From the IMG/VR virus record IMGVR_UViG_3300008120_000004, positions 62,001-126,000 of that record: a stretch of DNA of 64,000 bases; one strand, given 5' to 3'. Of this stretch, positions 1 through 64,000 are shown in pieces (the first letter of the stretch is position 1; every line of letters starts with the position of its first letter). The notes under the pieces were generated by a model. That model was not told the origin of the DNA. It did not search any database and worked only from the letters and a program-made list of their open reading frames with translations. This stretch comes from a virus. The translations under genes and the position numbers were made by a program.

Positions 1-719
1 CTTGGACACGTATTTGGAATCATGGATTCCAGGGTCCTACAGGTAAGTGGTACATCGAAAATTCACTAACTACATTAGGTAAGCCAGACCCTGTTTCTGA
101 GCTTAACACCGAATTGTGGGCTACAGGTCTTGAGTCTAACAAAGACATCGTACGTAAACAAAAGCGTAGATTGACTTACATTTCTAACATCTATGTAGTC
201 AAAGATCCTGCGCATCCAGAGAACGAAGGTAAAGTATTCCTTTATAAGTTCGGCAAGAAGATCTTCGACAAGATCAAGGATGTTATGCAGCCTCAATTTG
301 AAGATGAGGATCCAATTAATCCTTTTGACTTCTGGAAGGGTGCTAACTTCAAACTCAAGATTCGTAATGTAGAGGGTTATCGTAACTACGATAAGTCTGA
401 ATTTGAATCACCATCAGTACTAGCTGACGATGATGAGATGGAAAAGATTTGGAACAGCCAGCATTCTCTACAAGAGTTTTTGGATCCTAAGCACTTTAAG
501 TCTTACGATGAACTAAAGACTAAACTAATGAATGTGCTTAATGCTAGTGGTAGTTCCCTACCTGCTGCACAAGATCTAGATAACGAAGAGTTTGAATCAC
601 CACCTAAACCAAAAGCAGCTGCTAAACCACATGCAGCACCTTCGCAACCTAAACGTGAGTATGAAGAAGATGACGATGAATCACTATCCTTCTTCGCCAA
701 GCTCGCCAATGACGACTAA
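1..719 (+). CDS. 32: Single-stranded DNA-binding protein gp32 (5' end outside window)
   Basis: T4 gp32 homologue that coats ssDNA during replication, recombination and repair. The frame is open from base 3, so the gene begins before the window and 238 codons are visible. Diagnostic gp32 core blocks are present, such as NPENEGKVFLYKFGKK-type and GANFKLKIRNVEGYRNYDKS-type stretches, followed by a flexible Ala/Pro/Lys linker and an acidic tail ending in DDDESLSFFAKLANDD; in T4 this tail recruits partner proteins. In T4 a CPVC-type zinc knuckle lies in the core. Here the corresponding stretch after the HGFQGPTGKWY block reads LGKPDPVSEL and has no cysteine, so at least that zinc ligand pair is missing. 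The N-terminal cooperativity domain lies outside the window. Family assignment is very secure. Confidence 0.95.
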   Translation, partial: WTRIWNHGFQGPTGKWYIENSLTTLGKPDPVSELNTELWATGLESNKDIVRKQKRRLTYISNIYVVKDPAHPENEGKVFLYKFGKKIFDKIKDVMQPQFEDEDPINPFDFWKGANFKLKIRNVEGYRNYDKSEFESPSVLADDDEMEKIWNSQHSLQEFLDPKHFKSYDELKTKLMNVLNASGSSLPAAQDLDNEEFESPPKPKAAAKPHAAPSQPKREYEEDDDESLSFFAKLANDD

Positions 720-728
720 GAGGTAACT

Positions 729-890
729 ATGAAACTACTACTAGCATTTTTTCTAGCGGTTAGTTCTTCTGCTTACGCAGCACCACCTAAGAAAGAAGAA
801 CCTAAAAAACTAGAAGTTAAAGTAAAGAAGCCTTGTAAACAAGGGCAAACTGAAGCAGACGGTTGTAGGGTAATGAAGAAACAGAAATAA
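729..890 (+). CDS. Small predicted exported peptide, 53 residues
   Basis: A short ORF 9 bases after gene 32, with a purine-rich AGAGGTAA ribosome site before the ATG. The product starts MKLLLAFFLAVSSSAYA: one Lys, a hydrophobic core and an AYA-A signal-peptidase I-type site at residues 17/18. The mature part is about 36 residues, rich in Lys, Glu and Pro, with two cysteines (C36, C46) that could form a disulfide in the periplasm. I do not recognise the family. Signal peptide and ribosome site are seen; secretion is inferred. A role at the cell envelope (lysis timing, superinfection exclusion) would be a guess. It is probably co-transcribed with gene 32, since the only terminator seen lies after it. 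Confidence 0.7.
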   Translation: MKLLLAFFLAVSSSAYAAPPKKEEPKKLEVKVKKPCKQGQTEADGCRVMKKQK

Positions 891-891
891 G

Positions 892-917
892 AAAAGGGGC
901 ATTAAGCCCCTTTTTTA
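892..917. terminator. Bidirectional rho-independent terminator
   Basis: A perfect 9-bp stem, AAAAGGGGC (892-900) pairing with GCCCCTTTT (906-914), encloses the loop ATTAA and is followed by further Ts on the plus strand. Read on the minus strand, the same stem ends in GCCCCTTTT. It lies between convergent genes (small ORF ending 890; minus-strand tape-measure gene ending 915), so it can terminate both transcripts. Confidence 0.9.
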
Positions 918-3089
918 ATAAGTAGATACTCTATCTAGATGTTTATCTAAAGAAGAATTAGTGTGACTTCTTGGTACTGCTTTCATTGGAGCAAACTGTG
1001 TACCACTACTATTATTAGTCGTATTGTTCATTATTACAGGTGCAGGGGCTGGTTTAGATTGAGCGGCCTCACGTATCTGGTCATTATATTCAACACTTAA
1101 ATTACCTAAACTACTAGGCTCTTTCTTTACTGGAGCTACATTTGGTGCACCACCCCCTTGTTGTAAATAGCGAGCTTTAGCTTCTCTTTCAGCTTCCCTT
1201 ACTTGACTCACGCTAAGCGTTTCCGAAGCCTCTCTACCTTCACCAGCAGTACGTACATTTCTACCCCTAATAACTTCTTGCTCTTCTTGTAATAACTTTT
1301 GATACTTTGGATCTTTAGTATAGTCTTTAGAAAAAACTTCTTTAGAAGCAGCAGTAGCCTTTACTGGTTTAGCTTTATCACCAGGGGGTGTAAGAGGAAA
1401 AGCTGCAGCACCTGTGGTTGTATTAACAGCATCTGCAGGTATTTCTTGCTTTGTATCGCCTGTAAAATAATTCATTACTTTACCACCCAGTTCACCAGCT
1501 TTCTTACCTAATGAACTTCCTGCGAAGGCTCCTATAGCCCCGCCTGCTACACCTCCAACAACTGTACCTACAGGTCCGGCAAACGAACCTAATGCAGCAC
1601 CTAGTTTCATACCGGCTAAACCACCGGCAGCCATACCTACACCTTCACCAACAGCTCCACCTTTTTTCTCGGTAGCTTGCTCATTAACCTGCTTAGTCAT
1701 AGCATCAGCTTGTTCAGCAGTTAATTCACCAGATTTCTTTTTAGCTTCAATGTCAGCTAATGCAGCTTTTTGTTCATCAGATGCTTCTGAAAAACCAGAG
1801 TAGGCAGCGTAAGCGCCACCGGCAACAGCCAATGCTGCGCCACCTACTTTAGCAACAGTACCAAGCCTACTAAAACGACTAGCTGCACCAGCAGCTTTTC
1901 CTGCTGCACCACCTTTCCCTCTACCACCTAATAAATCCTTTGCAGTATCTAATAAACTACCACCCACACCACCGCTACCACCGGTAAATTCTTTTTCTTT
2001 TACAGTAGTTATAAGTTCGTCTAGTTTTTTGGTAATAGGTTGGTATTGTAAATCTAAATCAACTGGTTCCTTGGGAGAAATAGACTCAGATATTTTTCTT
2101 ACAGAGTCTAATTGTTGTTTAGAAGTTTCTAATAAATCAGCAATAATAACATTATTTTCTTCCATGGACTTAGCCATAGCCTCTTGAGAGGTAACAACAT
2201 TATCATCATTTTCTTTTTCTGATGCTTTTGCACCTTCCGCTTTTACTTCTTTTAAATTCTGCTCTGCTTCTCTTACTCTTGGATCAATAGCTGCTAAATT
2301 AGTTTGTGCAGCTTCTAATCTAGCTTGTTCTGTATCAGTAGCCTCAAAACCACGTTTTTTGGCAGACGAAATATCACCTCTAGCTCCAGCTAGCTCTTGT
2401 TGAGCACCTTTTGTAGCTTCGTACCTTTTCCTACCTTCAGCCATTGTTTCATCTGAAACATACTCATCAGCTTCTTTTAATCTTCTTTCTGCTTCTTTTT
2501 TATCATACCCTGCTTTAAGGATACGTTCACGCATTTCGTCACGCTTACTTTGATCTCTTGCTCTACCTTCTTCGGTACGTAACCCGTAGTCTTTTGCAAA
2601 TTGTTCTTTTTCCGGATTATAACCCGCTGGTGCAGAAATTATATCTCCTATGTCACCCATTCTTTCATAGGCTTTATTTTGAACACTAGATGCAAAACCA
2701 CCTATTGATTCTTTTATATTCTTTATAGGTGCTTTTAAGAACTCTTTTGTAGCTTCTCTTCTAGCTCTAATACCACCAACAGCAGACATTAATTTTTCTT
2801 TTAATGTTACCGGGGCTTCTTTTTCCCCTAACTTGGTGCTTTCACCAGGAGTCTCTTTATCCTCTTTTCCTCTGCTCGGCTTATTAAAACTATCTTTTAA
2901 ATCTTTTAAAGTTTTATTAATATCTTCTAACTGTTTACCAACTTCATCCTTTAAAGTCTTATCTAAGGTCTTCGTACCTTTTTCTGATATCTGTTCAAAC
3001 TTCTTTTCCTCAAGTAATACACCTAACGGTTTTTCCCCGGCATCTCCAGTAGATGCAGATTTTTTTATGTCTTCTATTGCTTTTTTCAT
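915..3089 (-). CDS. Probable tail tape-measure / baseplate hub protein (gp29-like)
   Basis: A 724-residue protein with the architecture of a tape measure: a long charged, helical and partly coiled-coil N-terminal half (about 1-360), then Gly/Ala-rich hydrophobic segments (about 409-430 and 479-525) that could insert into a membrane, then a polar disordered tail. It is the last gene of the minus-strand late operon, directly after the gp26 gene and its frame -1 extension, which overlaps its start codon as TAATG. Position after chaperone-like genes is where tape measures sit in lambda-type phages, and T4 gp29 (590 residues) works with the hub proteins. At the usual 0.15 nm per residue the protein would span about 109 nm, similar to a T4 tail. 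I see no gp29-specific motif; the role rests on architecture and position. Confidence 0.6.
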   Translation of the reverse strand: MKKAIEDIKKSASTGDAGEKPLGVLLEEKKFEQISEKGTKTLDKTLKDEVGKQLEDINKTLKDLKDSFNKPSRGKEDKETPGESTKLGEKEAPVTLKEKLMSAVGGIRARREATKEFLKAPIKNIKESIGGFASSVQNKAYERMGDIGDIISAPAGYNPEKEQFAKDYGLRTEEGRARDQSKRDEMRERILKAGYDKKEAERRLKEADEYVSDETMAEGRKRYEATKGAQQELAGARGDISSAKKRGFEATDTEQARLEAAQTNLAAIDPRVREAEQNLKEVKAEGAKASEKENDDNVVTSQEAMAKSMEENNVIIADLLETSKQQLDSVRKISESISPKEPVDLDLQYQPITKKLDELITTVKEKEFTGGSGGVGGSLLDTAKDLLGGRGKGGAAGKAAGAASRFSRLGTVAKVGGAALAVAGGAYAAYSGFSEASDEQKAALADIEAKKKSGELTAEQADAMTKQVNEQATEKKGGAVGEGVGMAAGGLAGMKLGAALGSFAGPVGTVVGGVAGGAIGAFAGSSLGKKAGELGGKVMNYFTGDTKQEIPADAVNTTTGAAAFPLTPPGDKAKPVKATAASKEVFSKDYTKDPKYQKLLQEEQEVIRGRNVRTAGEGREASETLSVSQVREAEREAKARYLQQGGGAPNVAPVKKEPSSLGNLSVEYNDQIREAAQSKPAPAPVIMNNTTNNSSGTQFAPMKAVPRSHTNSSLDKHLDRVSTY

Positions 3090-3289
3090 TATAGGTGCTT
3101 ACTATTCTGTTGAAGAATTTTTAATTTATCGTTTTCTTTTTTAACATGATCAACCAGAAGAGCTACGTAAATTTCCCTTTCCCAGGGTAACATATTTTCT
3201 AATTCTGTCAACGAGTACTTGTGATGTTGCATTAACGCAAAATTTAAAGTATAATAATTAAGTAAGTTATCTTGAGAAAGGGTTATACG
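3089..3289 (-). CDS. Probable -1 frameshift extension of gp26 (T-like chaperone domain)
   Basis: An open frame of 66 codons runs from the end of the gp26 gene to the TAATG overlap with the tape-measure gene, in frame -1 relative to gp26. The last gp26 codons are CAA AAT TTT TTC GTA TAA and contain the slippery heptamers A AAT TTT and T TTT TTC one codon before the stop. A -1 slip gives a fusion of about 296 residues whose extension contains NYYTLNFALMQHHKYSL and LPWEREIYVALL, typical of tail-assembly chaperone C-terminal domains. An internal ATG at 3232 would give 47 residues, but no Shine-Dalgarno precedes it and conserved-looking sequence lies upstream of it. The layout matches lambda G/G-T followed by the tape measure H. 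Frameshifting itself is inferred. Confidence 0.65.
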   Translation of the reverse strand, partial: RITLSQDNLLNYYTLNFALMQHHKYSLTELENMLPWEREIYVALLVDHVKKENDKLKILQQNSKHL

Positions 3290-3978
3290 AAAAAATTTTG
3301 TAATCCGGTTAATTTAGTAACATTATGCTTACCACACTCATTACAATCTGCTTCTATAGTCTGTACAACTTTAGGAGAAGTTGTAAAAAACTTCTCTATT
3401 TTTTCGAACTGAGATTTTGTAAAAGATTCAACAAACTCTCTTAATTCGTTTTTAGTCTGATCCTGTGCTTCATAGTATTCATCATTACTATAAACACCTT
3501 TAATACTGTTAGCAATTAACTCAATAATATCATCTGTACTACCATCTCCGATAACATTTACCACATCATCAAATACTGGATAATTCATCTCAATACTATA
3601 CATATCCGTTAACTTTATAATATTAGAGTGATCAGGTTCTTTTTCAATACTAACATTTTCAATATTATAAGTTGCATCGATCTTATTTCCACATTCACAA
3701 TTTACAATTACTTCTACTATTTCACTAATAGATTTTGCCCTTAAGTGTAAAAAGATGTACTCTACATCGAAATGCGGCAGTTTATTAACTTGTAACTTAT
3801 TAAAGGTACAAACATCTACTAATTCTCTTACAACTCTAGAAACTTCTTCTTCATTAGCGTCAGTTAGTGTTAATAAAATCTTATGTTCTTTTACTAGAAA
3901 AGGTCTATATGAAATTGGTTTATTGGTTGAAGGTAAAATCAATTCATACGTTGGTGTATCTAATTTTGGTAAAGCCAT
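3283..3978 (-). CDS. 26: Baseplate hub assembly protein gp26-like
   Basis: A 231-residue protein opening MALPKLDTPTYELILPST and continuing with YRPFLVKEHKILL, the signature of T4-group gp26. T4 gp26 (208 residues) is needed to build the baseplate hub. Four cysteines in two pairs (C94/C96 and C212/C215) look like a zinc ribbon closing the fold; T4-like relatives from marine phages have similar pairs. The start has a good Shine-Dalgarno (TTAGGAGATATAATG). It follows the gp54-like gene by 12 bases and precedes the tape-measure gene. The final codons hold a -1 slippery run that leads into an extra open frame. The zinc and frameshift statements are inferred from sequence. Confidence 0.8.
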   Translation of the reverse strand: MALPKLDTPTYELILPSTNKPISYRPFLVKEHKILLTLTDANEEEVSRVVRELVDVCTFNKLQVNKLPHFDVEYIFLHLRAKSISEIVEVIVNCECGNKIDATYNIENVSIEKEPDHSNIIKLTDMYSIEMNYPVFDDVVNVIGDGSTDDIIELIANSIKGVYSNDEYYEAQDQTKNELREFVESFTKSQFEKIEKFFTTSPKVVQTIEADCNECGKHNVTKLTGLQNFFV

Positions 3979-3990
3979 TATATCTCCTAA

Positions 3991-4692
3991 TTAACCAAAT
4001 GATCCTGCTCCTACTTGTTGTCCGTTTTGATTATCTAAACCATCCGCCAGTCTAGGGGAAGGGCTTTGGATAGGCTTATTCGAAACGCTCTTATTAGCAG
4101 CTGCAGTAGTAACTGTCTTATTAACAAATATAGGTGTGGGTACGTCAGCTACTCTTGTAGTGCTTAAGTCTCTCCAATAACGATATGCAAATAAAACATT
4201 TAATCTATGTGTTTGATTAGTTGAGTTGTGATTAAGATCTAATAAATTTGCATTTCTAGGAAATGCATCTATTAACTCAACTTCATACGTAATATTTTCT
4301 TCTTCATCTAACTGTCTTATAATAACAGTGCCTTTATAATCATTTAACCAACCTACAGTATAGCTATCTTTATCTACTACGGAATGCAACCAAGAATCAA
4401 AAAACCTTTTAATTTTCATCTCTCTGTCTAGATGAAAAACAATAGATGTACCTTCACCACCATAATCACTTGTGATTGGTTTTTGGTATGCAGGTCCAAA
4501 TATCTTAAATGGTTTAGTTTGAATATTAAGAATAGGGAAAGAAGCCTGCTCAGCAAATAAACTTACTAAATCTGAACTCTGTCTAAGAGCAGCAGGGGGA
4601 ATAATTTGAATTTCAAAACGATTAGTTCTAGCTAGACTTTTAGCTAAAAGAGTGGCTCTAAAATCCGCAATTTTAAAATGTGCTTTATTCAT
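3991..4692 (-). CDS. 54: Baseplate tail-tube initiator-like protein (gp54-like, tube fold)
   Basis: A 233-residue protein with the pattern of the gp19 tail-tube superfamily: FEIQI near residue 27, an ASFP segment, a GPAYQKP loop, a VFHLDREMK strand, FFDSW, and an AFPR-containing strand before the C-terminal beta stretch. In T4, gp48 and gp54 share this fold and form the first rings from which the gp19 tube grows. The gp48 homologue lies nearby at 5761, so this is best read as gp54, although T4 gp54 is longer (320 residues). The start overlaps the preceding stop as TAATG, implying translational coupling. The C-terminal 45 residues are Ser/Asn/Gln-rich and probably disordered. Confidence 0.6.
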   Translation of the reverse strand: MNKAHFKIADFRATLLAKSLARTNRFEIQIIPPAALRQSSDLVSLFAEQASFPILNIQTKPFKIFGPAYQKPITSDYGGEGTSIVFHLDREMKIKRFFDSWLHSVVDKDSYTVGWLNDYKGTVIIRQLDEEENITYEVELIDAFPRNANLLDLNHNSTNQTHRLNVLFAYRYWRDLSTTRVADVPTPIFVNKTVTTAAANKSVSNKPIQSPSPRLADGLDNQNGQQVGAGSFG

Positions 4693-5261
4693 TAGTATTT
4701 TTTCCTGGTCTCTCTCCAGACCGTTTCTTTAGTAGCACCTACAAAACGCTCTACTGGTAATTGAGATGCTGTTATCCAATCAGGATATTTAATTTTTAAA
4801 AAACGTGATTCTACATGATCATACAGATAATGTTTTACACACGCTCTTGCTGGCTCAAGTTTTGATACTGATTCTACAATCTGCCAATTTATTCTTACTT
4901 TTGTATCATCACCTATCTTCTCACTTGCTGTGTAATTATGCATTGCACCTAGTACTTTAAATCTTACCATATAGGGTAGATAATGAAGATTGATTCCATA
5001 GAATCCATTCTCAACTCGGCGAAATGCTAATATTAAAGGAAACTTATCCCAGTATGGTAAAGAGTCTTTAAGTTTCGCTTCATAAAAAAACATATACATG
5101 TTACCAGGTATAATTTGCGAAACTAGCTCTCCACCTCTGGACATTAAGCTTTCAGGTCTAGTACTCGCAAGAACTTTAAGGTTATCGCGATACCATCTAA
5201 GTGAGCGATCAAGCTGCTGATTATTTGCTGCTTGACGAATGTTTTCGAAAGGATTTGCCAT
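4692..5261 (-). CDS. Conserved-looking T4-group protein of unknown role, next to gp4
   Basis: About 189 residues if started at the ATG at 5261 (MANPFENIRQ); an upstream in-frame ATG at 5288 would overlap gp4 by 14 bases. I prefer 5261 because TTAGGA precedes it. The core has FFYEAKLKDSLPYWDKFPL and FYGINLHYLPYMVRFK, an aromatic pattern I associate with T4-group virion proteins, but I cannot place it with certainty. Adjacency to gp4 mirrors the T4 2-4 neighbourhood, so a DNA end-protector (gp2-like) or head-completion role is possible and unproven. A GATAAATA late-promoter motif at 5274-5267 ends 5 bases before this start. Confidence 0.6.
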   Translation of the reverse strand: MANPFENIRQAANNQQLDRSLRWYRDNLKVLASTRPESLMSRGGELVSQIIPGNMYMFFYEAKLKDSLPYWDKFPLILAFRRVENGFYGINLHYLPYMVRFKVLGAMHNYTASEKIGDDTKVRINWQIVESVSKLEPARACVKHYLYDHVESRFLKIKYPDWITASQLPVERFVGATKETVWRETRKKY

Positions 5262-5266
5262 GGTAA

Positions 5267-5274
5267 TATTTATC
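5267..5274 (-). promoter_or_regulatory. T4-type late promoter motif, possibly leaderless
   Basis: GATAAATA on the minus strand, followed by TTACC and then the ATG of the downstream gene at 5261. T4 late initiation occurs a few bases past this motif, which would put the mRNA start at or near the A of the ATG. An AGGA overlapping the motif could instead act as a ribosome site on longer transcripts from the gp4 promoter. The same arrangement recurs before gp25. Confidence 0.4.
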
Positions 5275-5721
5275 CTAACCAATTCCAAGGTCTTTTTCAG
5301 TTAACACTAAAAATTTCATTCCTCTATCTTGGCAGAATTCACCAGCGGCTTTCCATTTAGCCTGATTAGTGCCGTAATTAAAAACCTCCTCTATGAATCT
5401 TTTGGTTTTACGTTTAGGTATTTCAGGAGGTTTTGTGAATTTTTCCGGTTTAATTTCTATTAAATACTTGGTTACTTTATTGGAAGAATCTCTTATTTTT
5501 ACATAAAAATCAACAAAATATCTATGTACCTTATTATCTACTGGTGAGCGATAAGGTATAATAATTGTCTCAGAACCCCATTCCACTACAGCATCATTAA
5601 AATCACAATACTTCATGAACCTAAGCTCCCACGAAGATCTGTATATTACTTCCTGTAAGTCTCCACGGTACTTGGAAGGGTTAGAGATACGATAGTAACC
5701 TTTGTAGGTTGATTTATACAT
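5275..5721 (-). CDS. 4: Head completion protein gp4 (nuclease-fold)
   Basis: 148 residues from the ATG at 5721. The start MYKSTYKGYYRISNPSKYRG is the T4 gp4 signature; the longer upstream in-frame extension lacks support. T4 gp4 (150 residues) acts after DNA packaging to complete heads for tail joining. The sequence also shows a restriction-nuclease-like core: RSSWELRFMKYCD, then VEWGSE, then RYFVDFYVKI and YLIEIKPEK, i.e. a D...ExK-type (PD-D/ExK) pattern. This suggests a metal-dependent DNA-trimming activity, inferred not shown. It is the first gene of the minus-strand late operon, 27 bases from a canonical TATAAATA. Confidence 0.85.
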   Translation of the reverse strand: MYKSTYKGYYRISNPSKYRGDLQEVIYRSSWELRFMKYCDFNDAVVEWGSETIIIPYRSPVDNKVHRYFVDFYVKIRDSSNKVTKYLIEIKPEKFTKPPEIPKRKTKRFIEEVFNYGTNQAKWKAAGEFCQDRGMKFLVLTEKDLGIG

Positions 5722-5725
5722 ACGA

Positions 5726-5733
5726 GATAAATA
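5726..5733 (+). promoter_or_regulatory. Late promoter motif for gp48 and downstream baseplate genes
   Basis: GATAAATA on the plus strand, 27 bases before the gp48 ATG at 5761. It matches the T4 late consensus except for the first base. It lies within the leader of the divergent minus-strand late transcript. Confidence 0.65.
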
Positions 5734-5747
5734 TAGTACATTTTCAC

Positions 5748-5755
5748 TATTTATA
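5748..5755 (-). promoter_or_regulatory. Late promoter for the gp4 to tape-measure operon
   Basis: A perfect TATAAATA on the minus strand, 26 bases before the gp4 ATG (5721). It faces away from the gp48 gene and lies within the leader expected for the plus-strand late promoter at 5726, so the two late promoters are divergent and overlapping. Confidence 0.75.
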
Positions 5756-5760
5756 ACAAA

Positions 5761-6858
5761 ATGCCAACACAAGACCGCCCTAGTACCAGCTCAATAAGCA
5801 ACCTAAAACCAGGTAAAGATGCAAGCACATCAAAAAATAGGTATCAGGCTGGTCCTATTTTTCAGTACCCTGTAGATCTTAATAATAATGAACTTAAGCA
5901 TTACATAACATTTGAATTGGTTTCGCGTGGTAAATCTGAGGCTGTAAAAGGTAAAAAAGTACAAGAAATAAGAAACAATCCAGATAGCGCAAATCTATCT
6001 AGAGAGCAACTATCGGGTCTAGGAACTGGTGCAGTAGGGGCAGGGGCTGTTACATCTGGTGGTGCAGTTTATGCGCTAACAAAAAAATTATTTGATACTG
6101 TAGGTAAAACTGGAGATCAACAAAAAGGCGCACCTGGTGTAAGTATACCGGGAGTTGTTGCAGGTGGTGTTGCAGGTGTTGCTGTAGGTAAAGCTATGGC
6201 TGATTTCTTGACACCTGATGTCAAATACAAGCTGGAACAAGTAATAGCTTTGTATGTAGACGGGCCTCCTACAGTTCGCTATGGTATGAACTACACAAAT
6301 AAAGAGCTAGGTAACTTAGCAGGGTTGATTGGTGGAGCTATCGGGGACACTTATAAAAATTTAAATTCTGCAGAGGCTTTATCTGCTATAGGTCTTCAGG
6401 CTGCAAAATTACCAGGTATATTTTCTGGTGTGGATATATCTACAGCTGCTCAAAAAGGAGCAGGTGTAGCTCTGAACCCGTTTAAAGAAGTAGTATTTGA
6501 ATCGGTAGATTTTAGAACATTCCAATTTAAGTATAGATTTTTTCCTAGAAGCCCTGAAGAATCCAGAAGAGCAAAAGATATAATTAGCTTATTTAAATAC
6601 CATATGCACCCGGAGATGTCGGATAATAGGTTATTCTTTAAATATCCATCAGAGTTTATAATTACTTACAATTATAATAGCGGGCGTAATACCTATTTTC
6701 ATAAATTTGCAAACTGTGTATTAGAGACTATGGATTTAAGTTATGGTGGTGAACAGTTCTCTTCATTTAGTGATGGCAGCCCTACAGAAATTAACATGAG
6801 TCTTACATTCCGTGAAATCGAATTGTTAACTAAGAAGATGATCGATCAGGGGTACTAA
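5761..6858 (+). CDS. 48: Baseplate tail tube cap gp48
   Basis: 365 residues, very close to T4 gp48 (364). The N-terminal part has YQAGPIFQYPVDLNN and KHYITFELVSRGKS, then a long Gly/Ala-rich middle (about 95-160) that may be a membrane-active or flexible segment. The C-terminal half has tube-family blocks: FRTFQFKYRFFPRSPEES, HPEMSDNRLFFKYPSEF, and a final FREIELLTKKMI. In T4, gp48 caps the hub-proximal end of the tube initiation complex together with gp54. No clear Shine-Dalgarno precedes the ATG. The stop overlaps the next start as TAATG. Confidence 0.85.
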   Translation: MPTQDRPSTSSISNLKPGKDASTSKNRYQAGPIFQYPVDLNNNELKHYITFELVSRGKSEAVKGKKVQEIRNNPDSANLSREQLSGLGTGAVGAGAVTSGGAVYALTKKLFDTVGKTGDQQKGAPGVSIPGVVAGGVAGVAVGKAMADFLTPDVKYKLEQVIALYVDGPPTVRYGMNYTNKELGNLAGLIGGAIGDTYKNLNSAEALSAIGLQAAKLPGIFSGVDISTAAQKGAGVALNPFKEVVFESVDFRTFQFKYRFFPRSPEESRRAKDIISLFKYHMHPEMSDNRLFFKYPSEFIITYNYNSGRNTYFHKFANCVLETMDLSYGGEQFSSFSDGSPTEINMSLTFREIELLTKKMIDQGY

Positions 6859-7349
6859 TGTATTTCGAACAGTTTCCAAAAACGTTTTATTCGTTAGATG
6901 ACAATAAGAGCGTTCAGCTAGTTACCAATATTTTCTTACGTGTTATTCTTAGTGACGAGATTAAAAATAATCTCACCTTGTATGAGCTATATGATATAAA
7001 AGAAGGGGAGACACCTGAAATTATTGCAGATCAGTTTTATGGCGATCCAAAATTACACTGGGTTATTTGCCACTTAAATGAGATAATTGACCCTAGATTT
7101 GACTGGCCTTTATCAACAAAAAATTTGAAAAGCTATTGTGAGACCAAATACGATAATATTTTTGGTATTCATCATTACATTAATTCAGAAGGTTATATAG
7201 TAAATAGTACTGTTCCAGGTGCAACTTCAGTTTCTAATTTTCAATACGAAGAGCAGTTAAATGAAAAGAAGAGAAGAATACGTTTATTAAAACCTGAGTT
7301 TATTCGTAATGTAGTTAATGACTTTAAAAATATAGTGAGTAGTGTCTAA
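6858..7349 (+). CDS. 53: Baseplate wedge protein gp53
   Basis: 163 residues. T4 gp53 (196 residues) joins neighbouring wedges when the six of them close around the hub. The diagnostic segment is a LysM-like fold with YELYDIKEGETPEIIADQFYGDPKLHWV followed by NEIIDPRFDWPLS (split here as seen at about residues 44-85). This matches the YGNPQLYWV...NDNYDP region of T4 gp53. It starts in the stop of gp48 and ends in the start of the gp27-like gene, so the three are translationally coupled. The order 48-53-27-5 differs from T4, where gp53 precedes gp5. Confidence 0.85.
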   Translation: MYFEQFPKTFYSLDDNKSVQLVTNIFLRVILSDEIKNNLTLYELYDIKEGETPEIIADQFYGDPKLHWVICHLNEIIDPRFDWPLSTKNLKSYCETKYDNIFGIHHYINSEGYIVNSTVPGATSVSNFQYEEQLNEKKRRIRLLKPEFIRNVVNDFKNIVSSV

Positions 7350-8707
7350 TGGTAGATAGCGTTCAAAGAGCAGGTGCAGTAGATATTAGAACTTTAAAAT
7401 TAATTACCACTGAAAATGTTGTAATTAATTTAAAGGAGTTTTTTGTTGAGCTTAATATTTACGAAGATATCTTTTCACCATGTATGAAAGGTGATATTGT
7501 TTTATCTGATAGTAGAAATATTATTGATTTAGGTAATTTAGTTGGTGAAGAATTAATTAATATCGAATTTGTCACACCATCCTTCGAACATGTAATAAAA
7601 AAGACGTTTAGAGTATATCAAATCTCCGATCGCGCTATTGTAAGAGATAATAATACGCAATTATTTACATTACATTTTGCATCAGTAGAATTTTTTTATG
7701 ATATTAACCTACCATTATTCAGACCATTTGAGGGTGAAATAACAGATGTAGTTAAAGAAATATTTGGTCAATACATCGCTACGGGTAGAAATTATGATGC
7801 AAACCCTGATGATAAAGGTGCGAAAGAAGAAACCGAAATAATTACACCACTAGTTATTTTAAACCCCACAACTAATAAAGTTAAATTTATTTCTCCTGGA
7901 TGGACCCCTTTCAAATGCTTAACCTGGTTAGCCTCTAAATCTATACCTAAAGAAGGTAAAGCTAAAAATTATTTGTTTTTTGAATCTAATAAATCATTTT
8001 ACTTTGGATCTTTAGAATATATTTTTAAAGAAACATTACAAAATAAAGAAACTATAGGTACATACTTTAAGTCAGCTGCAAACTTTAAAGAAGGTATGTT
8101 AGATTCTACTCATCTAAATCGAGAATATTTTATCGCTAAAGATGTTACTATGGTTGAAAATATCGACCATATTAAAAATTATACTAACGGGTATCTAGCT
8201 AATAGACTGTATTTTTTAGATGTAATGAATAAAACCTATGATGTAATTAATTATGATTACGTTGAAGAATATAAGAACCAATGGCATACAGCAGGCTTTG
8301 GAGATTATGCCGTACCCATTTTCTCTAAGAATGCTTTTAGAAATTCAGCTTCACACATTAGTTATTACCCAAAAAATCCTAAACTGTTTGATAATTTTAA
8401 AGATAATATTAATGAAAAAATGGGTGAGATATATGGAAATAGATTGTCAAGTTTATTGGATTTAACTAACATTAAATTGAATTTAACAATACCAGGAAGA
8501 ACCGATGTAGAGGTAGGAAAGATGTTATACTTTTCTTATCCAAGTCTTGGTGGTAAAGATGATAGTAATAACGCTGATCCTTCTAAATCAGAAGATCCCA
8601 GTTACTCAGGTTACTATTTTATTACCGCAATTCGTCATAAACTTAACTTTAACGAACATAACATGACTATGGAATGTGTTAAAGATTCATTATATACTCA
8701 GAGCTAA
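7349..8707 (+). CDS. 27: Baseplate hub protein gp27-like
   Basis: 452 residues; T4 gp27 has 391. A trimer of gp27 forms the hub ring that holds gp5 and carries the tube. Seen here: an N-terminal beta segment (RTLKLITTENVVINLKEFF, then LNIYEDIFSPCMKGDI, about residues 15-50), LVGEELINIEFVTP, and a middle part with WTPFKCLTWLASKSIP (about 191-206), where hub proteins of the gp27/VgrG-N type have a similar helix. The C-terminal section has LNLTIPGRTDVEVGKMLYFSYP and YYFITAIRHKL, typical of the late-hub beta barrel. The location directly before gp5 supports the assignment. Confidence 0.85.
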   Translation: MVDSVQRAGAVDIRTLKLITTENVVINLKEFFVELNIYEDIFSPCMKGDIVLSDSRNIIDLGNLVGEELINIEFVTPSFEHVIKKTFRVYQISDRAIVRDNNTQLFTLHFASVEFFYDINLPLFRPFEGEITDVVKEIFGQYIATGRNYDANPDDKGAKEETEIITPLVILNPTTNKVKFISPGWTPFKCLTWLASKSIPKEGKAKNYLFFESNKSFYFGSLEYIFKETLQNKETIGTYFKSAANFKEGMLDSTHLNREYFIAKDVTMVENIDHIKNYTNGYLANRLYFLDVMNKTYDVINYDYVEEYKNQWHTAGFGDYAVPIFSKNAFRNSASHISYYPKNPKLFDNFKDNINEKMGEIYGNRLSSLLDLTNIKLNLTIPGRTDVEVGKMLYFSYPSLGGKDDSNNADPSKSEDPSYSGYYFITAIRHKLNFNEHNMTMECVKDSLYTQS

Positions 8708-9804
8708 TGCAAAGAATATTCAACAAAGATGGTTTTAATTGGTGGATAGGGGTTGTTGAAGATAGAAACGACCCTGAAAAAATGGGTCGTTGTAAGGTAA
8801 GAATTTTTGGTTATCATACAGAAGTTAAAGAAGTTTTAGATACTAAAGATCTACCCTGGGCAATTCCAATTCAACCTATTACATCAGCTGCTACTTCAGG
8901 TAAAGGATCCTCACCTTTAGGACCTTTACCAGGTACTTGGGTCCTTGGTTTCTTTTTAGATGGTACCGACATGCAGCAACCTGCTATGTTAGGTACGATT
9001 GCCTCTAGTACCGTGACATCAGGATTTGAAGAGACACCAGATCCTGAATATAATACTAACCCTAATGATGGTGTTCTTAGAGATGGAACAGGTAAAGAAG
9101 TTCTTGATGAAAAAGGCGAACCGGTTAGATCAGGTACACCAGATATACCTGGGTGGAAGTTAGGACAGACATCAGAGAAGTATGAAGTAGGATCTGGCGG
9201 TCCAGGTACCATAAATGATTACAACGGTGCAGCAGCAGGAGACTTTGGAGGTGCATCGTATGGTATCTATCAAATGTATTCTGGTTTACCTGTAAGTAGC
9301 CCTAGACTTAGCAAGCCAAGAGATGGAAGCGGGGGTACTGTTAAGTCATATGTTAGAGATCCTAACTGTAAATTTAGAGATAAGTTTGCTGGTTTAACTC
9401 CTGCAACTCCTGAATTTGATAGAGCGTGGAGAGCCTGTGCCTCTAGTAATGCAGCCGCTTTTAGAGAAGATCAACACGATTTTATAGAAAGAACTATCTA
9501 TAATAAAGCAGTAAATATTTTAAAACGTCTTCAACTATGCGATGTAGATAAGTACGGCCCAGCAGTCAAAGATCTTGTATGGTCGACAGCAGTACAATGG
9601 GGCCCGGATAGAATTGATGATGCATTTAGAATTTTAGCAGATAAGAGTGTAATTACAGAAAGAGAAATTGTTGATTTAGTCACTCAACATAAAATTAGCT
9701 TAATACCGAGAATGTTTGCAAGAAGTAGTGAAGCTACAAAAACGGGTGTACGAAACCGTTACATTGCAGAGAAAGCTGACTTATATAAACTTATAAAATC
9801 ATGA
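8707..9804 (+). CDS. 5: Baseplate hub gp5-like protein: OB domain plus non-T4 muramidase domain
   Basis: 365 residues. Residues 1-100 form the gp5/VgrG OB domain (FNWWIGVVEDRNDPEKMGRCKVRIFGYH; LPGTWVLGFFLDG). T4 gp5 then carries a GH24 lysozyme and a beta-helix; here the second domain (about 155-360) is different, with EKYEVGSGGPGTIN, DFGGASYGIYQMYSG (about 179-193), a FREDQHDFI helix and VWSTAVQWG (291-299). The YE-x-G...SYG-x-YQ pattern belongs to a lysozyme-like hydrolase group found on phage tails and VgrG proteins; E160 is my candidate catalytic acid. The needle beta-helix is absent and appears to be supplied by the next gene. The activity is inferred. Confidence 0.8.
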   Translation: MQRIFNKDGFNWWIGVVEDRNDPEKMGRCKVRIFGYHTEVKEVLDTKDLPWAIPIQPITSAATSGKGSSPLGPLPGTWVLGFFLDGTDMQQPAMLGTIASSTVTSGFEETPDPEYNTNPNDGVLRDGTGKEVLDEKGEPVRSGTPDIPGWKLGQTSEKYEVGSGGPGTINDYNGAAAGDFGGASYGIYQMYSGLPVSSPRLSKPRDGSGGTVKSYVRDPNCKFRDKFAGLTPATPEFDRAWRACASSNAAAFREDQHDFIERTIYNKAVNILKRLQLCDVDKYGPAVKDLVWSTAVQWGPDRIDDAFRILADKSVITEREIVDLVTQHKISLIPRMFARSSEATKTGVRNRYIAEKADLYKLIKS

Positions 9805-12233
9805 GTAATCCTATTTTTGCTTCACAACTAAAAGGCATTTTTGAAAATCAAGTTTTTAATGCTATGAATGGTGTTGTCTCTAATATTCCAAATGAGACAC
9901 TTAGAAAAATTGCTTCTAGAGTAGCTGAGACTACCGCTACACAAACCATTAGATTAGTATCTCAAAACGCCAACAAAAACATAACAGATATACCTAAAGC
10001 CTTAGTTGGACAATTTAACCCAGTTAATTTAGTAACAGGTAATCTAGGTAGCGCGGGTGTATCTAATAATTTAAATAATCTTTTAGGTACACAAGTTACT
10101 CAACAAATTAACAATTTAATTATTAATGAGCTATCTAGAGAATTAAGAACTATATTACCACCTGGGGTTGGTGGAATAGTTAATACATCAGCTATTGTAG
10201 GTCGTATTGCAGAAATACTAGCTCCTACAGTATCTACGGGTATTACCTCCTCGCTTAAAAACTTTACCGACTCTATTTTTGGTGTAGGAGGCAAAACTCC
10301 TGCTACTGTAAATGGATTAACTACAATCTTAAGTTCAATTACTTCACCTTTCTTAGGTATTTTAGAATCTAACAAAGTCTTTTCTACAAGCATTGCTTTA
10401 AAAGGTTTAACTCAATCTAGAAATTTTAATGTAAATTCTACCGATAATAAAAACAAGTTAGCTGTTACTAAGCAAGGATTTACAGATCCAACTGCTAACT
10501 ATCCAACTAAAGAGTATGCAAAAGGACCTGAGACTAATAAATTAGCTAGAGGTGAAATTCAAGGTACTATTATACAAAAGAAAAATGACGAACGTATGAT
10601 AGGTGCCCCTTTACCTAATGGTTCGACATGGGAACAACCTATATCTCCTTATAAAGGTGAATACCCTTATAATAAAGTAACTGAAACAGAAGCCGGGCAT
10701 ATTATCGAGGTAGATGATACCCCTGGTGCAGAAAGAATTCACGTATTTCACAAATCAGGTACGTTTGTAGAAATAGACAATACTGGCTCTTTGGTGCAGA
10801 GAATCAAAGGTTCTTCCTACACTATTGTAGATAGAAATGGAAAGATTTTTATTCAAGGTACCGCGGATGTATCTGTTAAAGGTGCTATTAACGTTTACGT
10901 AGCACAAGATGCAACAGTGGAAGTTAAAGGTAATGCTAGTATTGCAGTTTATCAAGACATTAATGCAAGAGCCGGTGGTAATGTAAATATATCTGCACAA
11001 GATAATCTTAACTTAATATCTGCTAATGTTTACATCGAAGCACTAGAAAACTTTAATATTAAGTCTAATGCTCTTCTAAGCATGCATGTATCTAAAGATT
11101 TGCATGTTAGATCTAATGCTAACGCATATGTTCAAGCTACTACTTATTATCAAAATACAACTAACAGTTACAATCAAACCATAGAGAATTCATATGAAAA
11201 ACATGGTAAGTCCAGGTTTATTCAATCAGCAGAAAATATTCATGTAAAGAGTACAGGTACATATAATACTCAATCTGGTGGAGTAATGAACTTTAAATCG
11301 GGCAGTACATATAACATGCAATCAGCTGCTGCTATGAATCTCAAGGCTGGTGGTAATATTAATGAAGATGGTGCGTTGATTTATTTAAATTCCGGTACAG
11401 CGGGCACTGCTGGGGATACTACTGACTCTAAAGATAGTAAACCAGCAAGAATTGCTGATCGTTCTCTTGCTGGTATGTTGAATACAAAAGTACTTGCTGG
11501 TAGTGCTGATGATGTGCTTGCTCCTAATGAAACTGAAGTAAAAGATCCTGTGGCTGCTAATTTAGGAGACTCCTACTCAGTCTTGTTAGATGAAGAAATT
11601 CAAACTTCCAAAGAGTATAACGCTCATAAAGATAAAATTGTATTATCAGGTATTACTACAAATAGTGATTTTTCAAGAGCACCTGTCGTAGCTAGAAGTG
11701 AATCGGTTTCCTCGCAACAAACCAACACTGTATCTGCAAGTAATGATTTAAAGAGTTACAATGTACTACCAGGCAACTTTAATTTGTCTCCAAACTTTAC
11801 AGTAGAAATGCTCTCGGATAAAACTAGCTATACTAAGAGTATAATTAAAACAACTAATAATATTAAGTATGGTACTGTTATATTTAATTTAAGTAGTCTT
11901 GCATTAAATATATTAGAACCAATTTTATTAGTATATCCAGATTTGCAAATTGTTTCTGCATATAGAACACCTAACTTGGCACCAGCATCTTCATTACATA
12001 CACAAGGTAAAGCTGTGGACATTCAGTTCCAAGGTTTATCCTATGAAGAATATTTTGATAGATCTATTCAATTAGCAAGAGTATTAAACTACGATCAATT
12101 TATTTTACATTATTGTAGCTATGCTAAATCACCCTGGATTCATATTTCATATCAAGGTTCGAATAATAGAAGACAAATATCTACATTCTGGAATAACAAA
12201 AAACACTCTTCTGGTTTAAAGGAGCTTAGATAA
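9801..12233 (+). CDS. Central spike beta-helix protein with C-terminal M15-type peptidase
   Basis: 810 residues, overlapping gp5 by 4 bases. Residues 1-250 are Asn/Val/Ile-rich with helical segments. Residues about 295-535 start with an EAGHIIEVDDTPGAERI segment, the classic entry into VgrG/gp5 spikes, and continue as short alternating repeats (VKGAINVYV, VEVKGNASIAV, NLNLISANVYI) expected of a trimeric beta-helix. The C-terminus (about 665-795) resembles M15 D,D-peptidases: SAYRTPN, then SLHTQGKAVDI with H733 and D740, and WIHIS with H781 as zinc ligands. It probably punctures the outer membrane and cuts peptidoglycan cross-links. Roles are inferred from motifs; the PAAR tip is encoded two genes later. 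Confidence 0.8.
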   Translation: MSNPIFASQLKGIFENQVFNAMNGVVSNIPNETLRKIASRVAETTATQTIRLVSQNANKNITDIPKALVGQFNPVNLVTGNLGSAGVSNNLNNLLGTQVTQQINNLIINELSRELRTILPPGVGGIVNTSAIVGRIAEILAPTVSTGITSSLKNFTDSIFGVGGKTPATVNGLTTILSSITSPFLGILESNKVFSTSIALKGLTQSRNFNVNSTDNKNKLAVTKQGFTDPTANYPTKEYAKGPETNKLARGEIQGTIIQKKNDERMIGAPLPNGSTWEQPISPYKGEYPYNKVTETEAGHIIEVDDTPGAERIHVFHKSGTFVEIDNTGSLVQRIKGSSYTIVDRNGKIFIQGTADVSVKGAINVYVAQDATVEVKGNASIAVYQDINARAGGNVNISAQDNLNLISANVYIEALENFNIKSNALLSMHVSKDLHVRSNANAYVQATTYYQNTTNSYNQTIENSYEKHGKSRFIQSAENIHVKSTGTYNTQSGGVMNFKSGSTYNMQSAAAMNLKAGGNINEDGALIYLNSGTAGTAGDTTDSKDSKPARIADRSLAGMLNTKVLAGSADDVLAPNETEVKDPVAANLGDSYSVLLDEEIQTSKEYNAHKDKIVLSGITTNSDFSRAPVVARSESVSSQQTNTVSASNDLKSYNVLPGNFNLSPNFTVEMLSDKTSYTKSIIKTTNNIKYGTVIFNLSSLALNILEPILLVYPDLQIVSAYRTPNLAPASSLHTQGKAVDIQFQGLSYEEYFDRSIQLARVLNYDQFILHYCSYAKSPWIHISYQGSNNRRQISTFWNNKKHSSGLKELR

Positions 12234-12460
12234 TGGCACATGAGTTCGTAGTAATGAGAAATGGGGTACTAGAAACTTATCACAACTATGATGACATACC
12301 GGATGATTTTCAACATGTCATTAAATTTATTCCCGAGGCACCTCCACCTCCCCATACACACGAACAACATGAAGAGTTAGATTCTTGGTTAGGTAGACTT
12401 AACAGGCTTATGGAGATAGAAAAGAAAAATGCCGCTAAGTACTTACGGAACACAGTTTAG
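12233..12460 (+). CDS. Small protein of unknown function in the spike cluster
   Basis: 75 residues, translationally coupled (TAATG) to the spike gene and overlapping the next gene by 32 bases. N-terminal MAHEFVVMRNGVLETYHNYDDIPDDFQ, then a Pro-rich APPPPHTH segment and a charged helical C-terminus (LDSWLGRLNRLMEIEKK). I do not recognise a function. Its position between spike and PAAR tip, and its small soluble nature, fit an assembly adaptor or chaperone, but that is only positional inference. Confidence 0.65.
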   Translation: MAHEFVVMRNGVLETYHNYDDIPDDFQHVIKFIPEAPPPPHTHEQHEELDSWLGRLNRLMEIEKKNAAKYLRNTV

Positions 12461-13031
12461 AACAATACCAGGTGAAACTGAGACTTTTAATTCTATATCA
12501 CCTACAGGGGGTGTTGTATTTGTGGATGTAAAAGTTGACGGTATTGTAATATCTGGGCCTATAGTTACATTAACTTCTATTACACCCGGGCCAGGAGCTC
12601 CACCTGCATATTATACCTACCTATTTACATTTACAGGTAAGTATTGTACGGATATTGCAACAAACAATACTTTTATAGGTTATAATTCAGTAAACAAGAC
12701 GACACATACTTACTCTTCAGCATCTGGAGGTGAATCGTTATATGCTACTTTTGAAAACGATGTCGGTACTGTATTTGACAAATTAATTAGCTTTCAACCA
12801 GATATGTCAGATGAAAAAACAGCCATTTATACTTTTTTAGTAGATGGTGCACCTACAACAAGATCTCAAAAAATACATCTAATTCCTACTAGGTGGTACG
12901 AGAGATTACAATTTATTTGTAATCAATTACATAGTGGTAGAAATATGGCCGATGGATCTGGTTCTACTATAAATCCAATCGGTTATTACACATCAGACCC
13001 AGCTGGCTGGGTCATTCCTTCTAACTGTTAA
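12429..13031 (+). CDS. Unknown virion-cluster protein, 200 residues
   Basis: 200 residues starting MPLSTYGTQFRTIPGE, overlapping the previous gene by 32 bases in another frame. Mostly beta-type, Ser/Thr/Gly-rich sequence to about residue 110, then a mixed section with LIPTRWYERLQFICNQLHSGRN. It ends in a Pro/Ser/Cys tail. I do not recognise the family. The neighbours are the spike protein and the PAAR tip, so a hub or tip accessory role is plausible. The start is supported by reading-frame continuity and a preceding GAAAAGAAAA-type purine run rather than a strong Shine-Dalgarno. Confidence 0.6.
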   Translation: MPLSTYGTQFRTIPGETETFNSISPTGGVVFVDVKVDGIVISGPIVTLTSITPGPGAPPAYYTYLFTFTGKYCTDIATNNTFIGYNSVNKTTHTYSSASGGESLYATFENDVGTVFDKLISFQPDMSDEKTAIYTFLVDGAPTTRSQKIHLIPTRWYERLQFICNQLHSGRNMADGSGSTINPIGYYTSDPAGWVIPSNC

Positions 13032-13040
13032 GGAACTAAT

Positions 13041-13334
13041 ATGCCTGCTGCAACTAGAATTGGTGATTTAGATATAACCCATTGCTCAACTCCTGCTAGA
13101 GCACAAGGAGCAACCAGAACCTATGTAAACGGTATTCCGTGGAGTTGCCAGGGGCATATTAATACCCCACATCTTATTCCAAATGATGATCCATGTTCTA
13201 TTCACGTGGCTGGAATATCGTCTGGCTCTTCTTCTGTAAAAGTAGAAAACCTAGGAGCCGGGCGAGTTGGTGATTCTATTTCAGGGTGTACCTCTGTAGC
13301 AACCGGATCTCCTAATGTTTTTGCAGGCGGTTAA
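13041..13334 (+). CDS. PAAR-domain spike tip protein (gp5.4-like)
   Basis: 97 residues. PAAR proteins form the sharp zinc-bound point of phage and type VI secretion spikes; T4 encodes one as gp5.4. The PAAR hallmarks are RIGDLDITHCS, a VNGIPWSCQGH segment, PHLIPNDDPCSIHV, and the closing GRVGDSISGCTSVATGSPNVFAGG-type repeat (about residues 74-97). His14/Cys15 together with later His and Cys residues are the likely metal ligands. It has a good ribosome site (TAAGGAACTAATATG). It sits two genes after the beta-helix protein, which it should cap. Confidence 0.9.
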   Translation: MPAATRIGDLDITHCSTPARAQGATRTYVNGIPWSCQGHINTPHLIPNDDPCSIHVAGISSGSSSVKVENLGAGRVGDSISGCTSVATGSPNVFAGG

Positions 13335-13347
13335 CGTAAAAATTTAA

Positions 13348-13355
13348 GATAAATA
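13348..13355 (+). promoter_or_regulatory. Late promoter motif exactly 5 bases before gp25
   Basis: GATAAATA followed by TTACT and the gp25 ATG at 13361. No Shine-Dalgarno is visible in the 25 bases before the ATG. With T4-type spacing, initiation would fall on or next to the start codon, giving a leaderless gp25-gp6-gp7-like mRNA. Confidence 0.5.
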
Positions 13356-13360
13356 TTACT

Positions 13361-13759
13361 ATGGCCACCTTAAAAACACATAGAAGATACTCAGATATTA
13401 ATCTGTTATTTTCGAGACATCCTACAACCGGGGATGTTACAAAGAAAACTGATGTCGAAGCTATCAAGGCTTCGGTGCGTAATATTATTCTGACTAAAAA
13501 TTATGAAAGACCTTTTCATCCGGAAATAGGTTGCCAAGTACACAGCTTATTATTTGAAAATGTAACTCCGGTTACTATTCAAGTAATGCAAAGAACTATC
13601 GCTCAGGCTTTAGAAAAATTTGAGCCTAGAGTAACATTAGACAACGTTGTAATTGATCCTGATATTGATAATAATGGAATTAGAGTAGATGTATATTTTA
13701 CAATTAATAATACACAGGAACCTGTAGTCATAAGTACAACTCTAACAAGAATAAGATAA
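13361..13759 (+). CDS. 25: Baseplate wedge protein gp25
   Basis: 132 residues, the same size as T4 gp25. gp25 is the wedge protein that nucleates sheath assembly and is conserved to type VI TssE. The landmark KFEPRV (EPR motif, about residues 87-91) is present, as is the preceding IILTKNYERPFHPEIGCQV segment. It is the first gene after a late-promoter motif lying 5 bases upstream and is followed with no gap by gp6, matching the T4 gp25/gp6/gp7 wedge core. Confidence 0.92.
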   Translation: MATLKTHRRYSDINLLFSRHPTTGDVTKKTDVEAIKASVRNIILTKNYERPFHPEIGCQVHSLLFENVTPVTIQVMQRTIAQALEKFEPRVTLDNVVIDPDIDNNGIRVDVYFTINNTQEPVVISTTLTRIR

Positions 13760-15601
13760 ATGGCAAATTTACGAATTGCAGAGCTTGATTTTGATACTAT
13801 CAAAACCAACCTAAAAACTTTTCTTCAAAGTCAATCTGAATTTTCAGATTACGATTTTGAAGGTTCGGGTCTATCAATATTGTTAGATGTACTAGCTTAC
13901 AACACTCATTACAATGCTTATTTGGCAAATATGGTAATGAATGAAATGTTTCTTGATTCAGCTGTCAAAAGAGCATCAGCAGTATCTATTGCAAAACATT
14001 TAGGTTATACTCCTACGTCTGTAACAGGAGCGGTCGCTAAAGTAGATATTGTAGTAACCAACCCGGTTGGATTTCCTGTAACACTTACTCTAGAACGTTA
14101 TACTCCTTTTACCTGTTTAATAGACGGCTCTCCATTCACATTCTTAAATATTGAACCTGTATCTATCTCACCGGTTAATGGTGTTTACTTATTTTCAGAT
14201 GTTAGTATAAAAGAAGGTAAATTATTAGAATACTCTTATGTCGTACAAACAGGAAATCCATCAGAAAAATTTGTAATACCTAACTCCGATGTTGATATTT
14301 CTACGTTATATGTTACCGTTCAAAAATCTAATAATGATGCTACGTTAGAATCTTTTATTCGAGCTACCGACATTTCAAATTATGACGGGGATTCTAATAT
14401 CTTTTTTATAGAAGAAAATGCACTGGGCAATTACGAATTGTTTTTTGGTGACGGTATTTTAGGTAAAAAGCTAGTAGCAGGTAATATTGTAACAATAAGA
14501 TATCTGGTTAGCTCGGGTACAAATGGAAATGTATCTAATGTCATCGATCAATCGTTTACTGCAGCAGCTCCTATAGGTGGTTCCACTACAGTAGCTGTTA
14601 CTACAGTTCAAAATTCTAATGGTGGTACAGCTAGAGAATCTATCGACTCTATTCGCTTCAATGCACCTCGAGCTAATTTAGCTAAAGATAGAGCAGTTAA
14701 TAAATCCGATTATCAAACATTAATAAAAACATACTACCCAGGGATTAAATCTGTATCAGTATGGGGTGGTGAGGAAAATGTTCCCCCAGCATATGGTAAA
14801 GTTTTTATTACTCTTGCTCCTGAACCTGGGTTTGTTATTGATACAGGTACAAAAGAAAGTATTAAAAATGATTTGCTCAAAGACAGGCAAATTCTAGTAG
14901 TCACTCCTGAGTTTATAGATCCTGAATATACATATCTTAATTTAGAAGTTGTTTTAAAATATAATAAAAATTTAACAACTTTACCAGTAACATCTATTGA
15001 AAGTCTAGCAAGAACCACTGTTAACAACTTCTTTGTAAACAATGTTCAAGCTTTTGGTAAAAATTTCTATTACTCACAGCTGTTAGAAGAATTGAATAAC
15101 TGTAATCCTTCTATTGTTAGTTCTAACGCTGAAATAGCCATACAAAAAAGAATTATACCCATATTGAATGTTTCTAATGCATATACTGATGAAAATACTC
15201 TAAACTTTAATAATCGACTTCACCCAGGTGAAATTGAATCTACGAGATTTTTTATTAGTATAGGTGGCGATCTTATTCCAGTTAGATTGAGAGACGCCCC
15301 CGACACTATGCCTCCTAGTTATGATGGAACGGGTACCATTGTGATGTATAACCCTATTACTATGGTAACTATTGATACTATTGGAACTGTAAATTATGCA
15401 ACCGGTGAAATGAAGATTAACGGGTTTACCCCAGTAGGTTTTCCAACCGGTGTATTTGATATTAGGATAAATGCTAAGCTACAAGAAAATTCCACAGATG
15501 TTTCGGTATTAAGAAATCAAGTAATAGATCTGGATAATACTGTTGCGTTTGAAGAAGCAAATAGAGTCTCAGGTTTAACCATTCAGGTTACAGCAGTATA
15601 A
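13760..15601 (+). CDS. 6: Baseplate wedge protein gp6
   Basis: 613 residues (T4 gp6: 660). gp6 forms the inner iris ring of the baseplate together with gp25 and gp7. The N-terminus has the family signature FEGSGLSILLDVLAYNTHYNAYLANM (about residues 34-59), followed by AVKRASAVSIAKHLGYTP. A central J-type baseplate block, with GFGDGILGKKL-like and ARANLAKDRAVNKSDYQ-like motifs (about 235-325), matches the P2 gpJ superfamily. It starts one base after the gp25 stop and overlaps the next start as TAATG. Confidence 0.9.
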   Translation: MANLRIAELDFDTIKTNLKTFLQSQSEFSDYDFEGSGLSILLDVLAYNTHYNAYLANMVMNEMFLDSAVKRASAVSIAKHLGYTPTSVTGAVAKVDIVVTNPVGFPVTLTLERYTPFTCLIDGSPFTFLNIEPVSISPVNGVYLFSDVSIKEGKLLEYSYVVQTGNPSEKFVIPNSDVDISTLYVTVQKSNNDATLESFIRATDISNYDGDSNIFFIEENALGNYELFFGDGILGKKLVAGNIVTIRYLVSSGTNGNVSNVIDQSFTAAAPIGGSTTVAVTTVQNSNGGTARESIDSIRFNAPRANLAKDRAVNKSDYQTLIKTYYPGIKSVSVWGGEENVPPAYGKVFITLAPEPGFVIDTGTKESIKNDLLKDRQILVVTPEFIDPEYTYLNLEVVLKYNKNLTTLPVTSIESLARTTVNNFFVNNVQAFGKNFYYSQLLEELNNCNPSIVSSNAEIAIQKRIIPILNVSNAYTDENTLNFNNRLHPGEIESTRFFISIGGDLIPVRLRDAPDTMPPSYDGTGTIVMYNPITMVTIDTIGTVNYATGEMKINGFTPVGFPTGVFDIRINAKLQENSTDVSVLRNQVIDLDNTVAFEEANRVSGLTIQVTAV

Positions 15602-17826
15602 TGTCACGAATAAAAGAAAGATTATCGAAACTGGTAGCAAGTCAGCTACCGGAATTCATCCAGTCAGACTATCCTACCTTCATAGCTTTTTTAGAAGCGT
15701 ATTATGAATTTTTAGAGCAAGATCAAAATGCTCAAGAAATTCTACAAAACGCTGTTAGCTATAGAGATATTGATCGTACTACTACAGAATTCATTGAGTA
15801 TTTTTTAAGAGAATATTGTGATAATATTCCAAGAGATGTACTTTCTGATAAAACAATTCTAACCAAATATATTAAAGACCTTTATAACTTTAAAGGTAGT
15901 GAAAAGTCTTTTTATCTTCTATTTCAATTATTATACAAAGAGAAGGTAAATCTATACTACCCTAGAGATGATATATTAATTCCATCTAGTGGTACATGGC
16001 AGCAGTCTACAATAATACAGCTTGAAACTTTAAACGGTAACCCTGATACAGCTGTTAATGTACCGGGTGTAATTTTATCTACATCTACAGTAAATCCTAT
16101 AACTCTTAAGAGTAAAAAAACTGTCACAGCCGTTACTAATGTAGTAACTGGTGCTATTAGTACGAGTACTACTATTTTTGATTTTGAAATTGACAGAATA
16201 GGAATACCGGTTAATATCGGTGATATTGTTGAAGTAGGAGGATACAGGGGTAAAGTTCTAGGGGTACCTAGTTCAGTTTCTGTTATTAAGCCAGGTATCG
16301 GGTTTAAAATTGGTGATACTTTTGAAGTCAAATCTTTTCCAAGAGGTATTGGAGCTTATGTAAAAGTTACTTCGGTTGATGAGAATGGTGGTGTTAAGAA
16401 TGCAGAACTTTTAAGAGTTGGTTCTGGGTATGACATTAATTTTTTTGCCACTATTGTTTCACAGGTATTAATTACCCCGCCCACATTTCTATTTAACACT
16501 GCCACAGGCAATGTCTCGATTGTTGACCAATATGTCGGTCTTTCAGATTTTGGTAGAATAACTAAACCAACCTATGCTGATGGATCATATGTAGCTGGTG
16601 ATTATTGTGACGAAGTTGTTAGAGTCTTTAATTACGGCCCAGTTAATCAAGGTGATATCTATTTCGGTGCAGAAGAAAAATACGAAGCGGTTCTAGATAT
16701 AAAAGTTGGATCGAGAATTAACTACCCGGGTTATTACAAAACAAATAAAGGATTCTTAAGCGATAGTACAATTAATGTAGCTGATGCTAACTATTATACC
16801 CCATACACCTATGTAGTAGTTTCTAATAAACGTTTACAAGACTATAAGAGAGCAATTTTAGATATTCTACACCCAGCAGGCACTAACCTGATTGGTGAAT
16901 TAAGAATGCTAAATGAAATTGATGCTATTCCGACCGTTGGTACTACCTTCGACTTCTTACGTACTACTGTTCTGGATATTTTCAGCACTTCTGATATTGC
17001 TACTAAACAAGTAACAAAAGTTCGTAGTTCTAATACTACTCCAAGTGATAATGTATTCTCTAAAGTCTTTGCCAAGGTTCTTACCACTAACCAAACAAGT
17101 TTTGCAAACGTAACATTAAGACACTTAACTAGATATCTTGCTAATATATCCAATATTACTGTTAATGTTGAAAATATTATTTCTAACGTTAGCAAAGTTT
17201 TAAGCACCGTTAATGCATTAGATGATAATTCATCTGCTAATATTAATATAATTAGAGGTGATGCAGGTGATTTACTTGTTTCAAATGATCTAGCAATATT
17301 TAATATATCAACAGTTTATGAAAGTAACACGACTGTAGCATCTGCTAATACGATTGCCAACATAATCATAAACCCTGTTTCATTATCATCTCAGGTAGAC
17401 GAGTTTCTTGCTAATGTAAATAAGGTACTAGGTAGTAATTCTAGTATAAATGATGATATATTAAAAGATGTAACTATAGTAAAAGGTATAGGTGAGGATG
17501 AGGTATTTTCCAACGATTTAGCTACTATAAATTTTACATCTATTCAGTCTGATAATCAATTTTTACTATCAGAAAATGCAATTTTTACTATAAATGCAGT
17601 ATTAAATTCTGTCGATCAAGTTTTAGATAATCTTTCTAGCAACATAAATATTGTCAAGACTAATAATGTTGCTATACAAGATAACCTGGTAGTTTCAGTT
17701 GATAGTCTGGTTTTATCTAGTAACGTTAATAACTCTGATTCTGGTAGTATTTTTCTTTCCAATTACTCTAACATACCTAACGAATATTTTGCAGAGCAGT
17801 ATGTTGGTGATTTAACAACGTTTTAA
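15601..17826 (+). CDS. 7: Baseplate wedge protein, gp7-like, with repetitive C-terminus
   Basis: 741 residues; T4 gp7 has 1032. The N-terminal 120 residues are a helical wedge domain (LPEFIQSDYPTFIAFLEAYYEFLEQ, then IKDLYNFKGSEKSFYLLFQLLYKEKVNLYYPRDDI, split around residues 18-120), shared by many marine T4-group wedge proteins directly after gp6. A beta-rich middle follows. From about residue 470 the sequence is strongly repetitive: roughly three 70-residue Asn/Ser/Val-rich units containing phrases such as NVNKVLGSNSS, SVDQVLDNLSS and NVSKVLSTVNA. The gp7 name rests on position after gp25-gp6 and on the N-terminus; the tail of the protein is not T4-like. Confidence 0.65.
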   Translation: MSRIKERLSKLVASQLPEFIQSDYPTFIAFLEAYYEFLEQDQNAQEILQNAVSYRDIDRTTTEFIEYFLREYCDNIPRDVLSDKTILTKYIKDLYNFKGSEKSFYLLFQLLYKEKVNLYYPRDDILIPSSGTWQQSTIIQLETLNGNPDTAVNVPGVILSTSTVNPITLKSKKTVTAVTNVVTGAISTSTTIFDFEIDRIGIPVNIGDIVEVGGYRGKVLGVPSSVSVIKPGIGFKIGDTFEVKSFPRGIGAYVKVTSVDENGGVKNAELLRVGSGYDINFFATIVSQVLITPPTFLFNTATGNVSIVDQYVGLSDFGRITKPTYADGSYVAGDYCDEVVRVFNYGPVNQGDIYFGAEEKYEAVLDIKVGSRINYPGYYKTNKGFLSDSTINVADANYYTPYTYVVVSNKRLQDYKRAILDILHPAGTNLIGELRMLNEIDAIPTVGTTFDFLRTTVLDIFSTSDIATKQVTKVRSSNTTPSDNVFSKVFAKVLTTNQTSFANVTLRHLTRYLANISNITVNVENIISNVSKVLSTVNALDDNSSANINIIRGDAGDLLVSNDLAIFNISTVYESNTTVASANTIANIIINPVSLSSQVDEFLANVNKVLGSNSSINDDILKDVTIVKGIGEDEVFSNDLATINFTSIQSDNQFLLSENAIFTINAVLNSVDQVLDNLSSNINIVKTNNVAIQDNLVVSVDSLVLSSNVNNSDSGSIFLSNYSNIPNEYFAEQYVGDLTTF

Positions 17827-17836
17827 GGAGATTTAA

Positions 17837-18286
17837 ATGAGTGGCTTAAATGAGACACTACAATTGAAAGGTACTCTGTTAATTACCAAAACAGATAAAG
17901 ATGGTAATGTAACAAAAACCGAAGTACCAAATACTGTTGTTGCAAATGGTAAAACATTTATTGCATCACGTATGGCTGCTAATACTACACCGGTTATGTC
18001 AACTATGGGTATTGGTACATCTTCAACCCCAGCAACTACATCAGATACGCAGTTAGGTGCTCAAGTACAATTAAATGCACTTTCACCTGTAGGTGGTTCA
18101 CCATCAGCAAATACTGTTGTTTATACAGCAACATTTTTACCTAATGAACCAGGTACAAGTGCAGCGTTAACTGAAGCCGGTGTTTTTAATTCGGCAAACA
18201 CAATGCTATGCCGTACAGTATTTCCTGTAATTAACAAGCAAACCACTGACACCATTACTATTTCTTGGACAGTATCGTTAATTTAA
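17837..18286 (+). CDS. Small beta-rich virion protein of unknown role
   Basis: 149 residues with a strong ribosome site (AAGGAGATTTAAATG). Sequence: LKGTLLITKTDKDGNV, TVVANGKTFIASRM, then MGIGTSSTPAT, a long Ser/Thr/Ala beta stretch, and a closing ALTEAGVFNSANTMLCRTVF and ITISWTVSLI. This resembles a family of small phage proteins often coded beside baseplate and fibre genes, but I do not recall a proven function. Sitting between gp7-like and gp8, it is probably a baseplate-associated decoration or fibre-attachment protein (inference). Confidence 0.6.
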   Translation: MSGLNETLQLKGTLLITKTDKDGNVTKTEVPNTVVANGKTFIASRMAANTTPVMSTMGIGTSSTPATTSDTQLGAQVQLNALSPVGGSPSANTVVYTATFLPNEPGTSAALTEAGVFNSANTMLCRTVFPVINKQTTDTITISWTVSLI

Positions 18287-18289
18287 AAT

Positions 18290-21268
18290 ATGTCAACACT
18301 AATTAAACCGCTGCTGCACGGCAGTGTTGCTGAATCTTTACTTAATGAAATTAATACACGAGCAGGGAGATACTACTATTTCCTTGGTAAAGTATTAACA
18401 TGGTCAGATGAAACAGACCCTCCGTTGCCGGTTGATAGTGTAGAATATGAAAGAGAAGTAAGAAGAAATATTGTTATTGTTAAAGAAATTAGACCAGGGG
18501 ATGTTAGTTTAATTATTGATAGAGTTAATTGGACATCTGATACCGTTTATGACATGTATGATGATAGAATTTCTGATGAGTTAGACGGTATCAATTTGGT
18601 GTCAGGGGGTACAGGGTATTCTAATAACCCAACTGTAACTATTTCTGGTGGTGGGGGATTTGGTGCTAAAGCTAATGCACTAACTAACACCGGGATAATT
18701 ACAAGTATTGTTATGACCGATAGGGGGTATGGTTATAATTCTACTCCTACAGTTACTATTACTGATCCTTATGGAAGTAATGCAAATGCAATCGCCGTAC
18801 TCTCTCGTGCCACTTCTGGGGCTGCTAACCTACAGTCCTCTAATTTTTATGTTGTCAATGATGAATTTAATATTTACAAATGTTTAGACAATAACAACGG
18901 TGGAAGATCAACATTTAAACCAACTGATACAGGATTTGATGCCTTCTCTCTGCCAGACGGTTACGTTTGGAAATACATGGGTTCAGTTCCTCCTTCTTTA
19001 AGACATAAATTTGCTTCAAGAACAAAAGTACCTATTGTTAGAGCCGTAAATGAAGCGTTTTATTCCGGTGGTGAGATTAAAAAAATTAGTATATTAGACA
19101 CTGGAAATAATTATAATACTGCTTCACTCACCATCACAGGTGATGGTTATCTAGCCGGTGATCAGTATTACTTGTCTACATTTACGATAACTAATAGCGG
19201 CTCAGGATACTCGACCGCTACGGTTTCTATTGACCCTCCTGTATTTGGTTCATCTACATGGTTACCAAATCTCTTAGTGTATGTAGGTACGTATTTAAAT
19301 TATGATAATAACTATTACATCGTTGTAAATGGAGGTACAACTTCTACACAACCTCCTGTTCACACGGTAGGTGTAGAAGCCAATGGGTCTACAGGTTTAA
19401 AATTCTTAGGCAAGCGTGCAACTGCTAATGCAGTAATTTCTAGCGGTCAAGTAACCTCTATCGTACCAGATGGTAGTTTAAGATCTATTACTGCTATCGA
19501 TAGCGGTACTGGATACGCTTATGCTCCAACTATATCCTTTACTGGAGGTAGTGGGTCTGGAGCAAATGCATATGCAGTCGTTTCAAATGGATCAGTAGTT
19601 TCGTATGTTATAACGAATATTGGTTCTGGATATACTTCACCTCCTACGGTTGTGGTAGGGCGCCCATGGGTAGCAAATGCTAAAGTTGAACTTAATGAAC
19701 AAATTTATAATGGTGAATATCTATACACTATTACAGATGTAGATATTGATGGTACTATAAGAGAAGCTAATGTCACATATGGTGGTAGTGGTCTAGCTCT
19801 AGGAAATGGTTATATTAAAGCACCTAACGTAACATTTGTTGGTGGTGGGGGTAATAACTTATCGGCTTTTGCTCAAATTCATAATAATGCTATTGCAAAT
19901 ATTTTCATAACTAATATTGGTAACGATTATACATCAGCACCAACGGTAGTTATTGGAGATCAATGGGCAGCTAATTTAAATGTTATAGCAAATACTCAAA
20001 TATTCTATTTAAGTAACTTATACACCGTTTTAAATACAGGTAACTTAAATACCACAGCTCCATTACATGTATCCGGTACACAACAATTAGGTACTTCCAA
20101 CTTAAGGTTTGAAGGAAATATTGCTACAGCTACGGTAAGTTTATATAGATCAAATTTCCTAAACACCACAGCCCCTACCCATGTAGTAGGTACAGTTAAA
20201 TTAGGTGGAGCTAATGTCACAATAGCTGGTACTCACGCCGAAGCTACTGCAGTGTTAAAGTATGGTTCTGGGTATAATTATACTCCTAACTTAACTATTT
20301 CCGGTAATGGAACCAACGCTGCTGGCTCAATTGCAGTTACAAAATCAGAAGCTCTAATTAGACCAATTTTAGATAACGGTAGAATTGTTAGAGTAGCTAT
20401 AGATGACGGTGGTACAGGATATACATATGCAGTTATAAATGTTATTGGTGACGGGTCTAATGCAAAATTCTTCATAGATTTTTCACCTGGAGATCTTATA
20501 TCACTACAATCTTCTATTGAACTATTAGCTAACGAGGGCGGCATTCACGCGGCAAAAGTTATATCCGGGGGGTACAGCTACCCTGGTACTACCGCCAATG
20601 TTACTATTACTGGAGATGGTACAGGTGCTACCGCCACAGCGTCAGTGTTAGGTGGTAAGGTAACTAAAATAAACATAATTACCCCGGGCACAGGGTACTC
20701 CAAAGCTAACGTTAATATTATTTCAGAAGTTGGAAGAGGTGCGTCCGCTCGCGCTATTTACCCTCCTAAAGGAGGGCACGGTAAAGATATTGTTCAAGAA
20801 TTATTTGCAAGAGCTATAGCTTTTTATAGTAATGTTTCTGACGATACTAATCAAGGGTTTGATGTAGATAACGACTATCGTCAATTTGGTATCATAAAAT
20901 CTATTTCAAATTATGATGATCCAAGGTATTTTAATGAATCTATCGGTTCTGCATGCTGGGTAATTTCGGGAGTGATGAGTCCTAGTGTTTTTGCACCAGA
21001 TAGAATAATTACTAGTACATTCTCCGGTGGTAAGTTTCTCATAGTAGCTTCTACTACTACTGGCGTTTTAGTACAAGCATTAGATAATATTGATCCAACT
21101 GTGGGTGAAAATTTCTTTACTGACACAGGTGAGGCCTTTGTAGCCACTGGAATTACTAAACCAGCCGTGGATAAATATTCCGGAGATTTAATGTACATAG
21201 ACAATCGTCTTGCATTTACCCCTTCTACAGAACAAGCAGTTTCATTGTTAACAGTATTTACATTCTAA
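18290..21268 (+). CDS. 8: Baseplate wedge protein gp8, expanded by a repeat insertion
   Basis: 992 residues, about three times T4 gp8 (334). T4-like parts are the N-terminus (residues 1-102, RPGDVSLIIDRVNWTSDTVYD), the block DGYVWKYMGSVPPSLRHK near residue 223 (T4 has DGYVWEYLFEIPP) and the C-terminus SGDLMYIDNRLAF...SLLTVFTF (T4 ends GEMIYMENR...NILFTF). Between them are inserts at about 102-175 and 260-825, built of about a dozen units with the pattern G-x-G-Y-x-x-x-P-x-V-x-I followed by a Gly-rich turn and GAxAxA. These units should form beta modules projecting from the wedge. Assignment to gp8 is firm; the role of the insertion (receptor or polysaccharide binding) is unknown. Confidence 0.88.
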   Translation: MSTLIKPLLHGSVAESLLNEINTRAGRYYYFLGKVLTWSDETDPPLPVDSVEYEREVRRNIVIVKEIRPGDVSLIIDRVNWTSDTVYDMYDDRISDELDGINLVSGGTGYSNNPTVTISGGGGFGAKANALTNTGIITSIVMTDRGYGYNSTPTVTITDPYGSNANAIAVLSRATSGAANLQSSNFYVVNDEFNIYKCLDNNNGGRSTFKPTDTGFDAFSLPDGYVWKYMGSVPPSLRHKFASRTKVPIVRAVNEAFYSGGEIKKISILDTGNNYNTASLTITGDGYLAGDQYYLSTFTITNSGSGYSTATVSIDPPVFGSSTWLPNLLVYVGTYLNYDNNYYIVVNGGTTSTQPPVHTVGVEANGSTGLKFLGKRATANAVISSGQVTSIVPDGSLRSITAIDSGTGYAYAPTISFTGGSGSGANAYAVVSNGSVVSYVITNIGSGYTSPPTVVVGRPWVANAKVELNEQIYNGEYLYTITDVDIDGTIREANVTYGGSGLALGNGYIKAPNVTFVGGGGNNLSAFAQIHNNAIANIFITNIGNDYTSAPTVVIGDQWAANLNVIANTQIFYLSNLYTVLNTGNLNTTAPLHVSGTQQLGTSNLRFEGNIATATVSLYRSNFLNTTAPTHVVGTVKLGGANVTIAGTHAEATAVLKYGSGYNYTPNLTISGNGTNAAGSIAVTKSEALIRPILDNGRIVRVAIDDGGTGYTYAVINVIGDGSNAKFFIDFSPGDLISLQSSIELLANEGGIHAAKVISGGYSYPGTTANVTITGDGTGATATASVLGGKVTKINIITPGTGYSKANVNIISEVGRGASARAIYPPKGGHGKDIVQELFARAIAFYSNVSDDTNQGFDVDNDYRQFGIIKSISNYDDPRYFNESIGSACWVISGVMSPSVFAPDRIITSTFSGGKFLIVASTTTGVLVQALDNIDPTVGENFFTDTGEAFVATGITKPAVDKYSGDLMYIDNRLAFTPSTEQAVSLLTVFTF

Positions 21269-21278
21269 TAGGTAAAAA

Positions 21279-24200
21279 ATGGCAATTGATTTTAATGTAG
21301 CTCCTTACCATGATGATTTTTCACCGAGCTCAAGATATTATCGCATATTATATAAACCTAGTCGTTCAGTTCAAGCTCGTGAATTAACTCAAATGCAATC
21401 GATTCTTCAGAATCAGATTGCAGCAATGGGTACTAATGTATTCAAAGAAGGAACTATAATTTTAGGTGGTAAAACATTTTTTTACGTTATAGATTATGTA
21501 ACTATCACAGGGACCTCTACCCCTACCGAATTTGTAGATAAAGTTATTGTAGGTGTAACTTCAGGTGCGAGAGCTCGAGTTATTCAGGTAACCCCATATG
21601 AAGTTTTCGATAGCGTAACATACCCACCTGCCCTCCATTTTCAATACATTGATGGTACCGAAACATTTCAGGCCGGTGAAGCGATTGTTATTGAGGGAAC
21701 CACTACCACAGTAACTTTAACTGACAATGCATTGTTCTCTGGTAAGTCCAAAGTTTACAACATCCAAGATTCTGTTTTTTTTACTAACGGTTTTTTTGTA
21801 TTTTGCCCTTCACAAACTGCAGTAGTAGGTCGATTAACTTCGGTACCTTCAGCAATCATTGGTTTAAAAATAAAAGAGGGTATAGCTAACTCTGACGATG
21901 ATCCGTCTTTATTAGATCCTGCAGTTGGTTCTAATAATTACTTTGCACCCGGTGCAGACCGTTATTTTATTGACTTAGAATTATCTGTTATTAATTTTGA
22001 TCCAGATGTAGAAGGCTCTGAAGATCAAGAAATTCCTAACTTTATTCAGCTTGCAAAATGTTACTACGGTGACTTATTAAATCCTCCATTAAAAACAGAT
22101 TTTAATGAAGTTGAAAGTATGATGGCGCGTAGAACTTACGATGAATCTGGTGATTATACAGTAAGACCGTTTATTGCGCAAGTAGTTAATCATAGATACG
22201 GAAGTAATTTAGCTCATTCTATTAAAGTATCTACAGGTAAAGCTTATGTTCGTGGTTATGAATTTGAAACTACAGCTCCACTTTATTTAACTTTAGATAG
22301 AGCATTAGACACAGCAAGAGACTCCGACTTCCCTGTAGTACTGTCTTATGGTAATTATATACAAATAAATGAACCTACGGGGATGTTTTATCCTACCAAG
22401 GCTGAATTAGTTTACTTAAGTAGAAGTACTGCACCTAATGTTAGTTATTCAAGCAATGCAGCTTTTCAAGCTAATGTAGTCGGTACAGCCCGAGTAAGAT
22501 ATGTTGACTGGTCCGGTACGGGTAATGTTTATAATATGTACCTGTACAACATTGCCATGAAAACAGATAATGTTACCGGCGCTAGTAACGTATTTTCAGA
22601 AACTAACAGTATTATTTCAGCCACTATTAGTGGAGCTTCTGTAACTCCTCTAGCTAATAGTAATGTATTAAGTTTTGGTAATGCTGCTATTATATCACCG
22701 CAAAGAGATAATACCTCTTTATTCCTAATACCTCAGAGATTTGTTAAAACCTTAACACCAAACGCAGTTTCAAATATTTCGTTTTTAGGCGGGACATTAT
22801 TTGAAGACGTTCAATTTACATCTGTAGGTGGTGGAAAATCTTCCGGTCAGATTGAGGTTGGTTTACCTAATAGATTTACTGGAACAGGTGAATTATCTGC
22901 TACTTTATCTAATTCATACTATCAAGGTGTAGTAGTTACATCTGCATCTGGTCCTCCGGTAGGTACCAGATTAATATTTGGTGTAACAGGTAAGTCTAAT
23001 GTCGTGGTATCTTCTACAAGTTCTTTATCCAGAAGTACGCTTACTGTAACCGATGGTGGGTCGTTCACAGCAAATATTTTTGCTGTTGTAAATTATAGAC
23101 AAGGCTCGGCTGGTAGTAAATTAAAAAATGCAAATACCAGAGTCAAAGTAGTTACGGCAGATCCAGACGGAAACGTTACAGGCAATCTTTTAGCCGTTAT
23201 TTCTTTAGATTATCCTGATGTATCAGCTATTAATAGTGTTATTGATGCCACAGGTAATTCTGCCGCATCCTTTTTTACTTTGGATACAGGTTTGCGTGAT
23301 GATTATTATGAGCACGCTACTTTAAGAGCTCTTCCAGGTAATAACATTCCATTACTTAATGTTACAACTAACCCTAATCTTACAATTACTTATACAGTTT
23401 TAGAACATACTGATGTAAATCAAACCGGTTATTTTACTGTCGATTCCTATCAAAATCTTGATTTTGCTGATATACCTACCTACACAAACGCACAAGGTAG
23501 AAAAGTAAATCTTTCAGACGTATTAGATTTTAGAGCAGTGAGATTACCAAATAGCAATACATTTGTTTCACCTGTAGTTCCAGTTCCAGATTCCACATTT
23601 ACTACAACTGTAGATTATTACTTACCTAGAAAAGATAAAATTGTAATTACTAAAGATAGAAAGATGAAGGTCATAAAAGGTGTTCCTGCAAAAACACCTA
23701 CCTTACCTTCTGATCTAACTGATGCAATGACAATTTATACCATCACTCTTGCACCGTATACTGCTAGACCTGAGGATGTAAAGTTAGTATATAATGAGAA
23801 CAAGCGTTATACAATGCGCGATATAGGTAAATTAGAAAGAAGAATTAATAAACTAGAATATTATACTGCACTAAGTTTCTTAGAGAAAATTGCAGCTGAT
23901 GAAAAAGTACCAAGCGCTCTTCCAGGTATCGATAGATTTAAAAATGGAATTATGGTAGATTCATTTGCTGGTCACTCGGTAAGTGATGTAGGTAATAAAG
24001 ATCTAAGATGCTCCATTGATTACGAACGTAGATTACTACGACCAATGTTCGTAGCTGATTCCTATCTATACTCGGTATTACCTCAATCAAATAATTTTAA
24101 GTTAAGTGGTGATATTTTAACAATAGATTATAGAGAAGCTATTGGAGTTGTGGATCAAACTTTAGCATCCAACACTGTACCACTAATGCCTTTTGCTGTA

Positions 24201-27200
24201 TTCAATTGGGTAGGTACAATGAAGTTAAGCCCTCAAACTGACTTCTGGAAGGATACCAAAACTAACCCAGCGGTTATTTTTAATTTAAATGGTGAGAATG
24301 ATCCGTTTACTATTATTGAACCTAAAAACGGATTTAATGCCACTGCATCTCAGATGAAATTCTCCAACTGGGAGAACACTGGTATTACAGATTTACAAGT
24401 AACAGGTTCTACTGAAGTAAGAGTTGATAACAATTTAGAGTTAAAGACCGATGGTCTTAATTTATCAGCGGGGATTACCTCACAAGCCACAGCTACAACT
24501 ACAGTTAATACATCTTATAAACAAGTTCAAGGTAGAGTAGGATTAGAAATTAACTCGGCTGAACGTGTTATTAATGCAAGTATAGGTAATAGAATCGTTG
24601 ATTCTAGTTTATTACCTTATATCCGCCCAAGAACTATTGAATTTGTAGCTCAACAGTTAAAACCTAATACTAAATTATTTGCTACTTTTGATAATATAGA
24701 TGTTTCTGATTATGTTTTCCCTGCTGCGCGTATTAGAATTAACTCTAATTTAAATAATGCAAACGTACGTTATTTGTCAAACACTATGTCTGGTGGTGGG
24801 CTTTATGCAAATGCAAGCGTTATTTTCCAAAGAAAAGATGGTCCTAATGTTACCGTATTATTTGTAAGACATTCTGGACAATCTAATGTATTTGCTGTAG
24901 GTAACGTAGCTACTCTTTACCTAGATACAGGTGTAACGGCTACTCATGCTGTTACAGGGGTTACCTTCCCGTCCACAGAAGATGGATTAATAACCACTGA
25001 AAGAGGGGAAGCTGTTGGTGTATTTGCAATTCCAAATAATGACGCTATGAGATTTAATGTAGGTGAACGTGCATTTAGACTATCCAATAGTTTGAATAGA
25101 GATTTAGAAGAGACAGTAGCAGAAACAATTTATCTTGCTCAAGGTATTACCCAAACAAGAGAAGAAGCTATAGTTGCTACCCGAGTAAAAGATGTAAGTA
25201 TTAATCCCGTGTTCCAGACTAAAGCTGGAGCAACAGTAAACAAAACTACCTCAACAACAGTTACTGGGCCGGCGACATCCGCTGAATCTAATTCTGTAGC
25301 ACTACCTGGGGGATCTTCTCGTACTTTATTTTGCGGTGAAGGAGCTAAAGCATCTGGTGGTATTGGATCCGCTGTCGGAAATCCGAACAACCCTGGTTCC
25401 GCCCCAGGGACTGGAATTGGGGTAGATGTAGGTACAGGGCAAGGTGTCCATGATTTTAGAATTAATCTTGGTGTAAAAACAGGACTAGTTAGAATTAGAT
25501 GCTGGCACACTCCAGCAATAATTAATACCTATACAACAGGTGTCATGGGTGGTTTTATGAGTTGGACATCAGTTAAGGCTTCTGATTCCGGGCAACCTGA
25601 AAAATTTACCGTAAGGTACAGAGGTGAAGAATATACTACAGGGTTTATTGGTAATCGTAATTTTAATCAAAGATTGTTAGATTTAGGTTATGAAGATGTG
25701 TTTAGTGCACCTCCAGGGGGATTTGCTGACATTACTTTCTTTAAACACGATATAGGTGAAGAGTTTTGTCATATAACAGTTGATGCTCCTATGCCAGGAA
25801 CAGGGTGGCAATTTGCTGCTATTGCCTGCCCTAATACACTACCAGAGACAGCACCAGGTCAATGTTCAATTAGAGCAGCAGATGCACACGCATTCTTTAT
25901 TGAAGAAGACGCTAGAAGAACTCTTCAAACCGTACATGGTATTTCTGGTGTAGTTCTTAGTGAAGTGGACCGTGAGGTTATTAGAACTTCTAGGTCTAAA
26001 GGTGATTATAAGTTTACAATTTCTAATCCTTCACAAGCTCGAACTTCTAGAACATATAAAGCTGAGGACGATAGCGTCTACACGGATAGATCTATTACTA
26101 TTAATTCTATTTCTGTAGATACTAGTAAGATGACTGCCCTAGATAATTTCTCTTATGAAATTATTACAACTGGAGAATCCAAAGGTAACGACGATGCAGA
26201 AGGGCTTAATCCTGATAGAACAGATGCAAGACTAGGTGGTAGGTGGACCAATACTTTAGGTTCTTTACCAGTTACACTTTTACCTGGTCAATCTAGAACA
26301 TTCTCTTTAAGACTATTTAAAGATAGCCCTAGACCATCTGTAGGTCGCTCAAAAGGGCCTAAAGGTAGATTAATTGTAACCGCTGATGTTGAAGGACCTA
26401 CCGGCCCGGCAACACTTGCAAAAGTAAATGCAATTACAGGTAAACTTGAAATTGATACCGTGGTAGGTAGTTCTGCTAGATCCACAACAGTTCAGTACTA
26501 TGACCCTGTTGCTCAAACTTTTATCGTTGATGCAAGATCTTTCCCAGATGGTTACTTCTTAAGCTCAATTGATCTATGGTTCCAATCTAAAGACCCTGTA
26601 CAACCGGTTCAAATTCAAATTAGACCAGCTATCGAAGGTAGACCAAGTGCAGATATAGTTTTACCTTTCGGGACTAAAACTTTAGCTGCAGAGGATATTG
26701 TAGCTTCAACTACATTTGATCAAAGTAAATTTACAAGATTTAAATTTGACACACCAGTATACTTAACACCTCAAGAATACGCTGTAGTTGTTTTATGTAT
26801 GTCTACTGAAGCCAGACTATACATCTCAACATTGGGTCAATTTAAACTTGGTACTACTACCCCTGAGAGAATTAGAGAACAGCCGTATCTAGGTGAATTG
26901 TTCTTATCTCAAAATGCTCGTTCATGGGTACCTGAACCATTATCTGATTTAACTATCAGAGTTAACAGAGCTAGATTCTTGACAGAAAATACAGCTAATG
27001 TTACAATGGCTTCAACTACACCGGTAGCTAATACTGAATATGATCTATTCTATACTCAGGGTGATTTAATTGAATTCGCTGATACATTTACATCCTATGC
27101 TTTCTTAACCTCAACACCTAGTTATGATGGTGGAGGTAATATTATCGGGGCGTTATCTGATATTCAATACTTACGCTATAATTTAGGTACTAATTACCCT

Positions 27201-27761
27201 CTTAATACTAGAAAAGTGGTATTGAGAGCAAGCGGTGAAACATTGAAGCTTAATTTATTAATGGCATCTACAAGTGATTATATTTCCCCGGTAATTGATA
27301 TGGGTAGATTAGGTTCCGTTCTTGTACGTAACATTATTAACAATGATGCAACTGGTGAAGATGGTATAGCAGGAGGAAATGCTCAAGCCCGCTATATCAC
27401 TAGAAAGGTTGTTTTAAATCCGGACTTCGAATCACAAGATATTAAAGTCTATTTAAACGCATTCTTACCTAAGAACTCAAGTATTAAAGTATATTATAAA
27501 GTTAATGCTCCAGGTACTACTAACTTTGAGTTAGAAAATAGATGGACATTGATGTATGAAACAAATAAGGTGGGTAACGAAAGAGAAGGTTTTGCGGAAT
27601 TTATTTTTGAAACATCACCTACTCTAAATGATCCATTTACAACAGCATTACCGGACGGTGCTAAGTTTAGTATTTTCCAGATTAAGATTGTTATGTTATC
27701 GGATGATACTACCAAGGTACCGATTATTAGAGATTTGAGAGCTATTGCATTCGATGAGTGA
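21279..27761 (+). CDS. Giant DUF4815-type baseplate / tail-fibre network protein
   Basis: 2160 residues, the largest gene of the window. The N-terminus DFNVAPYHDDFSPSSRYYRILYKP and SVQARELTQMQSILQNQI is the DUF4815 signature of marine T4-like phages. The protein replaces, in position, the T4 gp9-gp10-gp11-gp12 set, of which no obvious homologues are seen. A Gly/Pro-rich linker (about 1345-1390), a section with cysteines and WHTP/FMSWTS (about 1400-1560) and a long beta-rich C-terminus follow. The C-terminal segment has QTFIVDARSFPDGYFLSSIDLWFQSKDP-type and AVVVLCMSTE elements (about 1740-1840). It is probably the peripheral wedge and fibre anchoring protein; this is inference from position and size. 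Confidence 0.7.
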   Translation: MAIDFNVAPYHDDFSPSSRYYRILYKPSRSVQARELTQMQSILQNQIAAMGTNVFKEGTIILGGKTFFYVIDYVTITGTSTPTEFVDKVIVGVTSGARARVIQVTPYEVFDSVTYPPALHFQYIDGTETFQAGEAIVIEGTTTTVTLTDNALFSGKSKVYNIQDSVFFTNGFFVFCPSQTAVVGRLTSVPSAIIGLKIKEGIANSDDDPSLLDPAVGSNNYFAPGADRYFIDLELSVINFDPDVEGSEDQEIPNFIQLAKCYYGDLLNPPLKTDFNEVESMMARRTYDESGDYTVRPFIAQVVNHRYGSNLAHSIKVSTGKAYVRGYEFETTAPLYLTLDRALDTARDSDFPVVLSYGNYIQINEPTGMFYPTKAELVYLSRSTAPNVSYSSNAAFQANVVGTARVRYVDWSGTGNVYNMYLYNIAMKTDNVTGASNVFSETNSIISATISGASVTPLANSNVLSFGNAAIISPQRDNTSLFLIPQRFVKTLTPNAVSNISFLGGTLFEDVQFTSVGGGKSSGQIEVGLPNRFTGTGELSATLSNSYYQGVVVTSASGPPVGTRLIFGVTGKSNVVVSSTSSLSRSTLTVTDGGSFTANIFAVVNYRQGSAGSKLKNANTRVKVVTADPDGNVTGNLLAVISLDYPDVSAINSVIDATGNSAASFFTLDTGLRDDYYEHATLRALPGNNIPLLNVTTNPNLTITYTVLEHTDVNQTGYFTVDSYQNLDFADIPTYTNAQGRKVNLSDVLDFRAVRLPNSNTFVSPVVPVPDSTFTTTVDYYLPRKDKIVITKDRKMKVIKGVPAKTPTLPSDLTDAMTIYTITLAPYTARPEDVKLVYNENKRYTMRDIGKLERRINKLEYYTALSFLEKIAADEKVPSALPGIDRFKNGIMVDSFAGHSVSDVGNKDLRCSIDYERRLLRPMFVADSYLYSVLPQSNNFKLSGDILTIDYREAIGVVDQTLASNTVPLMPFAVFNWVGTMKLSPQTDFWKDTKTNPAVIFNLNGENDPFTIIEPKNGFNATASQMKFSNWENTGITDLQVTGSTEVRVDNNLELKTDGLNLSAGITSQATATTTVNTSYKQVQGRVGLEINSAERVINASIGNRIVDSSLLPYIRPRTIEFVAQQLKPNTKLFATFDNIDVSDYVFPAARIRINSNLNNANVRYLSNTMSGGGLYANASVIFQRKDGPNVTVLFVRHSGQSNVFAVGNVATLYLDTGVTATHAVTGVTFPSTEDGLITTERGEAVGVFAIPNNDAMRFNVGERAFRLSNSLNRDLEETVAETIYLAQGITQTREEAIVATRVKDVSINPVFQTKAGATVNKTTSTTVTGPATSAESNSVALPGGSSRTLFCGEGAKASGGIGSAVGNPNNPGSAPGTGIGVDVGTGQGVHDFRINLGVKTGLVRIRCWHTPAIINTYTTGVMGGFMSWTSVKASDSGQPEKFTVRYRGEEYTTGFIGNRNFNQRLLDLGYEDVFSAPPGGFADITFFKHDIGEEFCHITVDAPMPGTGWQFAAIACPNTLPETAPGQCSIRAADAHAFFIEEDARRTLQTVHGISGVVLSEVDREVIRTSRSKGDYKFTISNPSQARTSRTYKAEDDSVYTDRSITINSISVDTSKMTALDNFSYEIITTGESKGNDDAEGLNPDRTDARLGGRWTNTLGSLPVTLLPGQSRTFSLRLFKDSPRPSVGRSKGPKGRLIVTADVEGPTGPATLAKVNAITGKLEIDTVVGSSARSTTVQYYDPVAQTFIVDARSFPDGYFLSSIDLWFQSKDPVQPVQIQIRPAIEGRPSADIVLPFGTKTLAAEDIVASTTFDQSKFTRFKFDTPVYLTPQEYAVVVLCMSTEARLYISTLGQFKLGTTTPERIREQPYLGELFLSQNARSWVPEPLSDLTIRVNRARFLTENTANVTMASTTPVANTEYDLFYTQGDLIEFADTFTSYAFLTSTPSYDGGGNIIGALSDIQYLRYNLGTNYPLNTRKVVLRASGETLKLNLLMASTSDYISPVIDMGRLGSVLVRNIINNDATGEDGIAGGNAQARYITRKVVLNPDFESQDIKVYLNAFLPKNSSIKVYYKVNAPGTTNFELENRWTLMYETNKVGNEREGFAEFIFETSPTLNDPFTTALPDGAKFSIFQIKIVMLSDDTTKVPIIRDLRAIAFDE

Positions 27762-27981
27762 TCCTGAACAACTTGAAGTTATTGATAGACCTGACTTAGT
27801 TAGAGATACTCGTTCTAAAGCTATTTTATCTAGGGATGTCCAGAAACTACAGGATCATCGTAGAAAAGTAGCTTTAATGAGATCATTAATAAATAACACC
27901 AACGATATTAATGAGCTTAAACAGGAAATTTCAGAAATTAAAGATTTGCTCCGAGAGCTCATAAAAGAAAAAAATAAATAA
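27754..27981 (+). CDS. Small coiled-coil protein of unknown function
   Basis: 75 residues from the ATG at 27754, overlapping the end of the DUF4815 gene by 8 bases. The sequence MSDPEQLEVIDRPDLVRDTRS is followed by a heptad-like helix (SLINNTNDINELKQEISEIKDLLRELIKEKNK, about 45-75) that predicts a dimeric or trimeric coiled coil. I do not recognise it. A trimerising adaptor or chaperone for the preceding large protein is plausible from position only. Confidence 0.65.
   Translation: MSDPEQLEVIDRPDLVRDTRSKAILSRDVQKLQDHRRKVALMRSLINNTNDINELKQEISEIKDLLRELIKEKNK
27973..27980 (+). promoter_or_regulatory. Late promoter motif before the small fibre genes
   Basis: AATAAATA, matching NATAAATA, 26 bases before the ATG at 28007. 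It overlaps the 3' end of the preceding coiled-coil gene. The spacing equals that of the gp48 promoter. Confidence 0.5.
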
Positions 27982-28006
27982 TAAATGATTTTAACAAGGT
28001 AAACAA

Positions 28007-28543
28007 ATGGCAATTTTAACGCTGCGATTAGTTAAAGGTACACCACTTACTAACTTAGAAGTGGATAATAACTTTTCTAATCTTCTATCTGATATTAATT
28101 CAATAGAAGCAAACTCAGGTGTATTATCACAGCTAACCACTTTTAATAAATCTAACCTGGTTTCGGCTATTAATGAAATTGCCAGCGAAAGTACCAGTAA
28201 TGTTACTATTACTGGTGGTACTATTTCCGGGGTTTCTATTTCGAGTGTTAGCTTAACTAGTAACATTTCCTTAAGAGGTAACATTTCAGACTCTTTTGGT
28301 TCTAACGTTACAATAAGTAACTCGACATTAACAGGTATTACATTACTATCCTCTGTCTTTACGGGTAATGTTATATCATCTAATGTAGAGATTTCAGGTG
28401 GAAATATCACTGCACTTACTACCCCTCTACCAGTATCTTCAGGTGGTACTGGGGCTACTAACGGAACCCAGGCTCTTTTAAATTTAGGGCTTGATGTAGG
28501 AGCTTTTGCAGACCCAATTCCATTCGCTATAGCCTTAGGATAA
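28007..28543 (+). CDS. Short tail-fibre-like protein
   Basis: 178 residues. The N-terminus MAILTLRLVKGTPLTNLEVDNNFSNLL with a following helix is typical of the virion-attachment end of marine phage fibres. The middle is a Ser/Thr/Asn-rich beta-repeat stretch (ITGGTISGVSISSVSL, SNVTISNSTLTGITLL), and the end has LPVSSGGTGATNGTQALLNLGL, a linker motif seen in many trimeric long fibres. It lacks a receptor-binding tip of its own, so it probably acts as a connector. Function is inferred from sequence style. Confidence 0.65.
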   Translation: MAILTLRLVKGTPLTNLEVDNNFSNLLSDINSIEANSGVLSQLTTFNKSNLVSAINEIASESTSNVTITGGTISGVSISSVSLTSNISLRGNISDSFGSNVTISNSTLTGITLLSSVFTGNVISSNVEISGGNITALTTPLPVSSGGTGATNGTQALLNLGLDVGAFADPIPFAIALG

Positions 28544-28555
28544 CAGGAGAAAAAA

Positions 28556-28894
28556 GTGGCTAATATTTTTAATCGCAAACTATCAAATAGTGTAGGGACT
28601 GCAAATACTATAATTGGTTCATATACTACTGGTGCAGGTGTTCGAACAGTTATTATCGGTCTAACCATAGCAAACACATCTGCAGCTTCAATTACAGCAA
28701 GTATTATGTTTTCGGATAATACTGCAGGAAACACCTATATTGTTAAAGACGCACCAGTTCCAGCCGGAGGTTCTTTAGTAGCCGTAGGTGGGGATCAAAA
28801 GATTGTTCTAACAGAAGGTGACAAGATTATGGTAAGGTCATCAGCTGCATCTTCATTAGATGCAATTATGTCTATACTAGAACAAACACCATAA
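28556..28894 (+). CDS. Small fibre-cluster protein (GTG start), paralogue of the gene at 34162
   Basis: 112 residues. GTG is used as start and is supported by CAGGAGAAAAAA just upstream. Beta-rich sequence: TVIIGLTIANTSAASITASIMFSDN, then VPAGGSLVAVGGDQKIVLTEGDKIMV, a jelly-roll-like pattern ending MSILEQTP. The 118-residue product at 34162 shows the same layout (IFAHNRGNSAADVTVLFNRGS; LEENDTISAFA; IFVSYEQLS), so the two are diverged paralogues. Similar small beta proteins accompany fibres in marine T4-group phages; the exact role is unknown. Confidence 0.6.
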   Translation: MANIFNRKLSNSVGTANTIIGSYTTGAGVRTVIIGLTIANTSAASITASIMFSDNTAGNTYIVKDAPVPAGGSLVAVGGDQKIVLTEGDKIMVRSSAASSLDAIMSILEQTP

Positions 28895-28903
28895 GAGGTT
28901 GAA

Positions 28904-29365
28904 ATGCCTTTAACTAAACTTAGAAATTTTAGTATAGAAGATAACAATATTACTTCAAATAAATTAGCGTCTGTTAATAGAATTATTAGCACAGCTAATA
29001 TTGTATCTACGGCAGGTATTATTGGTTCCCAAAATATTGATGTTTTATCTAACGCTACCTACCTATTTACAGGTACTACCAGTGGTAATGTTACTTTAAA
29101 TTTAAGAGGTAATTCTACTACAACACTTAATGCATCTTTAGCTACCGGTGAATCAGTAGAGATTATAGCTGGAATTACTAACGGATTAACTGGTTATGTC
29201 GCTAATGTTGCTATTGATGGTGTTGTTCAAAGTACTTTATGGTCAGGTAATACCAGACCTTCAGGAAGCTCATATAACACGGATTTATATCACTTAAGAG
29301 TATTTAAAACTGGAAGTGCCACTTATAATGTATACGGTGAAAAGGTAAATTTTGGTACCGGTTAA
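28904..29365 (+). CDS. Fibre-cluster protein sharing a C-terminal module with the next gene
   Basis: 153 residues. The N-terminus MPLTKLRNFSIEDNNITSNKLASVN resembles fibre attachment segments. From about residue 45 the sequence aligns with the C-terminal part of the 258-residue product at 29386 (NATYLFTGTTSGNVTLNLRGNS versus NSFVYYTGNNPGTITINVRGDS; TLNASLATGESV versus TLNSMLANGQIL; DLYHLRVFKTGSATYNVY versus DLYNISVLKTDVNTYTVL). The module is likely a small beta-sandwich head or collar domain. Ribosome site AAGAGGTTGAAATG is good. Confidence 0.6.
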   Translation: MPLTKLRNFSIEDNNITSNKLASVNRIISTANIVSTAGIIGSQNIDVLSNATYLFTGTTSGNVTLNLRGNSTTTLNASLATGESVEIIAGITNGLTGYVANVAIDGVVQSTLWSGNTRPSGSSYNTDLYHLRVFKTGSATYNVYGEKVNFGTG

Positions 29366-29385
29366 TGTTTAACATAGGAATTTAA

Positions 29386-30162
29386 ATGACTTACTTAGGC
29401 GCAACAACCGTTTCAGATAAATCGGTTGCAAAGCTCGATGACATATCGAGTTCATTTGACGGTGTATCTGTCAACTTTACCTTAAGAATTAATGGAACAG
29501 AAGTGTTTCCTGGTAGCAGTGTTAGTGTCAATATATCTTTAGATGGTGTATGGCAAGAGCCCTTATCTGCTTACTCTATTAACGGGTCTACCATTACTTT
29601 TGATACCCCACCTAGAGCAGGTGTTAAGTTTTTCGGGGCAGCCACTTACTATGGTGGTTCTGCTTCAGCGGTATCACCTGATGCAGTAAACACAACACAA
29701 TTAGTTAACAGTGCTGTAACTACGAATAAGCTTGCTGATGGTGCTGTTACTGCTGCTAAGCTAAGCTCTTTGACTTATTTAATTGAAACAGCTAATGTAA
29801 TTAACTCTGCTCCTCCTCTACAAGCTAATATCGACGTTAAAAATAATTCATTTGTCTACTACACCGGTAATAATCCTGGTACTATAACTATTAACGTACG
29901 TGGTGATTCCTCGACAACATTAAATTCGATGCTTGCTAATGGTCAAATACTTACTTCGGTAGTAGCTTTAACTAATGGAAGTACTGGGTATGGTGTAAAT
30001 ATTAGAGTGGATAATGTTACTCAAACTCCAAGATGGTTAGGTAATGTTGCACCTACTGGTGGTAACTCAAATAGTATAGATCTTTACAATATTTCTGTAC
30101 TTAAAACAGACGTAAATACATATACAGTTCTTGCTTCACAATCGCAATTTGGAATAGGTTAA
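29386..30162 (+). CDS. Fibre-cluster protein with KLADGAVT-type linker repeats
   Basis: 258 residues. Residues 1-95 form a beta domain (YLGATTVSDKSVAKLDDISSSFDG; FTLRINGTEV; ISLDGVWQEPLSAYSI) similar to fibre N-terminal or baseplate-binding modules. Residues about 100-125 are the repeat TTQLVNSAVTTNKLADGAVTAAKL, common in trimeric phage fibres. The C-terminal 115 residues duplicate the module of the preceding gene. The two genes thus appear to share a module by duplication. Probable fibre shaft or connector; function inferred. Confidence 0.6.
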   Translation: MTYLGATTVSDKSVAKLDDISSSFDGVSVNFTLRINGTEVFPGSSVSVNISLDGVWQEPLSAYSINGSTITFDTPPRAGVKFFGAATYYGGSASAVSPDAVNTTQLVNSAVTTNKLADGAVTAAKLSSLTYLIETANVINSAPPLQANIDVKNNSFVYYTGNNPGTITINVRGDSSTTLNSMLANGQILTSVVALTNGSTGYGVNIRVDNVTQTPRWLGNVAPTGGNSNSIDLYNISVLKTDVNTYTVLASQSQFGIG

Positions 30163-30163
30163 T

Positions 30164-33100
30164 ATGCCAGTCTTACAGACACTTGCCTCAGCTTCTGCTA
30201 AATCGCTTGGGCAGGTAAAGAATACCTCGAAGAATTATTTAGTATCTGTTACATCTACAGAGGATGGTGATCGTTATGTAAACAAGACTATATTTCATTT
30301 AGATCCTATTTTTGAGGATGGTACAAACTCCACGGCTAGTAGAACTGCAAACAACATTGCAATTCCTGATATGGTCCTGACGGTCAGTGGTCGCCCATTT
30401 ACAGGTACCTTCGGGCCATTAAGCGATCTAGGTTATAGTCTTGCTATTCAAAGATATTCTAACGTAGGTTGGGGAGCTAATACCACTGCAGGAGCTCCTT
30501 CTGTAATCTATAGCGGAACACATAATAGATGGGATCTAGGATCAGGTGATTTTACTATTGAATTCTGGATGTTTGTTAATAGGTTAGATATCGCACGTGC
30601 AAATGCTAATGCTCATATCCTATCTTCAGGTACGTTCGGTTCTGCAAACGGAACTAATTTTTCTATTTCATTATTAGCTAATAATCAAATTAGATTTTTT
30701 AATAATGCTTTAGGACCTGTCACTACGTCAGCTACCAATGCATTTACACTTAATAATTGGCATCATGTATTAATTACTCGTTCCGGTAACACTATTACTA
30801 TGTATGTTGATGGTAAAGCTACTGGTTCAACATCTGGTTCAGTTACCGGGTCTACAACCTACGGTGGTAATACAACACTTGCATTTAATAGATTATTAGA
30901 TGATTCACCTATTAACTCAAGCGCTTTTAAAGGTTTTATTAGTGGTTGTAGAATTATAAAAGGACAGGCTTTAGTCAGTGGTAACTTTACTCCATCTACA
31001 GTTCCTATTACTGATACAGTCATTGGTCATACAGGTGTAAACGTCGCCGGGTCAATTACCGGAACTGCAACTACTTGGTTTACTTCACATGGTTCGATGA
31101 GCAGTTTTTCGGGAGATGGAATAGAACCACAAGGTAGATTTTTAGAACCAGTAATTACCGCATTCACTCCTTTCTATAAAGATACTGCAGCTAATGCTAA
31201 TGTAAAAGCAAGAACCTATAGCATTTACAATGATGGAACAACTCGACTTTCCTATGTTGAAACTACATCTAATGTTAGCTTGTTCAGATTCGATAGAGCC
31301 TTTACTATTGAAGGTTGGTGTTACATGTCTTCCAATGCAGCATCAGTTGGAGCCGTTTTTGAATTAGGACAGTACACCGATGGAATATTATTTAGACCAA
31401 CTACAGGTGCTGGTGATCTTTGGATTAACAACACAAACCGTGGTGAAGCAAATTCAGTAGTTCATTTAAATCAATGGTATCATTATGCAGTTACTAGAGA
31501 TAATGCAAACATAGCTAATCTTTATATAAATGGTAGAAGAATTTTATCTGCTACTTTTGCTGGTAATATTAATACTACAGGAGCTCCTTTACGAATTGGT
31601 GACGCAAGACACACCACAGGTCAAACAGCTTTTGCACATCATTCTCAAGTTAGAGTAGTTAGAGGTGACGCAGTTTACACAGGTAATTTTATACCCCCTA
31701 TTTTAGGGCCCTTGCAGCTAGATGGTGCAAATTCGGCTGCTAGTTATACTTCTACAGCAAATGTAAACACTACATTTCCTGGATCTAATACAGTACTTTT
31801 GTTACATTTTGACAATCCAGATATCATTGATAGATCTGGTAATATGAGCATCTCTATTGTAGGTGATGCTAGACCAAAGAGATTTGGACCACTTGATAAT
31901 ACTGTAAACAGTGTATTTGTAAATGGATCTTCTGGTTCGAGAGTGGAGGTAAAAGCAGCTGGTAATGCTATACCTTTACCTATAGAATGGATGTCTAATG
32001 CAAGTTCGTTAGTTGGAAGAATAGATTTTTGGGTATATCCATTATCTCTTACCACAGGATTGCCATTTAATACTGCCGAAAGTATTTTATCCGTAGGTCA
32101 AACTTTATTAAATGTAGGTATTTACAATAGAAACTTAAGTCTTTTTGTTGCACAAAATACAACCTCTAACTCGTTTATTACTGGTTCACGTATAGTACCA
32201 GAATATCAATGGACACATGTCTCAGTAATTTTATCTGACAGAGATGGTGCAACTAATGCAAGAATACTTCAAGATGGCATAGAAGTGGCTAATGGTAATG
32301 TTTCCAGAATGAACTGGGCGCACACCACATCAGGAAATGCATTATTAATTGGTACAGAATTTTCTAATCAAGCTAATTCAGGATTTAATGGTTACGTATC
32401 TGATTTAAGAATAACTTATGGGGATGAAAGACGTGAAGAGTTAACCGTTCCTACGGCACCTTATCCTCATCACTATTCTGGGTTAGCAGCTAACATTATT
32501 AGTAGTGCTACAGGTAATATTACTTCATCTCAATCAGAAGTACTGATTGTAGCCGGGGGAGGTGGAGGTGGAGCTACTAATGCTGCTAATACTAGTAGTA
32601 TTCATGCAACAGGCGCTGGTGGTGGTGGAATTTTACATACTACATCCCTTTCCTTACAAAAAGGTACATATACAGTCGTAGTCGGTGCGGGTGGAGCAAG
32701 ATCTCAATACGGTGTCGATACCACTGCATTTAGTGAAGCTACAGTAGGTAGACCTAGACGTTCTACAGCAACTAACGGATCAAACTCATATATTATTACC
32801 CCTGGTAATGTTACTTACACAGCTATAGGGGGTGGAAGAGGTACAGGTTCAGATACAGGAACACCGGCTGATGGTGGTTCTGGAGGTGGCGGTAATGCCT
32901 TCTCTAATATTTTTGGTTTTAGTAATCAAAATAGTATCCCTCCTTTTATAGGGTATGGGAACAACGGTAATAATGGAAATATTTTTAGTAGTGGTAGGAT
33001 TGTAGTATCTGGTGGGGGTGGAGGTGCCGGGGCTCCTGGTGGTAATAATTTTAATATTGCCGGATTTACAGGTACCGGTCCATTTACTCCCGGTGCTGGA

Positions 33101-33493
33101 GGAGATGGTAGAGCATTCTTTACCGATGGATTAGATATACCTATTTACTATGGTGGAGGGGGAGCAGGATCGAGTGTTAATGGTGCTGGAACTGTTAGAT
33201 TATACGGTTTACAACCTGGTGGTCAAGGCGGAGGGGCTTATACCCGTAATACAGAAACGTATTTTTATTTAACACAATTCGATGGAGAGCCTAACTCTGG
33301 AGGCGGCGGCGCCGGATTTACTGGAATTAATAATAACTCGGTAGCAGGAGGAGCTGGAGGATCGGGTGTGGTAATATTTAGATACTCAGATCAGTATCCT
33401 CGTGCAATAAGCACCACAGGTAGAGTGATTTATAGACAAAGAAAAGGTTCACACATTTATAAATTCTTAAGTTCAGGGACGATTACATTCTAA
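30164..33493 (+). CDS. Adhesin with three LamG-like domains and Gly-rich tip
   Basis: 1109 residues. Three concanavalin/LamG-type modules can be followed by their FTIEFW/FTIEGW/RIDFWVYP strands near residues 127, 379 and 616, each followed by W-x-H and an x-YVDG/YINGR strand. From about residue 796 to 1075 the protein becomes very Gly-rich (AGGGGGGATNAAN, GAGGGGILHTT, SGGGGGAGAPGG, GGAGGSGVVIFRYS), a known style of receptor-binding tip in T4-group fibre adhesins. It is most likely a receptor-binding fibre recognising surface glycans or proteins. LamG count and Gly-rich tip are seen; the receptor is unknown. Confidence 0.75.
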   Translation: MPVLQTLASASAKSLGQVKNTSKNYLVSVTSTEDGDRYVNKTIFHLDPIFEDGTNSTASRTANNIAIPDMVLTVSGRPFTGTFGPLSDLGYSLAIQRYSNVGWGANTTAGAPSVIYSGTHNRWDLGSGDFTIEFWMFVNRLDIARANANAHILSSGTFGSANGTNFSISLLANNQIRFFNNALGPVTTSATNAFTLNNWHHVLITRSGNTITMYVDGKATGSTSGSVTGSTTYGGNTTLAFNRLLDDSPINSSAFKGFISGCRIIKGQALVSGNFTPSTVPITDTVIGHTGVNVAGSITGTATTWFTSHGSMSSFSGDGIEPQGRFLEPVITAFTPFYKDTAANANVKARTYSIYNDGTTRLSYVETTSNVSLFRFDRAFTIEGWCYMSSNAASVGAVFELGQYTDGILFRPTTGAGDLWINNTNRGEANSVVHLNQWYHYAVTRDNANIANLYINGRRILSATFAGNINTTGAPLRIGDARHTTGQTAFAHHSQVRVVRGDAVYTGNFIPPILGPLQLDGANSAASYTSTANVNTTFPGSNTVLLLHFDNPDIIDRSGNMSISIVGDARPKRFGPLDNTVNSVFVNGSSGSRVEVKAAGNAIPLPIEWMSNASSLVGRIDFWVYPLSLTTGLPFNTAESILSVGQTLLNVGIYNRNLSLFVAQNTTSNSFITGSRIVPEYQWTHVSVILSDRDGATNARILQDGIEVANGNVSRMNWAHTTSGNALLIGTEFSNQANSGFNGYVSDLRITYGDERREELTVPTAPYPHHYSGLAANIISSATGNITSSQSEVLIVAGGGGGGATNAANTSSIHATGAGGGGILHTTSLSLQKGTYTVVVGAGGARSQYGVDTTAFSEATVGRPRRSTATNGSNSYIITPGNVTYTAIGGGRGTGSDTGTPADGGSGGGGNAFSNIFGFSNQNSIPPFIGYGNNGNNGNIFSSGRIVVSGGGGGAGAPGGNNFNIAGFTGTGPFTPGAGGDGRAFFTDGLDIPIYYGGGGAGSSVNGAGTVRLYGLQPGGQGGGAYTRNTETYFYLTQFDGEPNSGGGGAGFTGINNNSVAGGAGGSGVVIFRYSDQYPRAISTTGRVIYRQRKGSHIYKFLSSGTITF

Positions 33494-33897
33494 TGGCACA
33501 TTTTGCAAGACTTAATAGTGATAACATTGTAACCGAAGTAGTTGTTGTTGATGATAGTATCATCAGGAATAGCGGTGGTGAGTTTGAAGAAGTAGGTGAA
33601 ATTTATCTACAAAATCTTTTAAAAACTACTGATAGATGGAAGCAAACATCTTATAATAATAGAATTAGAAACAAGTTTGCTGCTATTGGTTATAGATATG
33701 ATGAGGAAAAAGATGCTTTTATAGATCCTTCGCCTTACCCTTCTTGGATTTTAAACCGCGAAGAGTTAATCTGGGAAGCGCCAACACCTTATCCTATTGA
33801 CGATAAATACTATTATAATTGGAACGAAGATTCGCTATCGTGGGAAATTGCTGGTGAAAAAGAAGTTCCTGAACAAAATAACACATTACCGATCTAA
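33493..33897 (+). CDS. Conserved-looking small protein of fibre clusters (MAHFARL family)
   Basis: 134 residues coupled to the preceding adhesin by TAATG. MAHFARLNSDNIVTEVVVVDD, then WKQTSYNNRIRNKFAAIGYRYDEEKDAF, and Pro/Trp-rich PSPYPSWILNREELIWEAPTPYP. I recall proteins with this opening beside fibre genes in marine T4-group genomes, but no proven function. The Trp/Pro pattern resembles small fibre-associated or fibre-assembly proteins. It is likely a fibre chaperone or tip component (inference). Confidence 0.65.
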   Translation: MAHFARLNSDNIVTEVVVVDDSIIRNSGGEFEEVGEIYLQNLLKTTDRWKQTSYNNRIRNKFAAIGYRYDEEKDAFIDPSPYPSWILNREELIWEAPTPYPIDDKYYYNWNEDSLSWEIAGEKEVPEQNNTLPI

Positions 33898-33906
33898 AGG
33901 TTTTAC

Positions 33907-34152
33907 ATGGCATACATAGGATCTAAACCAGCAGAAAATGTTGTTGAAAACGATAGCATTGATACTGCTAAATTAGCTAATAATTCGGTGACAACAGATA
34001 AAATTGCCGCTGGTGCAGTAGCAACTGTTGACTTGCAAGATCAAGCTATTACCACGGATAAATTGGCTGATAATTCTGTTACAGGGCCTAAACTTAATGG
34101 AGGGGCTATCTTTGGTAGATTAACTGCCCTTTCCGTAATTTTTGGCCAATAA
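33907..34152 (+). CDS. Mini fibre protein with DNSVT repeats
   Basis: 81 residues. MAYIGSKPAENVVENDSIDTAKLANNSVTTDKI is followed by repeats of the type L-A-D-N-S-V-T-x-x-K-L, which form triple-stranded beta-helical shafts in many phage fibres. It ends without a tip (LTALSVIFGQ). It could be a stand-alone shaft segment, a remnant of a longer fibre cut down by recombination, or an adaptor. I see no frame continuing downstream, so I treat it as a complete small gene with an upstream AAAGGTTTTACATG ribosome site. Confidence 0.6.
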   Translation: MAYIGSKPAENVVENDSIDTAKLANNSVTTDKIAAGAVATVDLQDQAITTDKLADNSVTGPKLNGGAIFGRLTALSVIFGQ

Positions 34153-34161
34153 GGAGAAATA

Positions 34162-34518
34162 ATGAGTGCGTTAAATATCGCAAATTCTACCGTTATTATA
34201 GGTAGAACTAGTGTATCAAATATAACTACCTTAGCATCTACGGTCGTGTCTAACGCCGGTGATACTAATGCTTTATTAAAAATAAATACTATCTTTGCTC
34301 ATAATAGAGGTAACTCTGCGGCAGATGTAACGGTGTTGTTTAATAGAGGGTCTAATACTGTAATTATGGCTAACACCATGACAGTTCCTACTAGAACTAC
34401 ATTAACTTTACTAGCAAAAGACATGTCGATGTATCTAGAGGAAAATGACACTATTTCAGCATTTGCTAGTGCAAACAACGCTATTAATATTTTTGTATCA
34501 TACGAACAATTGAGCTAA
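34162..34518 (+). CDS. Small fibre-cluster protein, paralogue of the gene at 28556
   Basis: 118 residues, good ribosome site (AAGGAGAAATAATG). A beta-rich protein: STVIIGRTSVSNITTLASTVV, LLKINTIFAHNRGNSAADVTVLF, MTVPTRTTLTLLAKDMSMYLEENDTISAF. Layout and key strands match the 112-residue product at 28556. Its duplication at both ends of the small-fibre block suggests that the block was expanded by segmental duplication. Function unknown. Confidence 0.6.
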   Translation: MSALNIANSTVIIGRTSVSNITTLASTVVSNAGDTNALLKINTIFAHNRGNSAADVTVLFNRGSNTVIMANTMTVPTRTTLTLLAKDMSMYLEENDTISAFASANNAINIFVSYEQLS

Positions 34519-34519
34519 T

Positions 34520-37500
34520 ATGAGTAGAAAAAATGGTGGTTATATCGGGTATCTAAGTGCTGACACTGTAGATAAAGAAGGTGCTTCCGGTGTTTATGAT
34601 ATATCCGATCAATTAGATTATAGTACTTCTGTGCCCTTCAATCAGCTTGGAGAACAGTTTGGTGCTGCTGTCTGGCCTCAAACAGACACTACTGAAGGTG
34701 ACGACCCTTACCTAGGTGATGTTGTAGGGGGTATATATTCTCCACATATAGAAAACACCATTTTTACTGAAGCTTCTGGCAACTGGGATGAAGTATTTGA
34801 TCCAAAAACTGGCCATCAAAATAGATTACCTACCCCTACTTTTTTACATCAAACCAATAGATACTGGGCTTTAAAATTTTCTACTCATAGAAGAAATGCT
34901 ATTGCTATAACCAATAAGCCAGAATTTAACTTTGGTGAAGGTAATTTTACTATTGAATTCTGGTATAAACCAAATACCAGAGGTGACGGTCTCAGTACGA
35001 GTCCTCATTTTTATAATAAAACTATTTTAAGTTATGGTGAATCAGTTTCGAGTGTTACACGTGGGTGGGAGATTTGCAGAAGATATACTTATGGAAACCA
35101 GGTATTTTTTACCGACCTTACAACTTATTACCCATTTCATGAAACTTTAACTAGTACGTTATGGAGTTCTTTTGAGTGGGTTCATTATTGCTTCGTACGT
35201 GAAAATGGAATTTTAAAATTATACGAAAATGGTGTTTTAACTAAAAGTGTAGCTAGTACATCGAATGTAACTCCCACAGGGACAGTTACATTAAAAGTTG
35301 GTACTAACTATGCAAGTAATACTTCTCATTCTACCCATGGTTTATTAACAGATTTAAGAATTAGTAATACTGTGGAAAGAACAGGTCTTACTTTTGCTGT
35401 ACCTAGTTTACCTATTACAGCTACTCCTAATACTGTATTGCTACTAGCTAGTGATACATTATGTTATCATACCGGTTCTAATGTTGGTAATGACCAAAAC
35501 ATTGTAATAACAGATCTGAACGCTCACCATCAAAGATGGCCTGACGTGCCTTACAATTACAAAGAACCTGCTAAAGAAACTGCTTATGGATTCAATTTTC
35601 CAGAACTTTATAACACACAATCACATCTCCAGTACTTAAGGGCAAATCTATACCCTCTGTTAAATGATACCTCGTTTACTTTAGAAACTTGGTTTATGTC
35701 CACAACAATCAGAGAGCGTAATGCTATAGTTCCATTAGTTGTCATCTCTAGCGATGAGGATAGTTATTCGTTTGAAACAACGTACAACAGAGGTAAAACG
35801 ATCGGTTTATATTATAACTACCGTAGTACCGGGCCTGCAGCAATAGTACCTAATGCTTATAACACAAAAGATATATTAATGGGGTATCTAGCCGGGGGCA
35901 ATGTTTTAGTTAAGCCAGGTTATCCTAGTTTAGGTAATGCTACACCTTATTTAGAGACAGGTGAATGGCATCACATGGCTTTAACTTTTGACAAGGATTC
36001 AGGAAATATAGCGGTATACGTTGACGGGACATATAGAGACGGCACTAATGTAATAGGTGCTGATATGAGCAGGGTCGACCAGAAAATTTTTATAGGTATA
36101 AACCCACAAAATATTACACGACATAACGGAGATTATTATTATAAAGGTTGCATGCAGGACATTACTATTACAAAAAATGTAAAGTATACTGCTAATTTCA
36201 CCCCTACAACTAGTGCAATACCGTTAGACAATAATATTTTATTTAAAACACTACACGATAATACTTCTTCCTTTAGATATTTTACACCTTCAGGTAATGT
36301 TGAGTTTACAGTTAATAATATTTCATCTGCTACAATTAATAGAATTACTTATGAAATTGGGGAATCTCGTTCAAGAGAACTCGGACCGGTATATTTTGAT
36401 GACAAATACATACCTAATTTTATTGAAGAAGAAGGTGTTAAGAAGTATGAAAGACTAGCAAGTTTACATAATCGTTCTGATTACGGAGTAGTTTATCCTG
36501 ATTTAAGCCCAAATAATAAATCTTTAGATTTTGAAACTGGGCCGTTTACTGCAGAGGCCTGGGTTTATGTTGTAGGGGGGGATGGAGATCAAGGAATTAT
36601 TGGTAAAGGAACTGCTACAACAGGTTGGGGTCTGTCTGTTGTTAATAACCAGTTAGTATTTGAACATAATAACATAACTATTACAGGATCAGACCCTAGA
36701 GTTGAATATGGTTCATGGTGTCATATTGTAGCTCAAAGAAGTGGTACCGGTGCTAACCTATTTCACATGTTTGTTAATGGGCGACTTGCAAGTGTAGATA
36801 CAGTCACTAGTAACTTAACCACTACTAGTAGAAATCTTTATGTTTTAAATAAAAGAAATCCAGAAACTACAAATAAAAATTTTATTGGTTTAATTAACAA
36901 CTTAAGATTAAGTAATGTTGCAAGATATCCAGTTCCAGTAACTAACACTATTGGGACTGTGGCATTTACCCCTTCTATGGGGCCATATAATAATGACGCT
37001 AACACTGTATTTCTTGGTTATCAATATATGTGGAGTGATGCTGAGTCAGGGGGTAAGATTGACTTAGGGTCGCAAATGAACCCTATTACACATAATAGTG
37101 TACCTTATCTAAGAGGTGCACCACCAGCTACTCATAGAAATTGGAGTTATGTTACTAGAGATGGATCTACAGGGTTAAAATTATATGGAGTTAGTTGGAA
37201 TGATGGAACGTTAACCGGGGGAAGCCCTCTTACATCAGATGATTTTTCTATTGAATTCTTTTTACAACCACATAATAGATTAGTTGGTACAACTGAAACA
37301 CGTTATATTATAGATGGTAGATGGAATGGAGAAGGTCCTTCTGCAGATGTAACCTCTTTAGATACTGGTGGGCTTTATATTCGACAAAATCCTTATGGGT
37401 ATATTGAGGTAGGTTACAATTATGATGCAGGGCAGTTCGATGCTGTTGCTTTAGTATCTAGAACTGCAATTGCACAACTACCCGTTTGGCATCATATTTG

Positions 37501-39436
37501 TGTACAAAGAGTAGATAATAACTGGGCTCTTTATATTAATGGTGTTAAAGAAGCAGAGCATTATTCTAATAGATCAACGTCTTCGCCATATACTTGGACT
37601 ATATGGGAATCAGGTACGCTTGGATCTCGTACTGGGCAAGGATGGTATGGTTATTTTTATGGATTAAGAATTTGTAGAAGATCAACAGCCTACGGTACAG
37701 CTTCTAGAAGTAATCCAGAAAGAATTCCTGTTCCAAAAGAACCACTTACTAATATACCTGGGTGTACGTTTTTAGGATTTGATAAACCATTTTTTGCTGA
37801 CGTTACTACATCTTTAAATGGTAATGATGCAAACACTGGTAGTTTTGTGCCGGTTAAGGTGCATAGAGATCAAACTGTTAATACTGGTAGATGGGAATAT
37901 GCCCCCTCACAATATACACCGTTTAAACCAGGACTTTTAGATTGGAAAAACACTTATTTTAGTTTCGTAAATTCTATTACGACTACATATACAATAGAAA
38001 GTGCATTAAAAGACGGTGGGGGCATTGGAGATAATTTTTCTTATAATTCCTTATTTCATAAAACTTTTACTATGGAAGGGTGGCACTGGCTCGTTCAGTT
38101 TAATTCTCAAAATGTAATCCAAGGTAATTTTAGAAGCCAAGGTACTACGGTATTTTCCACTTTAAATACTAATACCGCTAACTCTGCTCTTGGTGGTGGC
38201 ATATTATACACCACGCATTTTTATGACGGAGATGGTTATGGAGGTGCAGAGGCTTTTGGAAGAGTAGCTTTAAAATGGCATCATATTAGAACTACTAACC
38301 CGGGGTTTACTCAAAGATCATTTTTTTATTCTAATGATTGGGTAACTAACCCTGGTCATAATTATTCACATTTTATAATACAACATGACGCCGATTCTCA
38401 TAGACTTACTATATGGGTAAACGGTATTAGAATAATGGATACAACAGGTAATTATGGTGCGGATGGACTTTATGTAATAGAAAATTATATTCTAGATGGT
38501 GCAATTAAAAGTTTAGAGTACCTATCTGGTTTAGACGCATTAAATGTAGAATTCAGAGCTAAATATCCTTTTTCTTTGCGAAGAATTCCAGTTGAAAAAT
38601 GGAATAAACCTCCAAAAATAAATAAATTTACTGCATTGCGAGACACTACAAATGCAGCTGTAATACCAGTGGGTTTCTCATCGACTTATATGCGCCCTCA
38701 GGGTTACCCAAAAATTTCTAGAGGAGTAAGAAATTTAGGTAGACCAACTATATATCTAAATCAAAATAGTGTTACTGGAGCAGGTGGAGTTTGGACATCT
38801 ACTACACCACCATGGGGTGCTCAAACAAATACCGCGTACCAGTTCACTGTTGGCGACGCTAATGATTATAGACTGTTAGGTCCGTCTTATAATGACTTTA
38901 CTATAGAAGGCTGGTTCGCCTGGGCTGGTGCGGCTTCACCTAATGATAAATATCTCTGGGAGTTATCAGACAATATTGGGTTAAGAACTGTAAGTGGGGC
39001 ATACAGTCTACGATTTAATAATGTAGATACGCAGTCCTATACTAGTTCAGCAAACGTATCTGGAAACAGTTCTAACATTGTTTTTGATCATTTAGTAGTG
39101 CAGAGAAATGGTTCGGTATTAACATTATATGTTAACGGGGTCGAGCATTTAAGTATACCTATAGGTAATAACGCTACCAAGTACAGCCCTATTGCTCCTG
39201 CTACCGAATATAATCTAAACTTAAATTATAATAATGCTAGTATATGGGTTGGATCTGACAGTGAAAGAACGGGTAGTAAGAGCTGGTTAGGTTATTTTAG
39301 TGATTTTAGAATTACTAGATTGGCTAGATATGAAACTGCATTAGTTAATGGTGTAAATACTATGGTTCATAGAGGAACTATAAGACCAGCATTACCAACA
39401 GCACCGTTTAAAGTACCAATTACAGAGATAAAATAA
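34520..39436 (+). CDS. Giant adhesin with six LamG-like modules (A)
   Basis: 1638 residues. After an N-terminal anchor (MSRKNGGYIGYLSAD, then DDPYLGDVVGGIYSP) there are six LamG-like modules, each marked by a strand of the type F-T-x-E-x-W/F near residues 140, 383, 673, 906, 1180 and 1457, usually followed by W-x-H and a VNG/YVDG strand. The closing segment (YLGYFSDFRITRLARYETALVNGVNT-like, then APTAPFKVPI-like) recurs in the next gene. There is no Gly-rich tip. The family normally binds carbohydrates or proteins, so it is probably a cell-surface adhesin on the virion. The next gene is a colinear paralogue. Confidence 0.75.
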   Translation: MSRKNGGYIGYLSADTVDKEGASGVYDISDQLDYSTSVPFNQLGEQFGAAVWPQTDTTEGDDPYLGDVVGGIYSPHIENTIFTEASGNWDEVFDPKTGHQNRLPTPTFLHQTNRYWALKFSTHRRNAIAITNKPEFNFGEGNFTIEFWYKPNTRGDGLSTSPHFYNKTILSYGESVSSVTRGWEICRRYTYGNQVFFTDLTTYYPFHETLTSTLWSSFEWVHYCFVRENGILKLYENGVLTKSVASTSNVTPTGTVTLKVGTNYASNTSHSTHGLLTDLRISNTVERTGLTFAVPSLPITATPNTVLLLASDTLCYHTGSNVGNDQNIVITDLNAHHQRWPDVPYNYKEPAKETAYGFNFPELYNTQSHLQYLRANLYPLLNDTSFTLETWFMSTTIRERNAIVPLVVISSDEDSYSFETTYNRGKTIGLYYNYRSTGPAAIVPNAYNTKDILMGYLAGGNVLVKPGYPSLGNATPYLETGEWHHMALTFDKDSGNIAVYVDGTYRDGTNVIGADMSRVDQKIFIGINPQNITRHNGDYYYKGCMQDITITKNVKYTANFTPTTSAIPLDNNILFKTLHDNTSSFRYFTPSGNVEFTVNNISSATINRITYEIGESRSRELGPVYFDDKYIPNFIEEEGVKKYERLASLHNRSDYGVVYPDLSPNNKSLDFETGPFTAEAWVYVVGGDGDQGIIGKGTATTGWGLSVVNNQLVFEHNNITITGSDPRVEYGSWCHIVAQRSGTGANLFHMFVNGRLASVDTVTSNLTTTSRNLYVLNKRNPETTNKNFIGLINNLRLSNVARYPVPVTNTIGTVAFTPSMGPYNNDANTVFLGYQYMWSDAESGGKIDLGSQMNPITHNSVPYLRGAPPATHRNWSYVTRDGSTGLKLYGVSWNDGTLTGGSPLTSDDFSIEFFLQPHNRLVGTTETRYIIDGRWNGEGPSADVTSLDTGGLYIRQNPYGYIEVGYNYDAGQFDAVALVSRTAIAQLPVWHHICVQRVDNNWALYINGVKEAEHYSNRSTSSPYTWTIWESGTLGSRTGQGWYGYFYGLRICRRSTAYGTASRSNPERIPVPKEPLTNIPGCTFLGFDKPFFADVTTSLNGNDANTGSFVPVKVHRDQTVNTGRWEYAPSQYTPFKPGLLDWKNTYFSFVNSITTTYTIESALKDGGGIGDNFSYNSLFHKTFTMEGWHWLVQFNSQNVIQGNFRSQGTTVFSTLNTNTANSALGGGILYTTHFYDGDGYGGAEAFGRVALKWHHIRTTNPGFTQRSFFYSNDWVTNPGHNYSHFIIQHDADSHRLTIWVNGIRIMDTTGNYGADGLYVIENYILDGAIKSLEYLSGLDALNVEFRAKYPFSLRRIPVEKWNKPPKINKFTALRDTTNAAVIPVGFSSTYMRPQGYPKISRGVRNLGRPTIYLNQNSVTGAGGVWTSTTPPWGAQTNTAYQFTVGDANDYRLLGPSYNDFTIEGWFAWAGAASPNDKYLWELSDNIGLRTVSGAYSLRFNNVDTQSYTSSANVSGNSSNIVFDHLVVQRNGSVLTLYVNGVEHLSIPIGNNATKYSPIAPATEYNLNLNYNNASIWVGSDSERTGSKSWLGYFSDFRITRLARYETALVNGVNTMVHRGTIRPALPTAPFKVPITEIK

Positions 39437-39442
39437 TTAGAT

Positions 39443-42400
39443 ATGAAGAATAGAAAAAATGGAGGTTTTATTGGGGTGAATGCCCCTTTAGACACGATTA
39501 GACCTGATGGATCGAAGGGTGTATTAAGCACTGATGAGTTGCTTACTGCTAGAAGTAAAGGGTTTAATTCTCCTGAATTTATTTCTAGATATCCAGAAAC
39601 CATATCTACATCTCAGATTCCAGATTCTGAGGATCCTTATTATAATTATGTATTTAGTGGATTATATTCCCCTTTGGTTAATACATCTATTGTTACCGAT
39701 CAAAGTAATAGATGGAATGCTTTTCTTGAACCATATTCAACTGCGAATGGTAGATTTGAAACTGCTACTATGCAACATCAGACCAATACTTTTTGGTCGA
39801 ATAGATTTACTACTAGAAACCAGCAGGTTGTTACAGTAACAGATAGAGCTGACCTAAGGTTCGGTACCGGACCATTTACTATTGAATTTTGGTACAAAAG
39901 AACTCATCGTAATGCCGCTAACAGATTTTTCTTCAACAAAGGTAGCAGTACCGGGCCTACAGGGTGGCAGGTAGGTATTAACTCGTCATTTCAAATATTC
40001 TTTTCTGATGTAAATACTACAACAACCGCTGCTTATGCATTAAAACATGATCTATGGTATCATGTAGCTATTGTAAGAGAGGGCACAGGGTCTAATCAGT
40101 TAAAGATTTATATTAATGGTACTGTGATGGGTGTTGGTACCTCATCAAGTAACTTTACTCAAACAGAAAATTTAGTTATTGGTCAAGATCGGGCCGGGAC
40201 AGCTGCTAACCGTCTTGCTGGTTTTATTACAGATATTAGAATGAGTAATGTAGCTGTTTATACCAGCAACACATGCTCCCCTGTTGAGGTGTTAACTAAT
40301 ACAAGTAATACAGTTTTTTCTAGTCTAGCTACAGACTTAAATCTTGGATTTACTGGTAATTTATGGCAAGCTCAAGGCCACACAGTTACTGCAACTACAA
40401 GTGTGGTTTTTAGATTACCTGACGTTCCGATTAAGTATACCAATTCAGCATTATACCCATCTCATTTTTTTGATACTGTAAGTCATCACTTTGCAAACAC
40501 TGCACCTAATGTGTCCAGTCGTTCCTTTACTATGGAGACTTGGGTACAGACAGATAGTTTTGGTGGTAATACTACGCCTATATTTGTAGTAGGTACTACT
40601 GGTGCTGGTAGAAATTATGGAATATTTTTAAATCATGGGGGTGCGGGGTTAAGTATTATGACCCCAAATATTACCAACACTGGTAACGTTATTACCGGGG
40701 GTCTGGGTGATTTAGGAAATGCAAATGCTCGCGGAAATTTATGGGTCGGTACTGGTCAACTAACTACCGGAAGTTGGCATCATATTGCATTTACTCATAG
40801 TAATGTAAATGGAAACCTAACAGTATTCTTGAATGGTAATGTGGTGAGAGAAGCCAATATTGGTTTTGTCAATATGACCCCGGTTCTTACCCAAAACGTT
40901 TACATTGGTACAAGTCCAGACACATCAATTAATAACTTAAGAGGATGGGTATCTGGTGCCGCAATTACCGAGGGTTTAAAATATACATCTAATTTTACCC
41001 CTCTTCGTGAACCCTTCCCAATTGCTGGTAATACCTTATTTAATTTAAATTTAAATAATAATGCCAGCTTCACAGCATATATTACACCAGCTAATGTCAG
41101 CATTTCTGCTGGTAATGTAGATATTATACCTAGAGTACCAGGAAGAGCTACCGGGGGATCACCTAGATTAGATGGTTATCATTCACCATTTACTTCTACT
41201 CAGTTAAGAGCTAACGTATCTCCTAACATGTATCATACGGGTAGAGCAGAAGAAAATGGATTACTATCTTATCAAGGCCTGGCTAGTTACAATAACAGCG
41301 GTTTGGATACTGGTCGAATTTATACTACTCTTAAGCCTTCAGATACTTCTTTAGATTTAGGTACCGACCCCTTTACAATAGAAGCATGGATATATCCAAA
41401 TAGACAAAATAATGGTTATGGTCTTTGCGGTAAAGGTTCAACTACTACTGGGTTTAGTTTAGAAGTAGGTACTGTTACTACAAACTTATTGACATTTAGA
41501 CATGGAAGCTCTGCAATAACAGCAACTACAGGGGCTATAAGTGTTTATTCTTGGCAGCATATTGTAATTCAAAGATCTAGTACAGGATCTAATGATTTTA
41601 GGATGTTTGTTAATGGTAGATTAGCTCATATTGATACTCTGTCAACAAATTTAACAGATGTAAATACCATATTCTATTTTCTTACTAATAGAACTAATTC
41701 TGGAATGGCTGTTGATGCCAATCTTTACATTAATAATTTTAGAATTAGTAAAGTAGCAAGGTATCCTACTACTGATACTATTGGTGCATTAGCCTTCACT
41801 CCATCTAGATTACCGCTAACTTCAGACAATGATACATCGTTATTATTATTTAATAACTGGTGGACCGATATAACTATGTCACCCTATCTTGACGTAGGTC
41901 ATCATCATTTTTATGCCCATGATCCTGGTAATGAAAATAAAACTGTTGGAGCTAATCCGGTCTCTAATAAAAACTGGAGCGTATCATTTAACACTAATGC
42001 TGTAGGAATTAGAATTTACAACAGTACAACTAACACTGATGGTTTGAATGCAGATAGTAGTGATTTTGCATTTGGAACCGGTGATTTTACCTGGGAAATA
42101 TTTGTAGCTAAAAAATCTCGCTTTAATAATGTAACTAGTACTACAGAAACAGGCTACTTATGGAATTGTAAAAGAGTTAATACTCCAGATGATGATAGCT
42201 TGGCTATCTATGAAAATCACCAAGGAAAAATTTGTGTTGATTATGGTGATGGTACAAGATCCAGAATAATTCTAAGCTCAAGATCTAGTATAGCTGGTAG
42301 TATTGAAAAATGGTACCACATAGTTCTTCAACGTGTTAATAACAGACTTGCTTTGTATATTAATGGTATAAGAGAAGCAGAGGTGTTGTTCAGCACAGAT

Positions 42401-44221
42401 ATGCTATGTAGAAACACCACACCATGTATAGGCACTCAAGGTTCCACAGGTGTAGTCACTCAACAAAATTCAAATTCTTTTAGAGGTTTCATGTCTAATT
42501 TACGAGTATTAAAAGGTAAAGCCTTTTATGCTGTAAATGGTGAAAATCCTATTAGATTCGAAGTACCTTCAGATCCTCTAGCTAATGATCCTGCCTGTGT
42601 ATTATTAACTTTTAATAACCCTGCATTAATTGATCAATCTTTAGGTGGTAAAAATAAAGGTCAAAAATTAATACATGCAGGAGCATTAACTGACGCTACC
42701 GCTTTTGTTCATGGGGACTATAGTATTACTGCCTTTTCTCCTTTTAAAGAGAAACCTAAATCTTGGAGACAATCTCAAGGTATAGTAGCTGGTTATAATT
42801 TTAATGGTATTTACGGTTATAGCACGGGCGCTGCATCACACGGCTGGCATGGCCATGAGACATATTATCTAGGTATGGGTGAAACTCCATTCACTCTTGA
42901 ATTCTGGTTCTATCTAGTTAAAGTTGCAGTATCCGGTAATACAACTTACCCCTATGTTTTCCGTAGTGGGTCCGAAAGCAGTGCATGGAGAGGTATACAG
43001 TTAGCTGTCCACTCTGTTGCAGCACAAAATGCAAATAGATACGGTGCTGTAAGTCTAAGAACATTCTCTGATACTGCAGCAAATAATATATTATCTGGTA
43101 ACGAATATTCTATGTCTTTATCAGGTACTTATCATCATATTGCTTTGGTTTGTGATCCAGAAGCAACTAATAATAAGTATGCAATATTCGTAGATGGTCA
43201 ATTAAGGTCTTGGTCGGGGTTAGGTGCTCAATTTAGTACTGATGACTACGGTGGTACACCATTAGAGTTTAGAGATGGGGCAAACGGTATTGTTCTTACA
43301 AGAAGAGCAAAGTACTCTACTTATCAACCAGTAATCACTGGTATATTTGATGAAAAACCAATCGAAGCATTTACAGCGTTTCAACCTATCACCACAACCA
43401 TTCACCCGGTGCCGGGAGTTTCCTCTACTTCTGGAGCGTATTGTTCTGGTACCAGTGTAAAATATGTTCCTGAAATTGGTAATTTCGGGCGAGGAAGCAT
43501 AGCAATACAACAACAAAGTGTTCAAAACTCAGGGGGCTTTTGGAATACTACTACTCCCCCCTATGGGTTTCAAGGTACAGATAGAATATATTTTGGTTGG
43601 ATAGATAACGATAATATGCCGGAAGATGGTTTTTCAGGTGATACATATGGAGATTTTACAGTAGAGGGATGGTTTGCCTGGAGAGGTGCAGCTAATCCTA
43701 ACGACAGATATTTGTTTGAGTTAAGTAACTCTTTTGCTGTAAGGTTTGGAGGAGGTTCTAGAGGTGGTGAATATAGCATAAGATGGAATAATAATGACGC
43801 CTACATGTATAATGTTCCTACTGCTAAAAATGCATTCACAACAAGCACAGGATCTAGTATAAATTTTGATCATATAGTGCTTCAAATGCGGGGTGGTAAT
43901 TTTATGCTATTCCTAAATGGAAGATTAGTTTATACCTATTCTGTAAGCAGAGTACAAACTGCATATAACCCTATTGCACCCGCTACAAGTTATACTATGC
44001 AAGATGATTATTCTAGTACAGGTGCTTATTTGCTTCTTGGAGGTGATAACGAACAAACTGGTGCTAAGTCATTTAGAGGATATATACAAGACATCAGATT
44101 ATCCAGACTTGCAAGATATGATGTAAAAGTTATTAATGGTGTAAGTGTTATGGTTCATAGAGGTACTAATACACCTGCCCTTCCAACTAAACCGTTCATA
44201 CCACCTGTTTTAGTAAACTAA
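39443..44221 (+). CDS. Giant adhesin with six LamG-like modules (B), paralogue of A
   Basis: 1592 residues. The opening KNRKNGGFIGVNAPLDTIRPDGS and DPYYNYVFSGLYSP segment mirrors paralogue A. LamG-type marker strands lie near residues 142, 359, 641, 879, 1147 and 1402, i.e. in the same order and spacing as A. The sixth module is closest between the two (DFTVEGWFAWRGAANPNDRYLFEL versus the DFTIEGWFAWAGAASPNDKYLWEL block of A). Both end with a MVHRGT-x-x-PALPT-x-PF tail. The pair thus arose by whole-gene duplication and has since diverged, perhaps to recognise different receptors (inference). Confidence 0.75.
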   Translation: MKNRKNGGFIGVNAPLDTIRPDGSKGVLSTDELLTARSKGFNSPEFISRYPETISTSQIPDSEDPYYNYVFSGLYSPLVNTSIVTDQSNRWNAFLEPYSTANGRFETATMQHQTNTFWSNRFTTRNQQVVTVTDRADLRFGTGPFTIEFWYKRTHRNAANRFFFNKGSSTGPTGWQVGINSSFQIFFSDVNTTTTAAYALKHDLWYHVAIVREGTGSNQLKIYINGTVMGVGTSSSNFTQTENLVIGQDRAGTAANRLAGFITDIRMSNVAVYTSNTCSPVEVLTNTSNTVFSSLATDLNLGFTGNLWQAQGHTVTATTSVVFRLPDVPIKYTNSALYPSHFFDTVSHHFANTAPNVSSRSFTMETWVQTDSFGGNTTPIFVVGTTGAGRNYGIFLNHGGAGLSIMTPNITNTGNVITGGLGDLGNANARGNLWVGTGQLTTGSWHHIAFTHSNVNGNLTVFLNGNVVREANIGFVNMTPVLTQNVYIGTSPDTSINNLRGWVSGAAITEGLKYTSNFTPLREPFPIAGNTLFNLNLNNNASFTAYITPANVSISAGNVDIIPRVPGRATGGSPRLDGYHSPFTSTQLRANVSPNMYHTGRAEENGLLSYQGLASYNNSGLDTGRIYTTLKPSDTSLDLGTDPFTIEAWIYPNRQNNGYGLCGKGSTTTGFSLEVGTVTTNLLTFRHGSSAITATTGAISVYSWQHIVIQRSSTGSNDFRMFVNGRLAHIDTLSTNLTDVNTIFYFLTNRTNSGMAVDANLYINNFRISKVARYPTTDTIGALAFTPSRLPLTSDNDTSLLLFNNWWTDITMSPYLDVGHHHFYAHDPGNENKTVGANPVSNKNWSVSFNTNAVGIRIYNSTTNTDGLNADSSDFAFGTGDFTWEIFVAKKSRFNNVTSTTETGYLWNCKRVNTPDDDSLAIYENHQGKICVDYGDGTRSRIILSSRSSIAGSIEKWYHIVLQRVNNRLALYINGIREAEVLFSTDMLCRNTTPCIGTQGSTGVVTQQNSNSFRGFMSNLRVLKGKAFYAVNGENPIRFEVPSDPLANDPACVLLTFNNPALIDQSLGGKNKGQKLIHAGALTDATAFVHGDYSITAFSPFKEKPKSWRQSQGIVAGYNFNGIYGYSTGAASHGWHGHETYYLGMGETPFTLEFWFYLVKVAVSGNTTYPYVFRSGSESSAWRGIQLAVHSVAAQNANRYGAVSLRTFSDTAANNILSGNEYSMSLSGTYHHIALVCDPEATNNKYAIFVDGQLRSWSGLGAQFSTDDYGGTPLEFRDGANGIVLTRRAKYSTYQPVITGIFDEKPIEAFTAFQPITTTIHPVPGVSSTSGAYCSGTSVKYVPEIGNFGRGSIAIQQQSVQNSGGFWNTTTPPYGFQGTDRIYFGWIDNDNMPEDGFSGDTYGDFTVEGWFAWRGAANPNDRYLFELSNSFAVRFGGGSRGGEYSIRWNNNDAYMYNVPTAKNAFTTSTGSSINFDHIVLQMRGGNFMLFLNGRLVYTYSVSRVQTAYNPIAPATSYTMQDDYSSTGAYLLLGGDNEQTGAKSFRGYIQDIRLSRLARYDVKVINGVSVMVHRGTNTPALPTKPFIPPVLVN

Positions 44222-44222
44222 A

Positions 44223-44489
44223 ATGGAAGAATATTTAATAGTTAGAGATTATTTACTAGAGAGAATGCCGGAGGACTACACTATGTTCACTCCGTATCTT
44301 GAACCACTAGAAGCATGTTATCAAAGATATATTGAAAACAGACTAACAGAAAATTTTGTTAATTTTAATTTTAACCGCATACCTTATTTTAATAATGAGT
44401 TAAGATTTATGCCAGAAGGTTTAGAGGATAAAATAGATAATATGTATGCACTTTTTTTAGAGAAGGCTAGGGAACAATCTAATGTCTAA
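44223..44489 (+). CDS. Small protein of unknown function before gp13
   Basis: 88 residues, starting 1 base after the stop of the second adhesin (stop TAA, then ATG). Helical, Tyr/Glu/Asn-rich: MEEYLIVRDYLLERMPEDYTMF, ACYQRYIENRLTENFVNFNFN, NELRFMPEGLEDKIDNMYALFLEKAREQ. No transmembrane or signal segment. I do not recognise the family. It overlaps the gp13 start by 8 bases, suggesting co-expression with neck proteins. Confidence 0.6.
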   Translation: MEEYLIVRDYLLERMPEDYTMFTPYLEPLEACYQRYIENRLTENFVNFNFNRIPYFNNELRFMPEGLEDKIDNMYALFLEKAREQSNV

Positions 44490-45432
44490 TCCATCATCCA
44501 GACAGGGTTTAATTGATTACTGCTTAAGAGAGCTAGGTCACCCTGTTATTGAAATTAATGTTGATGATGATCAGATAGAAGATAGAATCGACGAAGCTTT
44601 TCAATTCTACCGAGAGTTTCATTATGATTCGGTAGAAATGGTTTATCTATCTGAAAAGGTGGTTGCTTCGAACGCTACTGTGTCAGGTAATGCAACAGTA
44701 TTTACAGGTGGTGAATTAATTACCGGTAACATATCTAATGCTACTGCTTTCGTACATCAGGCACCTAACTCCACTCTATTAAATATCTACGATATCACCG
44801 GTACATTTACTGATGGTGAATTAATTACAGGTAACAAATCAGGTACTATTGCAACTATATCCAACGTCAATAAAAATAATTACGATAACAGATACTTCAA
44901 TTTAACTGATTTAATTACCGGTGTTTCAAAGGTACTGCAGTTGTCCAATAAATCATCTGGTACTAGCATGTTTGACGTTCAGTATCAGCTTATGTTAAAT
45001 AATATTCAATCTCTAACTAATACAGACATTATATATTATACCCAGCTCAAAACCCATTTTAATCTTATTAATGATTTAATGACCGGTCAAAAACCAGTAC
45101 GTTTTAATCGTCATATGAATAGATTATTTGTGGATATGAACTGGAGAAAAGACATTGCAATCGGTGACCATATCATCGTAGAAGCATTTAGAATTCTAGA
45201 TCCTAATACCTTTACAGATGTTTACAACGATTACTTTTTAAAGAAATACGCTACTGCTTTAATTAAGAAACAGTGGGGATCTAATCTTAAGAAGTTCGAA
45301 GGTGTACAAATGCCTGGAGGGGTAACACTTAATGGCCAGAAAATATACGATGAAGCTGTAGATGAAATAAAGCAACTTCAATTAGACGCTCAATCAATCT
45401 ATCAGCTACCTGTTGATTTCTTTGTCGGATAA
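44482..45432 (+). CDS. 13: Neck protein gp13
   Basis: 316 residues (T4 gp13: 309). gp13 with gp14 forms the neck that closes the filled head and accepts the tail. The N-terminus SRQGLIDYCLRELGHPVIEINVDDDQIEDRIDEAFQFYREFHYD (residues 5-48 in part) is the family signature. The C-terminus has FNRHMNRLFVDMNWRKDIAIGDHIIVEAFR and a long helix ending IYQLPVDFFVG, as in gp13. A middle segment has two copies of an F-T-x-G-E-L-I-T-G-N phrase (about residues 73-80 and 112-119), an internal beta duplication not typical of T4. Confidence 0.9.
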   Translation: MSNPSSRQGLIDYCLRELGHPVIEINVDDDQIEDRIDEAFQFYREFHYDSVEMVYLSEKVVASNATVSGNATVFTGGELITGNISNATAFVHQAPNSTLLNIYDITGTFTDGELITGNKSGTIATISNVNKNNYDNRYFNLTDLITGVSKVLQLSNKSSGTSMFDVQYQLMLNNIQSLTNTDIIYYTQLKTHFNLINDLMTGQKPVRFNRHMNRLFVDMNWRKDIAIGDHIIVEAFRILDPNTFTDVYNDYFLKKYATALIKKQWGSNLKKFEGVQMPGGVTLNGQKIYDEAVDEIKQLQLDAQSIYQLPVDFFVG

Positions 45433-45435
45433 ATA
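45428..45435 (+). promoter_or_regulatory. Late promoter motif before gp14
   Basis: GATAAATA overlapping the gp13 stop codon. The gp14 ATG is at 45501, which leaves a roughly 60-base leader. The leader contains a 6-bp hairpin (CACATA with TATGTG, about 45450-45468) and no clear Shine-Dalgarno. Confidence 0.5.
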
Positions 45436-45500
45436 CCTTCAAGGGACCACATATGGATTTTATGTGTTAATCAACTAAAAATCAATAGCAGTTTACCAAA

Positions 45501-46241
45501 ATGGCCACAAATCATTATTTTCAATCAGGTAGGAACATAGGAAGAGCCTCAGAACAATTTCTGATGGAAGATCTTACTATTGAGTGTTTGAAAATATATG
45601 GTTTTGATGTCTTTTATATACCTAGAAAATCAGTAAATTTTGATAATATTTTTACAGAAGATGCTCTTAATAAGTATGAGCATGCTTATCCTTTAGAAAT
45701 GTACTTACAAAACGTTACAGGTTTTGAAGGTGAGGGTGATCTATTATCTAAGTTTGGTGTTGAGATCAGAGACACAGCTACGTTCATTGTAGCAAGACGT
45801 CGCTGGGATGAAGTAGTAGCCAGAACTGGTAACGTACAATTAGAGAAAAGACCTGCTGAAGGTGATGTAATCTATTTCCCTTTAACAAAAGGTTACTTTG
45901 AAATTCGTAGAGTAGAAACAAAAGAACCTTTCTTCCAGGTTGGCCAGTTATATGTTTATAAACTAGAGTGTGAATTAATGCAGTACTCTGGTGAGAGATT
46001 TGATACTGGTGATGGAGAAATTGATTCTATTGAAGAAATCTCATTAGATATTAAATCACATGAGCTATTGTTAGAAGACGGTGGATCATTACAACTAGAA
46101 TATTTTACTCCTTCTAGTATGATATTAGAGGGTTATACTATGGTTAATATAGATCCAGAATCTCAAAACGAGGCATTTTATAATAACATAGATATTCTTG
46201 ACTTTACAGAACGCAATCCATTTGGTGAGGTAATTGCGTAA
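45501..46241 (+). CDS. 14: Neck protein gp14
   Basis: 246 residues (T4 gp14: 256). Signature: NIGRASEQFLMEDLTIECLKIYGFDVFYIPRK (about residues 11-42), then FTEDALNKYEHAYPLEMYLQN and GFEGEGDLLSKFGVEIRDTATFIVARRRW. gp14 hexamers sit under gp13 in the neck and bind the tail terminator. The stop overlaps the gp15 start as TAATG. Confidence 0.92.
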   Translation: MATNHYFQSGRNIGRASEQFLMEDLTIECLKIYGFDVFYIPRKSVNFDNIFTEDALNKYEHAYPLEMYLQNVTGFEGEGDLLSKFGVEIRDTATFIVARRRWDEVVARTGNVQLEKRPAEGDVIYFPLTKGYFEIRRVETKEPFFQVGQLYVYKLECELMQYSGERFDTGDGEIDSIEEISLDIKSHELLLEDGGSLQLEYFTPSSMILEGYTMVNIDPESQNEAFYNNIDILDFTERNPFGEVIA

Positions 46242-46996
46242 TGTTAAACCAAAAATTTTATTGGGGAACTACCCGCAAAGCAATTATTGCTTTCGGCAAC
46301 ATGTTTAATAACATTCATATAGATAGAAGAAATGCTGCCGGGCAAGTTATTCAAACATTAAAAGTACCTTTATCATATGCTCCTAAGCAAAAATTTATTG
46401 CTAGAATTACAGCGCAACCCGGAGACCCGATTCAAAGGGATCAAGTAGTAATACCTAGAATGGCTTTTGAAATTGTAGGTATTCAGTACGACCCTAATAG
46501 AAGAATAAGCCTTGTACAGCAAAACCGTGGTACAAATAATACAGCAGATACTTTAAATTCACAATACGCACCTACGCCATATAATATTAATATGGCTTTA
46601 TACTCATATACAAAAAATCAAGACGATGGTTTACAAATCGTCGAACAAATACTTCCATACTTTAATCCTGATTTTAATTTATCCCTTAATGCTATTCCTC
46701 AGCTCGGAATTAAAAATGACTTACCTATCATTCTAGATTCCGTATCTTACGAGGATGATTATGAAGGAGACTTTAGAAATAGAAGAGCTATTATTTGGAC
46801 ATTAAATTTTACTATGAAGCTTAACTACTTCGGTCCGATTAGTAAGCAAGGCATTATACGATCTACAAACGTCAATACATTTTCAAATCCTGAACTTACA
46901 CAAAGACAGCAAGCATACAACGTTACAGTTACACCTAACACAGCTGTTCCAGGCGATACATTTGATTTTGTTGAAACGTTTGAGGATTTTGAATGA
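46241..46996 (+). CDS. 15: Tail terminator / sheath stabiliser gp15
   Basis: 251 residues (T4 gp15: 272). gp15 hexamers cap the finished tail and connect it to the neck. The N-terminus FYWGTTRKAIIAFGNMFNNIHIDR and a middle VPLSYAPKQKFIARITAQ (about residues 46-63) are family marks, with IVGIQYDPNRRI and a closing IIWTLNFTMKLNYFGPI. It overlaps gp16 by 4 bases (ATGA). Confidence 0.92.
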   Translation: MLNQKFYWGTTRKAIIAFGNMFNNIHIDRRNAAGQVIQTLKVPLSYAPKQKFIARITAQPGDPIQRDQVVIPRMAFEIVGIQYDPNRRISLVQQNRGTNNTADTLNSQYAPTPYNINMALYSYTKNQDDGLQIVEQILPYFNPDFNLSLNAIPQLGIKNDLPIILDSVSYEDDYEGDFRNRRAIIWTLNFTMKLNYFGPISKQGIIRSTNVNTFSNPELTQRQQAYNVTVTPNTAVPGDTFDFVETFEDFE

Positions 46997-47397
46997 AAAT
47001 GGAAAAAAAACTAAATGACCTTTTTAACATTTCCATAAAACCTGTTGATGTAGTAGATGTTAAAGAAGGTAAGTCTGAAGATAAAGACGACTTTACGGTT
47101 GCAAGAGAAACCTTGCGCGATATGATTACAAAAAATGAAGATGTGATTAATGATCTAGTATCTATTGCTAAGCAATCAGAACACCCGAGAGCGTTTGAAG
47201 TAGTAGCAGAACTAGTCAAAGCTCAAACAGGTCTTGCAAAAGAGTTAATGACGCTTCATAAGATTAAAAAAGATGTAGATGGTGAACAGGAACCTTCAAA
47301 AATAGGTACTCAAAACAATATTGTATTTGCAGGTTCCACCGCTGACTTAATGAAAATGATCTCAGCAGAAAGAGCAAAAATAATTGACTCAAAGTAA
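46993..47397 (+). CDS. 16: Small terminase subunit gp16
   Basis: 134 residues (T4 gp16: 164). Small terminase forms a ring that helps select DNA and regulates the gp17 motor. The sequence has an acidic N-terminal part, a central helical pair (ARETLRDMITKNEDVINDLVSIAKQS and RAFEVVAELVKAQTGLAKELM, about residues 36-85) matching the gp16 central coiled-coil domain, and a short C-terminus ending RAKIIDSK. Two ATGs are possible (46993 and 46999). Position directly before gp17 secures the call. Confidence 0.85.
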   Translation: MKMEKKLNDLFNISIKPVDVVDVKEGKSEDKDDFTVARETLRDMITKNEDVINDLVSIAKQSEHPRAFEVVAELVKAQTGLAKELMTLHKIKKDVDGEQEPSKIGTQNNIVFAGSTADLMKMISAERAKIIDSK

Positions 47398-49045
47398 AAA
47401 TTCTTATAACGGTAACAGGTCGTTAAAGCAGATTGGTTATGCAATTCCATATACTCAAGAACAAGTATATGAGCTCTTAAAATGTAAAGATGATCCAATC
47501 TACTTTATAAAGACCCATTGTAAAATCGTATCTCTAGACTCAGAGATGCTGGTTCCGTTTGAGCTATACGGTTATCAAGAAAAATTTATTAATATTATTC
47601 AAGATAACAGACGAGTAATTAGTATGCAGCCTCGTCAAATGGGTAAATCCCAAGTGGTAGCTGCTTACATTTTATGGTATACTCTATTCAACAATAATAA
47701 AACGGTTGCAATATTAGGTAACAAATCAGATGCGGCTATGGAAATTCTTGGCCGTTATCAGTTAATGTATGAAAATGTACCTATATGGATGCAACAAGGA
47801 ATTAAGACATGGAACAAAGGTGATGTGGAACTGGAAAACGGGTCTTCTGTTTTTACTGCCGCTACTTCTTCTGCTGGTATTAGAGGTAAGTCTGTTAATA
47901 TACTTTATGTTGACGAAGTAGCTATTATTCCAAACAATGTAGCTGAAAGCTTCTTTACATCTGTTTACCCTGTTGTATCTGCTGGTGAAACCACTAAGAT
48001 TATTCTTACCTCTACCCCGCTAGGTTATAATCACTTCTGGAAATTCTGGAATGATGCAGAGAATAATGCTAATGGTTTTGTACCATTAAGAGTAGAATAT
48101 TGGGAACATCCAAAGCGAGATGCTAAATGGGCTGAAGAACAAAAACGTATACTTGGTGAGATTAAATTTAATCAAGAAGTCTTATGTGCATTCCTTGGTT
48201 CGTCTAATACACTAATTAATGCAGATACAATTGCAAGATTATCTCCAGTTCCTTATGTATATTCTAAAGAAAATATTGATATACTAGAAGAACCAAAACC
48301 AGAACACCTTTACTTTATTACAGTAGATACATCAAGAGGAGTTGGAGGTGATTACTCAGCCTTCACTGTAGTAGATTGTACAGATTATCCATTTACTGTA
48401 GTAGCTAAATATCGGGATAATAAAATTAGTCCTTTATTGTATCCTAATATTATTCATAAGATTGCTAAGGACTATAACAGTGCATATATTTTAGTAGAAA
48501 TAAATGATATCGGTCAACAAGTAGCTGATATCATTCATAATGATTTAGAGTATGAAAATATGCTTTGGGTAGGTAGTGATCCAAAGTATGGTCAATTTTT
48601 ATCTACATCAGGAAGAAGCGCAGTTCTTGGTGTTAGAACTACCAAACAAATTAAACGAATTGGATGCGCATCATTAAAAACGTTAGTAGAAAATAATAAA
48701 TTATTAGTATTTGATAAGGATATTATATCTGAATTTTCAACCTTTATCGAGCATAACGGATCGTTTGAAGCTGATGAGGGTTATCATGATGATTTAACCA
48801 TGACATTGGTTTTATTTGCGTGGGCGTCTAACGATATCTTGTTTAAAGATCTGATGAACGCTAACAATAGAAAGGCGTTGTTCAGCTCGCAAATGAAATC
48901 CATCGAAGAGGATTTAACTCCTTTTGGATTCGTAGATAACGGAATTTTACCAGAAGAAAAAGCTGAAGTTATCGATGGAGACTTATGGTTAACAGACAAA
49001 TATCATAAAGATTTAAGCGATTTTTTGCGTGATAGGTCATGGTAA
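47384..49045 (+). CDS. 17: Large terminase subunit gp17 (ATPase and nuclease)
   Basis: 553 residues (T4 gp17: 610). It translocates DNA into the prohead and cuts concatemers. ATPase: QPRQMGKS (about 82-89, Walker A), LYVDEVA (about 174-180, Walker B), LTSTP (208-212, coupling motif). Nuclease: ITVDTSRG with D315, VEIND with E372, and HDDLTM with D469/D470, the RNase H-like acidic triad. I use TTG at 47384 as start: it overlaps gp16 by 14 bases, no ATG occurs in frame before codon 55, and the N-terminal helix (IGYAIPYTQEQV) resembles known gp17 N-termini. Confidence 0.92.
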   Translation: MTQSKNSYNGNRSLKQIGYAIPYTQEQVYELLKCKDDPIYFIKTHCKIVSLDSEMLVPFELYGYQEKFINIIQDNRRVISMQPRQMGKSQVVAAYILWYTLFNNNKTVAILGNKSDAAMEILGRYQLMYENVPIWMQQGIKTWNKGDVELENGSSVFTAATSSAGIRGKSVNILYVDEVAIIPNNVAESFFTSVYPVVSAGETTKIILTSTPLGYNHFWKFWNDAENNANGFVPLRVEYWEHPKRDAKWAEEQKRILGEIKFNQEVLCAFLGSSNTLINADTIARLSPVPYVYSKENIDILEEPKPEHLYFITVDTSRGVGGDYSAFTVVDCTDYPFTVVAKYRDNKISPLLYPNIIHKIAKDYNSAYILVEINDIGQQVADIIHNDLEYENMLWVGSDPKYGQFLSTSGRSAVLGVRTTKQIKRIGCASLKTLVENNKLLVFDKDIISEFSTFIEHNGSFEADEGYHDDLTMTLVLFAWASNDILFKDLMNANNRKALFSSQMKSIEEDLTPFGFVDNGILPEEKAEVIDGDLWLTDKYHKDLSDFLRDRSW

Positions 49046-49061
49046 TTAAAAATTTTAAAAG

Positions 49062-49069
49062 TATAAATA
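49062..49069 (+). promoter_or_regulatory. Late promoter for gp18/gp19
   Basis: A perfect TATAAATA, 52 bases before the gp18 ATG (49121). The leader ends with a strong Shine-Dalgarno (TAAGGAGAATAAG). Confidence 0.75.
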
Positions 49070-49120
49070 TCCTAGTAGACAATATTTGTTATGAAATACT
49101 AACATCATAAGGAGAATAAG

Positions 49121-50794
49121 ATGGCATTTCAGCTTTCACCAGGCGTGCTAGTTACAGAGAAGGACCTAACTTCGGTCGTTCCTTCCGTTGCTACTACAGC
49201 CGGCGGCTTTGCTGGCGCCTTCCAATGGGGACCTGCTGAGCAGGTTGTGACCGTAGATTCTGAAAATATGCTTGTAGAGAGATTTGGTGTACCTGACGAT
49301 AACACGTACGAGTCATTCTTTACTGCTGCAAACTTCCTATCATACGGTAACAATCTACAAGTGGTTAGAGCAGTTCCTGCTGGCGCACGAAATGCAGTTG
49401 CTAATGCATCTGCTACAGCCGTATTAATTAAAAACGAAGATCAATATGTTGGATCATATCAAGATGGTGCAGGAAATGTAGGAGAGTTCGCAGCTAAGTA
49501 TCCTGGTACCCTAGGTAATGGAATTAAAATTTCCATGGCTGATGGAGACACATATAGCACCTGGGCATATAAAGATTTATTCGACGCAGCACCTAATGTA
49601 TCACCTTACGCATCAAGCTTTGGTGCAACTCGTGATGAGATGCATATCATTGTTATTGATGCTGATGGTAAGTGGACAGGTCAAAAAGATACTGTTCTAG
49701 AAAAATTCCCATTTGTTTCTAAAGCTAAAGACGCAAAAAGATCAGACGGTACATCTATCTATTACAAGAACGTAATTAACGACCAGTCTAAGTATATTTG
49801 GTGGATGGATCATCCAGCTAATATGACTAACTGGAATACCGCAGCTGATGGTGGTACAGTGTATGATGTTTTAGCTTCTAACGTTACTGTAACATTAAGT
49901 AACGGTACTACATCTACCACACCAGTAGATGCTAATATTATTTCAGCAATCAATCTATTCAGCAACAGTGAAAAGTTTGACATCTCCTTATTCCCTGTAG
50001 GCCCTGCCTCTTCAGCAGTAGCAGCTGCTGCTATTGCAATGGCAGAAACTCGTAAAGATTGTATCGTGTTCTTATCACCTGAAAAGTCTGATGTAGTAAA
50101 CAATATTGGAAGTGAAGCAACAGATTCAATTGCATTTAGAAATCTACTCTCATCTTCCTCGTATGCTTCTATAGACTCGGGTTGGAAGTATCAATACGAT
50201 AGATATAACGATGTATATCGCTGGGTACCATTAAACGGAGATACAGCCGGTCTATGTGTAAGAACTGACTTTACTGCTGATCCATGGTTCTCACCAGGTG
50301 GGTTTAACAGAGGACAAGTTAAGAATGTTGTTAAGCTAGCTTTCTCCCCAAGTGCTACTGAAAGAGATAGCTTATACAAAGCAGGAATAAACCCAATTGT
50401 TACTTTCCCAGGTCAGGGTACTGTCTTGTTTGGTGATAAGACAATGCTATCAAGACCTTCAGCGTTTGATAGAATTAATGTACGTAGATTGTTTATCGTA
50501 CTTGAAAAAGCTATCGCTGTGGCTGCTAAGTACCAACTGTTTGAATTCAACGATGCGTTCACAAGAGCACAGTTTAGAAATCTTGTTGAGCCATTCTTGA
50601 GAGATGTTCAGGGTCGTCGTGGTATTGTTGAGTTTAAGGTAGTATGCGATGACACAAATAACACTTCGGCAGTAATTGATAGAAATGAGTTTGTTGCTGA
50701 CATCTTTGTCAAACCAGCTCGTTCAATCAACTTTATCCAGTTGAATTTTATTGCAACTAGATCAGGTATTTCGTTCGAAGAAGTTGGAGCCTAA
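49121..50794 (+). CDS. 18: Contractile tail sheath protein gp18
   Basis: 557 residues (T4 gp18: 659). The signature N-terminus AFQLSPGVLVTEKDLTSVVPSV and AGGFAGAFQWGPAEQ (about 2-45) is present, and the C-terminal sheath core shows YQLFEFNDAFTRAQFRNLVEPFLRDVQGRRG, FKVVCDDTNN and FVKPARSINFIQLNF. These C-terminal elements form the sheath-to-tube and sheath-to-sheath contacts in the family. It has the strongest translation signals in the region, fitting a protein made in over a hundred copies per virion. Confidence 0.95.
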   Translation: MAFQLSPGVLVTEKDLTSVVPSVATTAGGFAGAFQWGPAEQVVTVDSENMLVERFGVPDDNTYESFFTAANFLSYGNNLQVVRAVPAGARNAVANASATAVLIKNEDQYVGSYQDGAGNVGEFAAKYPGTLGNGIKISMADGDTYSTWAYKDLFDAAPNVSPYASSFGATRDEMHIIVIDADGKWTGQKDTVLEKFPFVSKAKDAKRSDGTSIYYKNVINDQSKYIWWMDHPANMTNWNTAADGGTVYDVLASNVTVTLSNGTTSTTPVDANIISAINLFSNSEKFDISLFPVGPASSAVAAAAIAMAETRKDCIVFLSPEKSDVVNNIGSEATDSIAFRNLLSSSSYASIDSGWKYQYDRYNDVYRWVPLNGDTAGLCVRTDFTADPWFSPGGFNRGQVKNVVKLAFSPSATERDSLYKAGINPIVTFPGQGTVLFGDKTMLSRPSAFDRINVRRLFIVLEKAIAVAAKYQLFEFNDAFTRAQFRNLVEPFLRDVQGRRGIVEFKVVCDDTNNTSAVIDRNEFVADIFVKPARSINFIQLNFIATRSGISFEEVGA

Positions 50795-50808
50795 TAGGGA
50801 GAGAATAA

Positions 50809-51381
50809 ATGACAACATTTAATATAGAGCGTTTTAAATCTGCTCTTACCAATGGTGGCGCTCGCCCTAATCAGTTTGCAGTTCAGTTATCATACCCTAC
50901 GTATGTAACTAACCAAAGCTTAGCTGTAGCGCGTTCACCGTTCTTAGTTAGTGTAGCAGAATTACCAGGTCAGACTGTTAATCCTGCGGTAGTGCAGTAT
51001 AGAGGTCGTGAAGTTAAGTTTGTAGGTGATCGTATCTACGCACCATGGACCATTACAGTTCTAAACGATTCTGAAATGTCCATTAGAACAGCCATCGAGC
51101 AGTGGATGGGAGGTATGGAAGACTATGCGTCTAAGATTGGTCGTATGGAACCTTCTACATACATGCGTGACTTCGATGTATTCCAACTAGATAGAAATGG
51201 AAACATTTTAAAGTCATACAAGCTTGTAAATGCATTCCCAATTGAATTATCTCCTGTTGGTCTAGACTTCGGTGCTAATGATCAGATCTCGTCCTTTACA
51301 GTGACTTGGACTTATCAGCACTTTACCACATCGAGCAATCCATTGGGTAGCATTATTGATTTTGGTAGAATTTTTAGATAA
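50809..51381 (+). CDS. 19: Tail tube protein gp19
   Basis: 190 residues (T4 gp19: 163). The tube-fold pattern is complete: RPNQFAVQLSYP near residue 20, a VAELPGQTVNPAVVQYRGREVKFVGDR stretch (about 50-75), WTITVLNDSEMSIRTAIEQWM, and a closing QISSFTVTWTYQHF. Gene order gp18-gp19-gp20 is that of T4. It has a good ribosome site (GGGAGAGAATAAATG). Confidence 0.95.
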   Translation: MTTFNIERFKSALTNGGARPNQFAVQLSYPTYVTNQSLAVARSPFLVSVAELPGQTVNPAVVQYRGREVKFVGDRIYAPWTITVLNDSEMSIRTAIEQWMGGMEDYASKIGRMEPSTYMRDFDVFQLDRNGNILKSYKLVNAFPIELSPVGLDFGANDQISSFTVTWTYQHFTTSSNPLGSIIDFGRIFR

Positions 51382-51399
51382 TATTTTTTATATAATTTA

Positions 51400-52944
51400 A
51401 TGGCTATTACACTATTTGGCTTTACTATTGGTCGTGACAATAGGCAGCAGGAGTTAAAGAATCAATCTTATATAACTCCTGTTGCTGAAGATGGTGCTTC
51501 TACTGTATCTGCAGGGGGCTATTATGGCACGTATGTAGATATCGACGCATCTGCGAGATCCGAGTCTGAATTAATAACACGTTATAGAGATATAGCTAAC
51601 TACCCTGATGTAGATACGGCGGTAGAAGAAATTGTTGCAGAGGCTATCGCCGCTGTTGACGACGAGCCGCCAGTATCTATTAATATAGATAATTTAGATT
51701 TAGATGAAAGTATTAAAGATACTATTAAAGAAGAGTTTGATGAAATACTAAGCTTACTTGACTTCAATGATAAAGGTCATGATATTTTTAGAAGATGGTA
51801 TATTGATGGAAGAGTATATTATCAAAAAGTAATCAATACAGCTCAACCTAAAAAAGGTATTCAAGAGTTAAGATATATTGACCCGCGTAAGATTAGAAAA
51901 GTACGTGAGGTACAAAAAGAAAAAACAAAAGACGGGGTAGAGTTAGTTAAGAAGATCGATGAGTTCTTCGTCTACAACGAAAAAGGAATTAGTGTAACAC
52001 CTGGTTATGCTCCATCTAACAACCAAGGTGCGGGTATTAGAATTTCTGTAGATGCTATTGCATTCTGTCCTTCAGGTCTTTTAGATCTAGATAGGAATGT
52101 AGTCTTAGGTTATTTGAACAAAGCAATTAAACCTGTGAATCAGCTAAAGATGATGGCTGATTCTCTTGTCATTTATAGACTAGCAAGAGCTCCGGAAAGA
52201 AGAATATTTTATATCGATATCGGTAACCTTCCAAAGCAGAAGGCCGAGCAGTACATGAAAGATATCATGAATCGATATAGAAACAAAATCGTCTATGATT
52301 CTACTACAGGTGAGATTAAAGACGATCGTAAGTTTATGACCATGTTAGAAGATTTTTGGCTTCCCCGAAGAGAGGGTGGTCGAGGTACCGAGATCACCAC
52401 TTTACCGGGTGGTGAAAATCTCGGTCAGATACAAGACATTGAGTTCTTCCAAAATAAAGTTTATCAAGCATTGAATGTACCTGCTTCAAGATTTAAAGAA
52501 GGTAATGGTTTTAATTTCGGTCGTCAGGCTGAAATTAGTAGAGACGAATTAAAGTTCTCTAAATTTGTAAATCGTCTACGCAAAAAGTTTAATGAGTTGT
52601 TTGACGACTTACTTAAGACCCAATTACTTCTTAAAGGTGTTATTGTAGAAGAAGATTGGCAGACGATAAAAGAAAAAATTCAATATCGTTATGCACAAGA
52701 TCAGTATTATCAAGAAATGAAAGATGCTGAAAATCTTCGCAATAGAATGGACGTATTAAATCAAATGACACCTTATGTTGGTACATATTATAGTATGCAG
52801 TATGTACGTAAAAAAGTTTTACGTTTAACTGATGAAGAGATTGATAATATTAAACAACAAAATATGGAAGAACCTCCATCAGTTATGCCTGGTGCACCAG
52901 GTTCAGAACAAGCCGCCGCATTAAGCGGCGAAGTAAATCAGTAA
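51400..52944 (+). CDS. 20: Portal protein gp20
   Basis: 514 residues (T4 gp20: 524). The portal dodecamer occupies one vertex and is the DNA conduit. Seen: the wing region with YRDIANYPDVDTAVEEIVAEAI (about 62-83), FDEILSLLDFNDKGHDIFRRWYIDGRVYYQK (about 113-143), QLKMMADSLVIYRLARAPERRIFYIDIGNLP (about 249-279), and the LPGGENLGQIQDIEFFQNKVYQALNVP segment at the tunnel loop. These match gp20 closely. No clear Shine-Dalgarno precedes the ATG. Confidence 0.95.
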   Translation: MAITLFGFTIGRDNRQQELKNQSYITPVAEDGASTVSAGGYYGTYVDIDASARSESELITRYRDIANYPDVDTAVEEIVAEAIAAVDDEPPVSINIDNLDLDESIKDTIKEEFDEILSLLDFNDKGHDIFRRWYIDGRVYYQKVINTAQPKKGIQELRYIDPRKIRKVREVQKEKTKDGVELVKKIDEFFVYNEKGISVTPGYAPSNNQGAGIRISVDAIAFCPSGLLDLDRNVVLGYLNKAIKPVNQLKMMADSLVIYRLARAPERRIFYIDIGNLPKQKAEQYMKDIMNRYRNKIVYDSTTGEIKDDRKFMTMLEDFWLPRREGGRGTEITTLPGGENLGQIQDIEFFQNKVYQALNVPASRFKEGNGFNFGRQAEISRDELKFSKFVNRLRKKFNELFDDLLKTQLLLKGVIVEEDWQTIKEKIQYRYAQDQYYQEMKDAENLRNRMDVLNQMTPYVGTYYSMQYVRKKVLRLTDEEIDNIKQQNMEEPPSVMPGAPGSEQAAALSGEVNQ

Positions 52945-52952
52945 TATAAATA
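52945..52952 (+). promoter_or_regulatory. Late promoter for the prohead core genes
   Basis: A perfect TATAAATA one base after the gp20 stop, 33 bases before the GTG start of the gp67-like gene. Confidence 0.7.
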
Positions 52953-52977
52953 TTATATAATTTTTCAAGGAGTTATT

Positions 52978-53211
52978 GTGGAAAACGCAGACATTATTAA
53001 CAAAATGATTGATGACATCCTTAACGGTGATAACGTTGAAGCAGAGCAAGGTGTTAATGCCGTTCTTGCTAGTAAGATTTCAAGTGCATTAGATGACCGT
53101 AAGGTAGAAATTGCACAATCAATTTACGGAAAAAAAGACGATGAAGTTTCGCAGGAAGACTTACCTGAAGAAGAAATTGATGTTGAAGAAGATACGACAG
53201 AGGTCGAGTAA
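52978..53211 (+). CDS. 67: Small acidic prohead core protein (gp67-like)
   Basis: 77 residues, starting at GTG after AAGGAGTTATT. The product is acidic, with a Glu/Asp-rich C-terminus (DLPEEEIDVEEDTTEVE). T4 has gene 67 (80 residues, acidic prohead core protein) at the same place, directly after gene 20. The match is one of size, charge and synteny; the sequence alone is too low in complexity for a firm call. Confidence 0.6.
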   Translation: MENADIINKMIDDILNGDNVEAEQGVNAVLASKISSALDDRKVEIAQSIYGKKDDEVSQEDLPEEEIDVEEDTTEVE

Positions 53212-53219
53212 AGGCTAAC

Positions 53220-54905
53220 ATGGCAATTAATTTTCTAAACCTTAGAGCATCGCTGGAAGAAAAAACATTAACACCAGCAGAAAAGAAAAAGCGCGAAGAA
53301 GTAGCTAAGGCTATTGAGCGTGAAAATCCAAACATGCCTATGGGTATGAAAATGGCTATTGCTACAAAGACAGCCAAGCGTGTTGCAGAAGAGACAAAAT
53401 ATTATTCTTTAGTACATAAAGCTACTAATAAGGTTTTAAGTACCCATAAAGATCTAGAATCCGCTAAAGACGAACACCGAGGTATGGATCAAGGTGAGCG
53501 AGCTCACTATCGTATTGCCACGTCAACTAAAGAACCAAAGACATGGAATATGAAAGAAGAGTTAGATGAATTAAATCAAATGACTCTCCAGCGTTATGCA
53601 TCTAAAGCTTATAGAGTTGGTATGCAAGGTGGTCCTAAATCAGCTAAGCATTTAGCTGGTGCACAAAGAGCAAAAGAAAAATTAAAGTATGGTGATTATA
53701 GCGAAGAAGTTGAACAAGTTGACGAGTTAAAACAGTCTACTGTTAAAAGTTATATGAACAAATCTATTTCAGACTTTGGTCATCAAAACTTTATGAGCCG
53801 TGTTGGTAAAGGCTCCGATAAAGAAACTGCTACCAGAAAAGCCAAGAATAGATCCCTAGGTATCGAACGAGCAAATAAAAAAGTTGTCGGCGAAGATTTA
53901 GAACAAGTCGATGAAGTCTCTAAGAAGACAGCCTTAAGTTATATTCAAAAGAAAGTATCTCAGATTGCAAAACGGCCTGGTGAAGCTATGTTATATACCA
54001 CCAAGATGACCGGTAAAGATTATTCGAATTTAAAAAAAGCATATAAGCGTGCTGGAGTTAAAGAAGAATTTGAAATTTCTGAAGCTTATACTGAAGACGA
54101 TATTGCCAATGGTGGTACAGTCATATACAAGCACCAAGGCAAACATTATATGAGCAAAGTTTCTCATAAAACAGGTGGTGGTGCCGGCACCAAAATTCAT
54201 ACTACATCATCCTTAGGTCATGTAGTACCTTTACATAACGTAGTTTCCACAGACGCTTCAGATTGGAACACTTATAAAAACAGACCTGTTAAAGAAGAAT
54301 TTGAACTTGACGAAGCCAGTCAGTTTCCATCTAAAGAGCATGCTATTAAATATGCTAAAGAAAAAGTAAAGACACATAAGGACTCCGACGATGGCATTGA
54401 AGTATATTCTATGCCTAGTGGTGGAGCTAGAGTAGTACATACTATGAATAGTCAAGGCCGTCAACAGGTATTAAAAGGTGGCGGTAAAAAAGTAACTACA
54501 GTTACACGCGAACAAGTTGAGTTAGATGAAGCTGGACCTTTTTCTTATGGTATGAAGCCTCCTAGAAAAGGTACCATAGCTTATAATGCTATGATGAAGC
54601 GTAAAGAGCAAGAAAAAGGTAAACAACCTATTGAACCAAAAGATCAAATGGTTGGTATAGCTAAAAAATTAACTAAAGAAGAAGACACTCACTATTGTGC
54701 CAAGCATGTATACTCAGAGCTGTTTGGTGAAGGTCAAGTTGTTGAAGGTGATCATGCTGAGCCAAATGAAGACGGTCACGTAGAGTGGTACAACGTACAA
54801 TTCGAACATGGTATTGAAAAAGTATTTACTGAAGATATCGAAATTATGATGGCAGAATATCATGCTAATCATAAACGCAAAAAGAGAATGACAAATGGCA
54901 GATAA
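53220..54905 (+). CDS. Modular prohead core / internal-head protein with repeated protease-like sites
   Basis: 561 residues in the place of T4 gene 68. It is a chain of small modules divided by acidic linkers ending in L/V/I-x-E: LDE 115-117, VDE 167-169, VDE 230-232, ISE 286-288, LDE 363-365, LDE 435-437, the last three followed by Ala. T4 gp21 cuts after Glu in such L/I-x-E sites. The modules after the first three linkers are related (D-E-L-x-x-x-T-x-x-x-Y-x-x-K, then a basic helical stretch); later modules look like small alpha/beta domains. The ends are basic (KRKKRMTNGR). It may be cut during maturation and leave basic peptides with the DNA. Cleavage is inferred. Confidence 0.65.
   Translation: MAINFLNLRASLEEKTLTPAEKKKREEVAKAIERENPNMPMGMKMAIATKTAKRVAEETKYYSLVHKATNKVLSTHKDLESAKDEHRGMDQGERAHYRIATSTKEPKTWNMKEELDELNQMTLQRYASKAYRVGMQGGPKSAKHLAGAQRAKEKLKYGDYSEEVEQVDELKQSTVKSYMNKSISDFGHQNFMSRVGKGSDKETATRKAKNRSLGIERANKKVVGEDLEQVDEVSKKTALSYIQKKVSQIAKRPGEAMLYTTKMTGKDYSNLKKAYKRAGVKEEFEISEAYTEDDIANGGTVIYKHQGKHYMSKVSHKTGGGAGTKIHTTSSLGHVVPLHNVVSTDASDWNTYKNRPVKEEFELDEASQFPSKEHAIKYAKEKVKTHKDSDDGIEVYSMPSGGARVVHTMNSQGRQQVLKGGGKKVTTVTREQVELDEAGPFSYGMKPPRKGTIAYNAMMKRKEQEKGKQPIEPKDQMVGIAKKLTKEEDTHYCAKHVYSELFGEGQVVEGDHAEPNEDGHVEWYNVQFEHGIEKVFTEDIEIMMAEYHANHKRKKRMTNGR
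53562..54068 (+). repeat. Three tandem DEL-xxx-T-xx-Y modules in the head-core protein
   Basis: Codons about 115-283 of the 561-residue gene encode three diverged repeats of roughly 50-60 residues. They start LDELNQMTLQRYASKA, VDELKQSTVKSYMNKS and VDEVSKKTALSYIQKK, each continuing into a Lys/Arg/Ala-rich helical segment. Confidence 0.6.
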
Positions 54906-55287
54906 ACATATTTTAAAAAATACTCGCAGACAAGCTGCGGTAAAAGTATCTGGCACCGGTAGTGCAACTATCAGTGTCCAAGAACTAGCGTATGGTGATC
55001 AAACTATCACTACAGCTAATCTTCAGTTAATGCTAACCGATGCGTCTTTTATGACATTAGCTAACGGTAATGTTACACGCAACGGTAACTTAATTTTAGT
55101 TATGCCAGCCGGTTCTGCTGATACTCTCACATTTACAAATGACCTAGGGGTTCATCTTAACGAACAAGCAAATGCTAACGTTGTAGTTAACCTAGGTGCG
55201 TCTGAAGGTGTCGTTATTCTTCAATTCTCTAAGGGTGATGGATACAACGATCCTAACAGACAAAATCAAGGACCAGGCTCACTATGA
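54895..55287 (+). CDS. Unknown beta-rich head-cluster protein
   Basis: 130 residues, overlapping the modular core gene by 11 bases and gp21 by 4. A polar N-terminus (MADKHILKNTRRQAAVKVSG) is followed by beta strands (SATISVQELAYGDQTITTANL; ITLVMPAGSAD-like; NVVVNLGASEGVVILQFSKGDG) and a Gly/Pro/Asn tail. It looks like a small Ig-like or jelly-roll protein. Located among prohead genes, it may be a capsid decoration or core accessory protein, but I do not recognise it. Confidence 0.6.
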   Translation: MADKHILKNTRRQAAVKVSGTGSATISVQELAYGDQTITTANLQLMLTDASFMTLANGNVTRNGNLILVMPAGSADTLTFTNDLGVHLNEQANANVVVNLGASEGVVILQFSKGDGYNDPNRQNQGPGSL

Positions 55288-55931
55288 AACTAATTACTGA
55301 AACAGTTCAGGACGTTAAGTTCCTTACCGAAGCTAGAGAAGACGGTAGAAAGAATTTTTACATCGAAGGTATCTTCGGTCAGTCCGATAAAGAAAATAAA
55401 AACGGTAGAATCTATGGCTCTAACTTAATGGAGCGTGAGGTCGGTAAGTATCAAGACCTTATTAACGAAAGACGTTCATTAGGTGAATTAGGTCATCCTC
55501 CTAATCCTTCCGTTAATTTAGATAAAGTATCACATTTAATTACCAAGTTAGAAATGAATGGTAAAGATGTGTATGGTAAGGCAAAAATTTTAGAAACTCC
55601 TATGGGTAATATTGCTCGTAATCTAATTGAGAACGAGGTTCGTTTAGGAGTATCTACGCGTGGTCTGGGTTCATTAAAAGCTAATAAACAAGGCGTTAAT
55701 GAAGTACAAGACGATTTTCATTTAGTTACAGTGGATATCGTTGCTGATCCTTCTGCACCAGATGCTTTTGTACAAGGCATTATGGAGTCTGCAGAGTGGA
55801 TTTTAGAAAACGGAGTTTGGAAAGCTGTACAAGTTGAACAAGCTCAGAAGGCGATTAAAAAGGCTTCAAAAACCGAATTAGCAGATACAAAATTGCGTGT
55901 TTTTGAATCATTTTTAAGAACTATCAAGTAA
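55284..55931 (+). CDS. 21: Prohead protease gp21
   Basis: 215 residues (T4 gp21: 212). A serine protease of the herpesvirus-assemblin-like group that matures the prohead by cutting scaffold and capsid proteins after L/I-x-E sites. Candidate catalytic residues are H71 in LGELGHPPN, S124 in LGVSTRG, and D151 or D155 in VDIVADPSAPD. The preceding blocks IEGIFGQSDKENKNGRIY (about 27-44) and LEMNGKDVYGKAKILETPMG are family signatures. It is directly upstream of the scaffold. Confidence 0.93.
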   Translation: MKLITETVQDVKFLTEAREDGRKNFYIEGIFGQSDKENKNGRIYGSNLMEREVGKYQDLINERRSLGELGHPPNPSVNLDKVSHLITKLEMNGKDVYGKAKILETPMGNIARNLIENEVRLGVSTRGLGSLKANKQGVNEVQDDFHLVTVDIVADPSAPDAFVQGIMESAEWILENGVWKAVQVEQAQKAIKKASKTELADTKLRVFESFLRTIK

Positions 55932-55939
55932 CTAATCTT

Positions 55940-55947
55940 TATAAATA
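55940..55947 (+). promoter_or_regulatory. Late promoter for gp22
   Basis: A perfect TATAAATA, 33 bases before the gp22 ATG at 55981. A good Shine-Dalgarno (TTAGGAGATCAGG) follows in the leader. Confidence 0.75.
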
Positions 55948-55980
55948 TTAATTGTTAAAACAAACTCTTAGGAGATCAGG

Positions 55981-57084
55981 ATGTCAGTCGAAGCTAAAAT
56001 TAAAGAATTGCTATCTCGTGCAAACGAGCAGAAGCAATTGACTGAAGAGTCTGCAGAAAACCTAAATGCAGCTGGCTATGGTGATGCCGGCAGCAAAGCA
56101 GCTAGTAGCGCGAAGAAAGACACTTCTAAAGCTGGTCAGGCTGCCATTGCTGGTGATACCACTCAACCTAAGCAAGGTTCATCTGAAGATCCTTCCATGG
56201 AAAAACTAGACGATTTAGAGCCAGGTAAAACTGCTTCTTCTAAAATGTCTAAAGAGCCAAACACTCTTAACACAAAGGGTGATGCTAAGTCTGTAAAGAC
56301 TCAAGCAATGGAAGAAGAAGAACATGACGAAGAAGTTATCGTTGAAGAAGAGGAAGAAGCACTAGATGTTAGTGCTGAACTAAACTCTATCTTCGGTGAA
56401 GAACTATCAGAAGAATTTAAATCAAAAGCTACTTCTATTTTCGAAGCAGCAGTTATTGCAAGAGTTAATTCCGAAATGGATAAAGTAGTTGCAAAGCTAG
56501 AAGAGCAAGCAGCTGCTGAATTAGCAACATTTAAAGAGACAATCGTTGAGAAGGTTGACGGTTATCTTAATTATGTTGTTGAGCAATGGATGGAAGAAAA
56601 CCAAGTTGCTATTGACTCTGGTTTAAGAACAGAGATTGCTGAAGACTTTATTTCTGGTCTTAAGAACTTATTTGTTGAACATTACATCGAAGTACCTGAA
56701 GAGAAGTATGATGTGATGGATGAACTTCAGACTAAGACTGAAGAACTAGAAAGCAAGTTAAATGAATCTATTGATGCAAATATTGAGCTCGCAAAAGAAT
56801 TAGAAGAACTAAAAGCTTCTAAGATTTTTGAAGAGCAAACCAAAGGTTTAGCCGACACTGAAGTTGCAAAACTTAAGAAGTTAGTGGAAGGTATTGACTT
56901 TGGTTCAGAAGATCTCTACCGTGAGAAAATTTCAGTTATTAAAGAAAATTATTTCCCTAAAGCTGCAAAGAATTCTCCAGAGAAAATGCTCGTTGAAGAA
57001 AGTGGTACAACACCTACTTTCAACAGTAACGATCCAATGGCTAAGTACGTTCAGAGCTTATCAAGAACCGTCAAGTCACGTTAA
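55981..57084 (+). CDS. 22: Prohead scaffold protein gp22
   Basis: 367 residues (T4 gp22: 269). The main core protein that shapes the prohead and is degraded by gp21. A low-complexity, disordered N-terminal third (Ala/Ser/Lys and Glu, about 20-130) is followed by long helical Glu/Lys-rich stretches (LNSIFGEELSEEFKSKATSIFEA; VNSEMDKVVAKLEEQ; ELQTKTEELESKLNESI). The block VEQWMEENQVAIDSGLRTEIAEDFI (about 199-223) and the C-terminal PMAKYVQSLSRTV are the family landmarks. Several L/V-x-E spots (for example LVEE near 338) may be protease sites. Confidence 0.9.
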   Translation: MSVEAKIKELLSRANEQKQLTEESAENLNAAGYGDAGSKAASSAKKDTSKAGQAAIAGDTTQPKQGSSEDPSMEKLDDLEPGKTASSKMSKEPNTLNTKGDAKSVKTQAMEEEEHDEEVIVEEEEEALDVSAELNSIFGEELSEEFKSKATSIFEAAVIARVNSEMDKVVAKLEEQAAAELATFKETIVEKVDGYLNYVVEQWMEENQVAIDSGLRTEIAEDFISGLKNLFVEHYIEVPEEKYDVMDELQTKTEELESKLNESIDANIELAKELEELKASKIFEEQTKGLADTEVAKLKKLVEGIDFGSEDLYREKISVIKENYFPKAAKNSPEKMLVEESGTTPTFNSNDPMAKYVQSLSRTVKSR

Positions 57085-57086
57085 TT

Positions 57087-57094
57087 TATAAATA
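57087..57094 (+). promoter_or_regulatory. Late promoter for the major capsid gene
   Basis: A perfect TATAAATA, 29 bases before the gp23 ATG (57124). The leader has a strong Shine-Dalgarno (AAAAGGAGAAGGTA). Confidence 0.8.
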
Positions 57095-57123
57095 ATAAAA
57101 CATTTCCATAAAAGGAGAAGGTA

Positions 57124-58455
57124 ATGTACCTATCAGAACAACTTCAGGAAAAGTGGGGCAAGATCCTAAACCACGAAGATCTTCCTGAAATTAAAGATCA
57201 ATATAAGAAGTCGGTTACCGCCGTTCTTCTTGAAAACCAAGAGAAAGCTCTTCGTGAAGAGCGTGCAATGTTGCAAGAAGCAGCACCTGCAAACAACATT
57301 TCTGACACAGCTGGTATCGACAAGTATGACCCAATTCTTATTGGTCTAGTTCGTCGTGCAATGCCTAACTTAATGGCATATGACATTTGCGGTGTTCAGC
57401 CAATGACTGGTCCTACAGGTCTAATTTTTGCAATGCGTTCCGTATACGGTAACGTTCGTACAGATTCAGGTCTAACTGAAGCTCTATACAACGAAGCTGA
57501 TACCGACTTCTCGTCTTCAGGTTACGATACAGCATACGCTGGTACAGCTAAGAACGGTTCACACACTGGTTCAAACCCAGTTGATGGTTCTTACACAACT
57601 GGTGGTGGTATGACCACAGCTGAAGCAGAAGCTTTAGGTGATGCTTCTACTAACAACTTCGGTTCAATGGCATTTGCTATTGACAAGACAACTGTTACAG
57701 CTCGTTCACGTGCTCTAAAAGCTGAGTACACTCTAGAATTAGCACAAGACTTAAAAGCAGTTCATGGTCTTGACGCTGAGTCAGAGTTATCAAACATTCT
57801 TTCACAAGAAATTATGTTTGAAATCAACCGTGAAGTAGTTCGTACAATCTACAAAGTTGCTAAGCCAGGTTCACCTGCTACAGCAACAGCTGGTACCTTT
57901 AACCTAGATGTTGACTCAAATGGCCGTTGGTCTGTTGAGCGCTTCAAGGGTCTCTTATTCAACATCGAGCGTGATGCTAATCACATCGGTCAAGACACCC
58001 GTAGAGGGAAAGGTAACTTCATCGTATGTTCAGCTGACGTAGCTTCTGCATTGTCAATGGCTGGCGTACTTGACTACGCACCTGCTCTATCAACTAACTT
58101 AAACGTTGATGACACAGGTAACACTTTTGCTGGTATCCTAAACGGTCGTTATCGTGTCTACATCGACCCATATTCAGCTAACCTAGGTGCTGCATCGCAG
58201 TTCTACGTTGTTGGTTATAAGGGTACTTCACCATATGACGCAGGTATGTTCTACTGCCCATATGTTCCTCTACAGATGGTTCGTGCAGTTGATCCTAGCA
58301 GCTTCCAGCCAAAGATTGGCTTCAAGACTCGTTACGGTATGATTGCTAACCCATATGTAACAACTAACGCTAATAGTGCAGTTGCAGATACAGATACATT
58401 TACTGCAAACCGTAACCAGTACTATCGTCGTACTAAGGTTGTAAACTTAATGTAA
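57124..58455 (+). CDS. 23: Major capsid protein gp23
   Basis: 443 residues (T4 gp23: 521). It forms the hexameric shell of the head. Seen: an N-terminal delta domain of about 52 residues ending MLQE|AAPANN, an ideal L-x-E gp21 site that would give a mature protein of about 391 residues; then PILIGLVRRAMPNLMAYDICGVQPMTGPTGLIFAMR (about 70-106), the core signature of gp23; and the C-terminus MVRAVDPSSFQPKIGFKTRYGM. Codon use is richer in C-ending codons than in the fibre genes, fitting high expression. No gp24 vertex paralogue is in this window. Confidence 0.96.
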   Translation: MYLSEQLQEKWGKILNHEDLPEIKDQYKKSVTAVLLENQEKALREERAMLQEAAPANNISDTAGIDKYDPILIGLVRRAMPNLMAYDICGVQPMTGPTGLIFAMRSVYGNVRTDSGLTEALYNEADTDFSSSGYDTAYAGTAKNGSHTGSNPVDGSYTTGGGMTTAEAEALGDASTNNFGSMAFAIDKTTVTARSRALKAEYTLELAQDLKAVHGLDAESELSNILSQEIMFEINREVVRTIYKVAKPGSPATATAGTFNLDVDSNGRWSVERFKGLLFNIERDANHIGQDTRRGKGNFIVCSADVASALSMAGVLDYAPALSTNLNVDDTGNTFAGILNGRYRVYIDPYSANLGAASQFYVVGYKGTSPYDAGMFYCPYVPLQMVRAVDPSSFQPKIGFKTRYGMIANPYVTTNANSAVADTDTFTANRNQYYRRTKVVNLM

Positions 58456-58456
58456 T

Positions 58457-58498
58457 CTAGCTCTGCGGGGCTAGAAAGTAACCGACATAGATCGGGTT
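58457..58498 (+). other. Two short hairpins in the gp23 3' untranslated region
   Basis: First hairpin: CTAGCTC (58457-58463) with GGGCTAG (58468-58474), loop TGCG, including one G-T pair. Second: AACCGA (58480-58485) with TCGGGTT (58492-58498), one bulged G. Neither is followed by a T run. They lie just before the terminator and may protect the 3' end of the gp23 mRNA. Confidence 0.5.
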
Positions 58499-58499
58499 T

Positions 58500-58527
58500 A
58501 AGAGGGCCTTCGGGCCCTCTTTTTTTA
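58500..58527 (+). terminator. Strong rho-independent terminator after gp23
   Basis: Stem AGAGGGCC (58501-58508) and GGCCCTCT (58513-58520) with a TTCG tetraloop, then a run of seven Ts. It ends the capsid transcript and insulates it from the following late promoter. Confidence 0.93.
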
Positions 58528-58529
58528 TG

Positions 58530-58537
58530 GATAAATA
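58530..58537 (+). promoter_or_regulatory. Late promoter motif for the gene after gp23
   Basis: GATAAATA, 32 bases before the ATG at 58570, directly after the gp23 terminator. An AAAAGGATGG ribosome site follows. Confidence 0.6.
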
Positions 58538-58569
58538 TATAAAAGTACTAAAAAGGATGGATTTTTTTC

Positions 58570-59157
58570 ATGTTTACTACTAATATAGCAGAGTTAAAAG
58601 AGTCTATTAGTTCCGGTCCTCCGGTAGTATATAATTACTTACGTCCTAATGCGTTTAGATTCGTAATTAAGGATTTACCCAGAGTGGCTTACACTTGTCA
58701 ATCGGCTAATTTACCGCAACTGGCATTAGGTTCAGCAATTCAACCTACACCTTTTGTAGACGTTCCTGTTTTTGGTGATAAGTTAGGTTACGGTGATTTT
58801 GCTATTAGGTTCCTAATTGCAGAAGATATGTCAAATTATCTGGAATTATTGGAATGGATGATTGCACTTGGCTTCCCTAACAACTATAATGATTATAGTG
58901 CATTTGTAGGTGAAAGGCTAAACCGTTTTCCATTTGTTTCAGCAGATGGTACTAGATCAACTGGAGGTATAGCTTATTCTGATGCAACGTTAACTATCTT
59001 AGATAGTAATAATATACCAAAAACAGAAATATTATTTAAGGACACATTCCCAGTTTCAGTTGAAGCATTAGATTTTGATATAACGTCGAGTAGTGTAGAA
59101 TATTTTGTAGGAATCGCTTCATTTAAATATACGACATTTGAAGTGAAAACACTTTAA
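58570..59157 (+). CDS. Tail-tube-family protein (possibly gp3, tail completion)
   Basis: 195 residues. A tube-like pattern is clear: YNYLRPNAFRFVIKDLP, YTCQSANLPQLALGSA, TPFVDVPVFGDKLGYGDFAI, then EDMSNYLELLEWMIALGFP and a closing EALDFDITSSSVEYFVGIASFKYTTFEV. This resembles gp19/gp54-type proteins, but it is coded away from them. In marine T4-group genomes the slot between gp23 and uvsY is, as I recall, often annotated gp3 (tail completion and sheath stabiliser). That name is a recollection, not a sequence proof. It has its own late promoter and follows the gp23 terminator. Confidence 0.6.
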   Translation: MFTTNIAELKESISSGPPVVYNYLRPNAFRFVIKDLPRVAYTCQSANLPQLALGSAIQPTPFVDVPVFGDKLGYGDFAIRFLIAEDMSNYLELLEWMIALGFPNNYNDYSAFVGERLNRFPFVSADGTRSTGGIAYSDATLTILDSNNIPKTEILFKDTFPVSVEALDFDITSSSVEYFVGIASFKYTTFEVKTL

Positions 59158-59175
59158 TTTTTTATTGGAGTTATT

Positions 59176-60087
59176 ATGGAAGTAGAAAATATGAGTAAGA
59201 ATCAAAGACAAATTCAGATCAACGTTGAAGAATTGCGTAAGAATAAATTCTTCATCGCCACTCCTTGTTATGGTGGTCAGTTAAACGAACCGTACTTCCG
59301 TTCTGTCATCAAGATGATGACATTCTTTAATCAGCATCAAGTACCTCTAGCATTTGGTACTATTGCTAACGAATCGCTAGTAACACGCGCACGTAATGTG
59401 CTAGTAGCTTACTTCCTTAACTCCGATTATACACATCTACTCTTCATCGATGCTGATATTGAGTTTCAAGTAGAAGATGTTCTTAAACTATACTACCATG
59501 ATAGAGATGTAGTGGTTGGTGCTTATCCTAAAAAGGGTGTTGCATGGCAGCGTATTAAAGAAACCATGCAGGATAGTAATTTTAAAGACAAGCAATTGTC
59601 TGATAAAGAGATTGCTGCCTTTGGTTCTGACTATGCTATTAACTTCAAGTTTGTAGATAAAGAGGCAAAGTCTGTTGCTGTAGATCGTGGAGTAATTAAA
59701 CTACATGATGCAGGGACCGGCTTTATGATGATTAAGAGAGACGCAATTCTTAAAATGATCAAAGCCTATCCTGAGCTAAGATACAACAACGATGTTGCTC
59801 TAGGTAATACTGATCTAGGTGATAATTTCTATGCCTTATTCGATACTATGATCGATCCTATTGATCGTCGTTATCTATCAGAAGATTATACCTTCTGTCG
59901 TCGTTGGCAAGAACTAGGTGGTGATATCTGGCTTGACCCTTCTATCTCGCTTAACCACTATGGTCACTTCTGCTTCCAGGGTAATCCTCAGGCTATCATT
60001 CAATTCGGGCCTCCTATTGAGACAACACAACCTGTTCGTCAAGATATTAAGACCATTGACCTCCCTGACGAGCTAGAGCGCGCTTAA
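59176..60087 (+). CDS. Glycosyltransferase-like protein (GT-A fold)
   Basis: 303 residues. KFFIATPCYGGQLNEPYFRSVIKM opens a GT-A nucleotide-sugar fold, followed by ESLVTRARNVLVAYFLNSDYTHLLFIDADIEF (in part), whose DAD (about residues 92-94) is the metal and sugar-nucleotide site. Further blocks are VVVGAYPKKGVAW, HDAGTGFMMIKRDAIL and SEDYTFCRRWQELGGDIWLD (an E/D pair near the catalytic region) with HYGH near the end. The acceptor (virion protein, DNA base or host surface) is unknown. Start ATG 59176 has GGAGTTATT before it. Richer in C-ending codons than its neighbours. Confidence 0.75.
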   Translation: MEVENMSKNQRQIQINVEELRKNKFFIATPCYGGQLNEPYFRSVIKMMTFFNQHQVPLAFGTIANESLVTRARNVLVAYFLNSDYTHLLFIDADIEFQVEDVLKLYYHDRDVVVGAYPKKGVAWQRIKETMQDSNFKDKQLSDKEIAAFGSDYAINFKFVDKEAKSVAVDRGVIKLHDAGTGFMMIKRDAILKMIKAYPELRYNNDVALGNTDLGDNFYALFDTMIDPIDRRYLSEDYTFCRRWQELGGDIWLDPSISLNHYGHFCFQGNPQAIIQFGPPIETTQPVRQDIKTIDLPDELERA

Positions 60088-60101
60088 TAACACCTTATAT
60101 T

Positions 60102-60542
60102 ATGAAATTAAGTGAATTACAAGAAGAGTGGAAAAGGGACTCTGTTATAGATGAACTTAATCTAGGTAGAGAATCTACTAAGGTTCCCACTCTTCACTCC
60201 AAATATATTACCTTTCTATCTAATGCGAAATTAAAACTTCGCAAAGCTGAGTCAGAGTATTATAATACCCGAAGAATGAAGTATCGTTATTATCGAGGTG
60301 AGCTATCGCAGGAAGAACTCATCCAGTATGGTTGGGAACAGTGGCAAGGTAATAAACCACTTAAAAACGAGATGGACGAGTTTCTTAACTGTGATAAAGA
60401 TCTTATAGAATTTGAAGATAAAATAGAATACTTTAGAACTATAGTGTATACGTTAGAACAAATTATTCGTTCACTTAACTCTAGAACTTGGGATATAAAA
60501 TCGGCTATAGAATGGCATAAGTTTTCTAATGGTATGATTTAA
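60102..60542 (+). CDS. uvsY: Recombination mediator UvsY
   Basis: 146 residues (T4 UvsY: 137). UvsY loads UvsX recombinase on gp32-covered DNA. The family pattern is present: MKLSELQEEWKRDSVIDELNLG opening (T4 MRLEDLQEELKKDVFID), LHSKYITFLSNAKLKLRKAESEY, YYRGELSQEELIQYGWEQW (T4 YYSGRGDGDEF), DKDLIEFEDKIEYFRTIVYTLEQIIRSLNSRTWDIKSAIEW. It overlaps the uvsW start by 1 base, consistent with joint expression of the recombination genes. Confidence 0.9.
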   Translation: MKLSELQEEWKRDSVIDELNLGRESTKVPTLHSKYITFLSNAKLKLRKAESEYYNTRRMKYRYYRGELSQEELIQYGWEQWQGNKPLKNEMDEFLNCDKDLIEFEDKIEYFRTIVYTLEQIIRSLNSRTWDIKSAIEWHKFSNGMI

Positions 60543-62029
60543 TGTCGGTAATCAAATTAATAAAGAAAAATGATGTATACTTAAGTGTGCATACAGATCC
60601 TTCTACATCACAGGAGATATCTGATCATTTTACTTTTGAAGTACCTGGCGCTAAATTCAGTCCATTATACAGAAACAAGATGTGGGATGGAAAGATAAGA
60701 TTATTTTCTATGCTAACTCGAGAGTTATATGTTGGGTTAAAATCTTATCTAGAGCATTTCGCGCAAGTAAACGGTTATACTGTAGATAACTCTGAATATG
60801 TAGAGACAAGCGATAGTGTTACATACGAGATAGTTGAAAAGTTTTGTAAAGAGTTAGATTTATCTTTACCTGGCAATGAGACTATTCGAGACTATCAAAT
60901 CGACGCAGTATTCAGAGCTATACAAGACGGAAGACGTTTACTCCTATCACCTACCGGGTCAGGTAAATCTCTAATCATATATTGTCTTCTTAGATGGAAT
61001 GAGTTGTTTAAAAGAAAGCAGCTCATTTTAGTTCCTACTACATCTCTAGTTGAACAGATGTATTCAGACTTTCAATCCTATTCAAAGAATAACGAATGGA
61101 AAGTATCTAGACATTGTGCAAAGATATATTCAGGGTTTGAGAAGTCTAATGAATCAGAGATAGTTATATCTACTTGGCAGTCAGTATATGAACTTCCTAA
61201 GCAATTCTTTGCCCCATTTCAAGTAGTCTATGGTGACGAAGCACATACATTCAAGGCTAAGTCGTTAACTAGTATTATGCATAAGATGGTTAACTCCCCT
61301 TATAGAGTTGGAACTACAGGTACACTAGACGGCACAAAGACACACAAGTTAGTTCTAGAAGGCTTGTTTGGACCGGTATATAAGGTCACAACAACTAAAG
61401 AGCTCATGGATCGTGAGCAATTGGCAGAACTAAAAATCAAAGGTATTGTTTTACAGTATGAAGATAGTATAAGAAAACAATGCAAAGAATATACTTATGC
61501 AGAGGAAATGGAGTTTTTATGCACGTTTCCCCCTAGAAATAAGTTTATTCGCAACCTAGCTTTAGCACAGACAGGAAACACACTAGTACTATATCAATTC
61601 GTAGAAAAACACGGTAAAATACTGAATGATTTAATTCAAGCAAAAGCTCAAGATAGAAAAGTATTTTTTGTCCATGGTGGTGTAGAGACTCAAATTAGAG
61701 AAGATATTAGGAAGATTACAGAAGAGGAAACAGATGCTATTATTGTAGCTTCTTACGGTACATTTTCCACAGGGATAAATATAAGAAACCTACACAATGT
61801 TATATTTGCATCACCTACCAAGTCAAGAATTCGAAATCTTCAATCTATAGGTAGAGGATTAAGAAAAAGTGATACTAAGAATACCTGTACACTCTTCGAC
61901 ATTGGTGATGATTTAACCTGGAAGACAAGGAAGAATTATACTCTACTACATATGATTGAAAGAGTCAAGATTTACAATGATGAGCATTTTGAGTATAAAC
62001 TTATAAAGGTAGATATTAATGCAATGTAA
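60542..62029 (+). CDS. uvsW: DNA/RNA helicase UvsW
   Basis: 495 residues (T4 UvsW: 502). A superfamily 2 helicase that unwinds R-loops and branch-migrates recombination intermediates, shutting off origin-dependent replication. Motifs: RDYQIDAVFRAI (Q-like motif, about 116-127), SPTGSGKS (Walker A, about 136-143), VYGDEAHTF (DEAH, 232-235), GTTGTLDG (motif III, about 257), and near the C-terminus SYGTFSTGINIRNLHNVIFASP and SIGRGLRKS (motifs V and VI). The N-terminal domain MWDGKIRLFSMLTRELYVGL (about 47-66) is the family's double-stranded RNA-binding-like region. Confidence 0.95.
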   Translation: MSVIKLIKKNDVYLSVHTDPSTSQEISDHFTFEVPGAKFSPLYRNKMWDGKIRLFSMLTRELYVGLKSYLEHFAQVNGYTVDNSEYVETSDSVTYEIVEKFCKELDLSLPGNETIRDYQIDAVFRAIQDGRRLLLSPTGSGKSLIIYCLLRWNELFKRKQLILVPTTSLVEQMYSDFQSYSKNNEWKVSRHCAKIYSGFEKSNESEIVISTWQSVYELPKQFFAPFQVVYGDEAHTFKAKSLTSIMHKMVNSPYRVGTTGTLDGTKTHKLVLEGLFGPVYKVTTTKELMDREQLAELKIKGIVLQYEDSIRKQCKEYTYAEEMEFLCTFPPRNKFIRNLALAQTGNTLVLYQFVEKHGKILNDLIQAKAQDRKVFFVHGGVETQIREDIRKITEEETDAIIVASYGTFSTGINIRNLHNVIFASPTKSRIRNLQSIGRGLRKSDTKNTCTLFDIGDDLTWKTRKNYTLLHMIERVKIYNDEHFEYKLIKVDINAM

Positions 62030-62459
62030 ATTTTTAAAGCTAACTAATGGTGAGGATGTTATAGCTATGGTGAGTGATGATTATTTACCCGGTGCTACTA
62101 TCTCCTTTATACAAATACAAGACCCTGTACTGATTAGATCCGCAAGATTTCCTCGGGGTAATATGGTAATTGAAACTTATATTATGCAACCATGGATTAA
62201 GATATCTAAATCTAACATCATGGTTATACCTACTTCTTCTATACTAACTGCTGTAGATATTACGGATAGTGCTGTAGAGCAGTATAATGAGTTTTTACAA
62301 ATGAAACACGATCAAGAATTTCAAGAGAGTCAAGAAGCATCACCTGAAGCTTTATCAGAAAGTGACATCTTGCAACAATTAATGGAAGCAGTATCAGCTC
62401 GTGATGAGTTGTATGATGAAGAGGAAGAAGATGATGGAGCAACAAGAACATACCACTGA
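62019..62459 (+). CDS. Lsm-like protein of unknown role
   Basis: 146 residues, overlapping uvsW by 11 bases and the gp55 gene by 29. The first 75 residues, MQCKFLKLTNGEDVIAMVSDD and IQIQDPVLIRSAR, have the L-x-x-G-E/D-x-V-I-x-x-V pattern and following strands of an Sm/Lsm-like small barrel, a fold that binds RNA or forms rings. The C-terminal 70 residues are acidic and helical (QEFQESQEASPEALSES; LMEAVSARDELYDEEEEDD). Similar proteins recur in marine T4-group genomes beside gp55. RNA binding is only inferred from the fold pattern. Confidence 0.6.
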   Translation: MQCKFLKLTNGEDVIAMVSDDYLPGATISFIQIQDPVLIRSARFPRGNMVIETYIMQPWIKISKSNIMVIPTSSILTAVDITDSAVEQYNEFLQMKHDQEFQESQEASPEALSESDILQQLMEAVSARDELYDEEEEDDGATRTYH

Positions 62460-63009
62460 ACAAAAAAAGGTTCCTGCTCATTACGTAGATAACAAAAAAT
62501 TTTTTGAAGCGCTAGTTGAGTATAAGAAGCAGGTGGATCACGCAGTAGCTAATGGTTTAGAAAAGCCTAGAGTTAGTAATTACTTAGGAGAATGTTTTTT
62601 AAAAATTGCAACTCACTTATCCTATAAAGCTAATTTTATAAACTATTCCTACAAAGACGATATGATATCGGACGGTATCGAAAATTGTCTTACTGCTGTA
62701 GAAAAATTTGACCCTACTCGATCTACAAACCCATTTGCATATTATACACAGATTATTTACTTTGCGTTTGTAAGGCGTATTCAGAAAGAAAAGAAACAAC
62801 AAGCAACAAAATATAAGTTACTAGAAAATATTGACTTTGAACAGTTACTTGAACATTCTTCGGATAACGAAGAATATACAAATCACATTATAGAACTTAT
62901 GCGTAAACAAGTAGATACTATAGAGCCTGAGCGAAGAGAAGTAACTACTAAAAAGAAAAAGAAAGAAAAAGAAGAAAATATACCAAACTTTCTTGATGAT
63001 TTAGAATAA
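62431..63009 (+). CDS. 55: Late sigma factor gp55
   Basis: 192 residues from the first of two adjacent ATGs (62431 or 62434), 3 bases after the AGGAAG of GAGGAAGAAG; upstream in-frame start codons are within the neighbour and lack such a site. gp55 (T4: 185) directs RNA polymerase to NATAAATA late promoters with the sliding clamp and gp33. The sigma region 2-like segment is SYKDDMISDGIENCLTAVEKFDPTRSTNPFAYYTQIIYFAFVRRI (in part, about 74-118). A basic Lys-rich stretch precedes an acidic and hydrophobic C-terminus (IPNFLDDLE) that could be the clamp-binding tail (inference). No gp33 gene is in this window. Confidence 0.92.
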   Translation: MMEQQEHTTEQKKVPAHYVDNKKFFEALVEYKKQVDHAVANGLEKPRVSNYLGECFLKIATHLSYKANFINYSYKDDMISDGIENCLTAVEKFDPTRSTNPFAYYTQIIYFAFVRRIQKEKKQQATKYKLLENIDFEQLLEHSSDNEEYTNHIIELMRKQVDTIEPERREVTTKKKKKEKEENIPNFLDDLE

Positions 63010-63012
63010 ATA
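63005..63012 (+). promoter_or_regulatory. Weak late-promoter-like motif before queE
   Basis: AATAAATA overlapping the gp55 stop codon, 64 bases before the queE ATG. The AT-rich run after it also contains -10-like TATATTATAT, so several promoter readings are possible. Confidence 0.3.
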
Positions 63013-63037
63013 ATATATTATATCATGTACGTGTGAT

Positions 63038-63055
63038 CGGGTGCCCTTCCACCCG
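63038..63055 (+). other. GC-rich hairpin in the queE leader
   Basis: CGGGTG (63038-63043) pairs with CACCCG (63050-63055) around the loop CCCTTC. There is no T run after it, so it is not a standard terminator. It stands 20 bases before the queE start and may modulate expression. I do not recognise a preQ1-type aptamer. Confidence 0.45.
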
Positions 63056-63075
63056 TCATCTAACTAGGAGCATTA

Positions 63076-63909
63076 ATGTCAAAGATTAAAGTCGCGGAGT
63101 TATTTTACTCCATTCAAGGTGAAGGTCGCTATATGGGCGTACCTTCTGTCTTCCTAAGAACCTTCGGATGTAACTTCAAATGTGAAGGTTTCGGTATGCC
63201 TAAAGGTGAAAGGACCGATGAGTATCTTAAAGTTAACCCTGATAGTTACAAATCTTACCAGGATCTTCCTCTTGTATCTACTGGCTGTGATTCTTACGCT
63301 TCTTGGGATCCTCGCTTTAAGCACTTATCCCCTGTTCTGGATAGTGAAGCAATTGCACAAGCCATTATCGAAATGCTTCCGCATAAAAGATGGAAAGATG
63401 AACATCTAGTTATTACTGGTGGTGAGCCTCTATTAGGATGGCAAAAAGCTTATCCTGATTTACTAAGCCATAGACTTATGTTAGGTCTTAAAGAAGTTAC
63501 TTTTGAGACTAACGGTACTCAAGAGCTGTCTAGCGAGTTTAGAAAATATCTAACTAACTCTTTTAATTACGACGAAATAACTTTTTCAGTTTCACCTAAA
63601 CTATCTGTATCAGGTGAGAAGTGGGAAGAGGCTATCAAGCCAGAAGTTGTTCGTGAATATGAAAAGGTTGGTTACACCTATCTTAAGTTTGTCGTTGCTA
63701 CAGAAGAAGACGCGGAAGAAGCGCAAAAGGCTGTCTTCCAATATCAAAGTGCAGGTTTTAGTGGCCCGGTTTATTTAATGCCTGTAGGTGGTGTAGAATC
63801 TGTATACCACATGAATAATAGAAAAGTAGCTGAATTAGCTATGAATAAGGGTTTTAGGTACTCAGATAGATTACAGGTACCTCTTTTTAAAAATGAATGG
63901 GGTACATAA
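63076..63909 (+). CDS. queE: 7-carboxy-7-deazaguanine synthase QueE (radical SAM)
   Basis: 277 residues. QueE converts 6-carboxytetrahydropterin to 7-carboxy-7-deazaguanine, a precursor of queuosine and of deazaguanine DNA bases. Motifs: FYSIQGEGRYMGVPSVFLR near the start, then GCNFKC (C32, C36), and later TGCDSYASWDP, where C71 with DxxYxWD corresponds to the CDTxYxWD of ordinary QueE. The iron-sulfur cysteines are thus C-x3-C-x34-C, with an insertion where normal enzymes have 2 (or 14 in some) residues. SAM-binding ITGGEPLL and FETNGTQ follow. AACTAGGAGCATTAATG is a good ribosome site. No queC, queD or folE gene is visible here. Confidence 0.9.
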   Translation: MSKIKVAELFYSIQGEGRYMGVPSVFLRTFGCNFKCEGFGMPKGERTDEYLKVNPDSYKSYQDLPLVSTGCDSYASWDPRFKHLSPVLDSEAIAQAIIEMLPHKRWKDEHLVITGGEPLLGWQKAYPDLLSHRLMLGLKEVTFETNGTQELSSEFRKYLTNSFNYDEITFSVSPKLSVSGEKWEEAIKPEVVREYEKVGYTYLKFVVATEEDAEEAQKAVFQYQSAGFSGPVYLMPVGGVESVYHMNNRKVAELAMNKGFRYSDRLQVPLFKNEWGT

Positions 63910-64000
63910 TGTCAGAGACACATAGAAGGACTATAGTAAGAGCTATTACATGGCGAATTGTTGCTACTTTGGTAACAGCTGTATGGACAGGTTTGTCGGG
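63909..64000 (+). CDS. DUF2061 membrane protein (3' end outside window)
   Basis: A partial gene of 30 codons, overlapping the queE stop by 1 base (TAATG). The sequence SETHRRTIVRAITWRIVATLVTAVWTG is the start of the DUF2061 family: a basic S-x-x-R-x-I-x-K/R-A-I-x-W-R stretch then a first membrane helix. DUF2061 proteins are small two-helix membrane proteins of unknown function found in bacteria and marine phages. The gene continues past the window end. Confidence 0.75.
   Translation, partial: MSETHRRTIVRAITWRIVATLVTAVWTGLS

What the first reader, a model, noticed from the sequence alone, without database searches (positions are those of the whole stretch)
53220..54905. Head-core protein that looks like a polyprotein cut by the prohead protease
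Seen: six acidic linkers, each ending L/V/I-x-E, divide 561 residues into small modules, three of them tandem repeats and others small alpha/beta-like. In three linkers Glu is followed by Ala. Known: T4 gp21 cuts after Glu in L/I-x-E motifs and creates internal peptides and injected internal proteins. The gene lies between gp67-like and gp21, where T4 keeps core genes. Inferred: maturation could release several separate basic proteins into the head, perhaps for injection with the DNA.
Basis: partly seen in the sequence, partly recalled or inferred. Interest (0 to 1): 0.75.

Follow-up and report, generated by a model that had tools for sequence, protein, structure and literature searches.

The report
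Shuffled-cassette phage head-core polyprotein
A virus of bacteria carries a head-interior protein built from interchangeable small units, most of them joined at the cutting motif of its own head protease, so one gene probably packs many small proteins into the virus head, and related viruses swap those units like cassettes.

Summary
The 561-aa protein (53220-54905) sits among gp20, gp67-like, gp21, gp22 and gp23 genes of a T4-like phage. All six glutamates end [LIV]-x-E and mark module seams. P1 is Glu in 106 of 106 start contexts of six module families, but other families (C, J, N) often lack a site at their start. The inferred gp23 site of the same phages is [LM]xE|[ALVTDG] in 41 of 41 N-termini. 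Some window modules share 84-93% DNA identity with relatives whose head genes share 68-81%, so cassettes appear to move laterally. A modular analogue and leader-led enzymes were found by others in cyanophage virions. Best reading: a capsid-targeted polyprotein cut by gp21 into small head proteins. Cutting and injection are not shown. Main rival: a core scaffold cut up for disposal, like T4 gp68.

The parts
52978..53211 (+). gp67-like prohead core protein gene (GTG start, 77 aa)
   Evidence: phrog_1064 'prohead' E 2.1e-6
53220..54905 (+). the polyprotein gene, 561 aa
   Evidence: no PHROG match and no Pfam match above cut-off; 22 related IMG/VR loci
53220..53261 (+). residues 1-14, capsid-targeting-like leader MAINFLNLRASLEE| (relatives: MKTFKDLRFDLEE|, MKTLKELRE|)
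   Evidence: contexts; T4 ipII/ipIII N-terminus MKTYQEFIAEA and ipI MKTFKEF read from the T4 record
53262..53393 (+). module A, residues 15-58 (helical)
   Evidence: 54 distinct start contexts, P1 Glu 54, P3 LIVM 53; block mean pLDDT 91-96 for residues 21-60
53394..53570 (+). module B, residues 59-117; ends LDE|L
   Evidence: DNA 92.7% identical to L016 over residues 60-114
53571..53726 (+). module T1, residues 118-169 (repeat 1); ends VDE|L
   Evidence: repeat HMM
53727..53915 (+). module T2, residues 170-232 (repeat 2); ends VDE|V
   Evidence: repeat HMM
53916..54083 (+). module T3, residues 233-288 (repeat 3); ends ISE|A
   Evidence: repeat HMM; DNA 85-89% identical to L004, L005, L016, blocks ending at residues 283-285
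54084..54314 (+). module K, residues 289-365; ends LDE|A
   Evidence: the only block of this gene shared at DNA level with L006, residues 280-363, 84.4%
54315..54530 (+). module G, residues 366-437; ends LDE|A
   Evidence: DNA 87.6% identical to L016 over residues 358-438
54531..54683 (+). module H, residues 438-488; no clean site at its end here
   Evidence: 5 start contexts, all with P1 Glu and P3 LIVM; found in otherwise different polyproteins L019, L020, L021
54684..54902 (+). module J, residues 489-561, predicted five-stranded SH3/Tudor/KOW-like barrel with invariant His and Cys
   Evidence: alignment A2, model mean pLDDT 76, weak fold matches Z up to 4.9; [LIVMF]xE within 8 residues before its start in only 10 of 28 contexts
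54895..55287 (+). 130-aa unknown ORF, syntenic in many relatives
55284..55931 (+). gp21 prohead protease (Peptidase_S77), the presumed cutter
   Evidence: phrog_207 E 1e-75; PF03420 E 6.1e-34
55981..57084 (+). gp22 scaffold
   Evidence: phrog_237, PF25623
57271..57279 (+). inferred gp21 site of gp23, residues 50-52, LQE|A
   Evidence: T4 gp23 reads FLTE|A at residue 65
57124..58455 (+). gp23 major capsid protein
   Evidence: phrog_138, PF07068

Best explanation
The gene encodes a capsid-targeted polyprotein. A short N-terminal leader like the T4 capsid targeting sequence brings the whole chain into the prohead core. When gp21 becomes active it cuts after Glu in [LIVM]-x-E seams and releases the leader and seven or eight small proteins of roughly 5-14 kDa inside the head. 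Some or all stay with the DNA and enter the host at infection. The modules are evolutionary cassettes: related phages gain, lose, reorder and exchange them as DNA blocks that tend to begin and end at the seams, because a cassette bounded by protease sites is released correctly whatever its neighbours. Shown here by comparison: module boundaries at the motif, site conservation at the starts of several module families, match to the phages' gp23 site, DNA-level exchange in specific cases, standalone and fused forms of the same module. Inferred: cutting by gp21, retention, injection, function of the pieces.
For: Synteny with prohead genes in IMG/VR relatives. 23 module orders among 29 non-redundant syntenic proteins. 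Protein homology breakpoints: 120 of 486 within 1 aa of an [LIVM]xE bond, random 7.0+-1.2% (highest of 200 draws 10.3%); [LIVM]xD, xK and xS not enriched, xA below random; HSP ends peak exactly at the bond. Without HSPs over module A: 57 of 116 within 3 aa, expected 16.9%, 20 of 23 proteins above their own expectation (syntenic set). DNA breakpoints: 540 of 844 within 9 nt, random 17.1+-1.3%. Junction logo: P1 Glu 106 of 106 in six families where it was not required, P3 LIVM 133 of 147 including the repeat family; background Glu 8.2%, LIVM 19.1%. Codons differ (43 distinct 9-mers in 53 module A contexts), so the peptide is kept, not a DNA repeat. gp23 N-termini: [LM]xE in 41 of 41. Standalone versus fused: module C as a 75-aa ORF with its own leader (L150 7164-7391); an R/K-rich module as single ORFs and inside long polyproteins, with a Glu one to four residues before its start in 22 of 22 contexts and hydrophobic P3 in 17, by eye. 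Published virion MS (Table 3 of PMC10665884): S-CREM2 gp160, a leader-led protein with modules joined at LxE, and gp154 cytidylyltransferase with leader MKNFSSFLTE|A, are in the virion (sequences).
Against: No peptide or cleavage data for this phage. T4 gp68, at the same gene position, is degraded by gp21 to small peptides that presumably escape (PMC9958956, passages). Modules C, J and N mostly lack an adjacent site at their starts: [LIVMF]xE within the 8 residues before the HMM start in 11 of 35, 10 of 28 and 4 of 14 contexts (O 7 of 11, D 4 of 6); the H/J seam of the window itself lacks it. The starts of the six families with 106 of 106 Glu were placed by me at the presumed seam from a few proteins, and the anchor of K (3 contexts) was moved by one residue after inspection. 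P1' Lys at module A and Thr at module I: Lys was not seen at the gp23 site, Thr in 4 of 41. The motif occurs inside modules too. 8 of 32 module I contexts lack hydrophobic P3. E without hydrophobic P3 is also enriched at breakpoints. Breakpoints are not independent. S-CREM2 gp160 shares one HMM module (N) with the scanned set and, by eye, a C-terminal module with L021: an analogue, not an orthologue.
Confidence: 0.62

Rival explanations
1. A disposable core scaffold. The protein fills the prohead core like T4 gp67/gp68/gp22; gp21 cuts it at the seams so that pieces can leave the head and make room for DNA. Modules are interchangeable because only bulk and cuttability matter.
For: Gene position equals T4 gene 68; T4 gp22, gp67 and gp68 are cut by gp21 into small peptides that presumably escape (PMC9958956 passages; PMC9026906 passages); the shortest relatives have only module A plus C (121 aa); not each module has its own site.
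Against: Modules keep detailed sequence over great distance (module J: 11 invariant columns in 28 rows, including His and Cys); polyproteins of the same kind elsewhere carry a nucleotidyltransferase domain (L075 by match to annotated cytidyltransferases; L020 by eye) and a P-loop motif (L075, by eye); a modular analogue is found in mature virions.
Confidence: 0.23
2. An uncut beads-on-a-string internal protein. Acidic linkers are only flexible spacers and convenient recombination points.
For: No cleavage data; acidic linkers are common spacers; the gp160 MS coverage in S-CREM2 does not show cleavage; C, J and N starts often lack the motif.
Against: P1 Glu and P3 hydrophobic are held in several families while P2, P4-P8 and codons vary; homology ends exactly at the bond, and [LIVM]xD is not enriched though equally acidic.
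Confidence: 0.1
3. The conserved linkers are DNA-level recombination sites and the amino-acid motif is a by-product.
For: Cassettes appear to move as DNA.
Against: P3-P1 codons are diverse: 43 distinct 9-mers in 53 module A contexts, GAA 36 and GAG 17 at P1; 29 in 31 for module I.
Confidence: 0.03

Closest known systems
T4 gp67/gp68/gp22 prohead core proteins
   Same: Gene position between portal and protease genes; T4 gp22, gp67 and gp68 are degraded by gp21 into small peptides (PMC9958956, passages); gp21 cuts after L/I-x-E (PMC9026906, passages)
   Different: T4 gp68 is 141 aa with no detected sequence relation to this protein; the passages read do not describe it as cassette-built; here modules differ between phages
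T4 internal proteins IPI, IPII, IPIII and Alt with capsid targeting sequence
   Same: Short leader ending in hydrophobic-x-Glu, removed by gp21; small, often basic head proteins (PMC9026906, passages)
   Different: One cargo per gene in T4 (Alt is also trimmed at its C-terminus); here many modules follow one leader with a site at many seams
Polyvalent proteins of phages and conjugative elements (PMC5512222, passages)
   Same: Several cargo domains in one chain, thought to be packaged and injected; likened there to viral polyproteins
   Different: There embedded peptidase domains are proposed to release the parts; here no embedded peptidase was recognised and the head-protease motif lies at the seams, with very small modules
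PhiKZ and SPN3US head proteins cut by the prohead protease (PMC10052503, abstract and introduction)
   Same: Many head proteins cut after Glu by a gp21-related protease (A-x-E in SPN3US)
   Different: Described there as maturation cuts in head proteins, not as interchangeable cassettes
Cyanophage T4-GC119 / Syn9 gp114
   Same: Modular protein with mostly LxE-ended linkers and different module sets in Syn9, S-P4, S-CAM22, S-RIM50, Syn19 and S-RS29; module C in S-RIM50
   Different: Lies near the small terminase gene, mostly other modules, some seams not LxE (QME, TNE); annotated as hypothetical or structural protein

Membership tests
T4 gp68 family | gene between 67 and 21 | tested here: met
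   order gp67-like, this gene, u130, gp21; T4 order 67-68-21; one extra ORF here
T4 gp68 family | sequence homology to T4 gp68 | tested here: not met
   phmmer of T4 gp68 against the ORFs of L001-L169, G000 stretches and ten named proteins, E up to 10, hits only itself; distant homology not excluded
T4-type internal protein with CTS | N-terminal leader ending in hydrophobic-x-Glu | tested here: met
   SLEE|K in window, MKTFKDL..LEE| in L005; T4 N-termini read; targeting itself untested
T4-type internal protein with CTS | present in mature virion and injected | not testable with these tools
   only analogues in S-CREM2 and related enzymes in other cyanophages have virion MS
gp21 substrate | L/I-x-E site matching the phage's own protease | tested here: met
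   six seams [LIV]xE|[LVA]; gp23 [LM]xE|[ALVTDG] in 41 of 41 N-termini
gp21 substrate | observed cleavage | not testable with these tools
   no proteomics for this phage
Polyprotein (modules separated by protease sites) | sites coincide with module boundaries more than chance | tested here: met
Polyprotein (modules separated by protease sites) | every module has a site at its start | tested here: not met
   true for A, I, H, G, L, K contexts; not for C 11/35, J 10/28, N 4/14; H/J seam of the window lacks one
Polyprotein (modules separated by protease sites) | modules also exist as separate proteins | tested here: met
   module C alone in L150; R/K-rich module alone and fused
Polyvalent protein | embedded peptidase or multiple recognised effector domains | tested here: inconclusive
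   no Pfam/PHROG domain in P0001 above cut-off; relative L075 matches annotated cytidyltransferases

The most novel reading that the evidence does not exclude
A combinatorial cargo locus: T4-like phages of many environments use one leader-led gene as a multiple-slot carrier, trade protease-flanked cassettes at DNA level, and so change within one recombination event the set of small effector proteins that each virion injects, a protein-level counterpart of a gene cassette array read out by the head protease.
Probability: 0.4. Interest if true: 0.9.

Novelty: new variant of a known kind. Interest (0 to 1): 0.78.

Why it matters
It would explain a class of unannotated phage head proteins, turn 'hypothetical virion proteins' of cyanophage proteomes into predicted lists of processed pieces, give a rule for finding injected small effectors (cassettes bounded by the head-protease motif behind a capsid leader), and show how T4-like phages can renew their injected protein set faster than gene by gene.

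Tried and rejected
Motif counting: the number of LxE motifs in P0001 is not unusual (2.1 per 100 aa; gp21 5.1, gp22 4.4), so counts were dropped as evidence and position was tested instead.

Extending the junction logo to all module families: it fails for C, J and N and holds partly for D and O; only A, I, H, G, L, K and the repeat T are counted in the logo. Rows dropped there: domains whose HMM alignment started after position 3 or lay at the very N-terminus (among them an L-like stretch of L020 without Glu before it). In the repeat family Glu was part of the anchor, so those 41 contexts say nothing about P1. Families are not all independent: consensus sequences of D and L match (E 5e-5), D and F, H and O weakly (E 0.006-0.01); among the counted families only T and H reach E 0.05.

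Whole-protein AlphaFold2 with a fragment alignment gave a poor model (mean pLDDT 59); only module A is well predicted. I draw nothing from the rest. The module J model (pLDDT 76) gave weak SH3/Tudor/KOW matches: no Foldseek match at E 0.001 or less, best VIA Z 4.9 to a PcrA/UvrD Tudor domain over 47 residues, rmsd 1.8. A fold suggestion only.

Homology to T4 gp68: no hit. The window's match to S-H38 is module J only.

Co-variation of the seam motif with the protease in the QxE group (L150, L151, L156, L157, L159): gp23 was not found in those records (8 of 35 records searched had a match, none of these), so untested; other seams of L150 read INE or VSE, which speaks against a simple change of specificity. 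gp23-like N-termini of five other module-bearing records read ALFE, LLGE, ALFE, SLFE and FLAE (L184-L188); two divergent major capsid proteins (L190, L191) were not assignable.

First HSP test used all HSPs of E 1e-4 or better without merging: 4568 breakpoints, 19.9% within 2 aa, random 11.1%; kept as a lower bound. At identity 40 or more the fraction within 1 aa is 15.3%, random 6.7%. E without hydrophobic P3 is also enriched near breakpoints (23.5% against 16.9%; 30.7% against 15.0% within 3 nt), as expected from the acidic linkers.

The median DNA identity excess of shared blocks over backbone genes is small (4.6 points over 552 blocks in 371 pairs; 142 at +8 or more, 7 at -8 or less), and strong conservation of module A explains part of it, so lateral transfer rests mainly on the specific cases.

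Literature: ten searches; the listings, several of them cut at 10 to 20 papers, showed no title or abstract start that describes a cassette-built head polyprotein in T4-like phages. Supplementary tables and subscription papers could not be read.

Full report
WHAT IS THERE. The window lies in a 165-kb virus record with the T4 head gene order: tail sheath and tube genes (gp18 by annotated matches, gp19 by position), gp20, gp67-like, the gene in question, a 130-aa unknown ORF, gp21 protease, gp22, gp23. The gene 53220-54905 codes for 561 aa and has no PHROG match and no Pfam match above cut-off. Residues 113-156, 165-209 and 228-274 are copies of one repeat.

RELATIVES. A search of IMG/VR with the whole protein gave 22 loci; searches with three module sequences gave 80 (the best 80 of 228), 21 and 47 rows, with overlaps; 163 loci were held then. 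Of 82 distinct complete ORFs that match P0001 best, 50 stand next to gp67/gp20 or next to u130/gp21; they are 121 to 751 aa long. The other 32 lie elsewhere in their contigs. In the cultured-phage collection P0001 itself finds only S-H38, in two records of one phage, through its last module.

MODULES MOVE. With 14 module families (A-D, F-L, N, O and the repeat T), 29 non-redundant syntenic proteins show 23 different orders, for example window A-B-T-T-T-K-G-H-J, L004 A-C-D-T-F-G-H-I-J, L011 I-L-A-J, short form A-C. Modules A, C and T each have six to eight kinds of right-hand neighbour, unassigned stretches counted as one kind.

THE SEAMS AND THE MOTIF. To avoid circularity I took breakpoints from homology alone. 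In all-against-all BLASTP of 105 non-redundant module proteins, HSPs of identity 60% or more gave 486 merged interior breakpoints in 95 proteins; 120 (24.7%) lie within one residue of an [LIVM]xE bond against 7.0+-1.2% for random positions in the same proteins (maximum of 200 draws 10.3%). Decoys: [LIVM]xD 3.3% against 3.6%, xK 9.3 against 9.0, xS 3.7 against 4.3, xA 1.4 against 3.3; Glu without hydrophobic P3 23.5 against 16.9. HSP ends peak at the bond itself (59 at offset 0, 23 at +1), starts at -1 (29) and -3 (33). Removing HSPs over module A leaves 184 of 465 within three residues (expected 14.5%; 55 of 81 proteins above their own expectation), and 57 of 116 (expected 16.9%; 20 of 23) in the syntenic set. 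At DNA level, 844 breakpoints in 29 genes: 251 within 3 nt (random 6.5+-0.8%) and 540 within 9 nt (17.1+-1.3%, maximum 20.3%); four decoys fall below random, Glu without hydrophobic P3 is about twofold enriched. These breakpoints share ancestry and are not independent trials.

THE JUNCTION LOGO AND ITS LIMITS. Over 147 distinct module-start contexts of seven families, P3 is L 67, I 31, V 28, M 7 (133 of 147). In the 41 repeat contexts Glu was part of the anchor; in the other six families (A 54, I 32, L 9, H 5, G 3, K 3) P1 is Glu in 106 of 106. Background in these proteins: Glu 8.2%, LIVM 19.1%. I had placed the start of each seed at the presumed seam, and shifted K by one residue; the other contexts are the test. 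Eight of 32 module I contexts have other P3 residues, five of them Gln, from one group of contigs. The pattern is not universal: before modules C, J and N an [LIVMF]xE is found within eight residues in only 11 of 35, 10 of 28 and 4 of 14 contexts (D 4 of 6, O 7 of 11). So some modules travel without a site of their own in front, as H-J does in the window. Codons at P3-P1 are varied (43 different 9-mers in 53 module A contexts), so what is conserved is the peptide.

IT MATCHES THIS PROTEASE. The T4 rule is L/I-x-E (PMC9026906, passages). In gp23 of these phages the inferred propeptide end reads [LM]xE in 41 of 41 N-termini (Leu 37, Met 4), with Leu 18, Ala 12, Val 5, Thr 4, Asp 1, Gly 1 after it; a 42nd hit is a C-terminal fragment; the window's own is LQE|A. 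T4 gp23 has FLTE|A at residue 65. The six seams have Leu, Leu, Val, Ala, Ala, Ala at P1'. Module A (Lys) is unlike the gp23 site, module I (Thr) is within its range.

LEADERS. The N-terminus resembles capsid targeting leaders: MAINFLNLRASLEE|K here, MKTFKDLRFDLEE|K in L005, MKTLKELRE|K in L073, against MKTYQEFIAEA in T4 ipII and ipIII and MKTFKEF in ipI. When module A stands inside a longer chain it often still carries a leader-like stretch. Elsewhere in the window's own genome, leaders of this kind head a protein that by eye is nucleotidyltransferase-like (MAFKEYLKE|A) and a 396-aa protein (MNFKQYLTE|A).

CASSETTES ALSO LIVE ALONE. Module C is a complete 75-aa ORF with leader MYTFKQLRE|A in L150. 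An Arg/Lys-rich module of about 100 aa forms most of single ORFs of 136-188 aa in some contigs and part of chains of 333-1010 aa in others; a Glu stands one to four residues before its start in 22 of 22 distinct contexts, with hydrophobic P3 in 17, not in 4, one cut off (counted by eye).

DNA EXCHANGE. Window modules share 92.7% DNA identity with L016 (residues 60-114), 85-89% with L004, L005 and L016 (about 225-285), 87.6% with L016 (358-438), 86.0% with L004 (358-488) and 84.4% with L006 (280-363), while head genes of the same pairs share 68-74% (gp23 of L006 81%). Not all shared blocks are so high: module J runs at backbone level or near it (L005 71%, L004 and L016 inside a 73-74% block), K in L041 is 72%. 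Over all pairs the excess is modest (median 4.6 points).

VIRION EVIDENCE FROM OTHERS. In S-CREM2, whose virion proteome is Table 3 of PMC10665884 (section read), gp160 (7 unique peptides, 13.1% coverage), gp154 (3) and gp155 (5) were detected. Their sequences show MSSLSE|, MKNFSSFLTE|A and a run ending INLRE|G; gp160 joins module N (E 2.6e-5) and a Cys/Lys-rich module, seen by eye also in L021, through LxE seams. Cytidylyltransferase or NMNAT-like proteins were found in virions of S-SM1 (PMC3037559 section 26), S-SCSM1 (PMC9602691 passages) and S-SZBM1 (PMC9146016 section 16); I did not look at their leaders. The passages I read do not mention cleavage of these. Relatives of gp160, Syn9 gp114 / T4-GC119 and others, show module gain and loss among cultured cyanophages, with seams that are mostly but not always LxE.

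HOW IT PROBABLY WORKS. Leader-guided entry into the core, gp21 cutting at seams, retention of at least some pieces with the DNA, delivery to the host. The first two steps are supported by comparison, the last two are inference from T4 and from cyanophage virion data. The strongest rival is a disposable scaffold as T4 gp68 is described (PMC9958956 passages); detailed conservation of modules, enzyme-bearing relatives and virion detection of an analogue speak against it but do not exclude it for this protein.

NOVELTY. Prohead protease, capsid leaders, fragmented core proteins and multi-domain injected 'polyvalent' proteins (PMC5512222 passages) are known. The literature searches named in Tried and rejected listed no description of a head polyprotein built of exchangeable cassettes bounded by head-protease sites. 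I therefore call it a new variant of a known kind.

Noticed in passing
L020 4417-6855 and L075 3778-6759: Polyproteins of 812 and 993 aa that combine a nucleotidyltransferase-like domain, an Arg/Lys-rich module and other modules (H in L020, A in L075); L075 also has a P-loop (GGPGSGKS) motif. HTVC008M, phiM12 and Melnitz phages match parts of L075.
   Followed up: partly
L150, L151, L156, L157, L159: Contigs whose seam before module I reads QxE instead of LxE, while other seams in the same protein (L150) read INE or VSE.
   Followed up: partly
L171 10051-19258 (G000 about 29.5-38.8 kb, outside the window): Second cluster of leader-led genes in the window's own genome: nucleotidyltransferase-like (400 aa), 396-aa protein, MKTFKQVRE-led 211-aa protein, Arg/Lys-rich protein.
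   Followed up: partly
54895-55287: 130-aa ORF between the polyprotein gene and gp21, syntenic in many relatives, no PHROG match and no Pfam match above cut-off; function unknown.
   Followed up: no
54684-54902: Module J predicted as five-stranded SH3/Tudor/KOW-like barrel with invariant His and Cys; weak resemblance to UvrD Tudor and NusG KOW domains makes an RNA polymerase contact conceivable.
   Followed up: partly
L177-L182 (Syn9 gp114, S-P4, S-CAM22, S-RIM50, Syn19, S-RS29): Cyanophage T4-GC119-type proteins near the small terminase gene are also module mosaics, with cassettes such as DACYKKVKSRYSVWPSAYASGALVKC and NKSGDSSLRDWF.
   Followed up: partly
L006 5932-8187, last about 46 residues: This C-terminal module (O) matches small phage records (20-58 kb) of cyanobacteria, SAR11 and Roseobacter hosts at 65-87% identity (rows listed), so cassettes may cross phage families.
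   Followed up: no
window 59176-60087: 303-aa ORF after the gp23 region that looks like a glycosyltransferase (by eye, no family search run).
   Followed up: no
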